The translations under genes were made by a program, and so were the position numbers. Positions 1-64,000 of a stretch of DNA of 64,000 bases are shown here, piece by piece. The stretch covers positions 710,644 to 774,643 of the forward strand of contig JAFDWQ010000001.1 of assembly GCA_018268395.1 (NCBI GenBank), in the 5' to 3' direction. The notes below the pieces were generated by a model, which saw only the letters and a list, made by a program, of their open reading frames with translations, did no database searches and was not told the DNA's origin. Origin of the DNA: Armatimonadota bacterium. Its GTDB lineage: Bacteria > Armatimonadota > Fimbriimonadia > Fimbriimonadales > Fimbriimonadaceae. How positions within the stretch are numbered: position 1 is the stretch's first letter; each line of letters opens with the position of its first letter.

Positions 1-9
1 CGTGTTCGG

Positions 10-546
10 ATGACCCCGGCACTGCCTAAACTGGGCTTAGGTTGGAGGGAGGTCGCCCTCTCGCTGGCGTCGTCGTTCCTCCTGGCAACGGGGGCCCTGA
101 TCGGGCGCACTTCGGACCTGGCCCAAACGGCGGAGGCGTACTATTCGCTCGTTCCCGCCGTCCGATGGTTCCGGACGGGCGCGGCTGCCCTCGACGTCGC
201 CGTCCTGGTCACGACCTTGACCGGCATCCTCCTCCCTCGTGTCGCACGAGGGACCGTGAGCATCCTCCTCTTCCTATGCCTCACCGGGATCGTCGCGTGT
301 TGGAGCGAACTCCTGTGGGCGCGGCAGTTCGCGCACAGCCATGTCTTCCTGCTTCGAGAGCTTCCGTTCAAGCCCCTTGCGAACTTCGGCTTGGGCGGTG
401 CGGTCGTGTTCGCCACATACGTCGCGTTAAAGATCCCAAGCGGAAAGCTGCCTCCGTGGCAGACCTTCCTCGTCCAGACGTGCATCGCCGTGTCCAGCGC
501 CGCGTTCCAGTTCCTCGTCTGGGCCGCGGTCGGACCCCGTCCGTAG
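10..546 (+). CDS. hypothetical four-helix membrane protein
   Basis: The 178-residue product has about four hydrophobic segments, near residues 13-31, 58-75, 80-100 and 125-141, plus a further hydrophobic stretch at the C terminus. This looks like a small inner-membrane protein of unknown function. I recognise no family motif. The ATG at 10 is the first in this frame, but the frame is open to the window edge, so the true start could lie outside. The next gene follows on the same strand after 25 bases, so the two are probably co-transcribed. Confidence 0.6.
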   Translation: MTPALPKLGLGWREVALSLASSFLLATGALIGRTSDLAQTAEAYYSLVPAVRWFRTGAAALDVAVLVTTLTGILLPRVARGTVSILLFLCLTGIVACWSELLWARQFAHSHVFLLRELPFKPLANFGLGGAVVFATYVALKIPSGKLPPWQTFLVQTCIAVSSAAFQFLVWAAVGPRP

Positions 547-571
547 TAGGACCCCATAATCCGGACAGGCG

Positions 572-1012
572 ATGAGCAAGCGGATCTTGGTGCCTCTGGC
601 GTTCCTCTTTTTCCTTGGATTTCCCGCCGTAGGGTTGGTCTGGGTCTGGAACGACGCCCACGCCCGCTTGCGCCGTTCGGCCGAACCCGAGGCCCGGATC
701 CTTGTGGAGAAGGCCCTGCAGGCCACGAAGGTCGAAGACTTCGACGTCCTCTCGACGAACGTCTACATCAAGTCCGGGGGCCCGGCGGCCGTCCTCAAGG
801 CCCGGGCCGAGCACGGCGGCCTGAAGTCGGTGGGGACCTTGAGCTACGTTCGGAGCTATGCCGGATCGCGGAGCGACATGGTCTGGCAGTTCGTGGAGTT
901 CAAAGGCCCGGTCACGTTCGATAAGGGCGGCGAAGTCCAAGTCCGCGCGACATTGGGCAGGCACTCGATCAACGTCGTCTGGCTGCTCGACAAACTCGAG
1001 ATCGACCGCTGA
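572..1012 (+). CDS. hypothetical membrane-anchored protein
   Basis: The 146-residue product begins with one strongly hydrophobic segment at residues 5-25 (rich in Leu, Phe and Val). A soluble, mixed-charge domain follows. The N-terminus fits an uncleaved signal anchor, with the rest outside the membrane. The C-terminal part has the feel of a small NTF2-like or DUF4864-like fold, but no motif settles it. It lies 25 bases after the preceding membrane gene and converges on the glycosidase gene with only three bases between the stops. Confidence 0.6.
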   Translation: MSKRILVPLAFLFFLGFPAVGLVWVWNDAHARLRRSAEPEARILVEKALQATKVEDFDVLSTNVYIKSGGPAAVLKARAEHGGLKSVGTLSYVRSYAGSRSDMVWQFVEFKGPVTFDKGGEVQVRATLGRHSINVVWLLDKLEIDR

Positions 1013-1015
1013 CGC

Positions 1016-2506
1016 CTAGTCCCTGCCCCATTTGTTGACCGCCCACCAGCACGCCTGGTCGTGGGGGACGAACATCGGGTCGGTCAGGACGTCGAACGCA
1101 GGGAGGTAACCCAGTTCGCCCCGCCCGTACGACTGGATGCGGCGGATGACCCGCTCGACGTGTTCCCGGGCGACCTTCGTCCGCTCGACGTCGGCAAGGC
1201 TCCCTCCGATCCGGTCGAAGGACCGTCGGGCGACCCGCTCCAAGTTGTCGAACACGTGCCTTGCCGGAGCGAGCGCTTTCACCGCCCTCTCGGGTTCGCC
1301 TTTGGCATACCACTCGTGGGCCTCCTCGGCGATCTGAACGAACTCGACGGCCGAACGGACGAACGTGGAAACACCCTTGCACCCTTCGTCCCGCACCGAC
1401 CGGGCCGCCCTCTCGCAGACCTCGATGGCTTGAGGGCCCGCCTCGCCGGCGAACTCTTCGCGGTGGTGGCGCCATGCCAGGAACGGGTTCCCATAAAGGA
1501 GGAGCCGGCACTTCAGTCGGTTGCGGTGCCCGTCATGGCCAAAGACGCCCCCGAGTCCGGCTAGACCGTAAGACATCTCTCGGGCCCACTCCTCAGCCTC
1601 ACCGTAGCCTTCGACGAGTCCCGGCGCCCCGTCGGGGTCGTCCATGATCCTCCTCGCGGCCCGGACTGCAGGCAAGACGGTGTCATAGGCGCCGAAAAGC
1701 CCGCATTCCCAAGTCGTCAGGCACGTGCCTTCGAGGTGCATCTCCTTGGCGTCACGGCTGACCTGGCGGACGTTGGCGTCGCTCGGGCCGAGGTGCATCC
1801 ACGCTGCGTCGTAGACGTGGACGGTCGGGCATCCGACGACCCCGTGACCCGCTTGCGCGAGTTTCGGCGAGCTCTCTTCAAGGCCCCCGAAATATTGCCA
1901 GTCGAAGATCAGGCACTCGCGCGGCAGAGCGTCCAAGACGTCAGTGTGCTGGAGGAGCATGTCGCCCCAAAGGCCCGGCCGCCGTCCCTTCGCGACGCAC
2001 GATTCGGCCATAGCGGAAAAATGCTCGGCATAGATCTCGGATTTCGTCGATCTCGAACACCGCGCGCATTGGGCCAACTCCCATGTCTCGTCACCGCCGA
2101 TATGGACCAACTCGGAGTCAAAAACGGAAACGACGTCGTCCAAGAGCCGGGTGCAGAACGCCACGAACTCATCGTTCTTGGCACAGCCCTGCATGCCTCC
2201 GAAGGGCGTTTCACGGAACTGCGACCCGTACTCCGTGTTCAAGAAGCCCTCCATATGGCCCAGGAGGTTGACGAACGGGACGAGGGTCAGGCTAGGAAAC
2301 TCGTCTCTCAGTCTCGACACGGTTTCCGGAGTCAGGGACCAGACGCCGTGCGCCCACGGGGCGGACGGGAAGGCGAACCGGTGTTCCAGGTAGAGGCCGA
2401 GCGTGTCGTACCCGGCGTCGAGGCTGAAAGCGGCGAACTGGAACATCGCGTCGACGGTCGCGCACTGCTCCCGTGCGAGGTCGAGCGTCCACATTCTCAG
2501 GGCCAT
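1016..2506 (-). CDS. glycoside hydrolase family 20-like beta-N-acetylhexosaminidase
   Basis: The 496-residue product carries the motif HIGGDETW near residue 138. This matches the GH20 catalytic signature H-x-G-G-D-E, in which Asp and Glu support substrate-assisted cleavage of terminal N-acetylhexosamines. Other barrel-like parts are seen before it (PFVNLLGHMEGF) and after it (GLWGDMLLQHTDVLD). The protein starts directly with the barrel and lacks the usual N-terminal GH20b domain. No clear signal peptide is present, so it may act in the cytoplasm. The frame opens upstream at a TTG, but I chose the ATG at 2506 because a GGAG lies a suitable distance ahead of it. The C-terminal 150 residues are helical and unassigned. 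Confidence 0.8.
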   Translation of the reverse strand: MALRMWTLDLAREQCATVDAMFQFAAFSLDAGYDTLGLYLEHRFAFPSAPWAHGVWSLTPETVSRLRDEFPSLTLVPFVNLLGHMEGFLNTEYGSQFRETPFGGMQGCAKNDEFVAFCTRLLDDVVSVFDSELVHIGGDETWELAQCARCSRSTKSEIYAEHFSAMAESCVAKGRRPGLWGDMLLQHTDVLDALPRECLIFDWQYFGGLEESSPKLAQAGHGVVGCPTVHVYDAAWMHLGPSDANVRQVSRDAKEMHLEGTCLTTWECGLFGAYDTVLPAVRAARRIMDDPDGAPGLVEGYGEAEEWAREMSYGLAGLGGVFGHDGHRNRLKCRLLLYGNPFLAWRHHREEFAGEAGPQAIEVCERAARSVRDEGCKGVSTFVRSAVEFVQIAEEAHEWYAKGEPERAVKALAPARHVFDNLERVARRSFDRIGGSLADVERTKVAREHVERVIRRIQSYGRGELGYLPAFDVLTDPMFVPHDQACWWAVNKWGRD

Positions 2507-2534
2507 GGCCCCAGTATCTCCACAGCGACGACGC

Positions 2535-2567
2535 AAAAAGGGGCCCGTCCTTCGAAGATTCTGCCCC
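2535..2567 (-). terminator. weak intrinsic-terminator-like hairpin
   Basis: Read leftward, GGGGC pairs with GCCCC around an 18-base loop that contains the palindrome CTTCGAAG. Five T residues follow directly. The stem is short, so this could be a terminator for hemW or for a leftward small transcript, or an attenuator 30 bases ahead of the GH20 start. Confidence 0.3.
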
Positions 2568-2636
2568 GAACAGGCCCTATTGCTGGGGTGTTGCTTGCTT
2601 TTTCTTATCCGCTAATGGCTGTCATCGACTCATCTT

Positions 2637-2646
2637 GTGCTATGAT
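2637..2646 (+). promoter_or_regulatory. extended -10 promoter candidate
   Basis: TGC followed by TATGAT gives an extended -10 element in an AT-rich island. No convincing -35 box is present at the right spacing. The predicted start near 2653 lies just before the GGGGCC hairpin and 37 bases upstream of the small ORF at 2690. Confidence 0.35.
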
Positions 2647-2689
2647 TTAAGAAATGGGGCCTTTGCAGGCCCCTGAGAAGGACAGACTC

Positions 2690-2752
2690 ATGCTGGGTTC
2701 TCTTTACTCTTGCGAGTGCGATCGGCCCGATAACTTTGACGAACGGCCCTAA
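2690..2752 (+). CDS. possible 20-residue small ORF
   Basis: ATG at 2690 is preceded by AAGGA at 7-8 bases, a good ribosome binding site, and lies downstream of the extended -10 element. The reading (MLGSLYSCECDRPDNFDERP) ends at TAA. It contains a Cys-Glu-Cys and an acidic tail. No homologue is recognised, and so short a frame could be chance. It could be a leader peptide or a small protein. Confidence 0.25.
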   Translation: MLGSLYSCECDRPDNFDERP

Positions 2753-2890
2753 CCATTGTTCCAAGACTCATGGGACTAAACCACGAAGGTCTTCAAAATG
2801 AGACGTTGGCCCCGATTCGCTGCGGCCATCGGGAACAAGACACGATCGGGCCCAGTCAGAAGCTAGTTTCGCCTCGACGTCCTGTCGGCG

Positions 2891-4015
2891 CTATGCCAGT
2901 TCGACGGAGACGTCCGTGCAGAACAACCGCCCTTGAGGCGTCAAACGGACCGTGCTTCCCGACGTCTCGAGCCACCCCTTCTGCACCAGCCTTTGGCAGG
3001 CCGCCTCGTCGAGGTCTGCCATCCGGGCGTCGATCCCCTCGTTCAACCGGATCCCGAGCATGATGCGTTCAAGGCGCTGGGCGTCGGAGTCCAACGTCTC
3101 CACGTCCGTGTAGCCGGGCGACCCCGATTCCACGGCGGCGGAATACCGCTCGGGATGCTTCACGTTCGTCCTCCTGCGCTTGGCCCCGTCCTCCTCGATC
3201 GCGCAGCCGACGGCTCCGGGCCCGTATCCCAGGTACTCCTCTCCTCGCCAGTAGCACAGGTTGTGTCGGCATTCTTCACCAGGTTTGGCGAAGTTCGAGA
3301 CCTCGTATTGTGCGAGACCCGCCTCGGCACAGGCGTCGATCGCGTCCTGGTACATCCGGACCTGGGCGTCGTCGTCCGGAAGGTCGAGCATGCCCTTCAG
3401 GTGCAGCCGGTAAAACCGCGTGTTCGGCTCGATCGTCAGGCCGTAGAGACTGAGGTGTCCGGGGACAAGACGGATCGCGGTCTGCAGGTTGTGCCGCCAC
3501 GCCGACAGCCGCTGTCCTGGGAGTCCGAACATCAGGTCCAGGTTGATCCGGTCGAACCCCGCGCAACGGGCCATGTCGACCGCCGCACCCGTCTCGGTCG
3601 GGCCGTGGACACGGCCGAGGCGGATCAGGTCGCCCGTATCGAAGCTTTGGGCTCCAAGGCTCAACCGGTTGAAGCCGGCAGCTTTCATCGATCGGAGCTT
3701 GGCCCGATCGACCGTCCCCGGGTTCGCTTCACTCGTTACTTCGCACCCATCGGAAGGCGGATGGGTCTCAAGGACGGCATCTAAGAGCGCGGTCAACGTT
3801 CCGCTGTCCAAGAAAGTGGGCGTTCCACCTCCGAAGAACACGGTTTTGGCCGGACGGCCCTTCCAGGGCGACGTCCGGATCTGGTTCAACATCGCCTGGA
3901 CCGTTCTCGGCACGATGTCGCCGTGCATCGCGTACGAATTGAAGTCGCAATAGCCACACTTGGACGGGCAGAACGGGACGTGGACATAAACGGCGACCGG
4001 CCCGGAGCCGGTCAC
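2891..4015 (-). CDS. hemW: radical SAM heme chaperone HemW (coproporphyrinogen III oxidase-like)
   Basis: The N-terminal motif CPSKCGYCDF supplies the CxxxCxxC cysteines that bind the radical-SAM [4Fe-4S] cluster, with the extra C-x-F typical of HemW and HemN. It is followed by the glycine motif FFGGGTPTFL and a GLPGQ segment. The length of 374 residues fits HemW. This family binds heme and delivers it in the cytoplasm; it is not a true coproporphyrinogen dehydrogenase. The frame extends to a GTG at 4099, but the GTG at 4015 gives the family-typical N-terminus (TGSGPVAVYVHVPF). It also overlaps the stop of the preceding small ORF as GTGA, which implies translational coupling. It is third in an argS - small ORF - hemW unit. 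Confidence 0.85.
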   Translation of the reverse strand: MTGSGPVAVYVHVPFCPSKCGYCDFNSYAMHGDIVPRTVQAMLNQIRTSPWKGRPAKTVFFGGGTPTFLDSGTLTALLDAVLETHPPSDGCEVTSEANPGTVDRAKLRSMKAAGFNRLSLGAQSFDTGDLIRLGRVHGPTETGAAVDMARCAGFDRINLDLMFGLPGQRLSAWRHNLQTAIRLVPGHLSLYGLTIEPNTRFYRLHLKGMLDLPDDDAQVRMYQDAIDACAEAGLAQYEVSNFAKPGEECRHNLCYWRGEEYLGYGPGAVGCAIEEDGAKRRRTNVKHPERYSAAVESGSPGYTDVETLDSDAQRLERIMLGIRLNEGIDARMADLDEAACQRLVQKGWLETSGSTVRLTPQGRLFCTDVSVELA

Positions 4016-4185
4016 GGTTTCCGGCCCGTCAGAGCGAACCCCAGGCCCGCCAGCATGCCTCCGATCACCGGCACCGCCGGTTGTCGGCACGACAGTCACC
4101 CGGACCTCATGGCACGCATCGCTCCGGCATAAGCGCCACCAAGGGCGCCTCCGAGAACGATCGCGAGCACCGCTTTCCCGATCAT
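4012..4185 (-). pseudogene. small two-helix membrane ORF interrupted by an in-frame UGA
   Basis: ATG at 4185 begins 29 codons (MIGKAVLAIVLGGALGGAY and so on) that form one glycine-zipper-like membrane helix, ended by TGA at 4098-4096. In the same frame, without any shift, the sequence continues for 27 codons with a second glycine-rich helix (VIGGMLAGLGFALTGRKP). It ends at TGA 4014-4012, which overlaps the hemW GTG as GTGA. The two halves together look like one 56-57 residue hairpin membrane protein. It could be a nonsense-mutated gene, a readthrough gene (the first stop reads UGA CUG), two separate peptides, or a base error. It lies 22 bases after argS. Confidence 0.5.
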
Positions 4186-4207
4186 GGCCCTAGAGTGTAT
4201 CGGAGCC

Positions 4208-6196
4208 TCAAGCTTCGACGCGGGCCATCCGTTCCGGTGCCGAAATCCCGAGAAGGTCGAAGGTCGCCTTCAGCGCACTCCGGGTCGCCGCGCAAAGGGC
4301 GAGCCTCCATTCCGAGGTTTCCCGGTCTTCCAGATCGACGACCAGACAGGCCTCATAAAAGTGGTGGTACGTCCGGGCGAGCTCGACGGCGTAAGTCGTC
4401 AGCCGGCTCACGGCATAGTCTTCGGCGCAACGGCCTGTCTCGTACGGCAGGTCCGCGATCTTCAGGATCAAGGCGCGTTCCTTCCCGTGCAGCCCTTTGT
4501 CTGCGGGCAAGACCGGGTCGTCCGGTACTTCGATCCCCGCTTCGCGTCCCCTGTCCATCACGCTACAGATCCGGGCATGGGCGTACTGGACGTAGAAGAC
4601 CGGGTTCTCGTCGCTTTGTCGTTCGGCCAGGTCCAGGTCGAAGTCGAACGTGGTGTCGTGGTGACGCATCAGGTAGAAGAAACGGGCGACGTCGCACCCC
4701 GCGCGCAACTGCTCCGTAGGCACGGCGCCGGGTTTCACTTTCTGCCCGATTTCGGTCATCAGGTCGATCAGGGCGTAAACGTTCCCGTCGCGCTTCCGCA
4801 TGGGTGCGGGGCGACCGTCTTTCATGAACCGGACGAGTTGGAAGATCAGGACCTCCAACCGTCTCCGGCTCTCCGAGAGCGCCGACCGACAGGCGTCCCG
4901 CTCGCCCTCGGACGCGTAGACGACCTGCTCCCAGTCCGAAAGCGGGGTCCCGACGGAGACGTCCCCTCGGGGCCGCTCTTCGGACAAGACGGCCGCGACG
5001 ACGGCGTGGAGCCGGCCGATGTAGCCATGGTGGTCGGGCCCAAGGACCGTGATCAAGCGGTCGGCGTCCACCGGACGGTTGAACTTGTCGGCGTGATATG
5101 CGACGTCACTGGCAATGTAAGTGAGCCTTCCGTCCCGGCGGCGAAGGACGCGGTCCATATCGTCGCCGAACTTCGTGCTCCTTAACCAAAGGGTCGAACA
5201 CTGGGCGTCTTCGGGACTTCCCGGCTGTCCTTCCCCCTCGTCTTCGTCTTCGACGCCCGTGCCCTGGGGTTCCCGGACGGCCTCCTCGACCACTCCGCCT
5301 TTGGCCGTCTTAAGCTTGGTCCGAAAGGCGCCTTCATCGGCCACGCCGACCTCGGTCAAAGCCGCCAAGTGCTCTTGGACCTTTCCGGAGTCGTGGAGCG
5401 ACTGCTCCGAGAACCACGTGTCGAACGTGACCCCGAACGCCTCCAGGTCGCTCCTCTGTTTCTGGAGCATGAAGTCCTGGCTCCTGTCTTGGAACCATAC
5501 GACCGATCCGTCGCCTTGAGCGAGCAAGTCCGCGACCTGCTTCGCGACGTCCGCTACGTAGTCGCCTTTGTAGCCCTTCTCGGGAACGGGACGACCTTCG
5601 CAGATCGCCTTGACCGATTCGGCGAACTGGCGCATCTGCTCACTGTTGACGCCGTCGTTGATGTAGTACTCGCGGTGGACCGTGTGGCCGGCCGCGGCGA
5701 GGACGTTGGCCAGGGTCGATCCGAAGGCCGCGCCGCGGCCCGAGCCGATCGTGATCGGACCGTTCGGATTGACCGAAACGAACTCGACGTTGATCCGTTC
5801 GGGACGCGTCCCATTCGGGCGGCCGAAGTGACCGGGGTCGTCCAGGACGCTCCCAGTCGACCGTTCTAACACGTCGGTCAGGACGCGGGCGCAAGCGTCG
5901 GGAGCAAGCCTCAAGTTCACAAACCCGGGCCCGGCCACGTCGACGCTCTCAAAACGCGGGTCGGAGCGGAGGCTTGCGGCCAGGAGCTCTCCTAGGGCCC
6001 GCGGGTTTTGAGGACCGCCCGCCGCGGCGATCGGTTTCGCCGCCGCCATGGCCCAGTTCGTCGCAAAGTCGCCGTGATCCGGATTCTTGGGATCGTCGAC
6101 GGCGACGGGCGGCCCATCGACGGACGGAAGGGCGCCCGAAGCCACTAAAGCCTCGATCGCGGTCTGGATCCAACTCGTTACGTCCGCCCGGAGCAC
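4208..6196 (-). CDS. argS: arginyl-tRNA synthetase
   Basis: This class I synthetase charges tRNA-Arg. The N-terminal region resembles the ArgRS additional domain. The HIGH-type signature appears as NPNGPITIGSGRG, the form common in ArgRS. The KMSKS region is degenerate, near MRKRDGN. The C-terminal helical domain holds the usual DALR-like anticodon-binding pattern (YAVELARTYHHFYEACLV). The 662-residue length is somewhat above the usual 550-600; a charged insert near residues 300-330 (EDEDEGEGQPG) partly explains this. I chose the GTG at 6196 because GGAG lies 12 bases upstream; a longer reading to 6226 is possible. It heads a unit with the small membrane ORF and hemW. Confidence 0.85.
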   Translation of the reverse strand: MLRADVTSWIQTAIEALVASGALPSVDGPPVAVDDPKNPDHGDFATNWAMAAAKPIAAAGGPQNPRALGELLAASLRSDPRFESVDVAGPGFVNLRLAPDACARVLTDVLERSTGSVLDDPGHFGRPNGTRPERINVEFVSVNPNGPITIGSGRGAAFGSTLANVLAAAGHTVHREYYINDGVNSEQMRQFAESVKAICEGRPVPEKGYKGDYVADVAKQVADLLAQGDGSVVWFQDRSQDFMLQKQRSDLEAFGVTFDTWFSEQSLHDSGKVQEHLAALTEVGVADEGAFRTKLKTAKGGVVEEAVREPQGTGVEDEDEGEGQPGSPEDAQCSTLWLRSTKFGDDMDRVLRRRDGRLTYIASDVAYHADKFNRPVDADRLITVLGPDHHGYIGRLHAVVAAVLSEERPRGDVSVGTPLSDWEQVVYASEGERDACRSALSESRRRLEVLIFQLVRFMKDGRPAPMRKRDGNVYALIDLMTEIGQKVKPGAVPTEQLRAGCDVARFFYLMRHHDTTFDFDLDLAERQSDENPVFYVQYAHARICSVMDRGREAGIEVPDDPVLPADKGLHGKERALILKIADLPYETGRCAEDYAVSRLTTYAVELARTYHHFYEACLVVDLEDRETSEWRLALCAATRSALKATFDLLGISAPERMARVEA

Positions 6197-6293
6197 GCGC
6201 CTAGCGTACCGGCAGGCTCCCGCCACGATCCTCCCAGCGGCGGGACCGGAACGGCCGCCCGATCCGCTCCGCCCTTCGTCAACGTCCTATTGG

Positions 6294-6980
6294 ATGATGC
6301 GGTCCCTCCTCGTCGCCCTTCTCGTCATGGCCGTGCCGTTCGCGACGGCTCAGGAGTTTTCCGACAGCGACCGCTACGGGAAGACGTGCCCAGACGTCCT
6401 CGCTATGGGGCACGAAGCCTGGGTGGAGTGGTTCACCGATGCGTCCCGGGGGACGCAGAGCACGGCGGGCATGGCAGCAGCGGAGCGGATCTACTCGGAG
6501 TGCATGAAGGAGCGCACCAAGGTGCGACTGGCAGGAATGCCCGAGGCCGAAACGGAGGCGTTCCGGAGCCTGGAAGCCAGCCTGGAGACGATGCTCAAGG
6601 AATGCGTGACCGCCGGATACGGCTTGACGGGAGGAGGAACGATGTGGATTCCGATGACCGACGCCGCAGGGGTCGGCGTCCAAGAAGCGCTGTGGGACGT
6701 GCTCAACCCGGATCTGATCGTGAAAAAGGTCGCGGAACAAGACGCCGTCTGGAACGAATGGAAGCGTGCCGCGAAATCGGTCAAAAAGAACGCGTCCGAC
6801 ATCGACGGCATGGCCGACATCAGCGGTACCGATTCCAAGAAAGCGCTGGCCAGCCTGGACACGGTCTCCAAGGAGTTCGCTAAGGTCGTCCAGAGCGTCC
6901 TTTCTAAACCCGCGAAGGTCAAGAAGCGCGTGTTCTACCAGTGCCGGCGGATGTTGGAGATGGTCTCACTGAGCGGCTAA
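6294..6980 (+). CDS. hypothetical secreted protein
   Basis: Paired ATG codons at 6294 and 6297 start a clear signal peptide (MRSLLVALLVMAVPFATAQ) with probable cleavage after Ala-Gln near residue 20. The mature part of about 208 residues is helical and polar with several Cys (near residues 30, 65, 100 and 215), which might form disulfides in the periplasm. The C-terminal half is Lys-rich. I recognise no family. It stands alone between divergent argS and a convergent glycosyltransferase, whose stop it overlaps by 15 bases. Confidence 0.65.
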   Translation: MMRSLLVALLVMAVPFATAQEFSDSDRYGKTCPDVLAMGHEAWVEWFTDASRGTQSTAGMAAAERIYSECMKERTKVRLAGMPEAETEAFRSLEASLETMLKECVTAGYGLTGGGTMWIPMTDAAGVGVQEALWDVLNPDLIVKKVAEQDAVWNEWKRAAKSVKKNASDIDGMADISGTDSKKALASLDTVSKEFAKVVQSVLSKPAKVKKRVFYQCRRMLEMVSLSG

Positions 6981-8774
6981 GACCGACTTGCCTCTGACGA
7001 ACTCATTGACGGCGTTCATCCAGCCTGAGGCGAACCCGTCAGGGTCGCACAAGGGAGAACCGACGAACGCCTGGATCCTCGCAGCCCTCTCATCGACAAG
7101 GGCTCCGGCCCGGTCCGATAACGACCGCGCCGTCGCGACATAGTCGTCCCCGTCGCGGCACACGAGGTCGTCGAACCCGCACGCGTGAAGAAGGCTGGCC
7201 GACATGCGCGACGAATACGAACGTCCGGTCAAGGTCACCACGGGGACACCCACCGACAGGCAGTCGATCGTCGTCGTCGCTCCACTGTACGGGTAGGTGT
7301 CGAGAGCGACGTGGACGCTTGCGACGACCTCACGGTGCATCTTCGCTTCGACGTACGGCAGGAAACGGACGCGTTCCGGAGCGACTCCCCGGTCCTCGAG
7401 CCGCCCTCGGATCTGAGACTGCACCCAGGTGTCGCCGGAATAGTGGTACTTGAAGAGGACGTTCGAATCCGGCACGGCCTTCAGGACTTCGGCCCACAGA
7501 CGGTAGCACTCCTCCGAAAACTTCGAAGGGTTGTTGAACACGCCGAAAACGACGCCTTCGGCCTTCGGGACGGTCGCCGGATACGGAGCTTCATCGAGGC
7601 AGAGGAAGCTATGGGGCAGCCGGATCAGGGATTCAGAGTATTGGGTCTCCGTTCCGGTAGGCGCCAGGACGTCGTCGACGATGATCCCGTCCATTTGAGG
7701 CAGCCCGGTGGTGCCGGGGTACCCGAGCCAAGTCAGTTGGACCGGAGCTGGCGCCAAAGCGAACACGTCGAGGCGATTGTCCCCCGTATGGCCGCTGAGG
7801 TCGACGAGCACGTCGATCCTGTCCATTAAGATCCTCTCTGCGATGTCTTCGGCGCGCCAACGTGCGACGCCCCTCCAACCCTGGAACGACGGCTTCAGAC
7901 ACTCGGAGAAGGCGTCCTCTCGGCCCGAGGTCATATAGGCGAAGCACTCGACGGGAAGACGATCGACCAGAGCGATCAAGAACCGTCCGACAGGATGGTT
8001 CCGCAAATCTCCGGACACGAATCCGATCCTCCGGATCTCTTGGAGCCGGCACGGCAAGGGAGGCGCGTCCGACACGGCATAGCGCTCGGCCCATCTTTCG
8101 GCGAGTTGGCGGGCTTCGTCGGGTCCGGCGGACAAGGCCGAATGACACCGCATGAGGACGTTGCTCCAGCAACGGTCGCTTCCGGGCCTCAGTTCCATCG
8201 CCCTCTTGCTGGACCGGTATGCGGCCTCCGGGTCCCCACCTGCCGACTGGACGAAGCCCATGCGGTCGTGGCCCGACCAGGACTCCGGATCAAGTGCCAG
8301 GGCCGTCCGGACGGCTTGGCGCGACTCGGAGATCCGTCCCAGTTCGTAAACGGCTTGGCTCAGGTTGCACAGGGCGTCCACATACGTCGGTTCGATCCGA
8401 AGGGCTTCGGAGAAGGCATCTTCCGCCTTTCGGAACTCACCCTTATCCATCCAAGCGGCTCCCAAGTTGTTGTGCGCCTTGGCGTTCGTCGGATCGAGCC
8501 GGACCGCCTCTTCTGCCGAACCCAGGGCCATTCCGACCTGCCCCGAACTCCTGAGCGCCGCCGCAAAGTTGCTCCAAGCTTCGGAGTTGTCGGGTTGGGA
8601 TTTCAAGACCTGTTCTAAGGCGAACGCGGCCTCGTCGGCGCGGCCCAAGGCGATGTACGACAATCCGAGAAGGTGGCGCGCTTCAGGGTCGGCCCCGGCT
8701 AGCGGAGCCAGAATCTCGACGGCTCGGACGTAATCTCCGGACCGGTACGCTTTCAGTCCGTCGTCAAAGGTCAA
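6966..8774 (-). CDS. TPR protein O-GlcNAc transferase-like glycosyltransferase (GT41), copy A
   Basis: Residues 1-200 form about six tetratricopeptide repeats (for example GRADEAAFALEQVLKSQPDN). Residues 240-600 match the GT41/SPINDLY catalytic region. Visible motifs are GFVSGDLRNHPVGRF, where the His aligns with the OGT active-site His; FGVFNNPSKFSE, with the conserved Lys that contacts UDP; and YPYSGATTTIDCLSVGVPVVT, the nucleotide-sugar loop. Family members move a sugar from a nucleotide donor to Ser or Thr of proteins in the cytoplasm. It is the last of three leftward paralogues; its ATG overlaps the stop of copy B as ATGA. The sugar and targets are unknown. Confidence 0.85.
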   Translation of the reverse strand: MTFDDGLKAYRSGDYVRAVEILAPLAGADPEARHLLGLSYIALGRADEAAFALEQVLKSQPDNSEAWSNFAAALRSSGQVGMALGSAEEAVRLDPTNAKAHNNLGAAWMDKGEFRKAEDAFSEALRIEPTYVDALCNLSQAVYELGRISESRQAVRTALALDPESWSGHDRMGFVQSAGGDPEAAYRSSKRAMELRPGSDRCWSNVLMRCHSALSAGPDEARQLAERWAERYAVSDAPPLPCRLQEIRRIGFVSGDLRNHPVGRFLIALVDRLPVECFAYMTSGREDAFSECLKPSFQGWRGVARWRAEDIAERILMDRIDVLVDLSGHTGDNRLDVFALAPAPVQLTWLGYPGTTGLPQMDGIIVDDVLAPTGTETQYSESLIRLPHSFLCLDEAPYPATVPKAEGVVFGVFNNPSKFSEECYRLWAEVLKAVPDSNVLFKYHYSGDTWVQSQIRGRLEDRGVAPERVRFLPYVEAKMHREVVASVHVALDTYPYSGATTTIDCLSVGVPVVTLTGRSYSSRMSASLLHACGFDDLVCRDGDDYVATARSLSDRAGALVDERAARIQAFVGSPLCDPDGFASGWMNAVNEFVRGKSVLAAQ

Positions 8775-10879
8775 GCCGCCTCAGCCACCCTGTCCTCCCA
8801 GACTTTCATCACGATCTTTTCGAACGAGGACGCGAACAGCTTCGCGTCACCAAGCGGAGATGCCGAGAGAGCGGCGCGGGCTCCAGCCCTGAATTCGCCC
8901 AGAGCCGAAGGGTCGGAAGCGAGCCTGACGGCCGTGTCGACGAAGCCATCGACGCTGTCGGCGACGAGGTGGCCGAAACCCGCCGTGCGCAAGAAACTGG
9001 CGGACATGTTCGACACATAGCGGTCGCCTGTTTTCGTCACGACCGGGACACCCATCGAGAGACAGTCCAGGGTCGTCGTCGCACCGGAATACGGGAACGT
9101 GTCCAAGGCGACGTCGACCCCTGACACCGTGGCCAGATGCGCGGTACGGTCGGTGTGACCGATCATCTCCAACCGGTCCATGGAGACCCCGTTCGCGTCG
9201 AACTGGGCCGCGAAGTGGCTTCGTGCAGCCGTGTCGCCCAGATAAAAGTTCTTGATGACCATGCGAGAGCCATCGACCGACCGCAGAACCCGGCACCAGG
9301 CCTCGACCACCGCCGGGTTGATCTTGGTCGTGACATTGAAGCTGGCGAACGTGACGTAGGCGTTCCGCGCCAACGGTAGCGGGCCGACAGGCGGTAGGTC
9401 GTCCCAGCAAGACAGGCACGTGAAGCTGTGCGGCAACCTGTAGACCTGTTCGCTGTACTCGTCCTCCGCCGAACGCGGCGTCACCGTCGGGTCGCCGATG
9501 AGGCCGTCGAACTGCGACAGCCCTGTGGTCCCGGAATATCCCAACCACGTGAGCTGGACCGGTGCGGGTCGAAGAGCAAAGGCGTCCAGCCGGTTGTCGG
9601 ACGTGTGTCCCGCAAGGTCGATCAGGACGTCGATCCCGTCATTCCGGACCTGTTCGGCAAGTGACGCCCCAGAGAGCCCTTTGCAGGGGACGAAGTGGTC
9701 GGCCAACGCTGCGAGCTTCTTGGTCTGGCTGTCCTGGACGTCGCTGGAGGAATACAAGTGGACCTCGAACCCCGAGAGGTTGGCCAATAAGGGTTCGAGG
9801 AAGAAGCCAACGGGGTGGATCCGGAAGTCCGGAGACACGAAGCCGATCTTTTTGGGAACCTTGTTCCGGATCGCAGGCCGGCTGCACCGAGGGGCATGTC
9901 GCACGGCATACCGCAGGGCTTCGTCCCGGATTTCGCTCCCGCTGACGGACGCGTCTCCCAGCATCGACAAGAGAAGGTTGCTATGGACGGCGGACGCGCC
10001 CGGAGATTGGGAAAGGGCGTCGCGATAGGCTTGGCACGCTTCGCCAGGGTGCCCCAACACTCGGTAGCACGCGCCGATCGCCGCGAACGACTCAGGGAGC
10101 ACGGGTTCCATCGTCAGAGCCGCGTTCGCTTCTCGGACCGCACCACTGACGTTGCCCTCTGCAAGCAGCAGGTTCGAAAGGTTGACCCTCGCCTTGGCAT
10201 GTCCAGGATCGATCGAGACGGCCCGCTCCAGGCTCGCTACGGCCTGTTTACGGTCGCCGGCCTGAGAGTGAGCGTTGGCGAGGTTCACGTAGGCACGGAC
10301 GTGCGTCGGATCGTCCTGGACGGTCTTGTTCAAGCACACGAGGGCGTCTTCTGTGCGGCCGAGATCGACGAGCTCGGCACCCATGTTGTTCCGGGCCTCT
10401 ATGAAGTCCGGTCGGATCTCGAGAGCTTTCGCGAAGCGTACGACGGCGTCGTCGGGACGTCCGAGACGGCTGAGAGCGTTTCCGGCATTGAACCAAGCGA
10501 CCGCGTTCGCCGGTGCATAACGCAAGGCCGTGTCGCAAGCCGAGAGGGCGTCTTCGAACCGGCCCAGTTCCATCAGGGCGGAACTCTTGTTACTGTAAGC
10601 GTCGGCGAAGTCCGGCTTGAGGACGAGCGCCCGGTCGATCAGGCTTACCGCGCCTTCGGCGTCGCCGGACTGCATCGCAGCGACGCCGAGGAGGTGAAGG
10701 GCGTCCACGTGGTCGGGATCGTCGGCCAAGATCTGACCGTAGACTTGCGCCGCTTCGGGTAGCCGTCCGGCGCGATGGAACTCCAAGGCCTGGGACAGCC
10801 TTTCCTCCGGCGACCGCCCCTTCTGTGGGGGTCGGAGGCCGGACGCGTTCTTCATCGCTCGACGGAGCATCGTACTCAT
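8771..10879 (-). CDS. TPR protein O-GlcNAc transferase-like glycosyltransferase (GT41), copy B
   Basis: The 702-residue product has about eight TPR units (residues 30-300) followed by the GT41 catalytic half. Motifs include IGFVSPDFRIHPVGFF, FASFNVTTKINPAVVEAW and FPYSGATTTLDCLSMGVPVVT. The catalytic-type His and the UDP-contacting Lys are both kept, so activity is plausible. The start at 10879 has alternatives at the next two Met codons (residues 4 and 9). It is the middle gene of the three-copy array, 10 bases from copy C and overlapping copy A by 4. The differing TPR arms suggest different acceptor proteins. Confidence 0.85.
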   Translation of the reverse strand: MSTMLRRAMKNASGLRPPQKGRSPEERLSQALEFHRAGRLPEAAQVYGQILADDPDHVDALHLLGVAAMQSGDAEGAVSLIDRALVLKPDFADAYSNKSSALMELGRFEDALSACDTALRYAPANAVAWFNAGNALSRLGRPDDAVVRFAKALEIRPDFIEARNNMGAELVDLGRTEDALVCLNKTVQDDPTHVRAYVNLANAHSQAGDRKQAVASLERAVSIDPGHAKARVNLSNLLLAEGNVSGAVREANAALTMEPVLPESFAAIGACYRVLGHPGEACQAYRDALSQSPGASAVHSNLLLSMLGDASVSGSEIRDEALRYAVRHAPRCSRPAIRNKVPKKIGFVSPDFRIHPVGFFLEPLLANLSGFEVHLYSSSDVQDSQTKKLAALADHFVPCKGLSGASLAEQVRNDGIDVLIDLAGHTSDNRLDAFALRPAPVQLTWLGYSGTTGLSQFDGLIGDPTVTPRSAEDEYSEQVYRLPHSFTCLSCWDDLPPVGPLPLARNAYVTFASFNVTTKINPAVVEAWCRVLRSVDGSRMVIKNFYLGDTAARSHFAAQFDANGVSMDRLEMIGHTDRTAHLATVSGVDVALDTFPYSGATTTLDCLSMGVPVVTKTGDRYVSNMSASFLRTAGFGHLVADSVDGFVDTAVRLASDPSALGEFRAGARAALSASPLGDAKLFASSFEKIVMKVWEDRVAEAA

Positions 10880-10889
10880 GCTGGTGGAA

Positions 10890-12644
10890 TTATCGGGTCG
10901 TTGCGTCCGACTCCCACAGTGCGTCCAGCGCGTCCTGCAGGCCCTTGGCCGCTACATGGCCCTGACAGAGGCTCGAACCGGCGACCTGGGCGCGCAACCC
11001 GGACCGGATCCGCGCCAGCTCGGCGGTATCTCCGGCCAGGCGGGCGGCCTCGGCCACATAGGCTTCGACCGAACCGGTGATCCACTCGTCCTTCCCGACA
11101 GCGGACAGGATCGAAGACGACATTCTCGAGGCATAGCGGTCGCCCCGAAGGGTGACGACCGGCACTCCCATGTGGAGGGCTTCGACGGTCGTCGTCGCGC
11201 CGGTGTACGGGAACGTGTCGAGCGCCACGTCGATCTCGCCGTAATCGGCGAAGGGGTCGGGGCCGGAAGACCAACCTCGGACTTCGACCCGGTCTTTGCC
11301 GATCCCGGCCGACCGGAACCTCTGGACGATCCGGTCGGCGAACCGCGCTTCGCCCAAGTGGACCGATTTCACGACGAACCGGGAGTCGGGAACTTGGGCA
11401 AGGATGTCGGCCCATGCCGCAAGGTTCGGGTCGCTGACCTTCGACATGTTATTGAAAGACCCGAACGTGACGAACCCGTTCTTCAACGCCGGAGACGGCG
11501 TGACAGGCGACGGGATCCGATCCGGATCGAAACAGAACAACGAGCCAGGGACAAGGGCGATCGTTTCGGTGTAGCACCCTTCCTCTCCGGGCCGGACGGT
11601 CTCAGCATCGGCCAAGACCGCGTCCATCGACGGAATGCCGGTCGTTCCCGAGTAGCCCAGATAGGAGACTTGGAGGGGGGCGAGCCGAGCTGCGAACGCG
11701 GCGGCCGACGAGCCGGCCGTGTGGCCCGCAAGGTCGACGGCGACGTCGGCTCCGGCGGCCTCGAAGACGGAGCGGAGGCCCTCGGCGTCAAGGTCGGGTG
11801 CGGACACGTAGTCGTCGGCCAGGTCCGCCATTCGCTCGGTCCAACCGTCGCGGACCTTGGACGTGCTCACGAGGACCAAGCGGTGCCTTTCCTTGTCCCA
11901 GTTCCTAAGGACGGGCTCTAAGAAATAGGCGACCGGGTGGGCCCTGAAGTCGGGCGAGACGAACGCGACCGTCCGGACGGCACGGGCCGGCCGAACGGGC
12001 TTCACGACAGGGTAGAGCGATCGGAACCCTTCGGCCGCGTCCTTGATCGACCCGGCGGTCGCTCGTGACGAGTAGTGCATGGCGAAGACGAGGCCCTGGA
12101 GCGCTTCAGCGAACCGAGGAGCGACATAGAGCGCTTGCCGGAAGGCACTGACCGCCCCTTCGGAGTCCCCGCCCTCTAAGAGAGAGTAGCCCAGGTTACT
12201 GTGGGCCTGGGGCATCGAAGGCTGCAGTTGCGCCGCCATCCGGGCCGAGTCGATCGACGTTCCGAGCGTGCCCGGACGTCGGAGGCAGGTGCACAACGTG
12301 CAGTACGCCGGGGCGAAGACGGGATCGAGCTTGATCGCTTGTTGCAAGGCTTCGACGGCCTCGTCGATACGGTCGACCGACCGATAAGCGTTGCCCAGAT
12401 TGCTCCAGGCTTCCGCGTCGTTCGGTGCGAGCCGTACGGCCCTTTCGAGCAAGCGCAGCCCTTCCTCCCGGCGGTCGCTCTGGAACACGAGGACGCCGAG
12501 AAACTGCACCGCTTTCGGGTGGTCGGGAGAGGCCTTTAGAAACTCGCGGTAGAGGTGCTCGGCCTCTTCGCTCAGTCCTTGGACATGGAACCGTATGGCC
12601 GCATCGAGCGTCTCTCGGGCCGTGTAAGCAGGTGCCAACGACAT
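10890..12644 (-). CDS. TPR protein O-GlcNAc transferase-like glycosyltransferase (GT41), copy C
   Basis: The 584-residue product has about six N-terminal TPRs (residues 10-190) and a GT41 catalytic region. Motifs include AFVSPDFRAHPVAYF, FGSFNNMSKVSDPNLAAW and FPYTGATTTVEALHMGVPVVT. The catalytic-type His and Lys are retained. I start it at the ATG at 12644 (MSLAPAYTARE) and not at the TTG at 12665. It is the promoter-proximal gene of the array, and only 54 bases separate it from the divergent methyltransferase. The shared control region suggests joint function in protein or surface glycan modification. Confidence 0.85.
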   Translation of the reverse strand: MSLAPAYTARETLDAAIRFHVQGLSEEAEHLYREFLKASPDHPKAVQFLGVLVFQSDRREEGLRLLERAVRLAPNDAEAWSNLGNAYRSVDRIDEAVEALQQAIKLDPVFAPAYCTLCTCLRRPGTLGTSIDSARMAAQLQPSMPQAHSNLGYSLLEGGDSEGAVSAFRQALYVAPRFAEALQGLVFAMHYSSRATAGSIKDAAEGFRSLYPVVKPVRPARAVRTVAFVSPDFRAHPVAYFLEPVLRNWDKERHRLVLVSTSKVRDGWTERMADLADDYVSAPDLDAEGLRSVFEAAGADVAVDLAGHTAGSSAAAFAARLAPLQVSYLGYSGTTGIPSMDAVLADAETVRPGEEGCYTETIALVPGSLFCFDPDRIPSPVTPSPALKNGFVTFGSFNNMSKVSDPNLAAWADILAQVPDSRFVVKSVHLGEARFADRIVQRFRSAGIGKDRVEVRGWSSGPDPFADYGEIDVALDTFPYTGATTTVEALHMGVPVVTLRGDRYASRMSSSILSAVGKDEWITGSVEAYVAEAARLAGDTAELARIRSGLRAQVAGSSLCQGHVAAKGLQDALDALWESDATTR

Positions 12645-12698
12645 TGTGTTCTGAATTCTTGGCAACTCGCTCTAGGTTTTTGAGGCCAGGGACTGAAG

Positions 12699-13472
12699 TT
12701 GCGTGTCAAGTGGGCCGAGAATCCCGATATGCAGACGCTCGACCTCCAATCGTCGGTCGGTTCGTTCCCGTTCTGGTACCACCGCATCGAACTCCCGGGA
12801 GGGGTCACGACGCCGGGCTGGGCGCCCATTTGCCCGCCCGCCTATATGATCCCGGCCGACATGACGGGCATGCGGGTGCTCGACGTGGGAGCGTGGGACG
12901 GTTACTGGACGTTCGAAGCCCTGAAGCGAGGCGCGAAGGAAGTCGTCGCTATCGACGATTTCAGCGACTACTTAGGCTCCTTGGAAGAGGACGATCGGAA
13001 GGCTTGGGGAACGTTCGACCTCTGCCGTGAAGCCCTGGGCTACGGCGAAGACGTCTGTAAACGGATCGAAATGTCGGTCTACGAAGTCACCGAGGACCGT
13101 CTGGGCCGGTTCGACGTCGTGTTCTTCTTCGGCACCCTCTACCATTTGCGCCACCCGCTGCTGGCGCTCGACTTCTTGTCGGCGGTCTGCGACCGCGAGA
13201 TCTTCATCGAGACGGCGGTGCTCGACGACTTCAGCCCGTATCAAGGCGGATTGGGGAAGGGCTATCCGGGAGGACAGCCGCTCATGGAGTTCTATCCGAA
13301 CAACGAGTACGGCGACAACACGACCAACTGGTGGGCGCCGAGCTTGGCGTGCCTGGGGCTCATGACGATGTCGGCCGGGTTCCCCGACGTCAAAGTCTGG
13401 AAACTGAGCGACCAGCCGACCGAACTGCCCCACTGTCGCGGTTTCTGCCACGGAGTCCGGGAAGCGGCGTGA
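12699..13472 (+). CDS. class I SAM-dependent methyltransferase (CmoB/DUF1698-like)
   Basis: The motif VLDVGAWDGYWTFEALKRGA is a Rossmann motif I for S-adenosylmethionine, followed by the acidic VVAIDDF at the end of strand 2. The later segment FGTLYHLRHPLLALDFL is typical of the CmoB-like methyltransferase group often found in glycan clusters. The substrate is probably a sugar or lipid-linked glycan here, but that is inference. The start is a TTG at 12699 with AGGGA upstream; no ATG is available before the conserved N-terminal part. It is divergent from the three GT41 genes. Confidence 0.75.
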   Translation: MRVKWAENPDMQTLDLQSSVGSFPFWYHRIELPGGVTTPGWAPICPPAYMIPADMTGMRVLDVGAWDGYWTFEALKRGAKEVVAIDDFSDYLGSLEEDDRKAWGTFDLCREALGYGEDVCKRIEMSVYEVTEDRLGRFDVVFFFGTLYHLRHPLLALDFLSAVCDREIFIETAVLDDFSPYQGGLGKGYPGGQPLMEFYPNNEYGDNTTNWWAPSLACLGLMTMSAGFPDVKVWKLSDQPTELPHCRGFCHGVREAA

Positions 13473-13473
13473 G

Positions 13474-14070
13474 TCAGCCCTTCAGCCAAGTCCGTAACCG
13501 GTCCCTCAGTCGTTTGCCTTCGAACCGGTTGCCGAGCAGCGTCGCCCGGTTCCTCGGTTCGAGGAGCAACCTGACGGGCTTGCCGTCGATCTTCCCGTCC
13601 ACGCACACCCAGCGTCCGAGGCCGGCCCATGTGTGAGGGTTCGGCCGGAACGAGACAGACTCCACGTGGCTTCGGGCGAGTTCCGTACGCACGTCCCCTC
13701 CGAAAAACTCGAGCGAGTCAGGGTGGACGATCAGGAAGCCGACGTCTTCGTGCGGGTCGAGCAGGCTACTGTAACTGGGCCGTGCGAACCCCACGAACGT
13801 CCTCTCTGTGCGGTCGAACGGACGCTCGAGGTGCAACCTCCTTTCGACTTCCTTTCTGAGCCCCGCTCCACCGATCGGGCCGAGGAGGTTGGTCGCCAGC
13901 CAGAGGACGACCGGAAACCCGATGATGCATAGCGCGGTCGTGCCTTGAAACCCCTCTGAAGGGAACCTCATCACGCCCAGGACGAGGAGCGGGGCACCGA
14001 CCACGAGCGGCAAGACGTTCCCGATCAGCTTCCGCCCCGTCCCCCAGAGCCGTTTTGTCCCGCCAGGCAT
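13474..14070 (-). CDS. hypothetical membrane protein
   Basis: From the ATG at 14070 the product has 198 residues. Two adjacent transmembrane helices lie near residues 13-33 and 43-65. A soluble cytoplasmic domain rich in Arg and Phe follows, with a PH-like look (HPDSLEFFGGDVRTEL; VESVSFRPN). A longer frame exists upstream but runs into the divergent nuclease-like gene. The gene is convergent with the methyltransferase (1 base between stops) and divergent from the AddB-like gene (15 bases). Confidence 0.6.
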   Translation of the reverse strand: MPGGTKRLWGTGRKLIGNVLPLVVGAPLLVLGVMRFPSEGFQGTTALCIIGFPVVLWLATNLLGPIGGAGLRKEVERRLHLERPFDRTERTFVGFARPSYSSLLDPHEDVGFLIVHPDSLEFFGGDVRTELARSHVESVSFRPNPHTWAGLGRWVCVDGKIDGKPVRLLLEPRNRATLLGNRFEGKRLRDRLRTWLKG

Positions 14071-14085
14071 AGGTACATTCCCAAT

Positions 14086-16968
14086 ATGGCAGAAGCCGGG
14101 GTCCGCGTGGTCGTCGTACCGCCAGGAACGCTCGGTCTCCTCGAAGGCCTCCGCTTCGCCGTCCGACCGGACAGTTGGGTGGCCGCCTACCATGATCCGA
14201 CCCTGAAGCCGGTGTCAGAGTTCCTCCAGGAAAGCGAACCGGACGCCGAAGCTCTGTCGTTCGCCGACCTCATCGGCAAGGTCATACGCGTTCTCGGAAT
14301 GACGACGGAACGCGTCGCGACGCGAGGTCAGCGCGAAGCCATGGCCGCTTTGGCGTGCGACAGCCTCGAGGGTACGACCACGATCGAGCGGGCCGCGACG
14401 CTGCCGGGTATGGCCGCTTTGATCGAGTCAAGGCTCGAAGAGCTTCGCCACTACGGGATCGAGCCTGACGACCTGAAAGGGATCGCCGCTACGGGCGCGC
14501 CCGCCCTTCGCGAAAAGCTCGAGGCGATGGTGCGCGTCAGCGAACTCGTGCGGGACTCCATGGAGGTCTCGCACCGCGTCTACGTCACGGACCGGATCAG
14601 GGCCTGCTTCGACGCGGACGCCCCTGACCTTTCCGCGGTCCGTCACGTCGTCGCCGTCGCCGCTTCCGAAGACCGTCCCATGTACGACGGTTTCCTGTCC
14701 TGGCTGGCACGGCACGGGGTGCCCGTCGACCTGATCGTCTGTCTCGTTCCGGAAAGGACCGACCTTTTCCGGCCGGCCCAGCGGACGGCCTCGAGAAGCG
14801 GTGCAAAGTCGACCAAAGTCCTCGGGGAGAGACCCTGGTACTCCGAATTGTTCCGTGGCGTGGCCTCCGACGAACGTCCCACCGTCTCGATCGACCTGGC
14901 CCCGGATCCTCTGGCCGAGTGCGAGTGGATCCTTAGGGAATGCCACAGGCTCCATGCCGACGGTCTGCTATATCCGGAGATCGGCGTGTTCGTGCGTGAC
15001 CCGGGACATTACGTACCCTTCCTCTTGTCTTCCGCCCGGAGGCTCGGCGTCCCCGTCCATTGTTCGAGAACCGTCCCACTGCTCTCGTGCGGCATCGCTT
15101 CGACCGTGCTCCGTGCCCTCAAAGGGATCGCGGGCCGCGACGTCCGAGAGATCGCAAGGCTTGCCTTCGGAACTTATTGTCCGACACCCCATGGATCGGC
15201 GGACGAACTCCTCGGGCACACGAAAGCGACATGGAGGCACGGGGCCTCGTCCTGGACGCGCCTGAAGGCCTGGTCCGATGTCCGGACAGAGCGGTTGCCG
15301 TGGCTCGACGCCCTACTCGCTTGGCGCGACGCCCACCTCGGTGCGACGCTCCCACTCTCGACGTGGCTCGAGGACTTCCGTACGCTCGTCGGAGAGACAG
15401 GGTTATGGGAAGCAGCTTCGGAAGGACACCCGGACGTTACGGCGCGGGACGAACGCGCCCAGACGGTTCTCCAGCGCTCGCTCGCCGACCGGGCCTTCGT
15501 GTACGACCAGGCCGGGCTCAAAGAGCTGAGCCTGCAAGGATTCGCCTCGCTCGCCGAACGGATCTGGCGGGAAGAGACGGTGACGTTCGAAACGGGCGTC
15601 GGCGGCGTTTCGGTGTCGTCCGACATCGACGCGCTGCCGCTCCTCTCGACCTTGTTCGTACCGGGGATGCTCGAGGGAACGATCCCTCGCAGACGTAAGG
15701 AAGACCCGTTGTTTCACGATGGCGAAAGGGCGACGGTCTCGGAGAGCACCGGGTCGTTCCTCCCCCTTTCTGCGGACACCGCGCGCACCGAGCGCGACCT
15801 GTTCGTCCGCATTTGCGCGGCGGCCCAAGCCGCGCTCGTCTTCAGTTACCCGCTCACGGACGACGACCGGGAGAACGTCCCGGCGTTCTTTCTCGACGAA
15901 CTGGAGCGGTGCGTCGGGGGCCGTGTGACAAGGCGCACGTTCCCACGGTCCCTGTCCGTGCCCGACGCCGAAGACGCCGTCCTGGACGCCGACCGCCGGA
16001 TCCGGGAGGCGTTGGACGGACAGCGGGACTATGCCGGGCCAGAGATGGTCAAAGCCGATCGGGCACGGAACGCCCTGCGACCGGACTGGGACGTCGGCGT
16101 CCGGGTCGAGGAGCTCGAGACCGCGGGTCGGTGCGCGTTCCAGGCGGCGTTCCGGCACAGGCTGAAAGTCCGGCCACCGGACCGTGCCGTCGGTACGGCC
16201 GTCCTCGCCGACCTGCCTCGACGGGCCGGGCTGGTCTTAGCGGCGGACGCGAAGGACGCCGGCCAACGACTTCGGGCCGAACTCGACGCTTTACTGGACG
16301 ACCTGTCGACGGACATGGCGGACTGGGAACTGGGTCTTCTCCGAGCGACCGGACTCCGGTGGATCGAAGGATGGGTCGACCGCGAGTTCAGGGCGCGCGA
16401 ACTATGGCCCCGGACCCCAGGAAGCGTCCGCCACGACGTCGGACTGGACGCCGAAGGGTTGCGGTCCGATCCGAAAGTCGGGGACCGGCGTATCAAAATC
16501 CTCGCCAAAGTCTCGGCGGTCTACGATATCGGTGGGGTCAGCGTGGTCCAAGACTATTCTCCAGGGGGCCCCGACCTGAGGAACTTCGTCGAGGACCTGG
16601 ACCAGTCGGGAGAGTCGCTCAAAGAAGGGCTCCTCCTGTTGGCCCAGACCCATCGGAGCGAGCGGGGCGTCGCCATCGAGATCGACGGCGGGTTCGACCG
16701 GAGGTTGTTCGGACTGACCCCTTCCGACGCGATGTTCCTTCGGGGCGACGCGACGGCGGGGCTCGCGGTGTACGGCCTGGGATCCAAAGCGACCCTTGTC
16801 AACCGTGTCTTTGACCGGTTGAAACACACGGTCTCGGTCCTCGACCGTGCCGATGCCCGCGCGGTTCCAGGTCGGCCCTGCGAGACGTGCCTTTACGGTG
16901 ACCTGTGCCGCCGCTCGGCCGTTTTCGGGATCGAGACGTCGCCGTTCGGGGAGGACGTCGAAACGTGA
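14086..16968 (+). CDS. AddB-like PD-(D/E)XK family Fe-S protein with degenerate nuclease site
   Basis: The 960-residue product resembles AddB/RexB subunits of helicase-nuclease complexes. It has an inactivated-helicase-like body (GVFVRDPGHYVPFL; TLFVPGMLEGTIPRR) and a C-terminal PD-(D/E)XK domain framed by four cysteines, C683, C932, C935 and C941. This is the iron-staple pattern of AddB that holds a [4Fe-4S] cluster. The expected catalytic D-Y-K reads D823-Y-S825, the D-R-x-D segment reads V-S-A-V-Y-D, and the family G-x-x-x-H reads G703-T-A-V-L. The fold and cluster therefore seem kept while nuclease activity is probably lost. It overlaps the following helicase gene as GTGA, so the two proteins are very likely partners. 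Confidence 0.75.
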   Translation: MAEAGVRVVVVPPGTLGLLEGLRFAVRPDSWVAAYHDPTLKPVSEFLQESEPDAEALSFADLIGKVIRVLGMTTERVATRGQREAMAALACDSLEGTTTIERAATLPGMAALIESRLEELRHYGIEPDDLKGIAATGAPALREKLEAMVRVSELVRDSMEVSHRVYVTDRIRACFDADAPDLSAVRHVVAVAASEDRPMYDGFLSWLARHGVPVDLIVCLVPERTDLFRPAQRTASRSGAKSTKVLGERPWYSELFRGVASDERPTVSIDLAPDPLAECEWILRECHRLHADGLLYPEIGVFVRDPGHYVPFLLSSARRLGVPVHCSRTVPLLSCGIASTVLRALKGIAGRDVREIARLAFGTYCPTPHGSADELLGHTKATWRHGASSWTRLKAWSDVRTERLPWLDALLAWRDAHLGATLPLSTWLEDFRTLVGETGLWEAASEGHPDVTARDERAQTVLQRSLADRAFVYDQAGLKELSLQGFASLAERIWREETVTFETGVGGVSVSSDIDALPLLSTLFVPGMLEGTIPRRRKEDPLFHDGERATVSESTGSFLPLSADTARTERDLFVRICAAAQAALVFSYPLTDDDRENVPAFFLDELERCVGGRVTRRTFPRSLSVPDAEDAVLDADRRIREALDGQRDYAGPEMVKADRARNALRPDWDVGVRVEELETAGRCAFQAAFRHRLKVRPPDRAVGTAVLADLPRRAGLVLAADAKDAGQRLRAELDALLDDLSTDMADWELGLLRATGLRWIEGWVDREFRARELWPRTPGSVRHDVGLDAEGLRSDPKVGDRRIKILAKVSAVYDIGGVSVVQDYSPGGPDLRNFVEDLDQSGESLKEGLLLLAQTHRSERGVAIEIDGGFDRRLFGLTPSDAMFLRGDATAGLAVYGLGSKATLVNRVFDRLKHTVSVLDRADARAVPGRPCETCLYGDLCRRSAVFGIETSPFGEDVET

Positions 16969-19256
16969 GACTGACGGACGAACAGCGGGCCGTCGTCGGC
17001 TCGGACGATCCACGTTTCACCGTCCGTGCTGGGGCAGGGTCCGGCAAGACCAAGGTCCTCGTCGACCGTTACGTGCGCCACGTCGTCGAACTCGGACACG
17101 GCCCTGACCACATCGTCGCGGTGACGTTCACGAGAAAGGCCGCCGCTGAAATGAAGAAGCGGATCGTGACGAGGCTTCGAGAAGAGGGGCTGACCGAGCA
17201 GGCCCAAGCCGCCGAGACGGGCCCGATCCAAACGTTACACGGTTTCTGCGAGCGTATCCTGAGGGAGAACTGCGTCGAAGCCCTGGTCAGCCCCGACTTC
17301 GAGGTCCTCGACAGTTCCGATGTCCGGCTCAGGACGGAGGCGGCCGTACGCTCGGCGCTTCTCCAAGTCATGGACGAGGGGTCTTCTCCCGTACGGTTGA
17401 TCCGGCGGCTTTCGGGACAGGGCGGTAACCAGCGGCCCGGATGGACGCACGCCCAACTGCGGAACATGGTGGACGCGACGATGACGCAGTTGCGCGGGGC
17501 CGGGATCGAGCGCCCTGACCTTGCGGCCGGATATGCCGACGTCGAGACGGCTCGGGCGCTCTGGGACAGAGCGCTCCGCTCAGCCCTTGGACTCGGCGAG
17601 CGGACGGGCGGACCCTCAGACACGTCCTCGAAGGCCTTGATCGAGGAAGTCAAGGCCTCAGGCGGAAAGCCGCCTTCTTGGCTCAAGCCCTTGCCTGTCG
17701 AATCGGAGTCGGCGTCTGCCGAAGACACGTGCGCCTTGGTTCAATTGGCCGTCCGGGCGTGGGAGGCGCTCGAATCGTCGATGGAAGACGACCAGGTCTT
17801 CGACTTCCCTCTTCTCGAACGGAAGGCCGTCCACCTTGTCGAACGGTCGGACGTGACGCGGGAGCGTCTGCAGTCGTCGATCAAGGCCCTCCTCGTCGAC
17901 GAGGCCCAAGACCTCAACCCCGTCCAGTACCGGCTGATCGACAGTCTAGGTGCTCCCAGCGAGATGCTGGTGGGCGACCCACAGCAGTCCATTTACGGGT
18001 TCCGGTTCGCCGAAAGGCGTCTGTTCGTCGAACGCTCCGAAGAGCTTCGGAACTATGTCCTGTCCCGGAACCACCGTTCTGGGCCGGGGATCCTGCGCTT
18101 TGTCGACGAGGTGTTCGCTCCGACCTGGGGCGAAGGCCACATGCCGATGCGGGCCTTCGTCCCCGAGGGTGACGACCCCTTCGACACGGGCGCCAAAGAC
18201 TGCGACGGGGTCGAACTCTGGCCGATGGCGGCTAAGGACAATGCGACCGTCGCGGCGCTGATCCACCAGATGGTCGAAGAAGGGACACCGTTACGGAACG
18301 TCACGGTCCTGACACGGCGCAATTCCGCCATCTCCGACATTGCGGAACGGCTGGAGTCGGCAGGGGTCCGTTGCCGCAAGGTCGGAGGTTCCGAACGGTT
18401 CTTGACGCGTCTCGAAGTGCGCGACCTTGCCAACGCCCTGGAGGCCCTGTGCGACCCGTATAACGACTTCTCCTTCTTGGCCTTGCTTCACGGCCCCATG
18501 GTCGGGCTTTCCCTCGAATCGACGGTTCTGGCGGCGGTCCAGTCACCGTCGTACGAGTCCGTCAGGACCCTGTCGGACCTCCCGCCCGAGGACCAGGTCC
18601 GCCTCGAAGGGTTCTGGCCCTGGTTCGAGCGGCTCCGCGAGACGGTCGACCGGGTTCCGGCCTGGGAGACGATCGCAGCCCTCTTCAGCGAAACGCCCTT
18701 CCTTGATCGTTGCGCGGCCCTGCCTCACGCGGAACAGGCCTTGGCTAACGTCCGCAAGATGCTCTCCATGGCCGTCGCCAGGCCCCAGACCGGAGCGCGC
18801 GAGTTCGCAGACCAGATCCACGACATTACGTTCTTGCGGCACAAGGAGGGCGAGGCCCCGGTCACGGACGAGAACGAGGAAGCGGTGACGCTCATGACCG
18901 TCCACAAAGCGAAAGGCCTCGAATTCGATACGGTCGTGGTCACGGAGACCCACGAACGCCTCTCTCCCAAGCGGAAGCCGCTCGTGATCGAAGCGCACCG
19001 CGGGCTCGTGGCCCTCGGGCTCTCCGGCCGCCACTCGACCGCATACCTCTGGTTGAGCCACCTCGCGACCGAGCGGGAGCGAGAAGAGCAACTCCGTGTC
19101 CTCTACGTCGCGATGACCCGGGCCGAACGACGACTGTGCCTCGTCACGTCGGAGCAAGGCAACAACGAGAGTTCGGCCGGAATCCTGGCGGCCCGCGGGG
19201 GACTTCCATCGAAGCCCCTTCCCGGCATCAAGGTGCGGAGGATCGGCGATAGGTAG
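16965..19256 (+). CDS. UvrD/AddA-type superfamily 1 DNA helicase, no nuclease domain
   Basis: All SF1A helicase motifs are visible: I AGAGSGKTK, Ia TFTRKAAAEMKKR, a TLHGFCERIL segment typical of AddA/RecB, II LLVDEAQDLNPVQYR, III GDPQQSIYGFR, IV NHRSGPGIL, V VTLMTVHKAKGLEFD and VI VLYVAMTRAERRL. It should unwind DNA 3' to 5' using ATP. The protein ends about 50 residues after motif VI. At 763 residues it lacks the C-terminal nuclease domain that makes AddA about 1200 residues long. GTG at 16965 overlaps the stop of the AddB-like gene (GTGA). The pairing suggests an AddAB-like recombination or defence complex without canonical nuclease. Confidence 0.85.
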   Translation: MRLTDEQRAVVGSDDPRFTVRAGAGSGKTKVLVDRYVRHVVELGHGPDHIVAVTFTRKAAAEMKKRIVTRLREEGLTEQAQAAETGPIQTLHGFCERILRENCVEALVSPDFEVLDSSDVRLRTEAAVRSALLQVMDEGSSPVRLIRRLSGQGGNQRPGWTHAQLRNMVDATMTQLRGAGIERPDLAAGYADVETARALWDRALRSALGLGERTGGPSDTSSKALIEEVKASGGKPPSWLKPLPVESESASAEDTCALVQLAVRAWEALESSMEDDQVFDFPLLERKAVHLVERSDVTRERLQSSIKALLVDEAQDLNPVQYRLIDSLGAPSEMLVGDPQQSIYGFRFAERRLFVERSEELRNYVLSRNHRSGPGILRFVDEVFAPTWGEGHMPMRAFVPEGDDPFDTGAKDCDGVELWPMAAKDNATVAALIHQMVEEGTPLRNVTVLTRRNSAISDIAERLESAGVRCRKVGGSERFLTRLEVRDLANALEALCDPYNDFSFLALLHGPMVGLSLESTVLAAVQSPSYESVRTLSDLPPEDQVRLEGFWPWFERLRETVDRVPAWETIAALFSETPFLDRCAALPHAEQALANVRKMLSMAVARPQTGAREFADQIHDITFLRHKEGEAPVTDENEEAVTLMTVHKAKGLEFDTVVVTETHERLSPKRKPLVIEAHRGLVALGLSGRHSTAYLWLSHLATEREREEQLRVLYVAMTRAERRLCLVTSEQGNNESSAGILAARGGLPSKPLPGIKVRRIGDR

Positions 19257-19265
19257 ACTCCGCTT

Positions 19266-20123
19266 ATGACCTTCCGGATGGCCGTGGTCCAGTTCGCCCC
19301 GGTCAAAGGTGACGTCCCCGCTAATCTCGACCTGATCGCCGCCCACACGAAGACGGCTGTCTCCGAAGGCGCCGAACTGTGCCTGTTCCCCGAAAGCGCG
19401 GCCTGTGGTTATGTCCTCGAAGGGGCTGCGCCCGAATCGGCCCTCGCTCCGGAGACCCTCCTCGCGGGCCTGTCGACCCGGCTCCGCGGTCTCACGAAAC
19501 AGGTCGACCTTTTGGTGGGGTTTTACGAAAAGGCAGACGGGCAGCCCTATAATTCCGCCGCCTACATGAGCCTCGGGCCGGACGGCGACCGGGTCGTCCA
19601 CGTATACAGGAAGTTCTTCTTACCGACTTATGGCGTGTTCGACGAAGAGCGGTTCCACCAGCGGGGACTGTCGCTCGGGGTCTATGACACGCGTTTCGGT
19701 CGGTTTGGAACGCTGATCTGCGAAGACGTTTGGCACTCCGTCCTGGCCACCTTGTGCGCCGTCAGCGGCGCCCAGGTCATGCTCGTCCCCTCGGCGTCGC
19801 CCGTTCGCGGCCTCCGGACCGACAAGCCCGGCAACGTGCTCCGGTACGAGCGCATGCTCCGGGCCGTCAGCGAGGAGCACGGCATGTACACGGCTGCGGC
19901 GATGCTCGTAGGCGTCGAAGGCGGGAAGGCTTTTAGCGGGGGCTCCATGGTCTTCGATCCGGACGGCGAGAGTATCGTCCAAGCGCCGATGGGAGACGAA
20001 GCGATGGTGATCGCCGACATCGATCTCGACCGCGTGACCGTCGCGCGCACCCGGACACCGTTGATCGGAGACCTGCGCGCTTCCTGGGACGCCATCGTCA
20101 GGCTCGCGACTTCTGTACCGTGA
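19266..20123 (+). CDS. carbon-nitrogen hydrolase (nitrilase superfamily amidase)
   Basis: The catalytic triad of the superfamily is visible: Glu43 (CLFPESAACGY), Lys116 (HVYRKFFLPTYGVFDE) and Cys152 (TLICEDVWHS). The YRKxxLPTYGVFDE stretch is closest to the glutaminase domain of NAD+ synthetases, but the synthetase domain is absent. It is a stand-alone amidase of 285 residues, probably cytoplasmic, hydrolysing an amide such as glutamine or a small carboxamide. It follows the helicase gene by nine bases, possibly only by position. Confidence 0.8.
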   Translation: MTFRMAVVQFAPVKGDVPANLDLIAAHTKTAVSEGAELCLFPESAACGYVLEGAAPESALAPETLLAGLSTRLRGLTKQVDLLVGFYEKADGQPYNSAAYMSLGPDGDRVVHVYRKFFLPTYGVFDEERFHQRGLSLGVYDTRFGRFGTLICEDVWHSVLATLCAVSGAQVMLVPSASPVRGLRTDKPGNVLRYERMLRAVSEEHGMYTAAAMLVGVEGGKAFSGGSMVFDPDGESIVQAPMGDEAMVIADIDLDRVTVARTRTPLIGDLRASWDAIVRLATSVP

Positions 20124-20151
20124 CAAGGCAGGTCTTCGACGCCCAGACCGA

Positions 20152-21456
20152 TCAAGGTGTCCGAGCAGCGTCGGCCGGAAGCACGATCGACCTTCGGGAA
20201 GCCCAATAGAGGGCGCCGTACATCGCCAGCATGACGACAGAGTACGACACGACGGTCGTCTCGAGCGACAAGCCGTAACGCCAGGCAGCCCAGAAGCAAG
20301 CCCCCATGAGCGCCAGCCCGACCGCGTCGATGACCAGTTGGAGACGTTGTTTCTTCAAGACCGTCAGCGTGTTCAAGACCGGGCCGACGACGAACATCGC
20401 CCACCATGTGACCGATTGGATCTGGACGAGGAACCCGGCGTGCTGCCACTTGGACCCGAACACGGCTCCGACGAGCGGTCCCCCCGCCAATGCCAGAAGT
20501 CCGAACGGTACCGCCCCGACGACCGCCAACCGCCGCGTGATCCCGTCGAAGGACTGAAGCATCCTTGCCCGGTCGCCCCTAGCCCAGCGGCTTGCCTCGG
20601 CCAAATAGACCTGGGCCATAGCCTGGCCCAAGAGGGCGACCGGCGCCCACACGAACCTGATACCGAAGAAGTAGTCGCCCCAGGGCAGGGGCCCGTACAG
20701 GGGCGCGATGAGGAAGGCAATGCTCGTGGTGGCGGTGTGCAGGATCATCGCGGGGCCGCCGTAGAGCGGGAACTCGCGGTACGCTTTGGCAGTCTCGAGA
20801 ACGTCGGCCGTCCTGGGACGGCCAACGGAGCGCAGGCTCCGGACGGCGAGGCTGGCGCCCCCTGCGACCCGGCCAAGAACGTCGCCGACGATCAACCCGG
20901 CGGCTCCGACTTTGAGCAGTCCGAGGCCGACCTGCGTTCCGGACTGGGCGATGCCCTGCACAAGGCGCGTCCTCGCGACGTCGACGAAACCCCGGCCCCG
21001 GATCGCCCAGTAACTGAAGGTCTGGTACAGCCCAAGGCCGGCCAAGCTCACGGGTACGAGCCATAGGAACGGGACGAGTTCGGGATCGTGGCAGAGGTCT
21101 GCAAGCCAACGGCCGCCGAACGCCACGGCGACCGCCGTGGCCAGCGAGACGGCCACGGTCGACAAGAGGCAGGACCATAACAGTCTCTCGGCCGTTTCGT
21201 CGTCCTCTGGCATCGATAGTGCCGCTTCATATCGAAGGCACACGACCGGGGCGATGCTCGAAACGATGATCGCGAACGTGCCGAGAGTCGCCGTCTGCTC
21301 TTGACCGTAGAGCCGGGCAACGATCGGGCTGACCAAGACCGTCAACGCCTGGCCCGCGGCCGAACCGGCCAGGAGCGCCGCCGTCGCCCTCAAGAACGAT
21401 CCGCCCCGTGTCTCCGGGTCGAGCCTCTTCCTTATCCGGTCGGCCAGGCCCGCCAC
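20152..21456 (-). CDS. polysaccharide biosynthesis flippase (Wzx/MATE-like)
   Basis: The 434-residue product has about 12 membrane helices. The start (ATAALLAGSAAGQALTVLVSPIVARLYG) is typical of O-antigen and exopolysaccharide flippases, which move lipid-linked sugar repeats across the inner membrane. I place the start at GTG 21456, directly after the preceding stop. AGGGGCG lies at a good distance, although TTG 21462 is also possible. It is the last gene of a leftward unit with the VpsJ-like protein and a sugar aminotransferase. Confidence 0.8.
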   Translation of the reverse strand: MAGLADRIRKRLDPETRGGSFLRATAALLAGSAAGQALTVLVSPIVARLYGQEQTATLGTFAIIVSSIAPVVCLRYEAALSMPEDDETAERLLWSCLLSTVAVSLATAVAVAFGGRWLADLCHDPELVPFLWLVPVSLAGLGLYQTFSYWAIRGRGFVDVARTRLVQGIAQSGTQVGLGLLKVGAAGLIVGDVLGRVAGGASLAVRSLRSVGRPRTADVLETAKAYREFPLYGGPAMILHTATTSIAFLIAPLYGPLPWGDYFFGIRFVWAPVALLGQAMAQVYLAEASRWARGDRARMLQSFDGITRRLAVVGAVPFGLLALAGGPLVGAVFGSKWQHAGFLVQIQSVTWWAMFVVGPVLNTLTVLKKQRLQLVIDAVGLALMGACFWAAWRYGLSLETTVVSYSVVMLAMYGALYWASRRSIVLPADAARTP

Positions 21457-21458
21457 GA

Positions 21459-22679
21459 TCAACGCCCCTGTTCGAGGAGGCAGACTTCCGCGAGACCGTG
21501 GCAGAGGAGCGCCTGGGCCCAACGGAGGGAGTCGATCCGCATCTTGAACGGGCCGTACTGGCGGAACAGGAAGCCGCCGTCCGGAAACGCCATACGGTTC
21601 ACGACGAAGTCCGTCAGTTTGTCGACCGTGGCGCGCACCTCCGACTTGACCTCGTCTTCCACGTGCGGACACGTCAAGACGTGGCACAGGACGACGAGGC
21701 TCTCACCTGCGCTCGTGGCGTCCAACGGATCGGCCTTGTCCGGCCGCATTTTCGGAAAGCCGTCCGGAAGGAACAGCCGTTCGAGATGGAACATCAAGCC
21801 GGCGTGAAGGGCGGCGGCACAGCCGCGGTCGGCCGAAAGGCCGATCAGGCCGTTGAGGACCATTCCGGTGTGATAGTGGTCGATCGGGTTTTCGCCCGTG
21901 ACGGACCCAGGTGCGGAGTACGTGAACCCCCCGTCGCCCTGCTGGTTTTCGCAGACGAACTGCCCGAGCTTCCAGACGAGCGGCTGGTCTCCGGGGCGTC
22001 CACAACGCAACAAAAAGCCCGCCGACTCGGCGCTGATGTTCAGCACTTGACTCTGATCGGAGGGCGTGTAGCTGAGCGCGACCGAGCCGCTCTTGGTGAC
22101 CGTCCGGTTGAGCGCTTTGGTCAAGAAGTCGCAGCATCCGTGGGCCGCTTCGAGAGCCCAGGATTGTCCGGTCTCATCGTGATAGTCCAGGAAGGCGCTG
22201 CCGCAAGAGTGCGTCGTATGGCTGACCGCGGTATGGGCGGGAACGTTCCCGAAGGAAGCCGACCAGTCGAACGGCACGCCCCATCCGATTCCGGCGGGAG
22301 CGGTTCCCGGGTGGTCGAGAAGCCACCTGAGGCACGTCTCGGCCTTCCCAAGGCACGCTGGGTCGCCCGTCAACCTGTGAGTCGCGATCCAGGCTTGGGC
22401 AAGTCGCGCGGTTCCTCCGGCCGTGGCGGCCTTTCTCACGCCCATCGCCTTGCGCACGCCCATGGGGAAGAGCAGCTCCGTCGCGTAAACGGCCTGGCGC
22501 AAAGGCCTCCTCCATGCGTTCTTGTTGGTCCAAAGGACGAACCGGGTCCCCTTGGTGTCGTAAGGGTCGTAAGTTTCGAGCCCGAGCCTTTCTGCAAAGG
22601 ACAAGGCGCGTTCCAGCGTGGCCTTGGGGGCGGAGACCCTGGCCGTTGCCGGATCAGGAAGCGTCGACCCAGGCTGCAC
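21459..22679 (-). CDS. VpsJ-like polysaccharide biosynthesis protein, (alpha/alpha)6 barrel
   Basis: The 406-residue product has the recurring Trp/Gly/His-rich helices of a six-hairpin toroid. Segments such as ENPIDHYHTGMVLNGL and FPDGGFLFRQYG resemble VpsJ-type proteins of exopolysaccharide clusters and glucuronyl-epimerase-like folds. The enzymatic role is not certain; it could modify or cleave polysaccharide. The GTG at 22679 overlaps the aminotransferase stop. It has no signal peptide and is 2 bases from the flippase gene. Confidence 0.6.
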   Translation of the reverse strand: MQPGSTLPDPATARVSAPKATLERALSFAERLGLETYDPYDTKGTRFVLWTNKNAWRRPLRQAVYATELLFPMGVRKAMGVRKAATAGGTARLAQAWIATHRLTGDPACLGKAETCLRWLLDHPGTAPAGIGWGVPFDWSASFGNVPAHTAVSHTTHSCGSAFLDYHDETGQSWALEAAHGCCDFLTKALNRTVTKSGSVALSYTPSDQSQVLNISAESAGFLLRCGRPGDQPLVWKLGQFVCENQQGDGGFTYSAPGSVTGENPIDHYHTGMVLNGLIGLSADRGCAAALHAGLMFHLERLFLPDGFPKMRPDKADPLDATSAGESLVVLCHVLTCPHVEDEVKSEVRATVDKLTDFVVNRMAFPDGGFLFRQYGPFKMRIDSLRWAQALLCHGLAEVCLLEQGR

Positions 22680-22687
22680 GACGACCG

Positions 22688-23803
22688 TCAGCGGACGGCG
22701 GCCTTCAGCGCCTCGACGACCCTTTCCTGCACGTCCCATGTGATCTTCGGCCAGATCGGCAAGGAGAGGACTTCGCCCGCGACCTGCTCGCTGACCGGCA
22801 TCGAAACGACCATGTCCTTGTATACGGGCAACTTATGAAGCGGCTTTTCGTAATAGACCATCGTTCCGATCCCGGCCTCGTCGAGCGACTTCTGGACCTC
22901 GTCGCGCCGACCGTTCGTCAACCGGATGGTGTACTGGTGGTAGACGTGAGTCCCGTACGGGACTTCCAAGGGGGTCACCACACCGTCGACACCCTGGAGC
23001 GCTTCCGTATAGCGCCTTCCCGCAGCCTGCCGGCCCTTGTTCCATTCGTCGATGTGCGGCAGCTTGCACCGTAGGATCGCGGCCTGGAGGGCGTCCAACC
23101 GCGAGTTCACGCCGACCATCTCGTTGTTGTACTTCTTGCGCGCGCCGTGCACCCTGAGGACGCGGACGAGATCCGCGGCAGCGTCGTCGTTCGTGGTGAA
23201 GAGACCGCCGTCGCCGAAAGCACCAAGGTTCTTCGTCGGGAAGAAACTGAACGCTCCCGCGTGGCCGATCGAACCCGTCTTACGCTCTTTGTACTCCGAG
23301 CCGAAAGCCTGGGCCACGTCCTCCAGCACCCAGAGGCCCTTGTCTTTGGCCAGGGCCATCAAGGGGTCCATGTCGACGGGCTGACCGAACAGGTGGACAG
23401 GGATGATGCCGCGCGTTTTGGGGGTGATCGCCTTCGCGACGTCCTCGACCCGGAAGTTGAAGGTCTCGGGGTCGATGTCGACGAAGACCGGGGTCGCATG
23501 GAAGTGGCTCACGCACTCGCTGGTCGCAAAGAACGTAAAGGGTGTCGTGATGACCTCGTCGCCAGGCTTGAGGCCGAGCGCGTGGCAACCGAGGATCAAA
23601 GCGTCGGTGCCGCTGTTCACGCCCACGGCGTGCTTGACTCCCAAATAGTCCGCGACCTCCTTCTCGAACCCGGTGACGTTCGGGCCCATGATGAACTGTC
23701 CGGACTTGAACACGTCTTCGACGGCGGCGTTCAGTTCCGTCCAGATCGATTCCGTCTCAGGGCGCGTGTCAAGGATCGGGATCTTCGCGAGCGTGGCACT
23801 CAT
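22688..23803 (-). CDS. DegT/DnrJ/EryC1 family PLP-dependent sugar aminotransferase
   Basis: Members transfer an amino group to nucleotide-linked keto-sugars. The PLP lysine is in FSFFPTKNLGAFGDGG. Other family hallmarks are GVNSGTDALILGCHALGLKPGDEVITTPFTF (in parts) and the VLEDVAQAFGS aspartate that contacts the pyridine nitrogen. The length of 371 residues is normal. It starts at ATG 23803 with a divergent lipoprotein gene upstream. It is the first gene of a three-gene polysaccharide unit and implies an amino-sugar in the product. Confidence 0.88.
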   Translation of the reverse strand: MSATLAKIPILDTRPETESIWTELNAAVEDVFKSGQFIMGPNVTGFEKEVADYLGVKHAVGVNSGTDALILGCHALGLKPGDEVITTPFTFFATSECVSHFHATPVFVDIDPETFNFRVEDVAKAITPKTRGIIPVHLFGQPVDMDPLMALAKDKGLWVLEDVAQAFGSEYKERKTGSIGHAGAFSFFPTKNLGAFGDGGLFTTNDDAAADLVRVLRVHGARKKYNNEMVGVNSRLDALQAAILRCKLPHIDEWNKGRQAAGRRYTEALQGVDGVVTPLEVPYGTHVYHQYTIRLTNGRRDEVQKSLDEAGIGTMVYYEKPLHKLPVYKDMVVSMPVSEQVAGEVLSLPIWPKITWDVQERVVEALKAAVR

Positions 23804-23894
23804 GCCCCCGATTCTACTGGCACGCGGACCATCTTGAACGGGCCGGGAACCGAACGTCCGACTTCCGTGTCACTCTCGACAAAGGCGGTGATCG

Positions 23895-25016
23895 ATGAGA
23901 AAGCTCTTGATCGGCATGTTCGTCGTGGTCGCACCGGTCGTGCAGGCCTGCATGTGGGACGACGACACCCTCTCTGCCGAGGCCAAAGGCCTTCCTGACG
24001 TCGTCGACGCCATCGTCGGCCGGACCGACGTCAATCCGCCGGAGTACTACGCGCTACGGCTGAAAATCTCCCTGGACCGGGTCGCAATGGACGCCCGAGA
24101 CTGGGAAGCCTACGACAACATCGCCGTCTCGCTCGACAAACTTGGCCGTGGGGGAGAGGGGCTCGTTTGGCTTGAGACGAAGCGTCAAGCCCTGACCGCT
24201 GCGAACGTCCAGCCTACCAAGGATCCGATGAACGACCCTTGGTACCGCTTTCGAGCGAACAAGGGCACCCTCCTGATCCACCAGTGGTTCGCTCAGGGAC
24301 GACCGGTGGACAAATCCTTGATCCAGAAAGGTCTCGACGAACTCGGGCTCGCGCTCAAGATCAATCCCGATGCTCACTTCGGACGGGAGCGGGTGCAGAT
24401 CGAGGTCGTCAAAATCTTATCGTTGGAGAAGCCCGATGCCCTTCAGACCCGGTCCGGCGACCTCTGGTACAAGCTCGTCAAGAAGGAGGGTCGGGACAAG
24501 GTGCAACAGGGCTTGATCGGCATCATGGCCCTGGGTTCGGGATGGGACAGCCCTGATCTGATCGCGCTCCTTGCCTCTTCGACGGACATGCGAGACAGCC
24601 ATGTCCGCGACCTCGCCATGAGACGCATCAAGGATCTTGCGTCTGCAGGCCGGACACAGGTCATTGGCAAGGGCGCGGTGGACCATCTTCTCGCCGGATA
24701 CGGACCACGCGATGAAGACGTACTGGCAAAGCAGTACAGGGCGCTTACGGACAGTGCCCGTCGCTACAGGGACGAGCGCACAATGTACATCCACGCAAGG
24801 GTCGCAGAGGGCCGACATCCGGACAACGACCCGAACTTTTGGTCAGGCTACAAGGCCGTCGAAAGACCGAACATCAAGGGTCTAGAGCCGCTCGTGCCGA
24901 CGGTCTGGCTACAGTCCCACGCCATCGAGCTCGTTCTTGGCGTCGCGGGCCTCTCGATCGTCACCGCCATTGGGCTGTCTATCGGTAAAGCCGTCACCCG
25001 ATGGAAACGGCTATGA
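23895..25016 (+). CDS. putative membrane-anchored lipoprotein with TPR-like region
   Basis: The N-terminus (MRKLLIGMFVVVAPVVQAC) looks like a lipoprotein signal with Cys19 as lipidation site, though Val-Gln-Ala before it is not an ideal lipobox. The central part is helical with TPR-like repeats (residues 55-170). The C-terminus has one strong membrane helix at about residues 343-365 followed by a basic tail. It is probably periplasmic with two membrane contacts. I recognise no family. It faces the DUF4382 gene across a perfect hairpin. Confidence 0.6.
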   Translation: MRKLLIGMFVVVAPVVQACMWDDDTLSAEAKGLPDVVDAIVGRTDVNPPEYYALRLKISLDRVAMDARDWEAYDNIAVSLDKLGRGGEGLVWLETKRQALTAANVQPTKDPMNDPWYRFRANKGTLLIHQWFAQGRPVDKSLIQKGLDELGLALKINPDAHFGRERVQIEVVKILSLEKPDALQTRSGDLWYKLVKKEGRDKVQQGLIGIMALGSGWDSPDLIALLASSTDMRDSHVRDLAMRRIKDLASAGRTQVIGKGAVDHLLAGYGPRDEDVLAKQYRALTDSARRYRDERTMYIHARVAEGRHPDNDPNFWSGYKAVERPNIKGLEPLVPTVWLQSHAIELVLGVAGLSIVTAIGLSIGKAVTRWKRL

Positions 25017-25056
25017 GCCGTGAATCCAGGCTGGAAAGGGGCTTATGAATGAAACA

Positions 25057-25082
25057 GGCGGCAGACCAAACGGTCTGCCGCC
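25057..25082. terminator. perfect 11-bp inverted repeat between convergent genes
   Basis: GGCGGCAGACC pairs exactly with GGTCTGCCGCC around the loop AAAC. The hairpin lies 40 bases after one stop and 13 bases after the stop of the facing gene. Read leftward it is followed by the T-rich TGTTTCATTC, so it may serve mainly the leftward gene. Confidence 0.65.
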
Positions 25083-25095
25083 TAGCGAACGGGAC

Positions 25096-26514
25096 CTAGT
25101 CTTCGACCTTGCAGCGCACGGCCGCCAGCGTCTGACCGGTCAACCGGCCTTTGACTTCGGCCTTGCCTGTCAACGCGATCTGTGCGAAGAACACGGCCTT
25201 GTCCACGACGTCGCCTGACTTGTTCAGGAACTCGGTCTGGGCGTTCGTGGTCACGTCCACTTTCATTCCGGCCGAGCCGTTGAACCCTTCCCATTCGCTC
25301 AGTGAGAGGCTGAACGTTCCCGCATTCGGGTCCGCGACGGAGACGCTTCCTTTTGCTTCGGCTTCGTGGCCACCGCCACCGCCGCCACCGCCGTTGCCGT
25401 CATCGTCGTCCAGTTTCGCCTTGGCCGCCGCGAACACGTTGGTGTCGCCGTTGTACGTCCCTTCGAGTTCGACGTCAGCCGCCGTCGGCAAGGCCGCGAA
25501 GAACTCCTCGGCCGTCATCCGGACGCCATGACGGGAGCGGAACACGGTGTTCGCGCTCGTCGTGACGAGGACGACTGCTTCCTTCGGGACGAAACCGGAT
25601 GCTTGGCGCACCTTGATCTTGAACGTTCCGGCCGGCTTGTTCACGTCCTGCGGAGCGCCTTTCGCCTCAGACGGGTGGTTCCCGGTCTGGCCTTCGATCT
25701 TGACCGCAGTCGCCTTCAGGGCCCGGACTCCGATCGAGAAAGTCCCACGCACTTCGACGCGCTTGCCATTGGCCAGGACAGGGTTCGGATCACCGTTACC
25801 GTTGAAAACGGCCGTATTGGCGTCCATGTACACCTGGAAAGAGCGGCCGCCTTGGGTCAATGTGAACCGAAGGTCGGGTGCCGTGCCGGTCAGGCCGCTC
25901 ACGGTGCCGTGATAGTCCTCGTTGACGTGCCTGCGGTCGTCGCTCAGGCCGTTGCCGTTCGATTCGCGCAACACCGGCGTGATCTTTCCTGCGGATTCGA
26001 CCCAGTTCGCGAGGTCGAAGTCGACGATCAAACGGTCGTCGACCGAGCCGAGGTTCTTCGGCGAACTGAACGCGAGGGTCAGCTTCGATCTGCCCGCGCC
26101 GGCGTCGAGACTGTCGGCGAACTGGAGGGCCGTACCGCTCGAGGCTCCCTGACGGAACACCGTGACGTCCTTTCCAAGCGTGACGCTTACGGACGTGAAC
26201 GGTCCGCCCGTCACGTTCGCCATGGAGAAGAACTGGAACTTCTGTCCACCGCCGTCGCGCAGCGACCGAAGATCGGTGACGATTCCGGCCGCGTCTTCGA
26301 ACGAAGTCTGGGAACCTGCGGCCGAGTTGACTTCGACCTTATAGACCGTCACCCAGACGTGGTCGTTCCCGTCCATGCTGTCCGTGGCGAACAGGGCAAA
26401 GGAGCCGCCTCCGCCGCCTCCCCCACCGCCGGAAGAGGATCCGCCCCCACAGCCGAGGGCTCCCAAAAGAGTCGCCGTCAGAACGGCCGAAAACAACAAC
26501 AGCGATCGTTTCAT
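25096..26514 (-). CDS. lipoprotein with DUF4382- and DUF5666-like domains and poly-Gly tracts
   Basis: A lipoprotein signal (MKRSLLLFSAVLTATLLGAL) ends in Leu-Gly-Cys, followed by an extreme linker of Gly and Ser (residues 22-38). The first domain (residues 39-180; FALFATDSMDGNDHVWVTVYKV) matches the DUF4382 pattern of secreted beta-proteins. After it come beta-rich repeats of the DUF5666 type, where VEVRGTF, VELEGTY and AEVKGRL repeat. A second Gly run separates the last repeat. The function is unknown; it is probably an outer-membrane-anchored surface protein. The Gly codon runs are slippage-prone. The start is taken at the second Met, 26514. Confidence 0.75.
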   Translation of the reverse strand: MKRSLLLFSAVLTATLLGALGCGGGSSSGGGGGGGGGSFALFATDSMDGNDHVWVTVYKVEVNSAAGSQTSFEDAAGIVTDLRSLRDGGGQKFQFFSMANVTGGPFTSVSVTLGKDVTVFRQGASSGTALQFADSLDAGAGRSKLTLAFSSPKNLGSVDDRLIVDFDLANWVESAGKITPVLRESNGNGLSDDRRHVNEDYHGTVSGLTGTAPDLRFTLTQGGRSFQVYMDANTAVFNGNGDPNPVLANGKRVEVRGTFSIGVRALKATAVKIEGQTGNHPSEAKGAPQDVNKPAGTFKIKVRQASGFVPKEAVVLVTTSANTVFRSRHGVRMTAEEFFAALPTAADVELEGTYNGDTNVFAAAKAKLDDDDGNGGGGGGGGHEAEAKGSVSVADPNAGTFSLSLSEWEGFNGSAGMKVDVTTNAQTEFLNKSGDVVDKAVFFAQIALTGKAEVKGRLTGQTLAAVRCKVED

Positions 26515-26559
26515 CGTCACACCACCAGACTAGAGGCAGTCACCTTCGGCGCTGATACC

Positions 26560-27021
26560 TCAGTCCGTTGACTCTTGATACGCCGTGAGCTGCTCGATGT
26601 GATACACATCGTGCCCGACCATGGAGTTCGCCGTGTCCATGACACTCATCGGACCCCGCTCTTCATGGACGGCCGTCGCCTTCCATTGCTCGTCGGAGAG
26701 CGTCATGAGCCACTCGACGGTTTTCTTCCTCGCTTCCTCGAATTCCGCCAATTTGGCCATCAGGTCGCACGACGCATAGCCGTTGTCCAGCGCCATCTGC
26801 TCTTCGTCATAGGCTTTGATCGCTGATCCCGGAGCCTCCACGCACTGCTTCATCCGACCGAGCAAGATCGGCTCCCAGTCGGCCATATGGGCGACGACTT
26901 CCCGTGGCGTGAACCGACCAGGGTGGGTGGGGACGTCCTTCAGGTTCGACGGCATGGCCTGGACGGCACGGCGCAAGATGTGGGGCGAGAGCGTCAGTCC
27001 AGGGAAGAGGTAAGGCTTCAC
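26560..27021 (-). CDS. DinB-like metal-binding four-helix protein
   Basis: The 153-residue product fits the DinB/YfiT superfamily. The segments REVVAHMADWEP and GHDVYHIEQLTAY supply the two of three metal-binding histidines best recognised in this fold. Members are thiol-dependent transferases or of unknown role. The frame is open far upstream, but that part would overlap the divergent esterase. The GTG at 27021 gives the compact family length, although no good ribosome site is seen. Confidence 0.7.
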   Translation of the reverse strand: MKPYLFPGLTLSPHILRRAVQAMPSNLKDVPTHPGRFTPREVVAHMADWEPILLGRMKQCVEAPGSAIKAYDEEQMALDNGYASCDLMAKLAEFEEARKKTVEWLMTLSDEQWKATAVHEERGPMSVMDTANSMVGHDVYHIEQLTAYQESTD

Positions 27022-27061
27022 ACGTGCATTCTTAGCCCGACGAAGGAGCATACTGGGTCTG

Positions 27062-28954
27062 ATGACACCGATCCTGCTCGCGGCGATCCTCGCTCCCGCC
27101 CAAGACCAGGCGCTGCGGCTTCCGGCCCTGTTCTCCGACCACATGGTCTTCCAGCGCCGTTCGAAAGCGCACTTCTGGGGCTGGGGGAAACCGGGCGAAA
27201 AGGTCACGGTGAAGGTCGGCTGGACACCGAAAGCCTGGTCGACCGAAGTCGGCCCGAAAGGCCAATGGGAGGTCAGCGTTCCCACGGCGCTCGCAGGCGG
27301 CCCTTACGACGTCCAGGTCAAGGGCTCGAAGACGATCGACCTGAAGGATGTCATGATCGGCGAGGTCTGGGTGTGCTCGGGCCAGTCGAACATGGAGTGG
27401 CCGATGGCCGCGACAGACCACGCCCAAGAGGACATCGCCGGCGCGACCAACGGACGCATCCGTCTGTTCATGGTCGAGAACAAGATGACCGCCACGCCGC
27501 AGGACGACTGCAAGGGCACATGGCAACGAAGCACTCCCGAAACGGTCAAGGATTTTTCCGCCGTTGCCTATTTCTTCGCCAAGGAACTGAGCTCGAAGCT
27601 CGGCTGCACCGTGGGCGTTATCGATACGACCTGGGGCGGTACGGAAGCCGAACTTTGGACGAGCACGCCCGGGCTCAGAAAGCTGCCCGACTTCGCGGCG
27701 CGGATCGACCAAGCAGGCCAGGCCGAAGAGGGTTACCGCACAGCCTTGGCGAAGTGGAAGAAGGACGGTCAGGCGAAGGACTCTGGCTACGTCCGTTGGT
27801 CGGAACCGTCGTTCGACGACTCGGGCTGGACGAAGCTGTCCCCTTCAGGCCCCTGGGGACAGACCGAGCTCAAGGACTTTGACGGCGTCGTCTGGTTGCG
27901 CACGACCGTCGATCTCGGTCAAGAAGACCTGATCTCGGGAAGCAGTCTCGATTTCGGCCCGATCGACGATTACGACGAGACTTGGGTCAACGGCACGAAG
28001 GTGGGATCGACCGACGGCTACGACATCGAACGCCGTTATCCGGTTCCGGACAGGCTGTTCAAGCCCGGAAAGAACGTGATCGCCGTCCGCGTGACGGACT
28101 TCGTCGCCGAGGGTGGTTGGTCGCGTCCGCCCCAGATCGTGAAGCCCGGGTTCAAGCCGATCGTGCTTGACGACTGGAAAATGAACCGCGGGCCGTCGAT
28201 CAAAGACATCGGTCAGCCGCCCGCGTACAACGCGCCGCGAGCGTCCTTGCTGTACAACGCGATGATCCACCCGCTGACGCCGTTCTCGGTCAAAGGCGCC
28301 GTTTGGTACCAAGGCGAAGCCAATGTAGGACGCGCGTTCCAATACCGCACCCTCTTTCCGGCGATGATCGAGGACTGGCGGCGGGCCTGGCGGTCTGACC
28401 TTCCCTTCGCGTTCGCCCAGATCGCTCCGTTCGACGGCTACGGTTCGGCGGCCGCCGCGGAGTTGCGCGACGCGCAGACGTCGACCCTCAAGCTGCCGGG
28501 GACCGGCATGGTCGTGACCACCGACGTCACCGAGAACGTCAAGGACATCCATCCGCGTGACAAGCGCAGCATCGGGCACCGGTTCTCCTTATGGGCCCTG
28601 GCCAAGGTCTACGGCCAGACCGGGTTCGAATATTCCGGCCCGATGTTCCAGTCGGCCAAGGCCGAGGGCGGCAAGATGCGCGTCACGTTCAGCCACAGCA
28701 AGGGACTGACGGCCAAGGGCGGCGCCCTCAAAGAATTCGAAGTCGCCGGCTCCGACCACAAGTTCTATCCGGCGACGGCCGAGATCGTCGGCAACGAGGT
28801 TCTCGCCTGGTCTCCCCAGGTCGCGTCGCCGGTCGCGGTTCGGATGGGCTGGTCGACGGCCCCGCTTCCGAACCTCTTCAACGCGGCGGGCTTGCCTGCC
28901 TCACCGTTCCGCTCGGACGATTGGCCGGGTTTGACCGACAAGGCGAAGTGGTGA
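27062..28954 (+). CDS. sialate O-acetylesterase (SASA family, SGNH hydrolase)
   Basis: A short signal peptide (MTPILLAAILAPAQ) precedes an N-terminal beta domain (LPALFSDHMVFQR). The SGNH block I reads EVWVCSGQSNMEWPM, with Ser as nucleophile. AVWYQGEANVGR is the Gly/Asn region of the SASA family, and DIHPRDKRSIGHR supplies the catalytic Asp-x-x-His type block. A beta-sandwich insert (residues 230-390) resembles the galactose-binding-like module common in this family. It should remove O-acetyl groups from sialic acids or plant glycans in the periplasm or outside. Length 630 is normal for the large form. Confidence 0.85.
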   Translation: MTPILLAAILAPAQDQALRLPALFSDHMVFQRRSKAHFWGWGKPGEKVTVKVGWTPKAWSTEVGPKGQWEVSVPTALAGGPYDVQVKGSKTIDLKDVMIGEVWVCSGQSNMEWPMAATDHAQEDIAGATNGRIRLFMVENKMTATPQDDCKGTWQRSTPETVKDFSAVAYFFAKELSSKLGCTVGVIDTTWGGTEAELWTSTPGLRKLPDFAARIDQAGQAEEGYRTALAKWKKDGQAKDSGYVRWSEPSFDDSGWTKLSPSGPWGQTELKDFDGVVWLRTTVDLGQEDLISGSSLDFGPIDDYDETWVNGTKVGSTDGYDIERRYPVPDRLFKPGKNVIAVRVTDFVAEGGWSRPPQIVKPGFKPIVLDDWKMNRGPSIKDIGQPPAYNAPRASLLYNAMIHPLTPFSVKGAVWYQGEANVGRAFQYRTLFPAMIEDWRRAWRSDLPFAFAQIAPFDGYGSAAAAELRDAQTSTLKLPGTGMVVTTDVTENVKDIHPRDKRSIGHRFSLWALAKVYGQTGFEYSGPMFQSAKAEGGKMRVTFSHSKGLTAKGGALKEFEVAGSDHKFYPATAEIVGNEVLAWSPQVASPVAVRMGWSTAPLPNLFNAAGLPASPFRSDDWPGLTDKAKW

Positions 28955-29006
28955 GGAAGTGCTGCGGTTCATCTCCGCTTTCTGCGCGGCTTTCCGTCTT
29001 GAGCGG

Positions 29007-29044
29007 CCCGGCTGAAGCCGGGGGTCCAGCGGACTGAAGTCCGC
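29007..29044. repeat. pair of short palindromes of REP-like type
   Basis: CCCGGCTGAAGCCGGG and GCGGACTGAAGTCCGC are two near-perfect hairpins in tandem, each with CTGAAG at its centre and joined by GGTCCA. Such paired intergenic palindromes are common mobile or structural repeats in several bacterial phyla. Only one copy pair lies in this window. It sits between the esterase stop and the tRNA genes. Confidence 0.5.
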
Positions 29045-29066
29045 GCTCCATAGTTCCGTTCAAATC

Positions 29067-29141
29067 TGGAGCCTTTGACGAGAATCGAACTCGTGACCTT
29101 CCCCTTACCAAGGGGATGCTCTACCGCTGAGCTACAAAGGC
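29067..29141 (-). tRNA. tRNA-Thr (GGT)
   Basis: Read leftward, the sequence folds as a cloverleaf. It has acceptor GCCTTTG/CAAAGGC, a D arm AGCTCAGCGGTAGAGCA, an anticodon stem TCCCC/GGGGA with loop TTGGTAA (anticodon GGT), and a T arm CACGAGTTCGATTCTCGT. The discriminator is T and CCA is encoded. The short variable loop AGGTC fits class I. Confidence 0.93.
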
Positions 29142-29152
29142 CGTTATGGGTC

Positions 29153-29238
29153 TGGTGGGGAGTGCAGGATTCGAACCTGCGAAGGCATTCGCCGACAGAT
29201 TTACAGTCTGTTCCCATTGGCCACTCGGGCAACTCCCC
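29153..29238 (-). tRNA. tRNA-Tyr (GTA)
   Basis: Acceptor GGGGAGT pairs with ACTCCCC. The anticodon loop CTGTAAA within CAGACTGTAAATCTG gives anticodon GTA. A long variable arm (CGGCGAATGCCTTC) marks a class II tRNA, as expected for bacterial tRNA-Tyr. The T loop is GGTTCGAATCC, and A plus encoded CCA end the gene. It lies 11 bases upstream of tRNA-Thr on the same strand, so they are likely one transcript. Confidence 0.95.
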
Positions 29239-29356
29239 AGACTCAGGCGGCCATTATACCGCCGGACCCGCCGCGACGGAACCCGCCGCATGAGTCCTCC
29301 ATCTATATTCGGCTCGTGAGTTCGGCTCCCTGTAGGGAAGTCGTCAAAATAGCCTT

Positions 29357-30178
29357 GTGGACGACGACCCACCTCCGAAACCTCCGACATTAGAGCGCGT
29401 AACGAAACGCCTTTGCGTTCTCTGGGCCAACACGTTCCGTTCTTACATCGAATCTGAAAGGAACAGCGATCCGAAGTTCTGGGACGGCGAAGTCGAGTGC
29501 TTGCGCGACTGGCTTTTCAAACATTGCGCATCAGAGCTGACCGGACGAGAGCGGGCCCGCCACCACCTGGGAGCCGGATCCTGGGAGCGGCGGGACATCA
29601 TCGCAGACTCGTGGGATCGTCAGGCCGCCGTTCCCTTGTTGTGGGCTACGCGCGCCTTGGACCCCCTTCCAGCTTGGGACTTTCCCTTGGGATGGGAGGA
29701 GGTCGGGATCGACACGAGCGAATTCCCTGATTTCACGTCCTTCTGTAAAGGCCCGATCCTTCCGATCGAGGAACTTGAGGAGGCGGGCAGGGTCATGGAG
29801 ACCGTGTATTGGAGGCTCAGGACTCCGATCGAGGACTCGCGGGACGGCGATTATCGCCGCATGCTTATGGGAAGGGCGGCGGCCCTCGGTCACGTCCTAT
29901 TGGCCAATGACGGTGATCTCGCCCTTTCCGACGGCAGGTCCGTCGCCACGCTGGACGATGAAGAAGTCGAAACCGTTTGGGGCGTAGCCATGGAACGTCT
30001 TTACGGCCTCAATTGGCTTTGTGGTCAGGAGGAGGACTGGGACTTGGTCACGGCAGATACGGTCGTCGATTGGCTTTGGGACGAGAACTGGGGCGAACCC
30101 AAGCGGCCTTCTTCCCTTGTCTCAAAGATTAGCGCAGTCATTCGGACTGTGATCCGTCGCCCCGGTGGTCCACAATGA
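29357..30178 (+). CDS. DUF4272-like protein
   Basis: The 273-residue soluble product ends its conserved part with ERLYGLNWLCGQEEDWDLVTADT. This matches the DUF4272 pattern (E-R-x-x-A-L-N-W-L, then W-D-x-V-x-T-D-T). An upstream R-x-A-x-x-L-L-W-A-T-R-A-L block also agrees. The biochemical role of the family is unknown. GTG at 29357 is the likely start. The gene ends only six bases before leuC, but the pair is not known to be functionally linked. Confidence 0.6.
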   Translation: MDDDPPPKPPTLERVTKRLCVLWANTFRSYIESERNSDPKFWDGEVECLRDWLFKHCASELTGRERARHHLGAGSWERRDIIADSWDRQAAVPLLWATRALDPLPAWDFPLGWEEVGIDTSEFPDFTSFCKGPILPIEELEEAGRVMETVYWRLRTPIEDSRDGDYRRMLMGRAAALGHVLLANDGDLALSDGRSVATLDDEEVETVWGVAMERLYGLNWLCGQEEDWDLVTADTVVDWLWDENWGEPKRPSSLVSKISAVIRTVIRRPGGPQ

Positions 30179-30184
30179 GGCCAG

Positions 30185-31570
30185 ATGCCGAAGACCCTGT
30201 TCGAGAAAGTCTGGGACGCCCACAAAGTGGCCGACCTGGAAGGGGGAGGGGCCCTGCTCTACATCGACCGCCACCTGGTCCACGAAGTGACGAGCCCGCA
30301 GGCGTTCGACGGACTCCGGGAGGCCGGGCGCCCGGTCAGACGGCCCGACCTCACCTTCGCGACGGTCGACCACAACGTCCCGACCGACGGTCGGCCGATC
30401 GACCCTCTCACCCTGTCCGGCAAGCAGCTCACCGCCCTCGACCGCAACTGCCAGGAGTTCGGCGTCCCTCTCTTCGGCTATGACGACCCCCGCCAAGGCA
30501 TCGTCCACATCATCGGCCCCCAACTCGGCCTGACCCTGCCTGGGCTCACCATCGTCTGCGGTGACAGCCATACCTCGACTCATGGCGCGTTCGGTGCCCT
30601 GGCTTTCGGTATCGGGACGACCGAGGTCGAACACGTTCTCGCGACCCAGACGTTGCGCCAAGCCGGCAAGCCGAAGACGTTGGCCATCGAGACGACCGGG
30701 CGGCTTGGTGAGCGGGTCACGCCCAAGGACGTGATCCTCGCCATCATCCGTAAGCTCGGGGCAGGCGGAGGCACGGGCTATGTGGTCGAATACCGGGGCG
30801 ACGCCGTTCGCGCGATGCCGATGTCAGGCCGCATGACCGTGTGCAACATGAGCATCGAAATGGGCGCCCGGGCGGGCATGATCGCGCCCGACGAGACGAC
30901 CCTGGACTATGTCGCGTCCGACGACCGCCCCTATGCGCCGCGCGGCGAGGACTTTGAGCGCTTGGCCTCCTATGCGCGTTCGCTCCCGACCGACGAGGGG
31001 GCCGCGTTCGACCGGGTGGAGCACCTGGACACGGGCAACCTCAAGCCCCAAGTGAGCTGGGGCACGACTCCCGCCATGACGGTCGACGTCGACGGCGCCA
31101 TCCCCGAGCCGAGGGACGCAGGCGAAGAACGCGCCCAAGGCTACATGGGTCTCAAACCTGGCGTGGCGATGTCCGAACTCGTCGTCAATACCGTGTTCAT
31201 CGGTTCGTGTACGAACGCTCGGCTCGAAGACCTTCGCGAAGCCGCCGCACTCGCCAAAGGCCGCAAGGTTTCGGGCGGGGTCCGGGCGCTGGTCGTCCCA
31301 GGATCGGCTTCGGTCCGGCTCCAGGCGGAACGGGAAGGCCTTGACCAAGTGTTCAAGGACGCTGGCTTCGAATGGCACCGTGCCGGCTGCTCGATGTGCC
31401 TCGGGATGAACGGCGACATTGTCCGGCCGGGCGACCGCTCAGCGTCGACCTCGAACCGACCTTACGAAGGCCGACAAGGGCCCGGCGCACGAACGCACCT
31501 CGTGTCGCCCTTGACCGCCGTCGCGACCGCCGTCAAGGGCCACTTCGCCGACCCGCGGGATCTGAACTGA
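30185..31570 (+). CDS. leuC: 3-isopropylmalate dehydratase large subunit
   Basis: This aconitase-superfamily subunit isomerises 2- and 3-isopropylmalate in leucine synthesis. Cluster-ligand cysteines appear in [13 protein letters not shown] and [10 protein letters not shown]. The substrate-binding N-terminus [10 protein letters not shown] and the [21 protein letters not shown] block are intact. The 461-residue length is standard. A small subunit (leuD) is required for activity but is absent beside it; the next gene is convergent and unrelated. leuD must lie elsewhere, or the subunit has another partner. Confidence 0.92.
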
Positions 31571-31646
31571 GAGCTCGATCACTGCAAAACGTGCAACGTT
31601 AAGCTCTCGGGCCTTGGCCGGCGTCAGGGGTTGAACTGCGTTAAAC

Positions 31647-32351
31647 TCACCGAGGCAAGGCGGGCGTGAGCGGCCCGTTCTTTCGCAAGATCGTCTGGAG
31701 GTCCTTCCAAGACAGTTTCAACGTGAACGGTCCCGAGGCGTAGGAACCCAGTTCATAGGGAGCGAACTCCCAACTCAGGCCGTCCTTCCCCACCCAGAAG
31801 TTGTCAAGCTGGTGCCGGTTGAAATCCGAGACCATGCCGTTCTCGATCCAGTCCGTCCCCTCCTTCCGCATCGCTTCGCCGAGCAGGAGCCGTTGGAGAA
31901 GAGCCCGGCCGCTCGTATCGAGGACGAAGGCTTCCTTCGCACCGAAGCGCCGCGGCTTACCGCCGACATAGCCGTAGTTGAACGTCCAAACGAACCCGAG
32001 ACCGTGCGCTCCGGCCGTGTAGGTGTAGCGACTGGTCTGGAAACTCACGAGACGGGGCCGCTGGAAGACGCAGCGGACGTCGGACTCGTAGTCGTACTGC
32101 GCCGACGGCATGTCCTTCTTCATGTCCGGCACTTCGTTCTTCGCCGAAGCCAGAAACTCGCTGAAGTCCTTTCGCTCGCGGGCGAAGACGTCGTTCCGGG
32201 CGAGCCGGGTCAAAGCGTCGACGGGTCTGGGAACGGCGGCCGTGGCCACGACCGACCAGTAGCCCTTCCGCTCGTCGGAAAGCTTGAGGTTCTCGTCGGC
32301 CGTGAGAGCCGACCCAGGCGGCAGGAGGACGAAGGTCAGCGCAGCAATCAC
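31647..32351 (-). CDS. secreted DUF3298-like protein (RsiV C-terminal type)
   Basis: From the GTG at 32351 the product has a signal sequence (VIAALTFVLLPPGSALTA) and a mature domain of about 215 residues. The segments SFQTSRYTYTAGAHG and FVLDTSGRALLQRLLL fit the DUF4163/DUF3298 family, found as periplasmic domains of RsiV-like proteins. Those bind lysozyme in Bacillus, but function here is unknown. The upstream extension of the frame lacks a signal peptide and was not used. Confidence 0.6.
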   Translation of the reverse strand: MIAALTFVLLPPGSALTADENLKLSDERKGYWSVVATAAVPRPVDALTRLARNDVFARERKDFSEFLASAKNEVPDMKKDMPSAQYDYESDVRCVFQRPRLVSFQTSRYTYTAGAHGLGFVWTFNYGYVGGKPRRFGAKEAFVLDTSGRALLQRLLLGEAMRKEGTDWIENGMVSDFNRHQLDNFWVGKDGLSWEFAPYELGSYASGPFTLKLSWKDLQTILRKNGPLTPALPR

Positions 32352-32430
32352 GTGACGAGTATGCGCGAAGGCGGTTCGGCCCGTCCGAGCCAATTGACTT
32401 TGCGCGGGACATGGCGTAACACTCTCCAAC

Positions 32431-32919
32431 GTGAGACCGTTCTTGATCCTCATCGTGCTGGCGGTGTTGACACGGCCTGCAGCCGCCCAACGTCAAGACC
32501 CCTTCAGCGATGGACCGACCTTATGGTCGGGCCAGAAGGACACTGACGCGCTTCTGAAGTTCCTGGCTCAAAAGCGAAAGATCGAGGTCCCGTCAGACTG
32601 GCAGGGTCAGACCCGACTTCTCTCCGACCACTATTGGACCCTCGTTTCAGTCCACGCGACGATCGCGGAAGACATCCGACGGCTGAAAGACTTGGTCCGA
32701 GACGATCCTGATGAGAACGCACCGCTCGTCAAGTCGCAGCTCGCTCGGCTTCAAACGCGCATCGATGAGATCAAGAAGTCCGGATGGAACCGGGTCGTAG
32801 ACGCACTCCTCGTCCTCGTCCCACGTTATGCCGACGAACTACGGACGATGTCGATGGACCCAAAGGGCATGGTCCAAAACCTCCTCGACCTCGGAGACCG
32901 AACGAGCGCCTGTCGGTAG
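32431..32919 (+). CDS. hypothetical secreted protein
   Basis: GTG at 32431 starts a signal peptide (MRPFLILIVLAVLTRPAAA) with a good Ala-x-Ala cleavage site near residue 19. The mature part of about 140 residues is helical and charged (for example RLKDLVRDDPDENAPLVKSQL). No family is recognised. It lies upstream of the tRNA-Gly promoter and is divergent from the DUF3298-like gene by 79 bases. Confidence 0.55.
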   Translation: MRPFLILIVLAVLTRPAAAQRQDPFSDGPTLWSGQKDTDALLKFLAQKRKIEVPSDWQGQTRLLSDHYWTLVSVHATIAEDIRRLKDLVRDDPDENAPLVKSQLARLQTRIDEIKKSGWNRVVDALLVLVPRYADELRTMSMDPKGMVQNLLDLGDRTSACR

Positions 32920-32944
32920 GCAGCGTCCTCGACCGCCAAAGGCC

Positions 32945-32973
32945 TTGACACGCCGCCACGGACCACGCACAAT
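32945..32973 (+). promoter_or_regulatory. sigma-70-type promoter of tRNA-Gly
   Basis: A perfect -35 box TTGACA (32945-32950) is followed by a 17-base spacer and CACAAT (32968-32973) as -10. Transcription would begin near 32980, about eight bases before the tRNA. It may also serve the caspase-like gene, which starts 46 bases after the tRNA. Confidence 0.7.
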
Positions 32974-32987
32974 GCAACCGTTACCGA

Positions 32988-33062
32988 GCGGGCGTAGTTC
33001 AACGGTAGAGCGTCAGCTTCCCAAGCTGAATGTTGCGAGTTCGAGTCTCGTCGCCCGCTCCA
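32988..33062 (+). tRNA. tRNA-Gly (CCC)
   Basis: Acceptor GCGGGCG pairs with CGCCCGC. The D arm is AGTTCAACGGTAGAGCG, and the anticodon stem TCAGC/GCTGA bears the loop TTCCCAA (anticodon CCC). The T arm is GCGAGTTCGAGTCTCGT, with discriminator T and encoded CCA. It is a complete class I tRNA reading GGG codons. Confidence 0.95.
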
Positions 33063-33108
33063 GTCCTACTCGACGAACTCGACAGCCCCGCCGTCCGTCT
33101 GAACATCC

Positions 33109-33747
33109 GTGCTGACCGCCTTCTTGGCCTGCACCCTGAAACCCGAGGTCCCCACCCCCCGGACCTGGTTGTTCGGAGTGGCGTGCACGACGTTCAAGGA
33201 CCGGCGCTTCCACAACCTACCGGCCGAGGGACGGGCGATGGCCCTTCCAGAGTCCCTAGAACGGACGGGCGTCCCAAGGTCGAGGATCGTGTGGCTCCGT
33301 GACCGCGACGCGGAAACGAGGCGCGTCGATTTCGAGTTCAAGGAGATGTTGGGACGGGTCAAACCCGGCGACACCTTGGTGGTGTTCTATTCGGGCCACG
33401 GTTACTTCCAGGACGGAAAACCTCAGTTGGCGACGTACAACGCCGAAGTCGCCTCATCGGGATGGAGGATCGAAAGGGTCTCGTCCTGGCTGTCCAAGGC
33501 GTTCAAAGGAAGCTGTCTGGTCGTCGCGATCGATTGCTGCGCATCGGGTTCCATGTTGCCCTGGTTCCAAAACCAACGGTTCCCGGTGACGTTCCTCGCT
33601 TCGGCCAAGGGAGACGCGCAAGCCCCGGAAGGATGGTCGTTCCAAGAACTTCTGGGAGCCTCCGTCGCAAGGCACGGTCAGGACTGGGCCGCTGTCCGTC
33701 GGGACATGGACGACGGATGGAACGGCCAGACGTGGTCCGGCGGATAG
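33109..33747 (+). CDS. caspase-like cysteine peptidase (prokaryotic orthocaspase, p20 domain only)
   Basis: The 212-residue product shows the caspase-hemoglobinase dyad. His97 is in VVFYSGHGYF and Cys144 in AIDCCASGS, where D-x-C-x-S-G is the family form. The N-terminal strand (TWLFGVACTTFKD) and a central IVWLRDRDAET agree with the peptidase C14 p20 fold. No p10, regulatory or partner domain is present, so it is a minimal form. An in-frame stop at 33100-33102 limits the start to GTG 33109 or later. A Cys at residue 8 is too close to the start for a lipobox. It lies right after tRNA-Gly and may share its promoter. Confidence 0.8.
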   Translation: MLTAFLACTLKPEVPTPRTWLFGVACTTFKDRRFHNLPAEGRAMALPESLERTGVPRSRIVWLRDRDAETRRVDFEFKEMLGRVKPGDTLVVFYSGHGYFQDGKPQLATYNAEVASSGWRIERVSSWLSKAFKGSCLVVAIDCCASGSMLPWFQNQRFPVTFLASAKGDAQAPEGWSFQELLGASVARHGQDWAAVRRDMDDGWNGQTWSGG

Positions 33748-33750
33748 AGT

Positions 33751-34593
33751 TCAGCGGTTCCCGAACACGCCCTGCCCGGACAGCGACATCGAGCGCCTGA
33801 CCATCCGGTGGAACTCGTCCCAGTCCGGCGACTGTAGTTCGATGGTGTAGGCGTCTGTCCGTTTCGAACCGGCCATGAGGCACGCTGCGTCCGCCTCCTC
33901 CGTCTGGTTGTACTCGATCCTGGCACGGAAGGGAGCCTCGATCCGGTAGGGTGCGACCTGGGCCGCGTGCTCGACGGCCTCGCGGGCCGTCCGCTCGATG
34001 AGCGGCCCTGTCACGGACGGGTGCAAAAGCCGTGCGCAGTATCGCCCGACCCCGTGCTTGACGGTCGTAGTCCGGACACCGGGGAACAGCGAACTTGCTT
34101 CGGCGCAGCCCTTGTCGTCCGAACTGACGTACACCAACGGCACTCCGAGTGATCCGGCCGTCAGTGCCGAAAGCGTCATCTCGCCCGCGGGGACGTCGTT
34201 GATCCAAAACCGGTGGATCGTCCCCATGATCGTGTGTTCCATCGTCCCGGCTTCGGTCCCTGCCATCGCGTGATAGCCCACCAACATCGCACATCCGAAC
34301 CCGGCCTCCAGACCGGACATCATGCCGAGCGGGTGGGGCAGGAGCCCGGACAGCAGCTCGACGCCGGGTTCGAGTTCGTCCACCAAAAGGTTACGTGACG
34401 TCCCGTGAGCGTCCATGACAAGGATCCGGCGCGCTCCCGCCGCCCGAGCCCCCCGGACGGCGGCGTTCACATCGTGGGTCATCATCCGCCGTGCGAACGC
34501 CCAATCGTAGTGTTCTGGAGCGGGCCGCCCGCACTGCGCCCAGGCGACCGTGCCGGTGATCCCTTCCATGTCCGCCGAGATGTAAACGTCCAT
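33751..34593 (-). CDS. M55 family D-aminopeptidase (DppA-like)
   Basis: The N-terminus VYISADMEGITG matches the M55 zinc motif, where Asp and Glu bind metal. Other conserved blocks are ILVMDAHGTSRNLL, MLVGYHAMAGT (His ligand) and MGTIHRFWIND. DppA forms a decameric ring peptidase that cleaves D-amino-acid dipeptides, often from peptidoglycan recycling. The 280-residue length is right and there is no signal peptide. It faces the caspase gene across three bases. Confidence 0.88.
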   Translation of the reverse strand: MDVYISADMEGITGTVAWAQCGRPAPEHYDWAFARRMMTHDVNAAVRGARAAGARRILVMDAHGTSRNLLVDELEPGVELLSGLLPHPLGMMSGLEAGFGCAMLVGYHAMAGTEAGTMEHTIMGTIHRFWINDVPAGEMTLSALTAGSLGVPLVYVSSDDKGCAEASSLFPGVRTTTVKHGVGRYCARLLHPSVTGPLIERTAREAVEHAAQVAPYRIEAPFRARIEYNQTEEADAACLMAGSKRTDAYTIELQSPDWDEFHRMVRRSMSLSGQGVFGNR

Positions 34594-34659
34594 GGGGCCA
34601 GGTTACCGCCGCGACCCGGCCCGGGCCTTTTTTTCCAAGGGGCTTAGAATCCTCAAGAG

Positions 34660-36981
34660 TTGCCCACGACCACGAGCCGGCTCGACGTCTTGCGGAACCT
34701 GCAGACGGCCAACGCGGACGGTGCCCTTGCCGCCGCGTTCAGTACTCTGGTGGGCGGCACGTTCCTCATCGGCTTCGTGCAGTACCTGGGCGGCTCCGAC
34801 CTTTGGATCCAAGCCCTGGTCGCTTTGCCGAGTTTCGTCGGACTGCTTCAGATCCCGGGCGCCATCTGGGGTCGGAGGTCCGCGTCGTACAAGCGGTTCG
34901 TCGCTCCGGGCGGCTGGCTGTGGCGCGTCCTCTACGGCCCGCTCATCGTCCTGCCCCTCGCACCGTGGCCCAACGACGTGAAACTCTGGGTCCTTGCAGC
35001 CTGTATCGCGTTGGCCACGGCCGCCACCCAACTCGTGACCCCGATCTATAACGACTGGATCGCCGAGCTCGTGCCGGCGGACAGCCGGGGCTGGTACTTC
35101 AGCCGCAGGACGGCGGTGACCACGGCCGTAGCGATGGGGATCTCGTTTATCGGCGGCGTCCTCCTCGACCAGTTCCAGAAGGGGGACAGGTCTGGGCCGG
35201 GGTTTTCCATCCTGTTCGGAATGGGGCTCGTGTGCGCGCTGGCGAGCATGGCGTTCTTCCTGCGCATGCGCGACACCGTCCGGACGAACACGGTCCAAGC
35301 GGGGGTCCGCGAAAGCCTCGTCCTCATGGCGAAACCGGCGAAGGACCGCGAGTTCCAGAAGGTGTTGGTCTTCACCGTCGTCTTCATCGCCGGAGCGACG
35401 ATCGCGGGCGGCCTCTACGTCGCGTTCGCAAGGGAGAGCCTCGGGCTGAGTTGGACGGCGATCCAGTTGACCCAGGTCGCCCACGCAGTCGGAACCGTCG
35501 CCTTTTCGAACATGTGGGGCTACCTCGCCGACAAGTACGGCAGCAAGCCCGTCTTCGTGATCCTCATGGTCGGGGCGTTCCTGACCCCGTTCGTTTGGCT
35601 CGTCTGCACGCCAGGGCACCCGGTCGAAGCGACGGTCTATCTCGTCATCGGGCACGTCTTCAACGGCCTCGTCTGGTCGGGCATCGCCGTCTGCCAGATG
35701 AACCTGTACATCGCGACGTCGCCGCCTGAAGACCGGGCCAACTACCTCGGTATGGTGTTCGCGGTCCAAGCCGCGGTCGGTGGCATCGCCCCGTTGATCG
35801 GTGGGCTCATGATGGGCGCCTTCCGGTCGTCGATGCCGCTAGAGCACGCGTACAAGGCGATTTTCCTCGTGGTCATGCTCATTCGGATCGTGGCCTTCCT
35901 GGTCCTCCTCCCTGTCCGTGAAGAAGGGTCGTCGGCCCTTGGACAGACTTTGGGACAACTGGGACGGGTGAACCCGCGCGGGATCCGGGCGCTTCGGCGT
36001 CTCACGCGGACCGGGAACCCGGCGGCAAAAGCCGAGGCGATCCGCGAAGTCGGCTCGGCCCAGATGCCGTTGGCCTCGGCCGAGCTTCTTCGGGCGCTCC
36101 AGGACCCTTCGCCGACCGTCCGCAGGCACGCGGCCCGGGCCCTGGGACGTCTCGACGACCCGAGCGCGGCCATGGCCCTGGCCCGGTTCGTCGAAACGAA
36201 CCGCGAACTCGTCGAAGAAGAGACGCTCGACGCCCTAGGGGACATGGGCTCTCCCGAGACGGCGCCGATCGTCGCTACGTTCCTGAGCGATCCGCGTTCG
36301 CCCCTCCGTCGCCAAGCCGCCAAGACCTTGGGCCGTCTGGGTTCCGACGCGTTTCTCGATCCGCTCCAGTCGGCGGCCAACGACACGTCCGATCCCGACT
36401 TACGGCGCGCCTCGATCCAAGCCCTGCGCCTCATCGGTGCGGACGGCGCCCAAGACGTCTTCTCACGGGCGTTGCTCGATCCGCACCCGTCCGTCCGGTC
36501 GGCGGCGGCGGAAGCGGTCAGCGAACTGAAACTCACGGCCCTGGCCCAACCCCTTCGCGACGCGATCCAAGTCTACGGCGACGCGTATTCCGGCGAACTC
36601 GCCTACGCGTTAGGGACCGTCGGATCCGAGGTCGACCTGCCGACTTTGATCGAATGCGCCGAAAGGGCCGAAAGCCCGACCACCCGCAGAAGGTGCCTCC
36701 TGGGAATGGCCGTCCACTTTGGAGTCGAACACGACCTCTATCGCTTGATGAACCTGCGCGGGTTCAGCCGCGACCAGGAACTCGTAAGCCTCCTCAGGCC
36801 CGTGTACGTCAAGAGCAAGCGGTTACGGGAAGCCGTCCAATCGTTCTCGTTGGGCCAGGAGACCGCCGCTCTCGACATGTTGTGCGGGACACCGAGGACG
36901 AAGGTGCTCTTACCGTTCAAAGGTCTCGACGTTCCCGAGCTGTTCTTGGTCGCCGCGCTTGTCTATGTCAAGCGGGCATAA
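34660..36981 (+). CDS. MFS transporter fused to C-terminal HEAT repeats
   Basis: Residues 1-425 hold about 12 membrane helices with MFS-like loops (RGWYFSRRTAVTTA; YLADKYGSKPVFVI; EDRANYLGMVFAVQ). From residue 440 to about 720 the protein turns into soluble HEAT/PBS-type repeats (ASAELLRALQDPSPTVRRHA; ARALGRLDDPSAAMALARF; RRQAAKTLGRLGSDAFLD). The HEAT part should lie in the cytoplasm and bind a partner. TTG at 34660 is the start, after AAGAG. The cyclase gene follows at once, so transport or ligand sensing may be linked to nucleotide signalling. The substrate is unknown. Confidence 0.8.
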   Translation: MPTTTSRLDVLRNLQTANADGALAAAFSTLVGGTFLIGFVQYLGGSDLWIQALVALPSFVGLLQIPGAIWGRRSASYKRFVAPGGWLWRVLYGPLIVLPLAPWPNDVKLWVLAACIALATAATQLVTPIYNDWIAELVPADSRGWYFSRRTAVTTAVAMGISFIGGVLLDQFQKGDRSGPGFSILFGMGLVCALASMAFFLRMRDTVRTNTVQAGVRESLVLMAKPAKDREFQKVLVFTVVFIAGATIAGGLYVAFARESLGLSWTAIQLTQVAHAVGTVAFSNMWGYLADKYGSKPVFVILMVGAFLTPFVWLVCTPGHPVEATVYLVIGHVFNGLVWSGIAVCQMNLYIATSPPEDRANYLGMVFAVQAAVGGIAPLIGGLMMGAFRSSMPLEHAYKAIFLVVMLIRIVAFLVLLPVREEGSSALGQTLGQLGRVNPRGIRALRRLTRTGNPAAKAEAIREVGSAQMPLASAELLRALQDPSPTVRRHAARALGRLDDPSAAMALARFVETNRELVEEETLDALGDMGSPETAPIVATFLSDPRSPLRRQAAKTLGRLGSDAFLDPLQSAANDTSDPDLRRASIQALRLIGADGAQDVFSRALLDPHPSVRSAAAEAVSELKLTALAQPLRDAIQVYGDAYSGELAYALGTVGSEVDLPTLIECAERAESPTTRRRCLLGMAVHFGVEHDLYRLMNLRGFSRDQELVSLLRPVYVKSKRLREAVQSFSLGQETAALDMLCGTPRTKVLLPFKGLDVPELFLVAALVYVKRA

Positions 36982-37009
36982 GGTAGCCTCACGGCTTCCA
37001 AGCGACCCG

Positions 37010-39142
37010 ATGAAGCTGCCGTTGCGAGCGACCCTGACCCTGCGGATGACCGCGCTCTTGGTGGGTACGCTCGTCGTGCTGGGCGCGGTGGCCTTCTTCA
37101 GCGCCCAACGGACCGTCAACGACCTTGCCGACCGTATCATCCGTCAGACGTCCCGGTTGATCGACGGACGCGTCGAAAACCTTTTGTCCAGGGCCGAGAG
37201 TAACGGAAGGCTCATGGCCGGCTTCGTCTCGCCCACGACCGCGACCCAACCCGTCATTTCCAGCGCGAGCCAGTTCGACGCCCTGGCGGCCCGACAGTTC
37301 GAAGTCGTGTCGTCGAACCCTCACTTTAGTTCGATCCGCTTCGTCTTGGACCGGACGGGAGAGCACGTCATGGTGATCCGCCAACCGAACGGGTCGCTGG
37401 TGCTGCAATCGACGATGCTCGTCGAGGGCGGCAAGAAGCTCGAACGGAACCGGGTGCCCTTCGGTGAGTCGTTCCGGAACCTCGTCGCCGACGCTTACAC
37501 GACCACGGACTTCCGCTCGACGCCGTGGTACCTCCAGGCGAAGAAGGAAGCGAGCCAAGTCTGGACGGGCACCTATGTCATCCGGAACATCGCCGGGCCG
37601 GACACGCCCGGGATCACGTACGCCCTTCCCGTCTACGACCGAAAGAACGTCCTTTTGGGCGTCGTCGCGATCGACTTCACGATTTCCGATCTCAGCCGGT
37701 ATCTCGAGACGATCACAGTGGGATCGACGGGGTACGCCGCGCTGATCGAGTTCAGCCCGCTGACCGAGCCCCGGATCGTGGCCCATCCTCAAGCGAACCG
37801 GCTCGTCGTCCCTGAAGGTTTGACCCAACGGCTCGCGACCGTCCACGAACTCGGGGACCGGGCCCTCGAGACCCTGATCGGGTCGATCCAGGACGACTAC
37901 CGGACCATCCGCCAAGACGACGTCCGAAGGAAGCTCGTCCGCGTCCACGGCCGGGCCTTCCAGACCGGCATCCAAAGGGTGTCGGGCGACAGGTCCCCGG
38001 ATTGGTTCCTCGCCATCGTCATCCCCGACGGCGACTTCATGAGCGGCGTTTGGCAAGCCGGCGTTTCGTTCGTCTTGCTCAGCGTCGTCGCCGTTTCGAT
38101 CGCATCGGTCGCGAGCCATGTCATGGCCGGACGCTTGGCCCGGCCCCTCCAAGCCCTGGCCGCGGAGACCGAGCGGGTACGAGCCCTCGACCTCGAGCCG
38201 CGCCGGCTGCCCGAATCGAAGGTCAAGGAGATTTCCGACCTGTCCGGAGCCATGGAACAGATGAAGACCGGCCTGCGCTCGTTCGGCAAACTCGTGCCGG
38301 CGGACTACGCCAAGTGGTTGATCGCATCCGGTCAAGAAGCCAAGCTCGGCGGCGAACGACGGCGCATCACGACCTATTTCGCCGACATCATCGGGTTCAC
38401 CGCCCTTTCCGAGAAGAAGGAGCCGGAGGAACTCGTGGAGATCCTGGCCGAGTACCTGGACGTCCTCAGTTCGGAGGTCCTTCGCAACGGCGGTACGGTC
38501 GATAAGTTCAACGGTGACGACGTCATGGCGTTTTGGGGCGCACCGTCGGCGCGGTCCGACCACGCGTTCCTGGCCTGCAAGACTGCGGTCGAAAGTCAGA
38601 ACACGTTGGCCGAACTCCACAAAGTCTGGGCCCAAGACGGTAAGCCTTTGCTCCGGGCGTCGTTCGGCATTTCGACTGGCGACGTCATCGTCGGAAACGT
38701 CGGCAGCCGGCAACGGATGAACTACACCGTCATCGGAGACGCCGTCAACCTCGCTTCGCGCCTCCAGGGGTTGAACAAGTACTACAGCACCGAAATGCTC
38801 GTCAGCTCCGAGACCGTCCGGGAGGCGGGGGACGCAGTCGTGACGCGTACTGTCGACTACGTATCGGTGGCCGGTCGAGGCGAGCCGATCCCCGTCTACG
38901 AGCTTCTCGCCCTGACCGAAGGAGCCGAGAGCGACGTCATCGCCCTTGCCGAGATCCACGACCGCGCCCTTCGTCTCTACCGCGACCAGCACTTCGCCGC
39001 CGCGATCGACGAGTTCGCCAAGGTGTTGGCCCTCCGCCGCCATGACGGCCCGGCCAGGATCCTCCGCGAGCGTTGCGAACGGTTCATCGAGTCGCCTCCC
39101 GGCGACCAGTGGGACGGCGCCGTCCACATGCATCTTAAGTGA
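37010..39142 (+). CDS. Cache-HAMP class III adenylate/guanylate cyclase
   Basis: The order of domains is a membrane helix (residues 10-32), an extracytoplasmic Cache-like sensor (about 40-330; YVIRNIAGPDTPGITYALPV), a second membrane helix (about 345-370), a HAMP linker, a class III catalytic domain (about 445-620) and a short helical tail. Catalytic features are TYFADIIGFTALS and KFNGDDVMAFWGAP (metal Asp residues) and VIGDAVNLASRL. It should make cAMP or cGMP in response to an external ligand. ATG 37010 is chosen; ATG 36965, overlapping the MFS gene, is possible. Coupling with the MFS-HEAT gene is likely. Confidence 0.85.
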   Translation: MKLPLRATLTLRMTALLVGTLVVLGAVAFFSAQRTVNDLADRIIRQTSRLIDGRVENLLSRAESNGRLMAGFVSPTTATQPVISSASQFDALAARQFEVVSSNPHFSSIRFVLDRTGEHVMVIRQPNGSLVLQSTMLVEGGKKLERNRVPFGESFRNLVADAYTTTDFRSTPWYLQAKKEASQVWTGTYVIRNIAGPDTPGITYALPVYDRKNVLLGVVAIDFTISDLSRYLETITVGSTGYAALIEFSPLTEPRIVAHPQANRLVVPEGLTQRLATVHELGDRALETLIGSIQDDYRTIRQDDVRRKLVRVHGRAFQTGIQRVSGDRSPDWFLAIVIPDGDFMSGVWQAGVSFVLLSVVAVSIASVASHVMAGRLARPLQALAAETERVRALDLEPRRLPESKVKEISDLSGAMEQMKTGLRSFGKLVPADYAKWLIASGQEAKLGGERRRITTYFADIIGFTALSEKKEPEELVEILAEYLDVLSSEVLRNGGTVDKFNGDDVMAFWGAPSARSDHAFLACKTAVESQNTLAELHKVWAQDGKPLLRASFGISTGDVIVGNVGSRQRMNYTVIGDAVNLASRLQGLNKYYSTEMLVSSETVREAGDAVVTRTVDYVSVAGRGEPIPVYELLALTEGAESDVIALAEIHDRALRLYRDQHFAAAIDEFAKVLALRRHDGPARILRERCERFIESPPGDQWDGAVHMHLK

Positions 39143-39145
39143 CGG

Positions 39146-40207
39146 TCACCGCTCGACGGTGACGGTGCCAGGGTAGCCCTCTTCACCTTTGACCGTGATA
39201 TGGACGGGCATGAACTGCTTGATGACCCAAGCCATCGTCACCAGGCGGCGGGTCACGACCGGCGTCGTGTACACCGTCTTACCTTCCGAGAGTGCGGCGA
39301 TCGGAAGGATCTGGTCGGCCAAAAAAGAGTCGACGGTGGCAGGGGACTTGAACCACTCGTCGAAGTTCCGGACGGCTTGGTCGACCACGAGCTCCATGCG
39401 GAGCCCTCGCTGACCGAGCGCCGTGCCCGATCCCCGGCCCCGCTCGAACTCCGCCCAAAGCGTCACGGAGACTCCCGGAGTCCGAGACCGGACCTCCGAC
39501 ACGGTCACGTCGATTTCGTGCCCCCTTTCACTAAAGATCTGGGAAAGCCGCTTGGCCCCTCGGGTTCCGACGTCGGGTGAGACGTCGGCCAGAGTCAAGA
39601 CGGCGCGCAAGGACCTCAACTCTCCTCGTTCGGGCCATTCGAGGGCGCTCGGCACACTGGGTTCGAACTCCACCGTCACCTGGCCTCGGGACCCGTAACC
39701 GAAACCCGCCCGGTCCAACGAAGGGAAGACCGCCACGCCTTGTTCCCGGTGCACGGCCAACGTGGCGCGCTCCCATGCGTCGTACCCGAGCGTCCCCGAT
39801 CCGTGGCTCTCTCCGGATAAGGTCAGGCGGCTGTAAGCTCCGCTCCGGCTCAAGACGGGAAGCAGAGATTCGGCGATGACGATCGCACTACCCGGAACCG
39901 TGCCTTCTACGTGCGAGGAAACGTCGAAGGACGCATCGACCTTACGCGGCGCGTGACGCGGCTCGAACACCAAGGTCGTGACGTCCAGTTCGTGACCCGT
40001 CGCGTCCGCCCCACACGAGGCGGACAAGACTTGCAGAAAGGTCAGGTCCTCAGGGTTCAGCCCTTTCCGGCGCATCGCGCCCCGTACGTTGTTCACCCGG
40101 AGCGACTGCTGGGTGAGAGCGGACATCGCAAGGGCCGTCCTCAAGAGCGCACCGCCGCCCTCTCCGTGGGCGCCGTTGATGACGACGGGCAACATGTCGA
40201 CGCGCAT
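39146..40207 (-). CDS. RtcA-family RNA 3'-phosphate cyclase-like protein, probably lacking the nucleophilic His
   Basis: The fold signature is clear: INGAHGEGGGALLRTALAMSAL at the N-terminus and SFLADQILPIAAL near the end, with length 353 normal for RtcA. RtcA makes RNA 2',3'-cyclic phosphate ends through a His-AMP intermediate. By alignment from memory with the C-termini of E. coli and human RtcA (CHLLTN, LHTQT), the His position reads Arg321 here (VVTRRLVTMAW). The usual GEGGGQ also reads GEGGGA. It may be a non-catalytic homologue like eukaryotic Rcl1. No rtcB or rtcR lies nearby. The ATG at 40195 is an alternative start. Confidence 0.75.
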   Translation of the reverse strand: MRVDMLPVVINGAHGEGGGALLRTALAMSALTQQSLRVNNVRGAMRRKGLNPEDLTFLQVLSASCGADATGHELDVTTLVFEPRHAPRKVDASFDVSSHVEGTVPGSAIVIAESLLPVLSRSGAYSRLTLSGESHGSGTLGYDAWERATLAVHREQGVAVFPSLDRAGFGYGSRGQVTVEFEPSVPSALEWPERGELRSLRAVLTLADVSPDVGTRGAKRLSQIFSERGHEIDVTVSEVRSRTPGVSVTLWAEFERGRGSGTALGQRGLRMELVVDQAVRNFDEWFKSPATVDSFLADQILPIAALSEGKTVYTTPVVTRRLVTMAWVIKQFMPVHITVKGEEGYPGTVTVER

Positions 40208-40238
40208 CGGCCTAGATGAGTGTGCCCGAATCCCGGCC

Positions 40239-41327
40239 TCAGAGCTTGGCCCGGAAGAACATGTATTCGACGAGCCGGATCACATAGGCCAGGGCGACGA
40301 TCAGTAGAGCGACGAGGATGAGCTCGTGGAAGGCGATCTCACCCGTCCCAAGGCCCGACTTGGACAGGTCGCCTGTGTCGTCCTTCCGGTTGATGGCCTT
40401 ACCGTAAAACTTGTCGATCCCCGTCAAAGCGCCCTTGATTCCGTTCGACATCGGATCGTGGAAGGCGATGTAGACGACGGCCATGCCGCCGATCGCAGCG
40501 GGCATCGCCAACTTGTACTTGTGCTTCTGGTGCTCGTTGTAAATGGTGCACTGGCGGCACCGTTCTTTCTTCTGGTCCAGCGTCAGTTTGTGGTTCAGAG
40601 GAATGAGCTTGGCCGCCGAAGCCGGATCCTCGGGCACCAGTTTGCCCGACATCGCGTTCCGGATCACCGACTCTTCGCACATGCACCCGACGCGCTCTTT
40701 CCAGCAGGTCCGACGGGCGTGATAGATCGGGCACCGTTCACGGACGAACTTCCGGCAATACGGCAGTTGCCAGCACTTTCCGAGGAAGACGTTGCGGACG
40801 TCCTTTTCCTCTTTCAACCCCTTGCCGTACTTCATCTGATCGGCTTTGGCGCCTTCACGTGCCCTGATCCGCACCCGCGTGAAGACGTCGAAAACGAGGG
40901 CCAACAAGCCGACGATCCCGACGGGAAGTCCCGACCTCTGGACGGCCGCCAAGACGGCTGCAGACGACGCGGTCGGAGTGTTGTTGCCGAAGATCGAAGG
41001 CAGGTACGACGGACTGAAGAACAGGGCCGCCCACACGATGATCAACAACGGGCCTAGGATCTCCTCGCCCCATTGCAGGTAGGCGATCGCGATCGAAGAA
41101 AGGGCCATCCCCGCGATCGCGACCGTTCCGAAAGTCTGGGCGTTTTGGAGGATCTGCGCTTCGTTGCCGGTGCCTCGGCCCGTCGCAAAGTTCGCGATCA
41201 GGAACCCGATGCCGATGAGTCCCGCCGCTCCGCCGATCGTCAGCGCGAATCGGGAGATCCCATCGAACACCACCGACAGCTTGTCTGCGGCTGTATCGAC
41301 GCCGGGGTTCCTGTCACGCTGAGACAT
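40239..41327 (-). CDS. membrane protein with an eight-cysteine cytoplasmic cluster
   Basis: The 362-residue product has about four membrane helices in residues 25-155, a basic loop, and two more helices near 275-297 and 335-357. Between them lies a compact Cys-rich part: GKCWQLPYC, RERCPIYHARRTC, VGCMCEES and ERCRQC, eight cysteines in about 75 residues. Such spacing suits two Fe-S clusters or zinc sites. I recognise no named family. Paired palindromes just upstream suggest specific control, perhaps by a metal or redox regulator. The role is unknown. Confidence 0.65.
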   Translation of the reverse strand: MSQRDRNPGVDTAADKLSVVFDGISRFALTIGGAAGLIGIGFLIANFATGRGTGNEAQILQNAQTFGTVAIAGMALSSIAIAYLQWGEEILGPLLIIVWAALFFSPSYLPSIFGNNTPTASSAAVLAAVQRSGLPVGIVGLLALVFDVFTRVRIRAREGAKADQMKYGKGLKEEKDVRNVFLGKCWQLPYCRKFVRERCPIYHARRTCWKERVGCMCEESVIRNAMSGKLVPEDPASAAKLIPLNHKLTLDQKKERCRQCTIYNEHQKHKYKLAMPAAIGGMAVVYIAFHDPMSNGIKGALTGIDKFYGKAINRKDDTGDLSKSGLGTGEIAFHELILVALLIVALAYVIRLVEYMFFRAKL

Positions 41328-41333
41328 AGGTCA

Positions 41334-41367
41334 ATTCTATCTTGATCGATCACGCACCATTGGTGCG
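41334..41367 (-). promoter_or_regulatory. paired palindromic operator over a promoter
   Basis: TGATCGATCA (41343-41352) is a perfect palindrome. It abuts CGCACCA-T-TGGTGCG (41353-41367), a perfect 7-base inverted repeat. Leftward they overlie a -10-like TAGAAT (41339-41334) just ahead of the Cys-rich membrane gene at 41327. The arrangement fits a regulator binding over the promoter. Confidence 0.45.
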
Positions 41368-41458
41368 CGACGACCCGATGCCGATACGACGGACGGTGGA
41401 CACCCTTCGGTTCGCGCAAAGGGACGCCGAACGCTAAGAGACCGGACTTTCGGTCGGG

Positions 41459-42154
41459 TCACTCGGCGACTTCGAGGAACACCTTGCCCGAAATGATCTG
41501 GCCGGCGATGGGCATGTTCGTCCAGACCGCTTCGGTCTTCAACGTCGCGCCCGACTTGGCGTCCACCCAGACGGTGCCCTTCGAGGTCGCCGGATCCGAC
41601 CCGCTCGTTTCCTTTGACTCGAAGTTCAGTTTCACCGCGTCGCGGGTCCCGAGCTTCTCAAATGCGGCGATTTCGTACGAGAAGTGGACGGGGACTTCGC
41701 TCTTGCCCTTCTCCCCCTTCACGTCGGCCTCCCACTTCGTCCCGACCTTAACGGGATCCTTCGGCCAAAGGACAAGCTGCATGTTGGCCGCACGGTAGAC
41801 GTCGGCGTTCACGTCGTCACTCCCCTCGACCGACGAGATCGACCCGTCGGCTTTGTACGTCGTCGTCATCGGCGCCCCGACGCCACCCGGAGCAGGCTGT
41901 TCTTGACCGTTGACGTCCAAGACCTGGTCGGACTGCTCGCTACTGACCGTGAACGTCCCGTCGGCGTTGACCTTCGTGACCTTCTCGGTGACCTTGGCCG
42001 CAAACTTGATCTGCATGCCTGATATCTCAGTCTCGACCCGAAGTTTGTACTTGGTCGTTTCGCCTTCGGTCGGCGTGCGCTTCAACGCGACGGGGTCTTG
42101 GGCGAAAGCCGGGACGACGGCGAGGACGAGGACGGAAGCGAGCAGGGCTCTCAT
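41459..42154 (-). CDS. secreted beta-rich protein of unknown function
   Basis: The signal peptide MRALLASVLVLAVVPAFAQ ends at a typical Ala-x-Ala site. The 212-residue mature part is rich in Thr, Val and Lys with alternating strands (KYKLRVETEISGMQIKF; GTVWVDAKSGATLKTEA). The pattern resembles DUF6263-like secreted proteins, but the assignment is weak. It would sit in the periplasm or outer surface. It stands alone, convergent with nothing, 132 bases beyond the Cys-rich gene start. Confidence 0.6.
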   Translation of the reverse strand: MRALLASVLVLAVVPAFAQDPVALKRTPTEGETTKYKLRVETEISGMQIKFAAKVTEKVTKVNADGTFTVSSEQSDQVLDVNGQEQPAPGGVGAPMTTTYKADGSISSVEGSDDVNADVYRAANMQLVLWPKDPVKVGTKWEADVKGEKGKSEVPVHFSYEIAAFEKLGTRDAVKLNFESKETSGSDPATSKGTVWVDAKSGATLKTEAVWTNMPIAGQIISGKVFLEVAE

Positions 42155-42286
42155 GGCGGGATTCTACTTCCTGCCGGCCAGGCTGGACGCCAGGCCCAAC
42201 AAGGTTCCGGTGGCCGACGCAAGACGTGCCACCATTGCATCAGACGGCCGGAACGGACGGCCGGCATCCCGACCGGGCCCTTGGAC

Positions 42287-42517
42287 ATGGAACAGGCCGG
42301 AAAGACCTTGATGATCGTCGGCGCGGCGGCCGCCGTCGTGGGCGCCGTGCTGTGGGTGGCCGGACGCGCTTTTCCCGGCCTTCGCTTGGGCCGCTTGCCC
42401 GGTGATTTCGTCATCGAGAAGCCGGGATGGACGTTCGCCTTCCCGGTCGCTACGATGGTGCTCCTGTCGGTCGTCCTGACGGTCGTGCTCTGGATCATCG
42501 GGGCGGGGCGGAAATGA
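42287..42517 (+). CDS. DUF2905 small membrane protein
   Basis: The 76-residue product has two membrane helices joined by the loop GLRLGRLPGDFVIEKPGWTF. The L-P-G-D-x-x-I-E segment is the mark of DUF2905 proteins. Their function is unknown. The ATG at 42287 gives the family length; the longer frame upstream is not typical. Its stop overlaps the following HAD gene as ATGA. In many bacteria DUF2905 sits near ruvB and queA, which agrees with queA two genes on. Confidence 0.8.
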   Translation: MEQAGKTLMIVGAAAAVVGAVLWVAGRAFPGLRLGRLPGDFVIEKPGWTFAFPVATMVLLSVVLTVVLWIIGAGRK

Positions 42518-43215
42518 CCGTCCGGGCCGTCACGTTCGACTGTGCCCAGACGTTGATCGACGTCGATTGGCGTCCTGCCGTCCTCGCCGTCGAGTGCGCG
42601 CAGCATCTCGGGTTCGACGTCGACGAAACAGGCCACGCGGCCGTCTACGACAGGCTCTTGAGGTCCCGATGGGGCGAATTCCGTGAACTCAACCTGACGA
42701 GGGACGCGAACCTGACGGACGCATTCTGGGACAAGCTGACGTCGGACTGGTGCCAAGAATGCGGCTACCCACAGGGGTCGACCGTCAAGGTGCTCCACGA
42801 AGCGAGAGAACGGCTCTTTGGGCCGGCGTCGACGGTTTTCCGACTTTACGACGACGTCGTTCCGTGTCTCGAAGCCTTGGCCCGCTCGGGAGTCGTTTTG
42901 GCCGTGGTGAGCAATTGGGACATCTCCCTGCACCGGGTCATCGACGCGTTCGGATTGCGTCCGTTCTTCGCCACCGTCGTCGCTTCGATGGAGGAGGGCG
43001 TCGAAAAGCCGGACCCCAGGATCTTCGAGACGGCGTTGCAGAGGATCGGAATGGACGCAGCAGCGGCTTGGCACGTCGGTGACAACCCGGTGGACGACTT
43101 CCAAGGCGCCCGCGGCGCCGGCATGAAGGCGGTGCTCGTCGACCGGTCGTCTTCGGACTCCTCCGGTGCCTACGTCTCGACATTGACCGACGTCCCGGAG
43201 AGGATCGGCCTCTGA
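42514..43215 (+). CDS. HAD-like hydrolase (REG-2/HDHD3 type)
   Basis: Motif I is VTFDCAQTLID with Asp9 as nucleophile. The usual second Asp two places on is Ala, which is frequent in the REG-2-like branch. Motif II is AVVSNWD, motif III has KPDPRIFETAL, and motif IV is HVGDNPVDDFQGARGAGM. A helical cap lies between residues 15 and 90. It probably removes phosphate from a small metabolite. The start overlaps DUF2905, and queA begins 11 bases after its stop. Confidence 0.8.
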   Translation: MTVRAVTFDCAQTLIDVDWRPAVLAVECAQHLGFDVDETGHAAVYDRLLRSRWGEFRELNLTRDANLTDAFWDKLTSDWCQECGYPQGSTVKVLHEARERLFGPASTVFRLYDDVVPCLEALARSGVVLAVVSNWDISLHRVIDAFGLRPFFATVVASMEEGVEKPDPRIFETALQRIGMDAAAAWHVGDNPVDDFQGARGAGMKAVLVDRSSSDSSGAYVSTLTDVPERIGL

Positions 43216-43226
43216 ACCTCGACGTC

Positions 43227-44213
43227 TTGGACTACGAACTGCCGGAGGACCTGATCGCGCAGGCCCCGTTGCCCGACCGGACGGCGTCGCGGCTACTGGT
43301 CCTGCACCGCGGTTCGGGACTGATCGAGCACTTGAGTTTCCGGGACGCGCTCGGTCTGCTCCAGGCCGGCGACCTTCTCGTGATGAACGATACAAGGGTC
43401 ACGGCCCGTCGACTTCTCGGGCACCGGGAAACGGGCGGCAAGGTCGAAGCCTTGATCTTGGGACGACAAGGGGCCGACCACTTGGCGTTGACCCGGCCTG
43501 CCAAAAAGCTCCGTCCAGGCGAGACCATCGCGTTCGACCAAGGGTTGTCGGCACGGGTCGTCGCTGATCTCGGAAACGGCCGCAAGCTCCTGTCGTTCGA
43601 CGGCGCTCCTGACGACGTGATCGCGTCCGCCGGATCCGTCCCTCTGCCACCGTACGTCCACGGAACCCTCGAAGACGAAGAGCGCTACCAGACCGTCTAT
43701 GCGAGCGCGCCGGGGAGCGCCGCCGCACCGACCGCAGGCCTCCACTTCACCTCCGGCTTTTTGACCGAGCTCCGGGCGATCGGGGTCGAAACGGCCACCG
43801 TGACCTTGGACGTCGGACTCGACACGTTCCGGCCGATCGCGTCCGAAGACCCCCTTCGTCACGAAATGCACGGCGAGCGGTGCGTCGTCCCCCTGTTGAC
43901 AGCGAGAAAGATCGCAGAGTGCCGGGGCCGGGTGGTCGCCGTCGGCACGACGACGGTCAGGACCCTCGAAAGTCTGTCGACCGGCCCCAGGCGTGTGGAG
44001 CCAAAGAGTACGGACACTAGGTTGTTCATTACGCCAGGTTATCGGTTTAAGACCGTCGACGCGATGTTCACGAACTTTCACCTACCGAAGACCACGATGT
44101 TGCTGATGGTTTCGGCCCTATCGTCCCCGGAGTCCGTCCGGACGGCCTATCGCGAAGCGGTCGAACGCCGATACAGGTTCCTGAGCTTCGGTGATTCGAT
44201 GCTGATCCTCTGA
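43227..44213 (+). CDS. queA: S-adenosylmethionine:tRNA ribosyltransferase-isomerase
   Basis: QueA adds the epoxycyclopentane ring to 7-deazaguanine at tRNA position 34, the last-but-one step of queuosine synthesis. The N-terminus DYELPEDLIAQAPLPDRTASRLL, read in parts, and the blocks LLVMNDTRVTARRL, TAGLHFTSGF, RPIASEDPLRHEMHGE and FTNFHLPKTTMLLMVSAL are all family signatures. TTG at 43227 is the best start; a CTG four codons earlier would add residues that also fit. No other queuosine genes are in the window. Confidence 0.92.
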   Translation: MDYELPEDLIAQAPLPDRTASRLLVLHRGSGLIEHLSFRDALGLLQAGDLLVMNDTRVTARRLLGHRETGGKVEALILGRQGADHLALTRPAKKLRPGETIAFDQGLSARVVADLGNGRKLLSFDGAPDDVIASAGSVPLPPYVHGTLEDEERYQTVYASAPGSAAAPTAGLHFTSGFLTELRAIGVETATVTLDVGLDTFRPIASEDPLRHEMHGERCVVPLLTARKIAECRGRVVAVGTTTVRTLESLSTGPRRVEPKSTDTRLFITPGYRFKTVDAMFTNFHLPKTTMLLMVSALSSPESVRTAYREAVERRYRFLSFGDSMLIL

Positions 44214-44248
44214 GGGCGAACCGCGAAGTCCGATCGAAGAAAGTGTTG

Positions 44249-44254
44249 TATAGT
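44249..44254 (+). promoter_or_regulatory. -10-like box before the HTH gene
   Basis: TATAGT stands 15 bases ahead of the ATG and is preceded directly by TG. No good -35 box is seen. The strong GGGGGGTAGGT ribosome site follows, so a short leader is likely. Confidence 0.35.
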
Positions 44255-44268
44255 GCAGGGGGGTAGGT

Positions 44269-44793
44269 ATGCCTGGTACAAAACAGTTCGATCCGTTGGC
44301 GTACATCGAAAGCGCCTTTCTGGACACGAACCCTGAGGGTGCGGCGTCCGAGAAGTCCGACAAGGCCGCGGTGACCACACGAAACCGGGCCGAGCGGTCG
44401 GTCAAGTTCCGGAAGACCGCTTTGAGCGCCCCTCGCCCGCGACGCTCGAAGGCCGAGGTCCCGACAGGAATCGACCCGAATTTCAAAGATCTGCTCGAGC
44501 ACCTGCCGAAGAACGTCGAGTTCTTAGGACGGTTCTTCAGCGACAGCGTGACGTCCCACTACTACAACCACGAGTTCAAGGAAAGCCGCGAGGAGATGAT
44601 CCGACGGCTTCTCGACCCCGAGTTGTCGCTCGAAGAAGTGAGCCGCCTGTTAGGCGTCTGCCCGGCGACGGTCAGACGGTACACGAACAAGGGCTGGCTC
44701 GAACACCACCGGACGAAGGGCGGGCAGCGCCGCTTCCGGCTCAGCGGCCTCGTCCGCTTCGTGGACAAGCACGGCCGCATCCCCGAGGCATAA
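44269..44793 (+). CDS. DNA-binding protein with MerR/excisionase-type helix-turn-helix
   Basis: The first 90 residues are charged and low in structure. The C-terminal half (LSLEEVSRLLGVCPATVRRY, then TNKGWLEHHRTKGGQRRFRL) is a winged HTH of the MerR/BldC/HTH_17 kind: helix-turn-helix followed by a wing with G-G-x-R-R-F. There is no effector domain. It probably regulates transcription. A strong ribosome site precedes its ATG. The GT4 gene starts nine bases later, so it may be the first gene of that unit and might be autoregulated. Confidence 0.75.
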   Translation: MPGTKQFDPLAYIESAFLDTNPEGAASEKSDKAAVTTRNRAERSVKFRKTALSAPRPRRSKAEVPTGIDPNFKDLLEHLPKNVEFLGRFFSDSVTSHYYNHEFKESREEMIRRLLDPELSLEEVSRLLGVCPATVRRYTNKGWLEHHRTKGGQRRFRLSGLVRFVDKHGRIPEA

Positions 44794-44802
44794 TCTCGGT
44801 CT

Positions 44803-45975
44803 GTGGAGCCCTTGAGGATCGCGCTGTTCTCAGACAGTGCCTTGCCCGTCTTGAACGGAGTGAGCGTCAGCGTCGACGCCCTCGTGCGGTCGTTGCGCGA
44901 CGAGGGGCACAGCGTCTTCCTCTACACGTCGCTGTACGCCCGGTTCCGGGATTCCGACCCGAACGTGACCCGGTTCTTGGCCGTCCGGACGCCTTGGACG
45001 AAGGACTACCCCCTCGCCGTCCCGCCGTTCTATCCCTGGTTCCACGACTTCAAGAAAGGGCGGTTCGACATCGTCCACACGCACACTCCGTTCACGGTCG
45101 GAATGGTCGGGCTCCGGTGGGCGCAATCGCTCGAGATACCTGTCGTCGCGACGTACCACACCCATTATGACAAATACGCCCACTACGTCCCGTTCTTCCC
45201 AAAGCGCTACCTCCGGTACAAGATCGCGAAGCACACGAACTTCTATTACGGGAGCGTCGACCAGGTCGTCACGCCAAGCGAGGCGTCAAAGCGGTGGCTC
45301 AAACGGCACTCCGTAAAGCGTCCGATTACGGTCGTTCCGACGGGCGTCCCCGAACCCAAGGCTCTCGACCGCCGGGCCGTCCGGGCCGGCTTCGAAGTCC
45401 ATCCGATGCGAAAGGTCGTCCTCTATGTCGGTCGGTTGGCCCTCGAAAAAAACCTCTCGACCTTGCTCGAAGCCGCGCCATTGATGATCGAACGGGACAA
45501 GGAGGTCGAGATATGGATCGTCGGAGACGGCCCGGCACGGGACGAGTACCTGAACCAAGCTAGAGCATTGGGCATCGGAGACCGTGTGAGGTTCTGGGGT
45601 TTCAAGCCCCGTTCCGAGCTCGACGCCTACTACGCGGCCGCCGACGTCTTCGCTTTCCCGTCGATGACCGAAACGCAAGGGCTGGTCGTCTTGGAGGCGA
45701 TGTCACACGGGCTGCCGGCCGTCGTCGTCCAAGGAGGCGGCGCGTCCGGCGCCGTCGAATCCGGTCAGAACGGGTTCGTCGTCGCGAACGACCCCCATGA
45801 CGTCGCCGAGGCGGTCGTCAAGCTCCTTTCCGACCCGTTGCTCCATTCGGCCGTATCGGAACGAGCCCGGGCCACGGGCCTTTCGTCGACCGTCGGCGCC
45901 ATGACGCGTCGCGTCCTTGACGTCTATCAGGCGGCACTGTCCGGGCCGCCGTCCGTCGTGGAGGCCTTGCGGTGA
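44803..45975 (+). CDS. GT4 family glycosyltransferase
   Basis: The N-terminal GT-B domain begins IALFSDSALPVLNGVSVSV with the glycine loop of GT4 and shows HTHTPFTVGMVGL and TYHTHYDKYAHYVPFF. The C-terminal nucleotide-sugar domain has VLYVGRLALEKNLSTLLEA and the E-x7-E-like region MTETQGLVVLEAMSHGLP. Such enzymes put sugars on diacylglycerol or lipid-linked glycans at the membrane. The start is GTG 44803. It overlaps the next membrane gene as GTGA. Confidence 0.88.
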   Translation: MEPLRIALFSDSALPVLNGVSVSVDALVRSLRDEGHSVFLYTSLYARFRDSDPNVTRFLAVRTPWTKDYPLAVPPFYPWFHDFKKGRFDIVHTHTPFTVGMVGLRWAQSLEIPVVATYHTHYDKYAHYVPFFPKRYLRYKIAKHTNFYYGSVDQVVTPSEASKRWLKRHSVKRPITVVPTGVPEPKALDRRAVRAGFEVHPMRKVVLYVGRLALEKNLSTLLEAAPLMIERDKEVEIWIVGDGPARDEYLNQARALGIGDRVRFWGFKPRSELDAYYAAADVFAFPSMTETQGLVVLEAMSHGLPAVVVQGGGASGAVESGQNGFVVANDPHDVAEAVVKLLSDPLLHSAVSERARATGLSSTVGAMTRRVLDVYQAALSGPPSVVEALR

Positions 45976-46973
45976 AGTCCAACGGTCTCCGTGATTTCTT
46001 CCTGTTGACCGGAGCCCTCTTGGTCCTCAGACTGCTTCTCGGATTCCTCACGGTGCCGCCGGGACCGGCCGCGTTCCTCAGCGTCGTGTCCAGCATCGTC
46101 TTCGTAGGGATCCCGATCGTGGCCCTCTACCGCGCCGCCGATTACGGATGGGGCCGATCCGGAGGCCCCTCGGAAGACGTGGGGACGAGCCCGACACGGT
46201 CCGGTGCCAAGGTTCTGGCGTGGCTTCTGGTCTCTGGTGCGGTCTTACACGCCGCCGCGGCCCTAGCCTTGCGCACAGTGCTCCCGGCCACCGGTCCCGC
46301 TACGGTTCTCGGACAGGCCGTCGTTCAATGCGGTATCGCGCTCTGGACCCTTGGCCTGGGCGGGCTCGTCGGGCTCTTGATCAAGGACCGGAACATCATC
46401 TTGCCCGTCGCGCTGTTCCTTGCGGCCCTCGATATGTTCCTCGTGTTCCACCCGCAGGCCCCGACCGCCCGACTCGTCCGGCAGAACCCCCAGTTCTTTC
46501 AGTCGATGGCGGTTTCGGTGCCGGCGGTCCGAGAGACCTCCTCCGAGGCGGCTCCGGTCGGAGCGAGCGTCGAACCACAGGCCTTCGTCGGGCCGGCCGA
46601 CCTGCTGTTCATCGCGATGTTCTTCGTCGGGATGTCCCGGTTCGGTATGCCATTGTCGCGGACGGCAAAATGGGTCGCTCCCGTCATGGTCGTCTACCTG
46701 CTGATCGTGCTTTCAAAACTGAACCTGAACATGCTTCCCGCCTTGGTCCCGATCGGCGGAACCGTCCTTCTCGTGAACCGCCGGGAGTTCAATCTCGATC
46801 GGTCGGAGAAAGCCATGGTCTGGGGGATCGCGGTCTTTTCCGTCCTCCTCGCAGGCTTCGGCCTGTACGGCCACTTCACCGACAGGCGGCCAACAGTGCA
46901 GACTGCGCCTTCGATGCCGGGGAACGTCCAAGCACCTCCAGAACAGGCAAAGACGCCTTTGCCAGGGCGATAG
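45972..46973 (+). CDS. hypothetical multi-pass membrane protein
   Basis: The 333-residue product has about eight hydrophobic segments (for instance residues 8-27, 33-53, 78-98, 110-130, 138-155, 218-235, 240-258 and 285-303). The tail is Pro- and Gln-rich and polar. No family is recognised. Its GTG overlaps the GT4 stop, so it may support glycolipid work at the membrane. Its last 98 bases run over the end of the convergent mvaB gene; both tails are translated in opposite directions over that span. Confidence 0.6.
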   Translation: MKSNGLRDFFLLTGALLVLRLLLGFLTVPPGPAAFLSVVSSIVFVGIPIVALYRAADYGWGRSGGPSEDVGTSPTRSGAKVLAWLLVSGAVLHAAAALALRTVLPATGPATVLGQAVVQCGIALWTLGLGGLVGLLIKDRNIILPVALFLAALDMFLVFHPQAPTARLVRQNPQFFQSMAVSVPAVRETSSEAAPVGASVEPQAFVGPADLLFIAMFFVGMSRFGMPLSRTAKWVAPVMVVYLLIVLSKLNLNMLPALVPIGGTVLLVNRREFNLDRSEKAMVWGIAVFSVLLAGFGLYGHFTDRRPTVQTAPSMPGNVQAPPEQAKTPLPGR

Positions 46974-47760
46974 AGTCCACCCCGCACTCGAACCCGCTGC
47001 GCTCCAAGAGGTAGACCAAATCGTCGGTGGCCAGATTGCCGCCTGCTCCGGGAGCGTACGGACATCCGCCGAGTCCGCCGGCACTGGCGTCGAAAGACGT
47101 GAATCCCGTGTCCAAAGCGACTTGGACGTTCGCGACGGCCGTACCCCGTGTGTCGTGAAAGTGCCAAGCGACGCGGGACCGTTCGACGCCGAGCGATCGG
47201 ATGACGGCCCGTACCTCTTTCGGGACGGCCACACCGGTCGTGTCACCGATGCTCACCTCGTCCACACCGATGTCGAGCAGCCGTAGCGCCAATCTTCCGG
47301 GCAACTTGGGATCGACCTTCCCCGAGTAAGGGCATTCGAACGCCGTGCTGAGATAGGCCCGCACCCACCCGTCGGAGACCGCGCCACGGAACTCGCGGAC
47401 GACGTCAGCGAACGTCAGGATCGACTCGTCCACGGACATGTTGATGTTCTTCTGGGTGAACGCTTCGCTCGCGGCCGTGAAGACGGCGATCCGTTTCGTC
47501 CCTTGTTCCAAGGCCCGTTCCAGCCCCTTCGCGTTCGGGACGAGCGCCGACCACAAGACCCCTTCCGGAACCTGTGCACAGAGCTCGGCCGCGTCGGCTA
47601 ACTGCGGCACCCACTTGGGAGAGACGAAGCTCGTGACCTCGATCTCTTGGAGACCGGCCGCCGCCAGATCGGCCACGAACCGGGCTTTCGTTCCGGTCGG
47701 CACGAACACGGCCTCGTTCTGAAGGCCGTCGCGCGGCGCGACCTCCACGATCCTGATCAT
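46876..47760 (-). CDS. mvaB: hydroxymethylglutaryl-CoA lyase
   Basis: The TIM-barrel start IRIVEVAPRDGLQNE has the family R-D-G-L-Q-N. VTSFVSPKWVPQLAD and WHFHDTRGTAVAN supply metal ligands. GGLGGCPYAPGAGGN carries the catalytic Cys of HMG-CoA lyases. It cleaves HMG-CoA to acetyl-CoA and acetoacetate, the last step of leucine breakdown. ATG 47760 has GGAG seven bases upstream. An intrinsic terminator lies 50 bases upstream, so its expression may depend on readthrough or on a switch. The nearby biotin carrier supports a leucine or acyl-CoA catabolic theme. Confidence 0.9.
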   Translation of the reverse strand: MIRIVEVAPRDGLQNEAVFVPTGTKARFVADLAAAGLQEIEVTSFVSPKWVPQLADAAELCAQVPEGVLWSALVPNAKGLERALEQGTKRIAVFTAASEAFTQKNINMSVDESILTFADVVREFRGAVSDGWVRAYLSTAFECPYSGKVDPKLPGRLALRLLDIGVDEVSIGDTTGVAVPKEVRAVIRSLGVERSRVAWHFHDTRGTAVANVQVALDTGFTSFDASAGGLGGCPYAPGAGGNLATDDLVYLLERSGFECGVDSIALAKASLPVLEVLGRSPASKAQSALLAACR

Positions 47761-47809
47761 GGGTCCATTGTGACTCCGGTCGGTCGCTCGGGGAGGGCAA
47801 GGTCCGCAC

Positions 47810-47836
47810 AAAAAAAAGACCCCGCCTTGCGGGGCC
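47810..47836 (-). terminator. strong intrinsic terminator in the mvaB leader
   Basis: Leftward, GCCCCGC pairs with GCGGGGT around AAG (six G-C pairs plus one G-T), then eight T residues follow. It ends 50 bases before the mvaB ATG and lies inside the leader of that gene, not after a coding region. Confidence 0.85.
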
Positions 47837-48007
47837 TAGCACTTTCATCTCTTTCAGGGAAGATCCCTCGCTTCACGGCCTCTTTATCGTGCCGCCGCGG
47901 GGACCGCTCTTGCTGTCGCCAAGCCTGGCTGGCTTGCCCTCGCGAACGGAGCTGGTGCTTCGTCGTTCGTGCCAACGTGTGCTTGCGAGACAATGATATC
48001 ACAGGGA
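47810..48007 (-). ncRNA. candidate structured RNA or riboswitch-like leader of mvaB
   Basis: A promoter, about 200 bases without a convincing ORF, and a strong terminator frame this region. It can fold as a multi-branch: AGGGAT-side strand 47863-47871 pairs with 47985-47989 and 48005-48008, CACG/CGTG extends it (47976-47979 with 47874-47877), and two hairpins lie inside (47943-47948 with 47964-47969; 47920-47925 with 47931-47936). The 3' strand of the closing stem can instead form a local hairpin, 47856-47868. Such exclusive pairings before a terminator suggest a switch. It is unlike the tmRNA, RNase P RNA and SRP RNA signatures I know. Confidence 0.5.
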
Positions 48008-48013
48008 TAGCCT

Positions 48014-48042
48014 CTTATATGCGACTATCTAGGAAATTTCAT
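48014..48042 (-). promoter_or_regulatory. promoter of the structured leader
   Basis: Leftward, ATGAAA (48042-48037; four of six to the -35 consensus), a 17-base spacer, then TATAAG (48019-48014) as -10. It sits in a conspicuously AT-rich island of the otherwise GC-rich region. Confidence 0.5.
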
Positions 48043-48061
48043 AAAAATTCTTTAATGGAGT

Positions 48062-48451
48062 CTAGTGGGTCCCCACGACATGGAGGCAGCAGGTGACGAC
48101 CGTGGCCCCGAAAACGGCCAGAAGCAGCATGTCGAACCCTTCCGCCGTCTTCGCGAACGCGTGGACCGAGCGGCACGCGTCGGAGGTCGAATCGGCCCAG
48201 ATGTTGGAGAGATCGACCTGGACGAGATCAGGTAGCCGTTTCGCCAAGGAGAACTGGCCGCGGACTTCGAGCATCGGGTGGTTCTTCGTGGTCACCTCGC
48301 TCCGGGTGATGCTGAAATAGCCCATCCGCGACAGCGAGGCCAAGATTTTCCGAAGCGCGTCGCCCCGTTGCCACGAGTCGGCCAGGCTGAACGCGGCTAA
48401 ATGGTGTTCGAACTGTCTTTGGAACTCGGTCGGAGTGCAACTATGACTCAT
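48062..48451 (-). CDS. small C-tail-anchored hypothetical protein
   Basis: The 129-residue product is soluble for about 100 residues and ends in one hydrophobic helix (GFDMLLLAVFGATVVTCCLHV), which suits a tail-anchored membrane protein. No motif is recognised. Its ATG overlaps the biotin carrier stop by 11 bases, so it is translated as part of that unit. The AT-rich promoter island lies just after its stop. Confidence 0.55.
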   Translation of the reverse strand: MSHSCTPTEFQRQFEHHLAAFSLADSWQRGDALRKILASLSRMGYFSITRSEVTTKNHPMLEVRGQFSLAKRLPDLVQVDLSNIWADSTSDACRSVHAFAKTAEGFDMLLLAVFGATVVTCCLHVVGTH

Positions 48452-48884
48452 CTCGGGCCTCGACGTGGGCTAAGAGCTGCCCCTCGCCGACTTGATCGCC
48501 CTTTTGGACCGGTAACGCGGCGACCGTGCCCGCGAAGGGCGCGGTGACCGCGTGCTGCATCTTCATGGCCTCGAGGATCAGCAGTTTCTCCCCAGCCTGC
48601 ACCTGTTGACCTTGTTCCACAAAAACCTCGACGACCTGTCCCGGCATTGGTGCCCGACTATCGCCCGACGTCGACCCGGAGTGGGCCTTTGCCGTCGCGC
48701 TCGGCCTCTCGATCTCGTACGTCCGGCCCAGATAGGACACGAGGACCTTGTCCCCTCGCCGGACGGCCAGGGCGCTCGCTCGGCCCGAGGGGGTCGACAC
48801 GACCGACCTGTCGCCGTCCTGAATGACCGTGACCGCCCCTTGAGCCTCAAGGTCGGTCTCGAGGCCGTTCACCAGGTACCGCAC
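48441..48884 (-). CDS. biotin carboxyl carrier protein
   Basis: The C-terminal 75 residues form a biotinyl domain: APMPGQVVEVFVEQGQQVQA, then LILEAMKMQHAVTAPFAGTV. The Lys in E-A-M-K-M is the biotinylation site. Such domains usually end the alpha chain of propionyl-, methylcrotonyl- or oxo-acid carboxylases. Here it stands free with an N-terminal part of about 70 residues. GTG 48884 overlaps the glutaminase end by 16 bases. No carboxylase or transferase subunit is in the window. With mvaB, a methylcrotonyl-CoA carboxylase role is conceivable. Confidence 0.85.
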   Translation of the reverse strand: MRYLVNGLETDLEAQGAVTVIQDGDRSVVSTPSGRASALAVRRGDKVLVSYLGRTYEIERPSATAKAHSGSTSGDSRAPMPGQVVEVFVEQGQQVQAGEKLLILEAMKMQHAVTAPFAGTVAALPVQKGDQVGEGQLLAHVEARDES

Positions 48885-49591
48885 GACGTCTTCGACTCCT
48901 TGTACCGCCTGGCCTCGTCGACGAACCCTTGGAACAGCGAACGCGAGGCCGCGACGTCCAGGCTCCGCTCCGGGTGCCATTGGACACCGACGATCCAAGC
49001 CCCGCACCCGTCCTCCACCGCTTCGACCGTCCCGTCTTCGCCCCGCGCGACGACGTTCAATCCATCACCAGGATGGTTGACGGCCTGATGATGGTAGCTT
49101 TTGCCTTCGACCGTCGTCGAACCGACCAGCGAGGCCAGGCGGCTCCCTTCCTCGATCTTATAATTTTGGACCGTTCCTCCGGAATGGCCCCGGTGGCCCG
49201 TCACGTCGGGCAAGTGCTGGATCAGGTCGCCGCCCCGCAAAACGCTGATCAGTTGGCAGCCGTAGCAGATCCCCAGGACGGGCATGCCCACGGGCACAGA
49301 CCCGTACAAGGCTTTCTCTTGAGCGAACCGGGTGTCGGGCTCCACTTTCGTCTCGGGATGCCGGACTTGACCGTAGAGGGCCGGATCCAGGTCGTTTCCG
49401 CCGATGATGAGCCAACCGTCGATCAGAGTAGCGCAGGCGGCACCGTCGATGCCGTGGGCCAAGATGACGGGCAAACCGCCGGCAGCCAGTACGGCGTCCA
49501 CGTAGGGTTTCCCTACGAAGTACACCTCACGCTCGTCCGACGATGGATCAGGACCTATGGTCGCGACGATCCCGATGACCGGCGGGTTCAT
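48869..49591 (-). CDS. class I glutamine amidotransferase, peptidase C26 (PuuD-like)
   Basis: The nucleophile is in VLGICYGCQLISVLRGG. VGVQWHPERS gives the His and Glu of the triad. The N-terminus PVIGIVATIG and the GGNDLDPALYG block are typical of gamma-glutamyl-GABA hydrolase and related C26 enzymes, which split gamma-glutamyl amides. ATG 49591 overlaps the E2 stop as ATGA. The 240-residue length is normal. Its place between E2 and a biotin carrier is unusual. Confidence 0.85.
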   Translation of the reverse strand: MNPPVIGIVATIGPDPSSDEREVYFVGKPYVDAVLAAGGLPVILAHGIDGAACATLIDGWLIIGGNDLDPALYGQVRHPETKVEPDTRFAQEKALYGSVPVGMPVLGICYGCQLISVLRGGDLIQHLPDVTGHRGHSGGTVQNYKIEEGSRLASLVGSTTVEGKSYHHQAVNHPGDGLNVVARGEDGTVEAVEDGCGAWIVGVQWHPERSLDVAASRSLFQGFVDEARRYKESKTSCGTW

Positions 49592-51096
49592 GGCCGGACC
49601 AAATCCCGGATGTTCTCGACGTTGGCCTTGACCGCGTTCTGGTAGTGGGCCGCACCGACGCCGTTGATCAGCCGATGGTCGAAGGTGATCCCCAAATTGG
49701 CGTATCGGGCAAGCCGGACATCGGTCGCGTGCGGGTCGAGGCCGTTGTAAGGTTCGCCAAGGAACACCGTCGCGACTCCGGGAGGTACGACGACGGCGAC
49801 CGCGTCCCGGATCCCGAACGCCTGCATGTTCGTCAAGCTCAAGGTGACGCTTTCGTTGGCTTGGTCCTTCCCGCCCCGGGCCAGATCGATCTGAGCCCGG
49901 CAAGCTTCCGCGAACGTGCGCCAGTCCATGCCGTCCGCATCGTCGATCCGGGCGATGACGAGTTCGTCCCCGGGCAACGCCACCGCGATGCCCAGGTGGA
50001 TGTGATCGTACGTCCGGACAGTCCCGTCCCCGACGATCGTCGAACGGAACATGGGATGGTCCTTGGTCGCAAGGGCCGCAGCATAGGCGAACATCGTGAA
50101 CGCGCTCGGTTGGAAGTCGCCTCCGGCGTCTTTGAACTCGCGACGGAGTTGCTCGATCGGCCCCCAAGACACGGCGACCGTCATCGTACCGGGCACGACG
50201 AGCTGGTTCCCGCGTGTCAACCTGGACATCAGCACGCGCTGCTTTTGACCCATCGGTTGCTCGGAGTAACCCTCTTTGCGCACCGTGCCCGCAGGCCCTG
50301 CCGACGCTGCTGAAGCGCCTCCGTTGAGGTGCGCGTCGACGTCATCCGGCATCAGTTTCGATCCTGAAGCGGCGATCTGTTCGATGTCGGCGTCGGTCAG
50401 ACCTTTGCTCTTCGCGTAGGCGCGCGTCCGGGGCGGGACGTCCGTCCGTCGGCCGGTCCGGGGCGCGGACGCCGTGGGAGCCGCGGTCACGGCTGCGCGT
50501 CCCTCGGTCACGGAGGTCGTCGGAGCGGACTGGGCCATGACAGGAGCGGCCGTCTCGATCAGGGCCACGTCCGCACCGATCGGCAGGACGGTGTCCGGCT
50601 CCGCCAGCCACGCCACCAGCGTCCCCGCGAACGGCGATTCGACGTCCATGACCGCCTTGTCGGTCTCCATCTGATAGATCGCTTCATCGCGGGCGATCGT
50701 CTCGCCCGGCTGCTTCAAGACGGCGACGAGCCTCGCCTCTTGGAGCCCTTCACCGATCTGGGGGATCTTCAAGGTCGTCTGGTTGGACGTCGCCGAAGCC
50801 GTGGCGGCCACAGGGGACGACGCCGGCTCCGGCGCCGGCGCAGCTTCAGAAGCCTCTGCAACGTCCATGACGAGCACTTCGGCTCCGATGGCAAGGACGG
50901 TGTCAGGGTCTGCGAGCCAGCGGACGATCCGGCCCGCGTGAGGCGATTCGACGTCCATGACCGCCTTGTCCGTCTCCATCTGATAGATCGGCTCGTCGCG
51001 TTTGACGGTGTCGCCCGGCTGCTTGAGGACGGCGACCAAACGGGCTTCCTGAAGGCCTTCTCCGATCTGGGGAATGCGCAGTGAGACTTCGGCCAT
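49588..51096 (-). CDS. 2-oxoacid dehydrogenase E2 (dihydrolipoamide acyltransferase) with two lipoyl domains
   Basis: Residues 1-75 and 108-183 are lipoyl domains, nearly copies of each other, each with METDKAVMDVES (the lipoylated Lys follows E-T-D). A linker rich in Ala and Pro and a peripheral-subunit-binding domain (PPRTRAYAKSKGLTDADIEQI) follow. The acyltransferase core (about 270-502) ends in ITFDHRLINGVGAA. There His473 is kept, but the usual Asp of H-R-x-x-D-G is Asn477. It forms the core of a pyruvate or branched-chain dehydrogenase. E1 and E3 genes are not in the window. Confidence 0.88.
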   Translation of the reverse strand: MAEVSLRIPQIGEGLQEARLVAVLKQPGDTVKRDEPIYQMETDKAVMDVESPHAGRIVRWLADPDTVLAIGAEVLVMDVAEASEAAPAPEPASSPVAATASATSNQTTLKIPQIGEGLQEARLVAVLKQPGETIARDEAIYQMETDKAVMDVESPFAGTLVAWLAEPDTVLPIGADVALIETAAPVMAQSAPTTSVTEGRAAVTAAPTASAPRTGRRTDVPPRTRAYAKSKGLTDADIEQIAASGSKLMPDDVDAHLNGGASAASAGPAGTVRKEGYSEQPMGQKQRVLMSRLTRGNQLVVPGTMTVAVSWGPIEQLRREFKDAGGDFQPSAFTMFAYAAALATKDHPMFRSTIVGDGTVRTYDHIHLGIAVALPGDELVIARIDDADGMDWRTFAEACRAQIDLARGGKDQANESVTLSLTNMQAFGIRDAVAVVVPPGVATVFLGEPYNGLDPHATDVRLARYANLGITFDHRLINGVGAAHYQNAVKANVENIRDLVRP

Positions 51097-51138
51097 GTAT
51101 GGATTCAGTTTGGCACAGGGTCCGATCCGGCCTCCCGG

Positions 51139-51744
51139 TCACCAATGGATCTTGTCGAGCGCCACGCCGCGCCCTCGCACCCGGCCATCGGTGAGTCCGA
51201 TCGTCGGACGGCCCAAGTGCCGACCGTTCGCAAGGGCTTCCTTGCCCGCGACGGCGTCGGCTCCGTCCGCATCGAAGATAAGGACCGTTTCGGCCGGGTC
51301 GTCGATTTCGCTGACAGCCCGCTCTTTCAGTCCTTCGTTGAAGGCATAGCTGAGAGCGCCCGTCGCACCGCGGCAACGCGCAGGGTACGCCCCGTTCTCC
51401 AAGCGCGTTTGCCAGTCTTGCGAAGCCGAATACCGGCCGTCATGTTCTTGAGCGTAAAGTTCCTGTGCCCTCAAAAGGTCTTCGACGCTCGACGCACAAT
51501 CGAGACTGATGTTCGTGAGTCGGGCGCAGGGCCAATGGACTTGCGTCAAGAGAGAGCCGGCGACGGCCGACACCGACGCGGCCTGAACTGCCAACAAGAT
51601 TCTTCGTCTCTGCCTTCCGCCGGCGACCCGAGAAGCCCTAGCGGTCAAGACGGCGGCCAAGACCAGTCCGACCGTCCCCAGTAACACCCACAAGGCCCAT
51701 TCGTGGCTGAACCGTGCCCAAAACAATAACTGCTGCTCTTCCAC
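51139..51744 (-). CDS. membrane-anchored protein with pseudopilin-like C-terminal domain
   Basis: One membrane helix near residues 17-35 and another near 48-66 precede a periplasmic-type domain. Its parts (ALSYAFNEGLKERAVSEIDD, PAETVLIFDADG, and a final TIGLTDGRVRG) resemble the C-terminal half of DUF1559-type pseudopilins. No type IV prepilin leader is present. Two Cys pairs might form disulfides. The function is unknown. Confidence 0.5.
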   Translation of the reverse strand: MEEQQLLFWARFSHEWALWVLLGTVGLVLAAVLTARASRVAGGRQRRRILLAVQAASVSAVAGSLLTQVHWPCARLTNISLDCASSVEDLLRAQELYAQEHDGRYSASQDWQTRLENGAYPARCRGATGALSYAFNEGLKERAVSEIDDPAETVLIFDADGADAVAGKEALANGRHLGRPTIGLTDGRVRGRGVALDKIHW

Positions 51745-51808
51745 AGGACATCACCCGCCCGCGGCCCGGTCCTTGAACCGGTCTGGCCCCCGTTTCGACG
51801 GGGACGAG

Positions 51809-51814
51809 TATAAT
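51809..51814 (+). promoter_or_regulatory. -10 box of rplK
   Basis: A perfect TATAAT lies 69 bases ahead of the rplK ATG. No good -35 box is seen at 16-18 bases. The leader then holds a CCGGA/TCCGG hairpin (51815-51833 region), which might serve control by a ribosomal protein. Confidence 0.5.
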
Positions 51815-51883
51815 CCGGACTCGGACTCCGGGTGACGCTTCCCCCTCCCCGTCAGAGGCCATCACACAGGTAGAGGACACGCC

Positions 51884-52309
51884 ATGGCGAAGAAGATTTC
51901 CAGCGTCATCAAACTCAACATTGCCGCAGGCAAAGGCACTCCCGCGCCGCCCGTCGGGCCTGCGCTCGGCCAAGCCGGCATCAACATGATGGAGTTCCTG
52001 AAGAAGTTCAACGAGCAGACCGCTCCGCAAATGGGCTTCACCCTTCCGGTCGAGATCACGGTCTTCGAGGACCGGTCATACGCGTACAAGGTCAAGCAGC
52101 CGCTTATGACGGACCTGATCAAGCGCGCCATGGGCATTGACAAGGGATCGAGCAACCCATCGAAAGAGTCGGCGGGCAAGTTGACCCGGGAACAAGCCCT
52201 CACGGTCGTCAAAGCGAAGATCGCCGACCTGAACACGGACGACGAGGAACAGGCCCTCAAGATCGTCGCGGGCTCGGCCCGGTCGATGGGCATCGAATCC
52301 GAATTCTGA
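51884..52309 (+). CDS. rplK: 50S ribosomal protein L11
   Basis: The 141-residue product is a full L11. The N-terminal domain has [20 protein letters not shown] and [14 protein letters not shown], the Pro-rich GTPase-centre part. The C-terminal domain contains the rRNA-binding [26 protein letters not shown] ribosome site lies ahead of the ATG. L11 is normally followed by rplA (L1), but here a strong terminator follows and the next gene is convergent. It is therefore a single-gene transcript. Confidence 0.95.
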
Positions 52310-52332
52310 TTTCGGTCCGTCAGTCAAGACGA

Positions 52333-52372
52333 AGCGGGCTGTGGTCGAACGACCACAGCCCGCTGTTCTTTT
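52333..52372 (+). terminator. strong intrinsic terminator after rplK
   Basis: A perfect 15-base stem (52333-52347 with 52350-52364, loop AA) is followed by GTTCTTTT. It lies 23 bases after the rplK stop and could also serve the convergent jag gene, whose stop is 13 bases away. Confidence 0.9.
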
Positions 52373-52384
52373 GCCGAAAGACCG

Positions 52385-53257
52385 TCAAGACACGGCTTCA
52401 GCCGGGGCGATGACGACCCGGCGGTCGGGCTCTTCGCCCTCGCTATAGGTCACCACGCCTTCGAATTCGGCCAGGGCCTGGTGGATGAGCCGGCGCTCGA
52501 AAGCGGGCAAAGCGTCGAGAACGGCTTCCTCCCCGCGCTTCTTGACCTCTTCTGCGACGCCCATCGCGAACTTTTCGAGTTCGTCGGCCCGCTTGCGGCG
52601 GTAATCGTTCCCGTCGACGGCGACGCGGACGCCGTTGTCGAGCTGTCGCGAAACGGCCACGTTCATCAGGTACTGGAGCGCGTTGAGGACCTCGCCGCGC
52701 CTCCCGACCAAGTGGCTGACGTCCTTGCCGCCGAGCTTGATGTTGACGTACTTGCCGCTGACGTCGGAAACCGTCGCGGTGACGTCGAGTCCTGAAGCGT
52801 CGAGGACGGCCTCGAACATCTCGCCGATGCGGTCGGCGTCCTTTTGGGTCGCGACGACCTCGGCACCGTCGGCGCCGTTGTTCTCGCTCCTCTTGGGCCG
52901 AACCTCGGACCGTTCTGCCTTTGTCGCGGCTTCGGGCTTTTCGGTCTTGCCGCGCTTCGGTCGAGCAGGCTTCGCCGCCGGGGCCTCTTCGACCGCCTCC
53001 TCGGCGGGCACTTCCACGACGGCCGCGGCGACGGCCTCGACCTTAGGGGCACGGGCCTTCTTTTCTTTCGGCTTCGCTGAGCCAGAGGCCTCGACGCGGA
53101 CGCGGACTTGCCCTTTGCCGAAGAGTCCTTTGCTTTCGTCGACCACGGTGTACTTGAGGGACGACGTGTCGGTACCCAGTTGGGCCGCGGCTTGTGCCAA
53201 GGCTTCGTCTATCGTCGATGCCGAGATTTCGATCGGTTCCATTTCCTGCTCACTCAT
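52385..53257 (-). CDS. jag: RNA-binding protein Jag/KhpB
   Basis: Three domains follow each other. The Jag-N domain (residues 1-60; STIDEALAQAAAQLG and KGLFGKGQVRVRV) comes first, then a low-complexity Ala/Glu/Lys/Pro linker. A KH domain (KYVNIKLGGKDVSHLVGRRG) and a C-terminal R3H domain (DALPAFERRLIHQALAEF) follow. KhpB binds RNA with KhpA and affects cell division and elongation. The linker is longer than usual. The ATG at 53257 is used; ATG 53242 (MEPIEIS) is equally possible. It is the last gene of the rpmH operon. Confidence 0.9.
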   Translation of the reverse strand: MSEQEMEPIEISASTIDEALAQAAAQLGTDTSSLKYTVVDESKGLFGKGQVRVRVEASGSAKPKEKKARAPKVEAVAAAVVEVPAEEAVEEAPAAKPARPKRGKTEKPEAATKAERSEVRPKRSENNGADGAEVVATQKDADRIGEMFEAVLDASGLDVTATVSDVSGKYVNIKLGGKDVSHLVGRRGEVLNALQYLMNVAVSRQLDNGVRVAVDGNDYRRKRADELEKFAMGVAEEVKKRGEEAVLDALPAFERRLIHQALAEFEGVVTYSEGEEPDRRVVIAPAEAVS

Positions 53258-53274
53258 GCCCGTAGGCAAACTTG

Positions 53275-54729
53275 TCACGGCTTCTTCCTCTTCCGAGGAG
53301 ACCCGGTCTTGCCGAAGTAGTTGGGATCGGCGTGGATGTCGGACTTGCCGTTGCTTTCCGGCTTGGGGCCGCCCGCTCCGCCCTTAGCGGCGGCACGGCT
53401 CTGCTCTTCCATCAGCGTCATGAACTTGTCCATGAACCCGGTCTTCGCGGGGACTCCGCCCTTGACCGTCTGCACCTTCTGCAGAGGCGGCATGGCGACG
53501 ACCTTGTAGACGTAGAGCGCCTGGGCCGTGGCCAGGACGTTGGCGAAGACCCAGTAAAGGGTGAAGGCCGACGGCAGGCCGTATCCGAACATGAAGAACG
53601 TCACCATCACGGACATCACGATGCCCATGATCCTCTGCGTCCGGACCTGGGTCGGGTCACTGACGGGCGTCAAGAGTTGGCTCACGATCATCGAGATGCC
53701 GTAGACGATGATCAAGAGGTGGTCGTTCTGACCGAGGTTCGGGGCCAGTTTGAGTCCGAGCGCCTCGGTCGCGCCGGGATGGATCCACAGGAACGAGCCT
53801 TTCACGAACTCGAACTTGTAGAGCTGCATGCACTGGAAGACGGCATAGAAGAACGGGAGCTGGACAAGGGCCGAGCCGCAGCCTGCGAACGGGTTCAGGC
53901 CGTACTCCTTGTAGAGGGCCATGGTCTCGGCAGAAAGCTGAGCCTGCTTGTCCTGTGGGACGTGACCCTTCTTGTCCTTGTACTTCTCCTTCAGCTCGTT
54001 GACCATCGGCTGGATCTGCATCATCTGCTTGCCGAAGCGGAACTGCTTTCGGGTCCAAGGCAGGATCGCGATGCGGACGACGGCGGCGAGGAGGAGGGCG
54101 GCGAACCAATAGCTGAATCCGGCGTTGGCGCCCGTCAGCTTGACGAGGAAATCGATGAGATAGTAGCCGGGGAAAAGCCCCCAGACCAGTTCAGACTTGT
54201 TGCGGTGGCTCAGTTCGCTGACGAACTTGTTGTAAAGTTCGTCGGTCGTGACCTTGGTCTTGACCGGCTTGCCGTCAGCTCCATCCGTGGTGACATCGAC
54301 CTGCTCCTTGTTCCAGAGGGCGGTGTCGTGGAGCCGCTCGAACCGCATGTAGAGCATCATGTGGCCGTCGTTGAGCTTCTTGTGGACGAGGGCGTTCTTT
54401 CCCGGATCCGAGGCAAAGGCCATCGCAGCCCGGAACTTCGTCTGGGCGACGAGGACGTTGGCGGCCTGTTCGAGCTTGTCGAACTCCTCTTGGCTCAACT
54501 TTTTGGAGCCGCGTTCTTCGCCCAACTTCTGCGTATAGGCCGAATAAAGCGTGGTCGCGTCGACGTCGCGCCGTTCGTCGTTGGCCGTTCTGATCTCGGC
54601 CAGAATCTGCTCGGAAGTCCGGGAATCGGTGCTCTTCTTGGGCGAGAACACCTGCCAGCCCATGTAGAGCGTGACGAAGAGCAGCAGCATCGTCATCAAC
54701 TGGCTGCGCGGGTTTTGTGGCTGGCTCAT
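53275..54729 (-). CDS. yidC: membrane protein insertase YidC
   Basis: An N-terminal membrane helix (LMTMLLLFVTLYMGWQVFS) is followed by a periplasmic domain of about 170 residues, smaller than in enterobacteria. The conserved insertase core follows, with PWTRKQFRFGKQMMQIQP (the groove Arg and C1 loop), NPFAGCGSALVQLPFFYAVFQ and LPSAFTLYWVFANVLATAQAL. The tail is basic. It inserts and folds inner-membrane proteins with or without SecYEG. Length 484. It lies three bases after yidD. Confidence 0.93.
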   Translation of the reverse strand: MSQPQNPRSQLMTMLLLFVTLYMGWQVFSPKKSTDSRTSEQILAEIRTANDERRDVDATTLYSAYTQKLGEERGSKKLSQEEFDKLEQAANVLVAQTKFRAAMAFASDPGKNALVHKKLNDGHMMLYMRFERLHDTALWNKEQVDVTTDGADGKPVKTKVTTDELYNKFVSELSHRNKSELVWGLFPGYYLIDFLVKLTGANAGFSYWFAALLLAAVVRIAILPWTRKQFRFGKQMMQIQPMVNELKEKYKDKKGHVPQDKQAQLSAETMALYKEYGLNPFAGCGSALVQLPFFYAVFQCMQLYKFEFVKGSFLWIHPGATEALGLKLAPNLGQNDHLLIIVYGISMIVSQLLTPVSDPTQVRTQRIMGIVMSVMVTFFMFGYGLPSAFTLYWVFANVLATAQALYVYKVVAMPPLQKVQTVKGGVPAKTGFMDKFMTLMEEQSRAAAKGGAGGPKPESNGKSDIHADPNYFGKTGSPRKRKKP

Positions 54730-54731
54730 GG

Positions 54732-54941
54732 CTAAGGGACCGGGTCGTGGCCTCCGGGGTTCCACGGGTTACAGCGGGCGATGCGCCAAGCGCCCATGAG
54801 GCAGCCTTTGACGAGCCCGTACTTCTGGATCGCTTCCAAGGTGTATTGCGAGCACGTCGGACTGAACCGGCACGTGCCCGGCATCCAGCGCGTCGAGCGC
54901 TGATAGGCCCTGATCATCATGATCCCGAATCGGCGGCCCAT
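54732..54941 (-). CDS. yidD: membrane protein insertion efficiency factor YidD
   Basis: The 69-residue protein has the DUF37 signature: [24 protein letters not shown], then [19 protein letters not shown]. The three conserved Cys and the amphipathic N-terminus are present. It helps YidC-dependent insertion at the inner membrane. ATG 54941 lies inside the end of rnpA (25-base overlap), the usual arrangement. Confidence 0.92.
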
Positions 54942-55246
54942 CGCCGTTGTGTCTCCTCGCAGAGGCGTCCCAGTTCTTCCACTAATTCGTTCCACTCGGC
55001 CTTCGCCGCTTCTTCGCGCACCAGTACCGCCATGTCGGCTCTTACGCTCAGGGGCGGCAACGCGTTGAAGGCTGCCCGAGCCCTTCGCTTGGCCCGGTTC
55101 CTCCTCGCGTGACATCCGATGGCCCGAGCCGTCGCAAAGCCGACGAGGCCCTCACCGGGGAGCGAACAGACACGGAACAGCCGTCCGACGGCCCTCTGGC
55201 CTTGGCTGAAAAGCTCGTCGAACCTCTGGCGAGAGGGGCCGTTCAG
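54917..55246 (-). CDS. rnpA: ribonuclease P protein component, start unclear (CTG?)
   Basis: The frame between rpmH and yidD reads [19 protein letters not shown], then [20 protein letters not shown] and AAFNALPPL. RNRxKRRxR is the RNR motif of the RNase P protein, which helps the catalytic RNA mature tRNA 5' ends. No ATG, GTG or TTG occurs in frame. The only plausible start is the CTG at 55246, which overlaps the rpmH stop as CTGA and yields 109 residues. The same frame has no stop for 49 codons further upstream, right across rpmH. The protein may be longer or start in a non-standard way, as in Thermus. Confidence 0.82.
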
Positions 55247-55377
55247 GCCGCGAGACGTTTCCGACCCCGCGACCGGCGGCGCTTCAGCACGTTTTGACCG
55301 TCGGTCGTCCGCATGCGGATACGGAAACCGTGGGTCTTGCTGCGCTTCCGGTTGTTGGGCTGAAAGGTCCGTTTCAT
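55243..55377 (-). CDS. rpmH: 50S ribosomal protein L34
   Basis: The 44-residue basic protein reads [19 protein letters not shown], then [20 protein letters not shown] and KRLAA. This is a full, typical L34. GCAGGGGG lies about ten bases ahead of the ATG as a ribosome site. It heads the rpmH-rnpA-yidD-yidC-jag operon, which in many bacteria lies beside dnaA and the origin; no dnaA is visible here. Confidence 0.97.
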
Positions 55378-55411
55378 CTGCGTTGCCCCCTGCTTAGAGG
55401 TCTGACCCGGG

Positions 55412-55420
55412 ATGATACCA
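55412..55420 (-). promoter_or_regulatory. extended -10 promoter of rpmH
   Basis: Leftward, TGG followed by TATCAT makes an extended -10 box, 35 bases ahead of the rpmH ATG. No clear -35 box is seen, as is usual for extended -10 promoters. Confidence 0.5.
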
Positions 55421-55469
55421 TCCGGGGTGGAGGAGTCTGGGGCCAGGAACGGTCCTCGGGAAACGGAAC

Positions 55470-55493
55470 GGCGCCCCCCGTCGAGGGGACGCC
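55470..55493 (-). terminator. GC-rich hairpin after the PEP-CTERM gene
   Basis: GGCGTCCCC pairs with GGGGGGCGCC (nine pairs with one G-T) around a five-base loop, 25 bases beyond the stop. It is followed by the weakly T-rich GTTCCGTTTCC. It is probably the terminator of that gene. Confidence 0.5.
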
Positions 55494-55517
55494 GGCTCCT
55501 GAGTCCCGTTCCAAGCC

Positions 55518-56114
55518 TTAGCGCTTGCGGCGCTTGGCGATCAGGGCGGCAATTCCGGCGCCCATGGCGATCATCGCACCGGGTTCCGGCGCGGCCGACG
55601 ACGTGAACGACGAGGTGTAAGAGGTCTTGTCACCCTTGTCGGTCTCGTTGGTCAACGAAAAGGAAAACTGCTCGTCCGTCAGTCCGTTCGGAACGTTCTG
55701 CCCCGCGAACTTGACGTCGTTCCCGATCAGCGTGCTGCCGCCAAGGGCGCTGTGAGTCTCGAACACGCCCCCGGAATAGGTGATCGTCATGAACGGGTTG
55801 TTCAGGTCGTCGGTATAGAACCGGACCCGGCCCGCGCCCATGATGTACAGCTCGCCGGCGATGATGGGCGTCAGGTCGACGACGTCGAACTGCATCTTCG
55901 CGTTGACGACTTCGCCGCCTCCGATCAGTCCGGGCGTCTTGACGACCATTCCGTCCTTGTTCCAGGATCCCGAAAGAGTACTGGCGACTTCGTCCCAGAT
56001 GAACATCTCGTCGGCGTGGTCGATCGAAGGGTCGGCATACGTCGCGACGGTAAAACTGGCGTTGGCGGACATCGCCGCGAACGCGCACACACAGAAAAGT
56101 ACAACCCTCTTCAT
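55518..56114 (-). CDS. PEP-CTERM sorting-domain protein
   Basis: A signal peptide ([19 protein letters not shown]) opens the 198-residue product. A beta-rich secreted domain follows (residues 20-170; no family recognised). The tail is A-P-E-P-G-A-M, a hydrophobic helix ([12 protein letters not shown]) and the basic KRRKR, the classic PEP-CTERM arrangement for exosortase-dependent sorting. No exosortase is in the window. ATG 56114 has a strong GAGGAGCC ribosome site. It would be anchored or released at the cell surface. Confidence 0.85.
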
Positions 56115-56227
56115 TTGGCTCCTCTCGATTTCGCCGCACCAAACCCGGTGAGGCAAGTGTCGCCTAGACGCGCGACATATCAATTCTACACCAGAATTCT
56201 AGGGCTGTATCGTCGAGAAGGCCGGTC

Positions 56228-57400
56228 CTAGGAAAACTCTATGGTTTCCAGGACCTTGATGTCGAAGTCCCGTTTCCGGAGTTCCCTGACGAAGGCCTTT
56301 CCGCTCATCGCGTTCTCGTACCTGACGGCGCCTTTGGGCACCCTTCCGTTGACGACCTCTTGGGCGATGATCGACATGCTGAAGCCGGTCAGGCGCTCCA
56401 TCGACGTGAAGCCCGTCGTCTCGCACTGACGGTCGAAGATGTCGATCTGGATCCGCGTCGGCTTGTCGTCCCGTAGGCCCCAGCCCAGACCGCGTACGGC
56501 GCACTGGTCCAGGTCTTCGAACTTGGCCAACTCGGGCTCGAAAACGGCGTTGAACACGTCTTTCGGCACGACGGTCTTGTCCTTGACCCGGATCTCCGAC
56601 TCGTTCCAGAAGCCGAAGTCCTTGAAGATCTTCATCAAGTGGGCGTGCCCCGGCCACCGGATCGTCTTGTACTCGTAGTTCGGGACCTTTCCCTGGAACG
56701 TGTACGGCGCCGTGCTCGTGCCGCCGCTCGTGACGAACGCCTCCATCTTGCCGAGCTGGTCGATCCAGATCTCCTCGACCTCGGTCAGGGTCGGGACCTT
56801 GATGATCTGACCGTTGCGGAGAGCGACGGCCTCGTAGTCGTACTCGGTGACCAGCCCTTCACAGTTGAACGTGAGTTTGTAATTGAACGGCGGCTTCGGG
56901 TTCTGAGGAAGGACGCCGCAGTACAGCTTGACGGTGTCGCAGACGTCGAGCGACTCGACGATGTAGCACCCCAGGTTGTTGACGAGACCGGGAGCCAGGC
57001 CGGTGTCCGGGATCAAGGTGATGTCTGCGGCCAAGGCCTTGTCGTTCTTGTCCAAGGTCTGCAAGGTGACGTCCGTATTGCCGCCCAGGTCGACCATGTC
57101 GGTCATCGTCTGGATCGCGACGTCGGCGATGTGAGGGTGCATCCAGTACGGGACGCAGGACAAGACCATGTCCACCCTTTCGAGGAACGCGGTCAGACTG
57201 GCCGGATCCAGGGCGTTGACCTCGACAGGCTCGCAAATGAGGTCTCCGACGAGGCTGTTGACCCTGTCGGCGCACTTGTGGGCCTGCTTGACGTCGACGT
57301 CTCCCACGAAGATGCGGGCCGGCCCCGCGAATTTTGCCAGATCGTACGCCGCGGCCGTGCCTTGCATGCCGGCCCCAAGGATCCCGAAAGAGTTCTGCAT
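56228..57400 (-). CDS. saccharopine dehydrogenase-like oxidoreductase
   Basis: The N-terminal Rossmann motif GILGAGMQGTAAAYDLAKF binds NAD(P), and FVGDVDVKQAHK supplies the acidic residue after strand 2. ADVAIQTMTDMVDLGGNTD and LIPDTGLAPGLVNNLGCYIV are family blocks of saccharopine and lysine 6-dehydrogenases. It probably oxidises an amino acid or a lysine adduct. Met at 57400 gives 390 residues. It follows the large propeller gene across a strong terminator, so it has its own promoter. Confidence 0.85.
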   Translation of the reverse strand: MQNSFGILGAGMQGTAAAYDLAKFAGPARIFVGDVDVKQAHKCADRVNSLVGDLICEPVEVNALDPASLTAFLERVDMVLSCVPYWMHPHIADVAIQTMTDMVDLGGNTDVTLQTLDKNDKALAADITLIPDTGLAPGLVNNLGCYIVESLDVCDTVKLYCGVLPQNPKPPFNYKLTFNCEGLVTEYDYEAVALRNGQIIKVPTLTEVEEIWIDQLGKMEAFVTSGGTSTAPYTFQGKVPNYEYKTIRWPGHAHLMKIFKDFGFWNESEIRVKDKTVVPKDVFNAVFEPELAKFEDLDQCAVRGLGWGLRDDKPTRIQIDIFDRQCETTGFTSMERLTGFSMSIIAQEVVNGRVPKGAVRYENAMSGKAFVRELRKRDFDIKVLETIEFS

Positions 57401-57422
57401 AGTGACGCCTTTGTCCCCCGTC

Positions 57423-57453
57423 AAAAACCCCCTCTCCCGGCTGAGAGAGGGGG
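57423..57453 (-). terminator. intrinsic terminator after the large beta-propeller gene
   Basis: CCCCCTCTC pairs perfectly with GAGAGGGGG around an eight-base loop. Read leftward, five T residues follow the stem. It lies 60 bases beyond the stop of the 1353-residue gene and overlaps the start region of the next gene. Confidence 0.85.
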
Positions 57454-57513
57454 CTGAAGGATCTGTAGGTTACCTATCAAGATCGGTCGATGGCCGGACC
57501 GGCTTGAGGTCGT

Positions 57514-60500
57514 TTAGGGGGTCAAGTGCCAGACGGTCAGGTCGTTTTCATGGCACCAGAGCAAAGTCGAGCTCGGTCCCGTCTGTTTGACCCGGTACCG
57601 GCTTCTCAGGGCGCCGTCGGATGGCCTCAGCAGTCTGGAGAGGCTGCCGGTCGCCACGAGGTCCCTCGTCGTGTAGTTGGTCGTCATGGCGTCCGTCCGG
57701 ACGTCGGTCGTGTCCCAGTTCGACGTGTTCCAGTTCCACAGTTCCAGAGTCTGCGTGTAGACGCCCGAGTTCGTCATCTTCGTGCGGGCCCGGAGCTTCA
57801 AGGCCGAACAACTCGTCAACGGCGCGGTCGCGTCGAGCGTCACCGTCACCGGGGAGGCGTTCTGGTTCGGGACCACGAACTTGCATACCTTGAGCGCTTG
57901 TCCGTCCTCCACCGCAAGGTTCGCGACCGAGCCGCTGCTGACCTTGCCCAGGTTCACCGTAGCCGTCGTCGGCGCGACGATGTACAGCGAGGGCAACAGG
58001 TCCAATGGCGTCGTCACCGTTTGACCGGAGTGGACGTCCTTACCCAGGAGGGCCGACACGTCCACCGACGTCTTGTTCGAGACCGGAGTCGTCGAAGCCC
58101 CGAAGACGCCTTTGTCACCGTTGTTGTCGATCGTGACCTCAGAGGCCGACAAGGTCACAAGGGCAGGATTACCGGACGCGAGCTTGATCGTCACAGGCTC
58201 GGCGCCGACCTTGCGGTCAAGGGTGACCGTGCCCGTCGACCCGCTCCCACCGATGACAGGATTGGGATTGAACGTCAAGGAGGCGATCCCAAGATGCTTG
58301 ACCTCGACCGACCGCTCGTAGTAACCCTGATACGGGTCCCAGACCCGGATCCCGACCGTCGTGTCCGTAGCCACAGGCTTGGTCTCGCCGACGACAACGG
58401 TGTAAACGTAGCCTTCCGTCACCGACGCGGTCGCAGGTAGGACGACCACGTTCGGGTTGCCGGATTCGAACGCGAGGGGGAACCCGCCGTTCGACGCCGG
58501 GCGGTTCAGAGTGACCCAGACCGCGAAGTAGTTGGTGTTCCACACGCTGCCAGGCGAAACGACCACGTCCGTCACCGTGATGCCGTAGACCGTGTAGCTC
58601 TGCTGGATGCCGTTCCCCGGCCGGGAGGCCTGGATGCTGACGGTCCTGTTCGTAGGGACGCACGTCGTCTGGACCAAGAACACCGCGGTCGTGGACCCTT
58701 CAGGCACGGTGACCTGCGGCGTGACCGTCGTCGTCGGATCGTTGTCGGCAAAGTTGACCGTCGCACCGCCTTGAGGGGCGGCTCGGTCCAGATGGACGGT
58801 TCCGAGGTAGTTGCCGCCTGCGGTGACGTTCTGAAGGTCCATGGTCGCCACCTTCACTTCGCGGACCAGGATCGTGTCCGAATCCGACGTCCCGTTGACG
58901 GTGGCGGTAACGGTCGCATTGATGTCGGCCGTCGTCTGTAACGTGTCGATCGGCAGCGATGTCGTCGTCCGGCCCGCCGCAACGGTGAAAGCCTGCGTCG
59001 GGACCGCCGACGTGTTCGACGTGACGGTGACGGACAACCCTCCCGGAGGCGCTTCACGGTCCAAGGTCAAAGTTCCGGTGAACGTGTTCCCACCCGTCAC
59101 TTCCGTCGAGGCGATCGTAAAACTGGCTACGACGGGCTTGGTCGAGAACAGTTGCATCCGCCAGATCCCGCGACCCCACGTCCCGGCATAGAGGTAGCCG
59201 TCGCTCACTACGAGTTGATTGACGGCCGTGTTCGGCAGTCCGAGGCTCTCGGTCGCGTTGTACCAGTGCGCCCCACGGTCTTCCGTGTAGAACACCCCCA
59301 AATCGGTGGCGGCGTACCAGACCGAAGTCGGGCCGTACGGGTCTCGGACGATCCAGTTGACCCCGGTGTCGGGCAGCGACGCCGATCCTGTCCCCGAACG
59401 GTCGACCCAGACCGGGTTCGAAGCGAACACGTTCGTGCACTCCCAGAGACCGGACTCGGTACCGGGAACGACGCCGTTCCCGATACAGACCAATGCGTCC
59501 TCGTCCACCGTCGGGTGCGTCGAGACGCACGTGATCGGCGCGGAGAAGTCCTTGAGCACCGCCAATCCCGAATCCGGTGCCGTGCTCCCGAAGAGTCGGC
59601 CTTTGTTCGTTCCGACGTAGCAACCCATGTTCGGGGATGCGAAGGCGTCGACAGCGGTCGCGGTCTCCTTCTCCTCGACGTTGAAGAAGGTGCCTCCGAC
59701 CGCTTTCCACCAGTTCGTCACGATGCCGTTGTAAAGGAGCCTGTACAGTCGTTCGCCCGCAAAATACACGGCCCCTGCGACGCCCGGCACCGAATCGATC
59801 GGCGTGATGAACGGAAGGGACTCGCCCATGGACGCCGGCGACGTCCATAGGGACGCGCTGCCCGCCCAGCCGTTGGCGGTCGCCCGGAAGCCGATGTTCG
59901 GCGGATCGCCTTCGCGAAGGTTCTGGGCCGTCGTGAACTGGATGTTCGGGTTCGACTGATCGATCGCACAGTACATGCCGTCGCGGCTGTTCACGCCGTT
60001 CCAATCGTTGACGTTGTTCGGCGAAGTGGCCGAGCCGATATGCCACATGCCTGTCAGAAGGTAGTTCGGGTAGGTCGACGCGTCGGGATGGGGAGAGACG
60101 CCGATGTGCTCCGTCAAGCGGAGGGTCGAGTTTTTGTTGTCGAAGATCCAGCCGACGCCGTTCAAATAGGCCATGAGCCAGACCCCGCCGTCACATCCGA
60201 CGAGCGCATAGTTCTGCAATGCGGGGTGACGGTCGAAGCCGTGTTGGTCGGCATGGACGAGCCGGCCGCTCCCACTATCGTTGATCAAAGACCAAGTGGA
60301 ACCCGAGCCCGCGTTCTGAAGCGCGAACAGGTCGACCATTCCAAGGACGAGGATGTCGTTCCCGCTCCCGTCCGGCTGAGAGTTCAAGCATCCGAGAACG
60401 GAGTTGTAATCGGTCTGGCGGAAGTCGTTGTCGGTACCGCTCAGGCTGCCCAGGTTGCCCGAGATTTCGGACCATGTGTCCCCCTTGTCGGCGCTCCGAT

Positions 60501-61575
60501 AAATGTGTCCTGACGAAACGTAGGCGTAGACGCGGTCCCGATGCGTCGTGGAGGCGGCGACGTTGGTCAGTCCGATCGCCGGAGGGCTCGCATCCGACCA
60601 GGTCGCACCGTGATCGTTACTCCGTCGGATGACGCCGCTGCTCGCGTGAGCGGCGTAGATCCAGCGGACGCCGCTGACTTTGATCGAAGCGGCGAACCGG
60701 TGGTAGCCCTCGCCCGTCGTGGACTGGACCCGAGTCCAAGTGTTCCCGTAGTCGGTCGAGCGCCAGATCCCTAAGCCGTCGCTGTCCCCCGTCCCTCGAC
60801 CTGCCGCCACGAGGACGACCGAAGGATCGTCAGGGTCGACCATGACGTCGCCGATTTCGCAGCCGGCCAATTCGGCCTCCAACTCCTGAGTCCACGACGA
60901 GCCTCCGTTCACCGAACGCATGAGGCCCATGCCATAGCCCCATTTGCCTTGAAAATCGCCCGTCGCGACATAGACGCGGCTGCTGTTCGTCGGGTCGACC
61001 TCGATGTCGCTCGTGTAAGTGAAGTCCCAACCGTCGCTCAGTCCGTTCGCGAAGTTCGCGCCGCCGTCGGTGGACTTACACAGGCCGCCGGACGCCGAGC
61101 CGACCCAGACCGTGTTGGGATTGGACGGATCCCACTCGACACCGTTGACGCGGCCGGTGACAGGCCCGCTTGCGACCGACTGGCTTCCGTCCAAGTTCCG
61201 CGGGCCGATGAAAGTCCAAGTCGTTCCGGCATAAGCCGGCCCTTCGATCTTCGGCATCAAGGCCCGGTGACGGGCCGCGGCCTTGTACCGGCGCGGATCG
61301 ATCCGGCCGTCCGGCAGGGCCTTCATTTGAAGGCGGTGCGACCAGACTCCATAGAACTCGAACTGTTCCTCGATCCACTCCTCTTCTTCTTCTGAATCGA
61401 GCCCGAGCCTTTCGAGGCATTCCTCGTACTCCTTGACCTGCTCCAGGTATTCGTCGATCTGCTTCCAAGACCGCCGGTCCTCTGGCACGGCGGGTCTTCC
61501 CCTTAAACCAGAGAACGGGCCGAGCGGGAGGGCGCCGGGTGCGAAAGCGGCGGCGGCGATCAGGGTCGTGAGCAT
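57514..61575 (-). CDS. large secreted protein with VPS10/sialidase-type beta-propeller and beta-sandwich repeats
   Basis: A signal peptide (MLTTLIAAAAFAPGALPLG) and a Glu-rich helical part (residues 45-75) precede a propeller domain of about 700 residues with BNR/VPS10-type repeats (GGLCKSTDGGANF; GLMRSVNGGSSWT; GIWRSTDYGNTWT; GHIYRSADKGDTWS). From about residue 815 several 80-100 residue beta-sandwich repeats follow, each with GTxTLDR or GTVHLDR cores, resembling Calx-beta or Ig-like modules. The tail has a final sandwich. No catalytic residues are evident; adhesion, binding or matrix work outside the cell is likely. Length 1353. Confidence 0.75.
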   Translation of the reverse strand: MLTTLIAAAAFAPGALPLGPFSGLRGRPAVPEDRRSWKQIDEYLEQVKEYEECLERLGLDSEEEEEWIEEQFEFYGVWSHRLQMKALPDGRIDPRRYKAAARHRALMPKIEGPAYAGTTWTFIGPRNLDGSQSVASGPVTGRVNGVEWDPSNPNTVWVGSASGGLCKSTDGGANFANGLSDGWDFTYTSDIEVDPTNSSRVYVATGDFQGKWGYGMGLMRSVNGGSSWTQELEAELAGCEIGDVMVDPDDPSVVLVAAGRGTGDSDGLGIWRSTDYGNTWTRVQSTTGEGYHRFAASIKVSGVRWIYAAHASSGVIRRSNDHGATWSDASPPAIGLTNVAASTTHRDRVYAYVSSGHIYRSADKGDTWSEISGNLGSLSGTDNDFRQTDYNSVLGCLNSQPDGSGNDILVLGMVDLFALQNAGSGSTWSLINDSGSGRLVHADQHGFDRHPALQNYALVGCDGGVWLMAYLNGVGWIFDNKNSTLRLTEHIGVSPHPDASTYPNYLLTGMWHIGSATSPNNVNDWNGVNSRDGMYCAIDQSNPNIQFTTAQNLREGDPPNIGFRATANGWAGSASLWTSPASMGESLPFITPIDSVPGVAGAVYFAGERLYRLLYNGIVTNWWKAVGGTFFNVEEKETATAVDAFASPNMGCYVGTNKGRLFGSTAPDSGLAVLKDFSAPITCVSTHPTVDEDALVCIGNGVVPGTESGLWECTNVFASNPVWVDRSGTGSASLPDTGVNWIVRDPYGPTSVWYAATDLGVFYTEDRGAHWYNATESLGLPNTAVNQLVVSDGYLYAGTWGRGIWRMQLFSTKPVVASFTIASTEVTGGNTFTGTLTLDREAPPGGLSVTVTSNTSAVPTQAFTVAAGRTTTSLPIDTLQTTADINATVTATVNGTSDSDTILVREVKVATMDLQNVTAGGNYLGTVHLDRAAPQGGATVNFADNDPTTTVTPQVTVPEGSTTAVFLVQTTCVPTNRTVSIQASRPGNGIQQSYTVYGITVTDVVVSPGSVWNTNYFAVWVTLNRPASNGGFPLAFESGNPNVVVLPATASVTEGYVYTVVVGETKPVATDTTVGIRVWDPYQGYYERSVEVKHLGIASLTFNPNPVIGGSGSTGTVTLDRKVGAEPVTIKLASGNPALVTLSASEVTIDNNGDKGVFGASTTPVSNKTSVDVSALLGKDVHSGQTVTTPLDLLPSLYIVAPTTATVNLGKVSSGSVANLAVEDGQALKVCKFVVPNQNASPVTVTLDATAPLTSCSALKLRARTKMTNSGVYTQTLELWNWNTSNWDTTDVRTDAMTTNYTTRDLVATGSLSRLLRPSDGALRSRYRVKQTGPSSTLLWCHENDLTVWHLTP

Positions 61576-61654
61576 GTCGAGGTTCCTGGAACGGCAGGGA
61601 CGGCCGGACGAACCTATGTTCCACCATCGGACGCAATCCCTGCGCAAAGCAGGC

Positions 61655-64000
61655 TCAATCTCTGTCGTCAGGGGCGGCCAGATACTCGAGCAAGTCCGCC
61701 AGCGACCACCCGCGATAGCGTTCTTTCGCTTGAGCGAACGTCTCGGCCGAGAGCGCGTCTTTCAGCTCTTGAAGCCTTTCGCGGGGCAGCGGCGACGTGT
61801 CCGCGAGCGACCTTTGTCGTTGGGCCTTGCTCCGGACGATGACCGCGAGAAGTCCCACGGCCTCTTCCCTGTCCCCGGCGGCGAGGGCGACTTCGACAGC
61901 GGCTTCGGCGCATTCCACGAGCCGACCGACTCCCGAGGAGGCTAAGACCCCCAAGGCGCTACGGCGAAGCAGGGCACGGGCCTCGTCCACCTCCCCGAGC
62001 CGCGCTGCGACCATGACCGCGTCGCTGACCCAACTTCGCGGGGCCGGGTCGAGCCCTCGGGCTTCCACGATGCGACGGGCCTCGGACAAGCGATCCTTGG
62101 CATCGTGCAGGCGGCCGTCGGCAAGGGCGACGAGGCCGAAGTTGTGCAGGTTGTTCGCGAGCCAGTCGTCGTTGTCCCCCGACCGGAGCTCGGCGATCGT
62201 CTCGCTGTACACGCGCTCGGCTTCCTGGAGGTCGCCCTCCAGGTAGTGCGCGAAACCGTCGTTAAGCCGGACGGCCAATGCGAGCTGGACGTCTTCGGCC
62301 AGCTTGCAGTATTCGAGGGCCTCTCGGAACGCCTCCTTGGCCTCGTCGAATTTCATCGCCTGCATCAAGGCGTTCCCTTTTGAGTTCAAGAAGCGGCCCC
62401 GTTCGTAGGGCACCGTGTCTTCTGGCAAGTGACGGAAACCGATGGTCAACGATTCGACCGCTTCGTCATAGCGGGTCAACCCGACATAGAGCGTCGAAAG
62501 GGCGCGGTAGGCGTTCGCTATCGGTCCGGAGGGCCCGTCCGTGTTCGCTTCCAGGGCTTTCCGGATCCAGGCCTCGCCTTCGCGGTACATGTCCCGGCTG
62601 TACCAATAGTAGGCGAACGTGGTCACGAAATCGAGCGCCCACGTCGGCTCGTGATCCAGGCACCACTCCATGGCGGTGCGGAAATTGTCGTATTCGACGG
62701 AGCGGCTCTCCAGATACTGCTGGTTGAAGTCCAAGGACTTCGCCCGAAGTTCGACGGCCCATGTGTGCATCGCCGTCGCATGCCGCCGCCGGGCGTCCTC
62801 GAGTCCCTCGGTTCCGGCCTTGGCGCGGACGAACTCGCGGATCGATTCGAGCATGTCGAACCGGACCGTCGAACCGCGGGCGACGGCCTGGACCAGCGAG
62901 GCTCGAAGCGCGGTCTGGAGGTGCGAGGCCGTCCCTGGTTCTTGCCGGGCCCGTTCGGCGTTCTCCACCGTCCATCCGTCGCGGAAGACCGAAAGGCACC
63001 GGAGCGTGTCGTGGATCTCCGGATGCATCGAGTGGCTCCAGTCGATGCAGGCCCAGAGCCGCTTGTGCCGGTCCGGCCTTTCGTCCGAGTCTTCTTGAAG
63101 GACTTCGAAGCGCCGGTCGAGACGTGCCAACGTTTCGGAAGGCGAGAACAGGTCGGCATGGGCCGCGGCCAGACAGATCGCGAGGGGCAGCCCGTCCAAC
63201 CTCCGGACCAACTCGGAGAGACTTGTCGGATCGTCGATCTGGTAGTCAGGGACGAGAAGCCGGGCCCTGTCCACGTAGAGACTGACGCTCGGACTGTCCT
63301 GCCACGAGCCGTCCTCGTCCGGGACCCCTAACGTCGCCACGCCGACCGACCGCTCCTCCGGAACCGCAAGGAGCGTCCGCGATGTGGCTACGACGCTCAG
63401 GCCCGGTTCGGCCGTAACGAGAGCCTGCACGACCGGCCCTGGGTCAGGAACGACCTGCTCGAGGTTGTCGAGGACGACCAAGCCGCGCACGCCCCCGAGG
63501 AAGCCGTCGAACCCCGATTCAGGGCGGTCCGTCTCTTCGCGGCCCAAGACGTCCCAGAGCCTCGCCGCTAAGCCCTCGGGTGCCTGGACGGACGAACAGT
63601 CGACGAACCAGACATGGCCGTCGAGGCCCGAGGACGACCGTTTGGCGACCTCTAAGGCCAGCCGGGTCTTGCCGACGCCGCCCGGACCGTAAAACGTCAC
63701 GATCCGGCCCGCACCTTCGGCCCTTGTGACGTAGGCGACCACCTCATCGACCAGGTCTTCCCGGCCGAAGATCGGAGGGAGGGACGTCGGGACGTTCGAC
63801 GCGGACCATCGACGCCTGTGACTGGACCGGCGCCGCGCTTCCCGGGCGAGCGCCACGGTCTCGTCGGACGGCCCGATCCCCAACCGGGACCTGAGCCCCG
63901 ACTCGAACGTCCGATAGCGCCGGATCGCATCGGCTCCCCTCCCTGCTTGGGTCAAGGCTCGGAGGGCCAGCCTTAGCTTGCGCTCCGACTCTGGATCGGC
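61655..64000 (-). CDS. BTAD - NB-ARC - TPR transcriptional regulator (AfsR/SARP-like), N-terminus outside window
   Basis: The part seen begins in a bacterial transcriptional activator domain (ADAIRRYRTFESGLRSRLGI). An NTPase follows with Walker A TFYGPGGVGKTRLALEVAKR, Walker B GLVVLDNLEQV and ATSRTLL; RLDGLPLAICLAAA is the GLPLA motif of NB-ARC/STAND ATPases. The C-terminal 400 residues are TPR-like helices. An N-terminal winged HTH is expected beyond the edge. STAND regulators change state on ATP binding after a signal meets the TPR part. It runs upstream past base 64000. Its stop is followed by the propeller gene after 79 bases. Confidence 0.85.
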   Translation of the reverse strand, partial: ADPESERKLRLALRALTQAGRGADAIRRYRTFESGLRSRLGIGPSDETVALAREARRRSSHRRRWSASNVPTSLPPIFGREDLVDEVVAYVTRAEGAGRIVTFYGPGGVGKTRLALEVAKRSSSGLDGHVWFVDCSSVQAPEGLAARLWDVLGREETDRPESGFDGFLGGVRGLVVLDNLEQVVPDPGPVVQALVTAEPGLSVVATSRTLLAVPEERSVGVATLGVPDEDGSWQDSPSVSLYVDRARLLVPDYQIDDPTSLSELVRRLDGLPLAICLAAAHADLFSPSETLARLDRRFEVLQEDSDERPDRHKRLWACIDWSHSMHPEIHDTLRCLSVFRDGWTVENAERARQEPGTASHLQTALRASLVQAVARGSTVRFDMLESIREFVRAKAGTEGLEDARRRHATAMHTWAVELRAKSLDFNQQYLESRSVEYDNFRTAMEWCLDHEPTWALDFVTTFAYYWYSRDMYREGEAWIRKALEANTDGPSGPIANAYRALSTLYVGLTRYDEAVESLTIGFRHLPEDTVPYERGRFLNSKGNALMQAMKFDEAKEAFREALEYCKLAEDVQLALAVRLNDGFAHYLEGDLQEAERVYSETIAELRSGDNDDWLANNLHNFGLVALADGRLHDAKDRLSEARRIVEARGLDPAPRSWVSDAVMVAARLGEVDEARALLRRSALGVLASSGVGRLVECAEAAVEVALAAGDREEAVGLLAVIVRSKAQRQRSLADTSPLPRERLQELKDALSAETFAQAKERYRGWSLADLLEYLAAPDDRD

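Follow-up and report, generated by a model that had tools for sequence, protein, structure and literature searches.

The analysed window, a stretch of 64,000 nucleotides from an Armatimonadota bacterium, carries on its forward strand two intact reading frames coding for an AddB-type subunit and an AddA-type SF1A helicase, in that order. The genes overlap in a GTGA, where the TGA stop of the first (16966-16968) is interlaced with the GTG start of the second (16965-16967). Their features are collected in Table 1, together with neighbouring genes and a solo nuclease encoded elsewhere in the genome. Relatives are designated below by the groups of the genome tool (f1-f44), which have no one-to-one match with named taxa: f1 is the Fimbriimonadaceae-like family of the window's host, f5 its sister, and f2-f4 are other families of the same order.

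Table 1. Features of the addBA locus, of its surroundings and of the solo nuclease gene. Positions are those of the window unless a contig or locus is named.
Feature	Position	Strand	Remarks
Two tandem genes, TPR repeats then O-GlcNAc-transferase-like region	8771-12665	-	
Gene 1, AddB-type subunit	14086-16968	+	960 aa; predicted nuclease-dead, Fe-S cysteines retained
PPGTLGL replacing the AddB P-loop (Walker A lost)	14119-14139	+	comparison with relatives
C-terminal PD-(D/E)XK-like domain of AddB, catalytically degenerate	16084-16938	+	aa 667-951
Cys683, iron-staple cysteine 1	16132-16134	+	near-invariant across the whole phylum sample
Arg712 replacing the GxxxH histidine	16219-16221	+	alignment with f2-f4 and outgroup AddB
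S810-A-V-Y813 replacing D-R-x-D	16513-16524	+	alignment; model strand 808-815
D823-Y824-S825 replacing D-Y-K	16552-16560	+	alignment; end of model strand 818-824
Cys932, Cys935, Cys941, iron-staple cysteines 2-4	16879-16908	+	near-invariant
Gene 2, AddA-type SF1A helicase without C-terminal nuclease domain	16965-19256	+	763 aa
AddA-type Walker A, AGAGSGKT	17028-17051	+	G-x-GKT invariant in 17 aligned relatives
AddA-type motif II, DEAQD	17898-17912	+	D-E-x-Q-D invariant in aligned relatives
Motif VI region and short C-terminal tail, not followed by an AddA nuclease	19098-19253	+	
Carbon-nitrogen hydrolase gene	19266-20123	+	
Solo Cas4/RecB-like PD-(D/E)XK protein	own genome C5:326220-326999; L090:6221-7000	-	four Cys

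Sequence, predicted fold and synteny all identify gene 1 as an AddB ortholog. It matched the NCBIfam model addB_Gpos (E 2e-9), and the profile of its family matched B. subtilis AddB (3u44_B) at E 2e-27. Five B. subtilis AddB structures were the top PDB matches of its AlphaFold2 model (pLDDT 87), with Z scores of about 29 over residues 4-951 and 904-915 residues aligned; the match to the RecC fold was weaker. In its architecture a helicase-like N-terminal part precedes a PD-(D/E)XK fold that sits within a 1+3 bracket of cysteines, and this last part (aa 667-948) matched the Cas4-family protein 9iac as well (Z 12, VIA-align). In B. subtilis AddB, a latch salt bridge between E129 and R629 gates the response to Chi (PMC4824097). 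Alignment placed these residues at E119 and R548 of the window AddB, two positions occupied by E in 26 and by R in 23 of 35 f1 rows, respectively. The pair is thus mostly retained and a gated strand channel may persist in AddB. The position of F68 was F or L in most rows, and that of R70 holds a residue other than Arg in the window.

All three catalytic motifs of the AddB nuclease domain are altered in the window. Two consecutive strands of the AlphaFold2 model coincide with the expected places of D-R-x-D and D-Y-K; the domain is divergent, and residue-level alignment there depends on MAFFT and on these predicted strands. The catalytic site was kept in none of about 37 aligned f1 and f5 members versus 14 of 14 from f2-f4. 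Likewise, the second Asp of D-R-x-D occurred in no f1 or f5 row and the Lys of D-Y-K in a single f1 row and no f5 row, both being present in all 14 rows of f2-f4. Pfam PDDEXK_1 matched AddB strongly in f2-f4, whereas just three weak matches were recorded in f1/f5 and the window AddB stayed under the cut-off. Within f1 the former active site varied freely (position 825 was E, R, Q, S or others). An AddB Walker A (P-loop) was seen in 0/35 f1 and 0/6 f5 members, in 2/2 of f3/f4, in 2/12 of f2 and in 15/20 outside the order. The four cysteines were present in all full-length AddB rows of f1-f5 and accounted for four of the 12 invariant columns in a 29-member f1/f5 alignment. AddB and Cas4 hold an Fe-S cluster on such a 1+3 arrangement (PMC3466216) and, by homology, the window AddB would carry one on C683/C932/C935/C941. 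Unlike that of f1, the dead site of f5 was near-fixed, with R at 712 and 823 in most members and D810 and Y813 in all, and it may have acquired a new binding role.

Gene 2 matched Pfam UvrD-helicase and UvrD_C, and its top NCBIfam match was addA. Its model (pLDDT 86) matched B. subtilis AddA from residue 9 to residue 958, the whole part ahead of the nuclease domain (696-716 residues aligned, rmsd 3.3-3.9). The protein stops 51 residues past motif VI; tails beyond this motif measured 36-76 aa in the window's order, and 36-67 aa where its AddA gene adjoins addB, versus about 350-400 aa in outgroup AddA. Thermus thermophilus AddA is given as 857 aa (PMC11143384) and the AddA nuclease domain was lost in isopod Wolbachia (PMC4224334), so that loss of this domain alone is not unique. 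The AddB and AddA genes lay side by side in f3 and in the majority of the f1 and f5 loci.

A relative of gene 1 was present in 59 of 61 related genomes, including 51 of the 51 good ones. Named relatives, found with an eight-row alignment of the gene 1 family (a single-protein query gave none), were Armatimonadota, many of them Fimbriimonadaceae/Fimbriimonadia. Families f10, f13, f21, f23, f29, f38, f39 and f44 displayed AddA proteins of 1121-1266 aa with nuclease motifs and intact AddB; in AddB of outgroup families the H, D-R-x-D and D-Y-K were intact and the P-loop usual. The AddA nuclease domain was absent from the whole order of the window (f1-f5) as well as from f6, f8, f12 and f27. The AddA nuclease domain was lost before the AddB site, which disappeared in the common ancestor of f1 and f5. 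These two families formed one group (SH-aLRT 100) in a quick-search tree that left out the nuclease domain and contains some long branches, and a single AddB loss therefore accounts for both. Two AddB proteins of f12 displayed separate losses, G186 at L161 (H to R, D-Y-K to H-Y-R) and G080 at L164 (H to R, D-Y-K to D-Y-T), both with an intact AddB P-loop and a nuclease-less AddA. By this count, doubly dead AddAB would have arisen at least three times in the phylum, the f12 cases being one genome each.

The window's own genome codes for two UvrD-type helicases, namely one UvrD-like protein and the window AddA. No second AddA/RecB-type helicase was found in it, nor any RecQ-family or RecD2 match passing 1e-20, and a second AddAB or RecBCD taking over was rejected for this genome. 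The combination that defines RecBCD (RecB with nuclease, RecC and RecD) was found neither in the window pair nor in its genome. RecJ, RecF and RecO genes are present there, and among good genomes RecJ was recorded in 51/51, RecO in 49/51 and RecF-like matches in 50/51. A RecQ-family match was missing in most f1 genomes as well, with RecJ, RecF and RecO present. Extra nuclease-bearing AddA/RecB-like ORFs occurred in a few relatives (G014, G030 and G038).

The preliminary description of the locus, made from the letters of the window, had proposed that both nuclease activities of an AddAB-like pair were lost, and the missing AddB site residues and AddA nuclease domain agree with this throughout the clade. 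The details on which it relied were read correctly: the iron-staple C683, C932, C935 and C941, D-Y-S for D-Y-K, V-S-A-V-Y-D for the D-R-x-D segment, the lack of the GxxxH His, the GTGA overlap, and an intact SF1A helicase ending shortly after motif VI. Conservation in relatives, which it had raised for Ser825 and the cysteines alike, held for the four Cys, which do not vary in f1, but not for the variable Ser825. The search that it had suggested for another addA/recB-type helicase came back empty in the own genome. Chance, a sequencing error and damage to one copy are excluded as the source of the degenerate site since the same state runs through two families, and no relative with an intact AddB site was found in f1 and f5. 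Its proposal of a machine distinct from AddAB calls for correction: the two genes represent AddAB by descent, in a derived form that occurs throughout the family and order and was reached stepwise from an ordinary two-nuclease AddAB.

The reading that we favour, and consider probable, is that the window pair is a derived housekeeping AddAB acting as a helicase without nuclease, which unwinds DNA ends while resection and RecA loading occur in trans. AddA, as its intact motifs and predicted fold show, is the sole motor. AddB is no longer an enzyme, its P-loop and PD-(D/E)XK site having gone from the sequence; since it retains its whole predicted fold and the Fe-S cysteines, it should act as a clamp, a strand guide and perhaps a sequence scanner. 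By comparison with AddAB, the two subunits together would engage DNA ends at breaks or reversed forks and unwind them. Both AddAB cutting sites being gone, the cutting needed for break repair must come from other proteins. RecJ, whose gene is present, would trim the 5' strand, and the RecFOR proteins, of which RecF and RecO are encoded, would load RecA in trans. The closest tested precedent for such a division of labour is E. coli RecB1080CD, a RecBCD-class complex that has helicase but no nuclease activity and works in recombination together with RecJ and RecFOR (PMC3375238); it is a laboratory point mutant, whereas two whole bacterial families share the state of the window pair. RecJ and RecFOR are general housekeeping proteins and their presence does not, therefore, single out this arrangement. 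With roughly even chances, the lineage has as its main DNA-end machine an AddAB that is nuclease-free by nature and whose AddB, no longer an enzyme, is clamped by Fe-S; unwinding would then be separated from resection, as in eukaryotes with their helicase and distinct nuclease, and the state would have at least three origins in the phylum.

The main rival source of cutting, and a candidate partner, is the solo Cas4/RecB-like protein. AddAB would still be a helicase-nuclease if this protein docked as a third subunit and cut the unwound strand, which we regard as unlikely. GxxxH, a D-R-x-D-type motif, D-Y-K and the four Cys were all found in 8/8 aligned copies, i.e. a full catalytic set, and almost all genomes of the order had a strong PDDEXK_1 match of solo-protein size. 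Outside the order, the protein was found in the sampled families with nuclease-less AddA (f6, f8, f12 and most f27) and was patchy elsewhere. Yet families with an active AddB (f2-f4) had it just as well, as did some genomes whose AddAB has two nucleases (G170), and no solo gene was seen beside addAB in f1. Somewhat more doubtful is a recruitment of AddAB for unwinding without resection, such as fork restart or the clearing of R-loops or proteins, with breaks handled otherwise. The loss of both nucleases and of the AddB P-loop, together with the presence of RecFOR and RecJ, would suit such a job; retention of the entire AddB architecture, most latch pairs included, argues against it, as does the failure to find any other AddAB/RecBCD-type or RecQ helicase in the own genome.

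It is very improbable that a rearranged metal site keeps the AddB domain active as a nuclease. Its PD-(D/E)XK fold is predicted to be intact, but no conserved set of acidic residues and Lys suggestive of a new metal site was found in the f1 domain: six columns were acidic in at least 70% of the rows (676, 748, 767, 867, 939 and 949), none of them at a former metal-ligand position, and no conserved Lys could be paired with them. We give hardly any credit to the view that the gene pair represents decaying AddAB remnants. AddB divergence is indeed high (20-45% identity among relatives) and two copies, in G005 and G030, displayed one stop inside the match; against this, the pair is full-length and universal in good genomes, its helicase motifs and four Cys are invariant, and the state is long-lived across two families.

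Compared with AddAB (RexAB) of the B. subtilis type, the window pair shares the overlapping AddB-then-AddA gene order, the AddB fold with its Fe-S cysteines and helicase-like N-terminal part, and an SF1A motor of AddA architecture. It differs by the lack of a nuclease site in either subunit and of the AddB P-loop, and by an AddA that stops where the nuclease domain would start. Mycobacterial AdnAB is likewise a heterodimer of homologous helicase-nuclease-like subunits, and the window AddB model also matched AdnA (Z 20-22, below the AddB values). AdnA and AdnB each carry a nuclease domain, as the construct names D934A/D1014A also indicate. RecC, the counterpart of AddB, has inactivated helicase and nuclease domains and guides DNA; for the evolution of RecBCD, a route to such a subunit by way of AddAB was proposed (PMC1185551). 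The window AddB converged on the same non-enzymatic state but, unlike RecC, retains the four Fe-S cysteines; RecBCD further differs in its nuclease-bearing RecB and its RecD motor, whereas the window AddA has no nuclease and the own genome gave no RecD2 match. In virus TTV1, a Cas4-type protein has also lost its catalytic activity and taken on another, non-enzymatic role (PMC5704561), as a stand-alone nucleocapsid protein outside any helicase.

RecBCD and AddAB are the standard example of a DNA motor joined to a nuclease under the control of Chi. A lineage without any nuclease site in the pair, yet with motor, scanner fold and Fe-S cysteines, suggests that these parts are separately selectable. 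It raises the questions of what role the Fe-S staple plays once no nuclease needs its support, and whether a nuclease-free scanner responds to a Chi-like sequence. The origin of RecC-like inactive subunits, a step proposed for RecBCD (PMC1185551), thereby becomes visible stage by stage in living relatives. Neither a report of AddAB in Armatimonadetes nor a description of AddAB with both nucleases lost was found in the open-access literature, most subscription papers lying outside the search. Walker A and Fe-S motifs reportedly occur in subsets of AddB (Cromie, 2009), so that mosaic AddB proteins were already known; what looks new is a clade in which both nucleases are gone.

At the locus itself, the carbon-nitrogen hydrolase gene begins 10 bases 3' of addA and was found in the same place in 19 f1 loci. 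It has no obvious link to recombination, and a nuclease supplied by the adjoining gene was rejected on account of this conserved neighbour. The preliminary description had left recombination, replication forks and defence side by side as possible roles; recombination or end processing appears the likeliest, and defence is unsupported. The pair is a core chromosomal one, no defence genes were found beside addBA, and PADLOC matches of gene 2 (UvrD/GajB) reflect generic SF1 helicase similarity, gene 1 having no PADLOC match. Gabija (GajAB) was rejected for the same reason, the neighbour of gene 2 being AddB and not GajA. In G030, a minus-strand open frame of 2029 residues (L107:4242-10328) displayed two D-Y-K motifs and a helicase motif VI and is possibly a fused AddB-AddA; this genome carries the nuclease-dead AddAB pair too. 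Several other f1 genomes carry relatives of the TPR/O-GlcNAc-transferase-like genes upstream of addB.

Follow-up and report, generated by a model that had tools for sequence, protein, structure and literature searches.

A conserved, previously unlisted RNA next to mvaB in Fimbriimonadaceae, probably the product of a small RNA gene

Comparison of related genomes indicates that the intergenic region upstream of mvaB in an Armatimonadota bacterium of the family Fimbriimonadaceae encodes an RNA that is real, strongly conserved, and previously unlisted. In the 64-kb stretch of DNA analyzed here (the window), this RNA would span about 175 nt of the minus strand (47810–47987), with an ORF for a 129-residue protein (48062–48451, minus strand) on one side and mvaB, the gene for hydroxymethylglutaryl-CoA lyase (47760–46876, minus strand; PF00682 HMGL-like, E = 2e-40), on the other. 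We read the region from about 47987 to 47810 as probably an autonomous small noncoding RNA gene that is separate from the mvaB unit. A search with the covariance models of Rfam 15 (4227 families) at gathering thresholds finds only tRNAs in the window and no match to a known RNA class at the locus, where the best sub-threshold matches reach about 21 bits against cut-offs of 49–70, and the family is new to Rfam 15. No small-RNA study of Armatimonadota was found in the literature searched. The sequence-only reading that preceded this analysis had proposed an undescribed riboswitch or small RNA here, and its undescribed structured RNA with promoter and terminator holds up, as judged from conservation, compensatory changes, and the lack of an Rfam match.

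Extent, conservation, and fold of the RNA

The promoter region lies in an AT-rich island (48005–48067, no strand assigned), as first read: this segment has the highest 50-nt AT content in the whole 64-kb window, and 47986–48066 is its most AT-rich 70-nt place. The leftward promoter first proposed, ATGAAA-17-TATAAG, is present at 48042–48014, but the conserved element is an extended −10, TGATATCAT (TG-N-TATNNT; 47993–48001, minus strand), some 20 bp downstream, and the TATAAG falls at the −35 position of this second promoter. The extended −10 is found at the same place in all eight RNA-bearing loci (G000–G003, G010, G013, G155, and G027, the last with its TG one base further up). Because 48001–47993, and not TATAAG, is the conserved −10, the RNA is predicted to start near 47987, 6–7 nt past that element; its 3′ end is placed in the T-run of the terminator. 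The strong intrinsic terminator noticed earlier (47810–47837, minus strand) consists of a stem at 47837–47817 followed by eight Ts, and relatives form it from different sequence with compensatory changes. The terminators of the RNA end in 5–8 U; their predicted probability is 0.80 in G002, where the automatic reading included upstream helices, and 0.95–1.00 in the other seven RNAs.

When 61 genomes are searched at the DNA level, three congeners and G010, a member of the same family, match strongly. The covariance model R1, made from the five sequences of G000–G003 and G010, scores 112–152 bits in those genomes; its next-best match, at 21.8 bits, is in G013, where synteny, promoter element, and terminator are all the same. 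Gathering the upstream regions of mvaB across the order added G027 and, doubtfully, G155. A model of the 3′ half (R3; seven sequences, G013 and G027 among them) scores 69 bits in G013 and 32 bits in G027. Conservation in relatives, which had been put forward as a check, was thus found as homologous elements upstream of mvaB in six other Fimbriimonadaceae genomes (G001, G002, G003, G010, G013, and G027); with the window genome, G000, and the doubtful G155 these are the eight RNA-bearing genomes referred to here. At all eight loci the RNA immediately precedes mvaB and shares its strand, and in G000–G003 and G010 the gene order is amidotransferase, biotin-carrier protein, small ORF, RNA, mvaB. 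Most of the remaining genomes in the family lack the RNA and have mvaB directly adjoining, or overlapping with, the gene before it. As far as the genomes compared indicate, the RNA is restricted to a small group within Fimbriimonadaceae, and searches with R1 and R3 find no believable copy away from mvaB. Other model matches (G013 C1:1124780, G025, G018, G005, and others) were rejected as copies, as they resemble coding stretches or plain terminators; weak BLAST matches in further genomes also resemble coding stretches.

The most striking part of the RNA is an invariant 29-nt core (GGGATCTTCCCTGAAAGAGATGAAAGTGC; 47839–47867, minus strand) that is identical in five genomes. In pairwise comparisons of the five species, this segment (47867–47839, GGGAUCUUCCCUGAAAGAGAUGAAAGUGC) is 100% identical, and the remaining RNA is 43–61% identical (mean 53%). 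The mvaB proteins of the species with the invariant core share 63–70% identity with that of the window, and on this comparison the core appears to be under unusually strong constraint. A protein-coding origin was considered and rejected: G000 has an open frame here, yet in the relatives the stretches that separate the conserved blocks contain stops and indels of non-triplet length.

Folding of single sequences is ordinary (z of −1.55 and −0.53), and the case for an RNA therefore rests on comparison. The modeled order is a 5′ hairpin (P1/P2), a linker, P3, P4, a short single-stranded stretch, and the terminator. P1 (47921–47984, minus strand) pairs 47984–47981 with 47924–47921 and 47976–47971 (GUUGGC) with 47933–47928 (GCCAGC), encloses a variable hairpin, P2, and is kept among relatives as GUUGGC/GCCAGC, GUUGGU/ACCGGC, and GUUGGC/GCCAAC. 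It links the 5′ end with the central part of the RNA (47984–47971/47933–47921); conservation does not extend to the closed multibranch first drawn, in which both ends were joined. The conserved linker GCGACAGCAAGAGCG (47905–47919, minus strand), recognized in the alignments, is followed by P3 (47865–47902, minus strand), in which 47902–47897 pairs with 47871–47865, two pairs are changed on both sides, and 97% of cells are paired. P4 (47847–47864, minus strand) lies inside the core and pairs 47864–47860 (AUCUU) with 47851–47847 (GAGAU), as the MFE folds of several relatives show, and a free single-stranded segment, GAAAGUGC, separates it from the terminator.

Counting of pairs in the five sequences gives 90% of cells paired and four pairs changed on both sides, a value as high in only 2 of 500 shuffles. 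The drawn structure is far better than all slid versions of it, a control that leans toward the structure since the pairing was drawn from the same sequences. With seven sequences, shuffle support is weaker, at 37–74 of 500 on the measures of change and covariation. The covariation suggested as a check is accordingly modest in the seven-sequence set, and compensatory changes keep the pairing in P1, P3, and the terminator. The proposed alternative pairing exists on paper, with 47865–47871 in a long-range stem or 47856–47868 in a local hairpin. P4 and the local hairpin at 47868–47856 are mutually exclusive, and the block varies so little that they are indistinguishable by covariation; G027 favors P4 (AUCCU/AGGAU) and G013 the local hairpin.

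Transcription of the RNA and of mvaB

The mvaB start codon is at 47760, and the T-run ends 50 nt before it, as first noted. The good ribosome site then assigned to mvaB does not stand: its GGAG is 13 nt from the ATG, which is too far, and a −10-like hexamer, CACAAT (47767–47772, minus strand), 6 nt before the ATG is the better supported element and is proposed as a leaderless mvaB promoter. A −10-like hexamer 5–7 nt before the mvaB start occurs in five of the eight RNA-bearing genomes (p = 0.002 versus coupled mvaB) and, among the 17 RNA-free genomes whose mvaB is spaced, in 10 (p = 1e-4), as against 4 of 45 where mvaB is coupled; these counts were scripted and take related species as independent, so the p-values are optimistic. 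Six control windows further upstream hold the hexamer in none of the eight RNA-bearing loci. The mvaB of G003 has a full TTGGCA-17-TAGAAT, seen by eye.

Across 464 kb of G000, TATAAT-like hexamers are enriched 6–11 nt before ATG (7, 4, 4, 4, 4, and 3 versus about 0–2 elsewhere), and many genes of G000 probably give mRNAs with no leader or a very short one, so that leaderless genes would be normal in it. The hexamers are most frequent at a distance of 6 nt upstream of the ATG. A literature search on leaderless genes in Armatimonadetes yielded no relevant paper. Two transcription units are favored because of the −10 hexamers at mvaB, the leaderless habit of the genome, and the probable terminator that comes without a conserved antiterminator. 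The RNA would be transcribed from the extended −10 at 48001–47993 and would end at its own terminator (47837–47810), and mvaB would be transcribed separately from a promoter right at its start codon. The RNA gene would thereby sit between the upstream genes (the biotin-carrier gene and the small ORF) and mvaB. The earlier view of the element as an mvaB leader that supplies a ribosome site is not supported.

A cis-acting 5′ leader of mvaB, whether riboswitch or attenuator, is the chief competing account, which we hold to be possible though doubtful. Transcription would start past 48001–47993, the fold would decide between termination at 47817 and read-through, and the leader would possibly sense an acyl-CoA or leucine-related ligand. 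The RNA is found strictly with mvaB in each of the eight genomes, and on the same strand, as a cis element would be, and the GGG of the core pairs either with P3 or locally, in mutually exclusive ways. In G027, a GGGAGG lies 4 nt past the T-run and a GTG start 5 nt later, without a −10, so that mvaB seems to need an internal promoter or read-through; no convincing −10 is seen at the mvaB of G155 either, and read-through at mvaB is likely in both genomes.

Set against this account is a terminator that is highly probable and has no conserved alternative: without its 3′ arm, the 5′ arm of the terminator finds a partner that differs from genome to genome among the eight RNAs. The mutually exclusive terminator and antiterminator of an attenuating riboswitch were thus not found, because that partner varies. 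Most RNA-bearing genomes have a leaderless-type −10 at mvaB, and RNA-free relatives have one too; most relatives manage without the RNA, the translation of their mvaB being coupled to that of the upstream gene. Aptamer conservation is typically dispersed rather than confined to one contiguous block, and the contiguous 29-nt invariant block beside the terminator is unlike it. The riboswitch half of the first reading is weakened by the same two features, the probable terminator without a conserved partner and the −10 of mvaB itself. A combined form, in which a new lineage-specific riboswitch or attenuator class for HMG-CoA lyase (leucine catabolism) toggles its core between P3/P4 and the local hairpin while mvaB has a leaderless promoter in addition, strikes us as unlikely. 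No paper on HMG-CoA lyase and riboswitches was found in the literature searched. As to the separateness of the favored small RNA from the mvaB transcript, five of the eight genomes have a −10 at mvaB, while G027 suggests read-through.

Neighboring genes, likely function, and candidate pairing sites

The 129-residue protein encoded upstream of the RNA has no Pfam match and is found upstream in G001–G003, G010, and G013 as well. Further upstream on the same strand are genes for a biotin/lipoyl-carrier domain protein, a C26 glutamine amidotransferase, and a 2-oxoacid dehydrogenase E2; these fit a branched-chain/leucine catabolic neighborhood. On the other side, a probable membrane protein without a Pfam match (45972–46973, plus strand) is convergent with mvaB and occupies the same place in G001–G003 and G010.

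For the autonomous small RNA, the likeliest function is that of an Hfq-type base-pairing sRNA. The independent promoter and intrinsic terminator that characterize Hfq-type trans-acting sRNAs are both present in the sequence, and G000 and almost every relative carry an hfq gene. The RNA would act in trans through its invariant 3′ core, whose conserved single-stranded or loop segments, the P4 loop CCCUGAAA and GAUGAAAGUGC, would be the natural pairing site, and, with an Hfq-type U-tail at its 3′ end, it may depend on Hfq.

A search of five genomes for the complement of the 3′ part of the core found no conserved target, and the numbers of matches were not far above the reversed control, near chance. 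Three complement matches with three mismatches read as signal-peptide codons of likely genes. One exact 17-nt complement of the core (GCACTTTCATCTCTTTC) occurs in G010, downstream of enolase (eno) and about 17 nt before a short ORF; an exact 17-mer is expected by chance at about 0.002 over the five genomes, a figure that rises when the match may fall anywhere within the core. The surrounding stretch (C1, about 251090–251318; L198:1470–1698, plus strand) consists of a promoter-like GGCTACAAT, GCACTTTCATCTCTTTC, the short ORF, and a terminator. This stretch after eno is a possible target or sponge of the RNA. The complement, which is not found in the relatives of G010, is a lead and not a result; it also accounts for the second R1 match in G010, which is this site and not a full copy of the RNA. 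An unexplained short repeat of 21–29 nt, CTTTCATTTGTGCCTCGGCCCAGCC, is common to G010 (L198:1633–1661), G003 (intergenic; L229, about 1501–1529), and G014 (reverse strand of a long open frame; L230, about 1501–1521).

Comparison with known RNA classes

That there is no functional RNA here, and that an operon terminator and promoter region alone are conserved as DNA-level signals, we regard as improbable. The ordinary folding energy of single sequences would suit such an explanation, as would the small number of sequences and the modest covariation counts; against it stand the conserved order in which promoter, P1, linker, P3, core, and terminator follow one another and the compensatory changes seen in P1, P3, and the terminator.

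A diverged 6S RNA, which would fit the size of about 175 nt, the stand-alone promoter and terminator, and the lack of a recognized 6S in the family of the window, is very improbable and was rejected on the Rfam model, an order-specific model, and structure: RF00013 does not match the locus even when filters are permissive (genome maximum, 17.2 bits), the order-specific model R2 (127–133 bits on its own members) matches none of the RNA-bearing loci, and true 6S RNAs of the order form a long rod whose ends pair as CCCUGCG...GCGGGG, a feature absent here. As a separate observation, 92 of the 291 phylum members have an RF00013 match above its cut-off; they include genomes from other families of the order but none from the family of the window. 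6S is thus unrecognizable in G000 and Fimbriimonadaceae, though found in other families of the order and across the phylum. In this family it has been either lost or diverged beyond RF00013 and R2. The RNA described here thus resembles 6S RNA in length and in being a stand-alone unit and differs from it in sequence, in the lack of a closing rod, and in the lack of a covariance-model match.

With transcription-attenuating riboswitches and leader RNAs, it shares a structured RNA with an intrinsic terminator at its end, placed before a metabolic gene; it differs in having no conserved antiterminator, no Rfam riboswitch match, and, apparently, a start-site promoter at the gene that follows. The case illustrates that a small RNA gene placed before a leaderless gene can pass for a riboswitch leader. 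Compared with Hfq-dependent trans-acting sRNAs, it stands apart in lying outside the known Rfam families and in being always next to mvaB, and it is like them in its own predicted σ70-type promoter, a length within 100–250 nt, a conserved stretch, a terminator with 5–8 U, and the presence of hfq.
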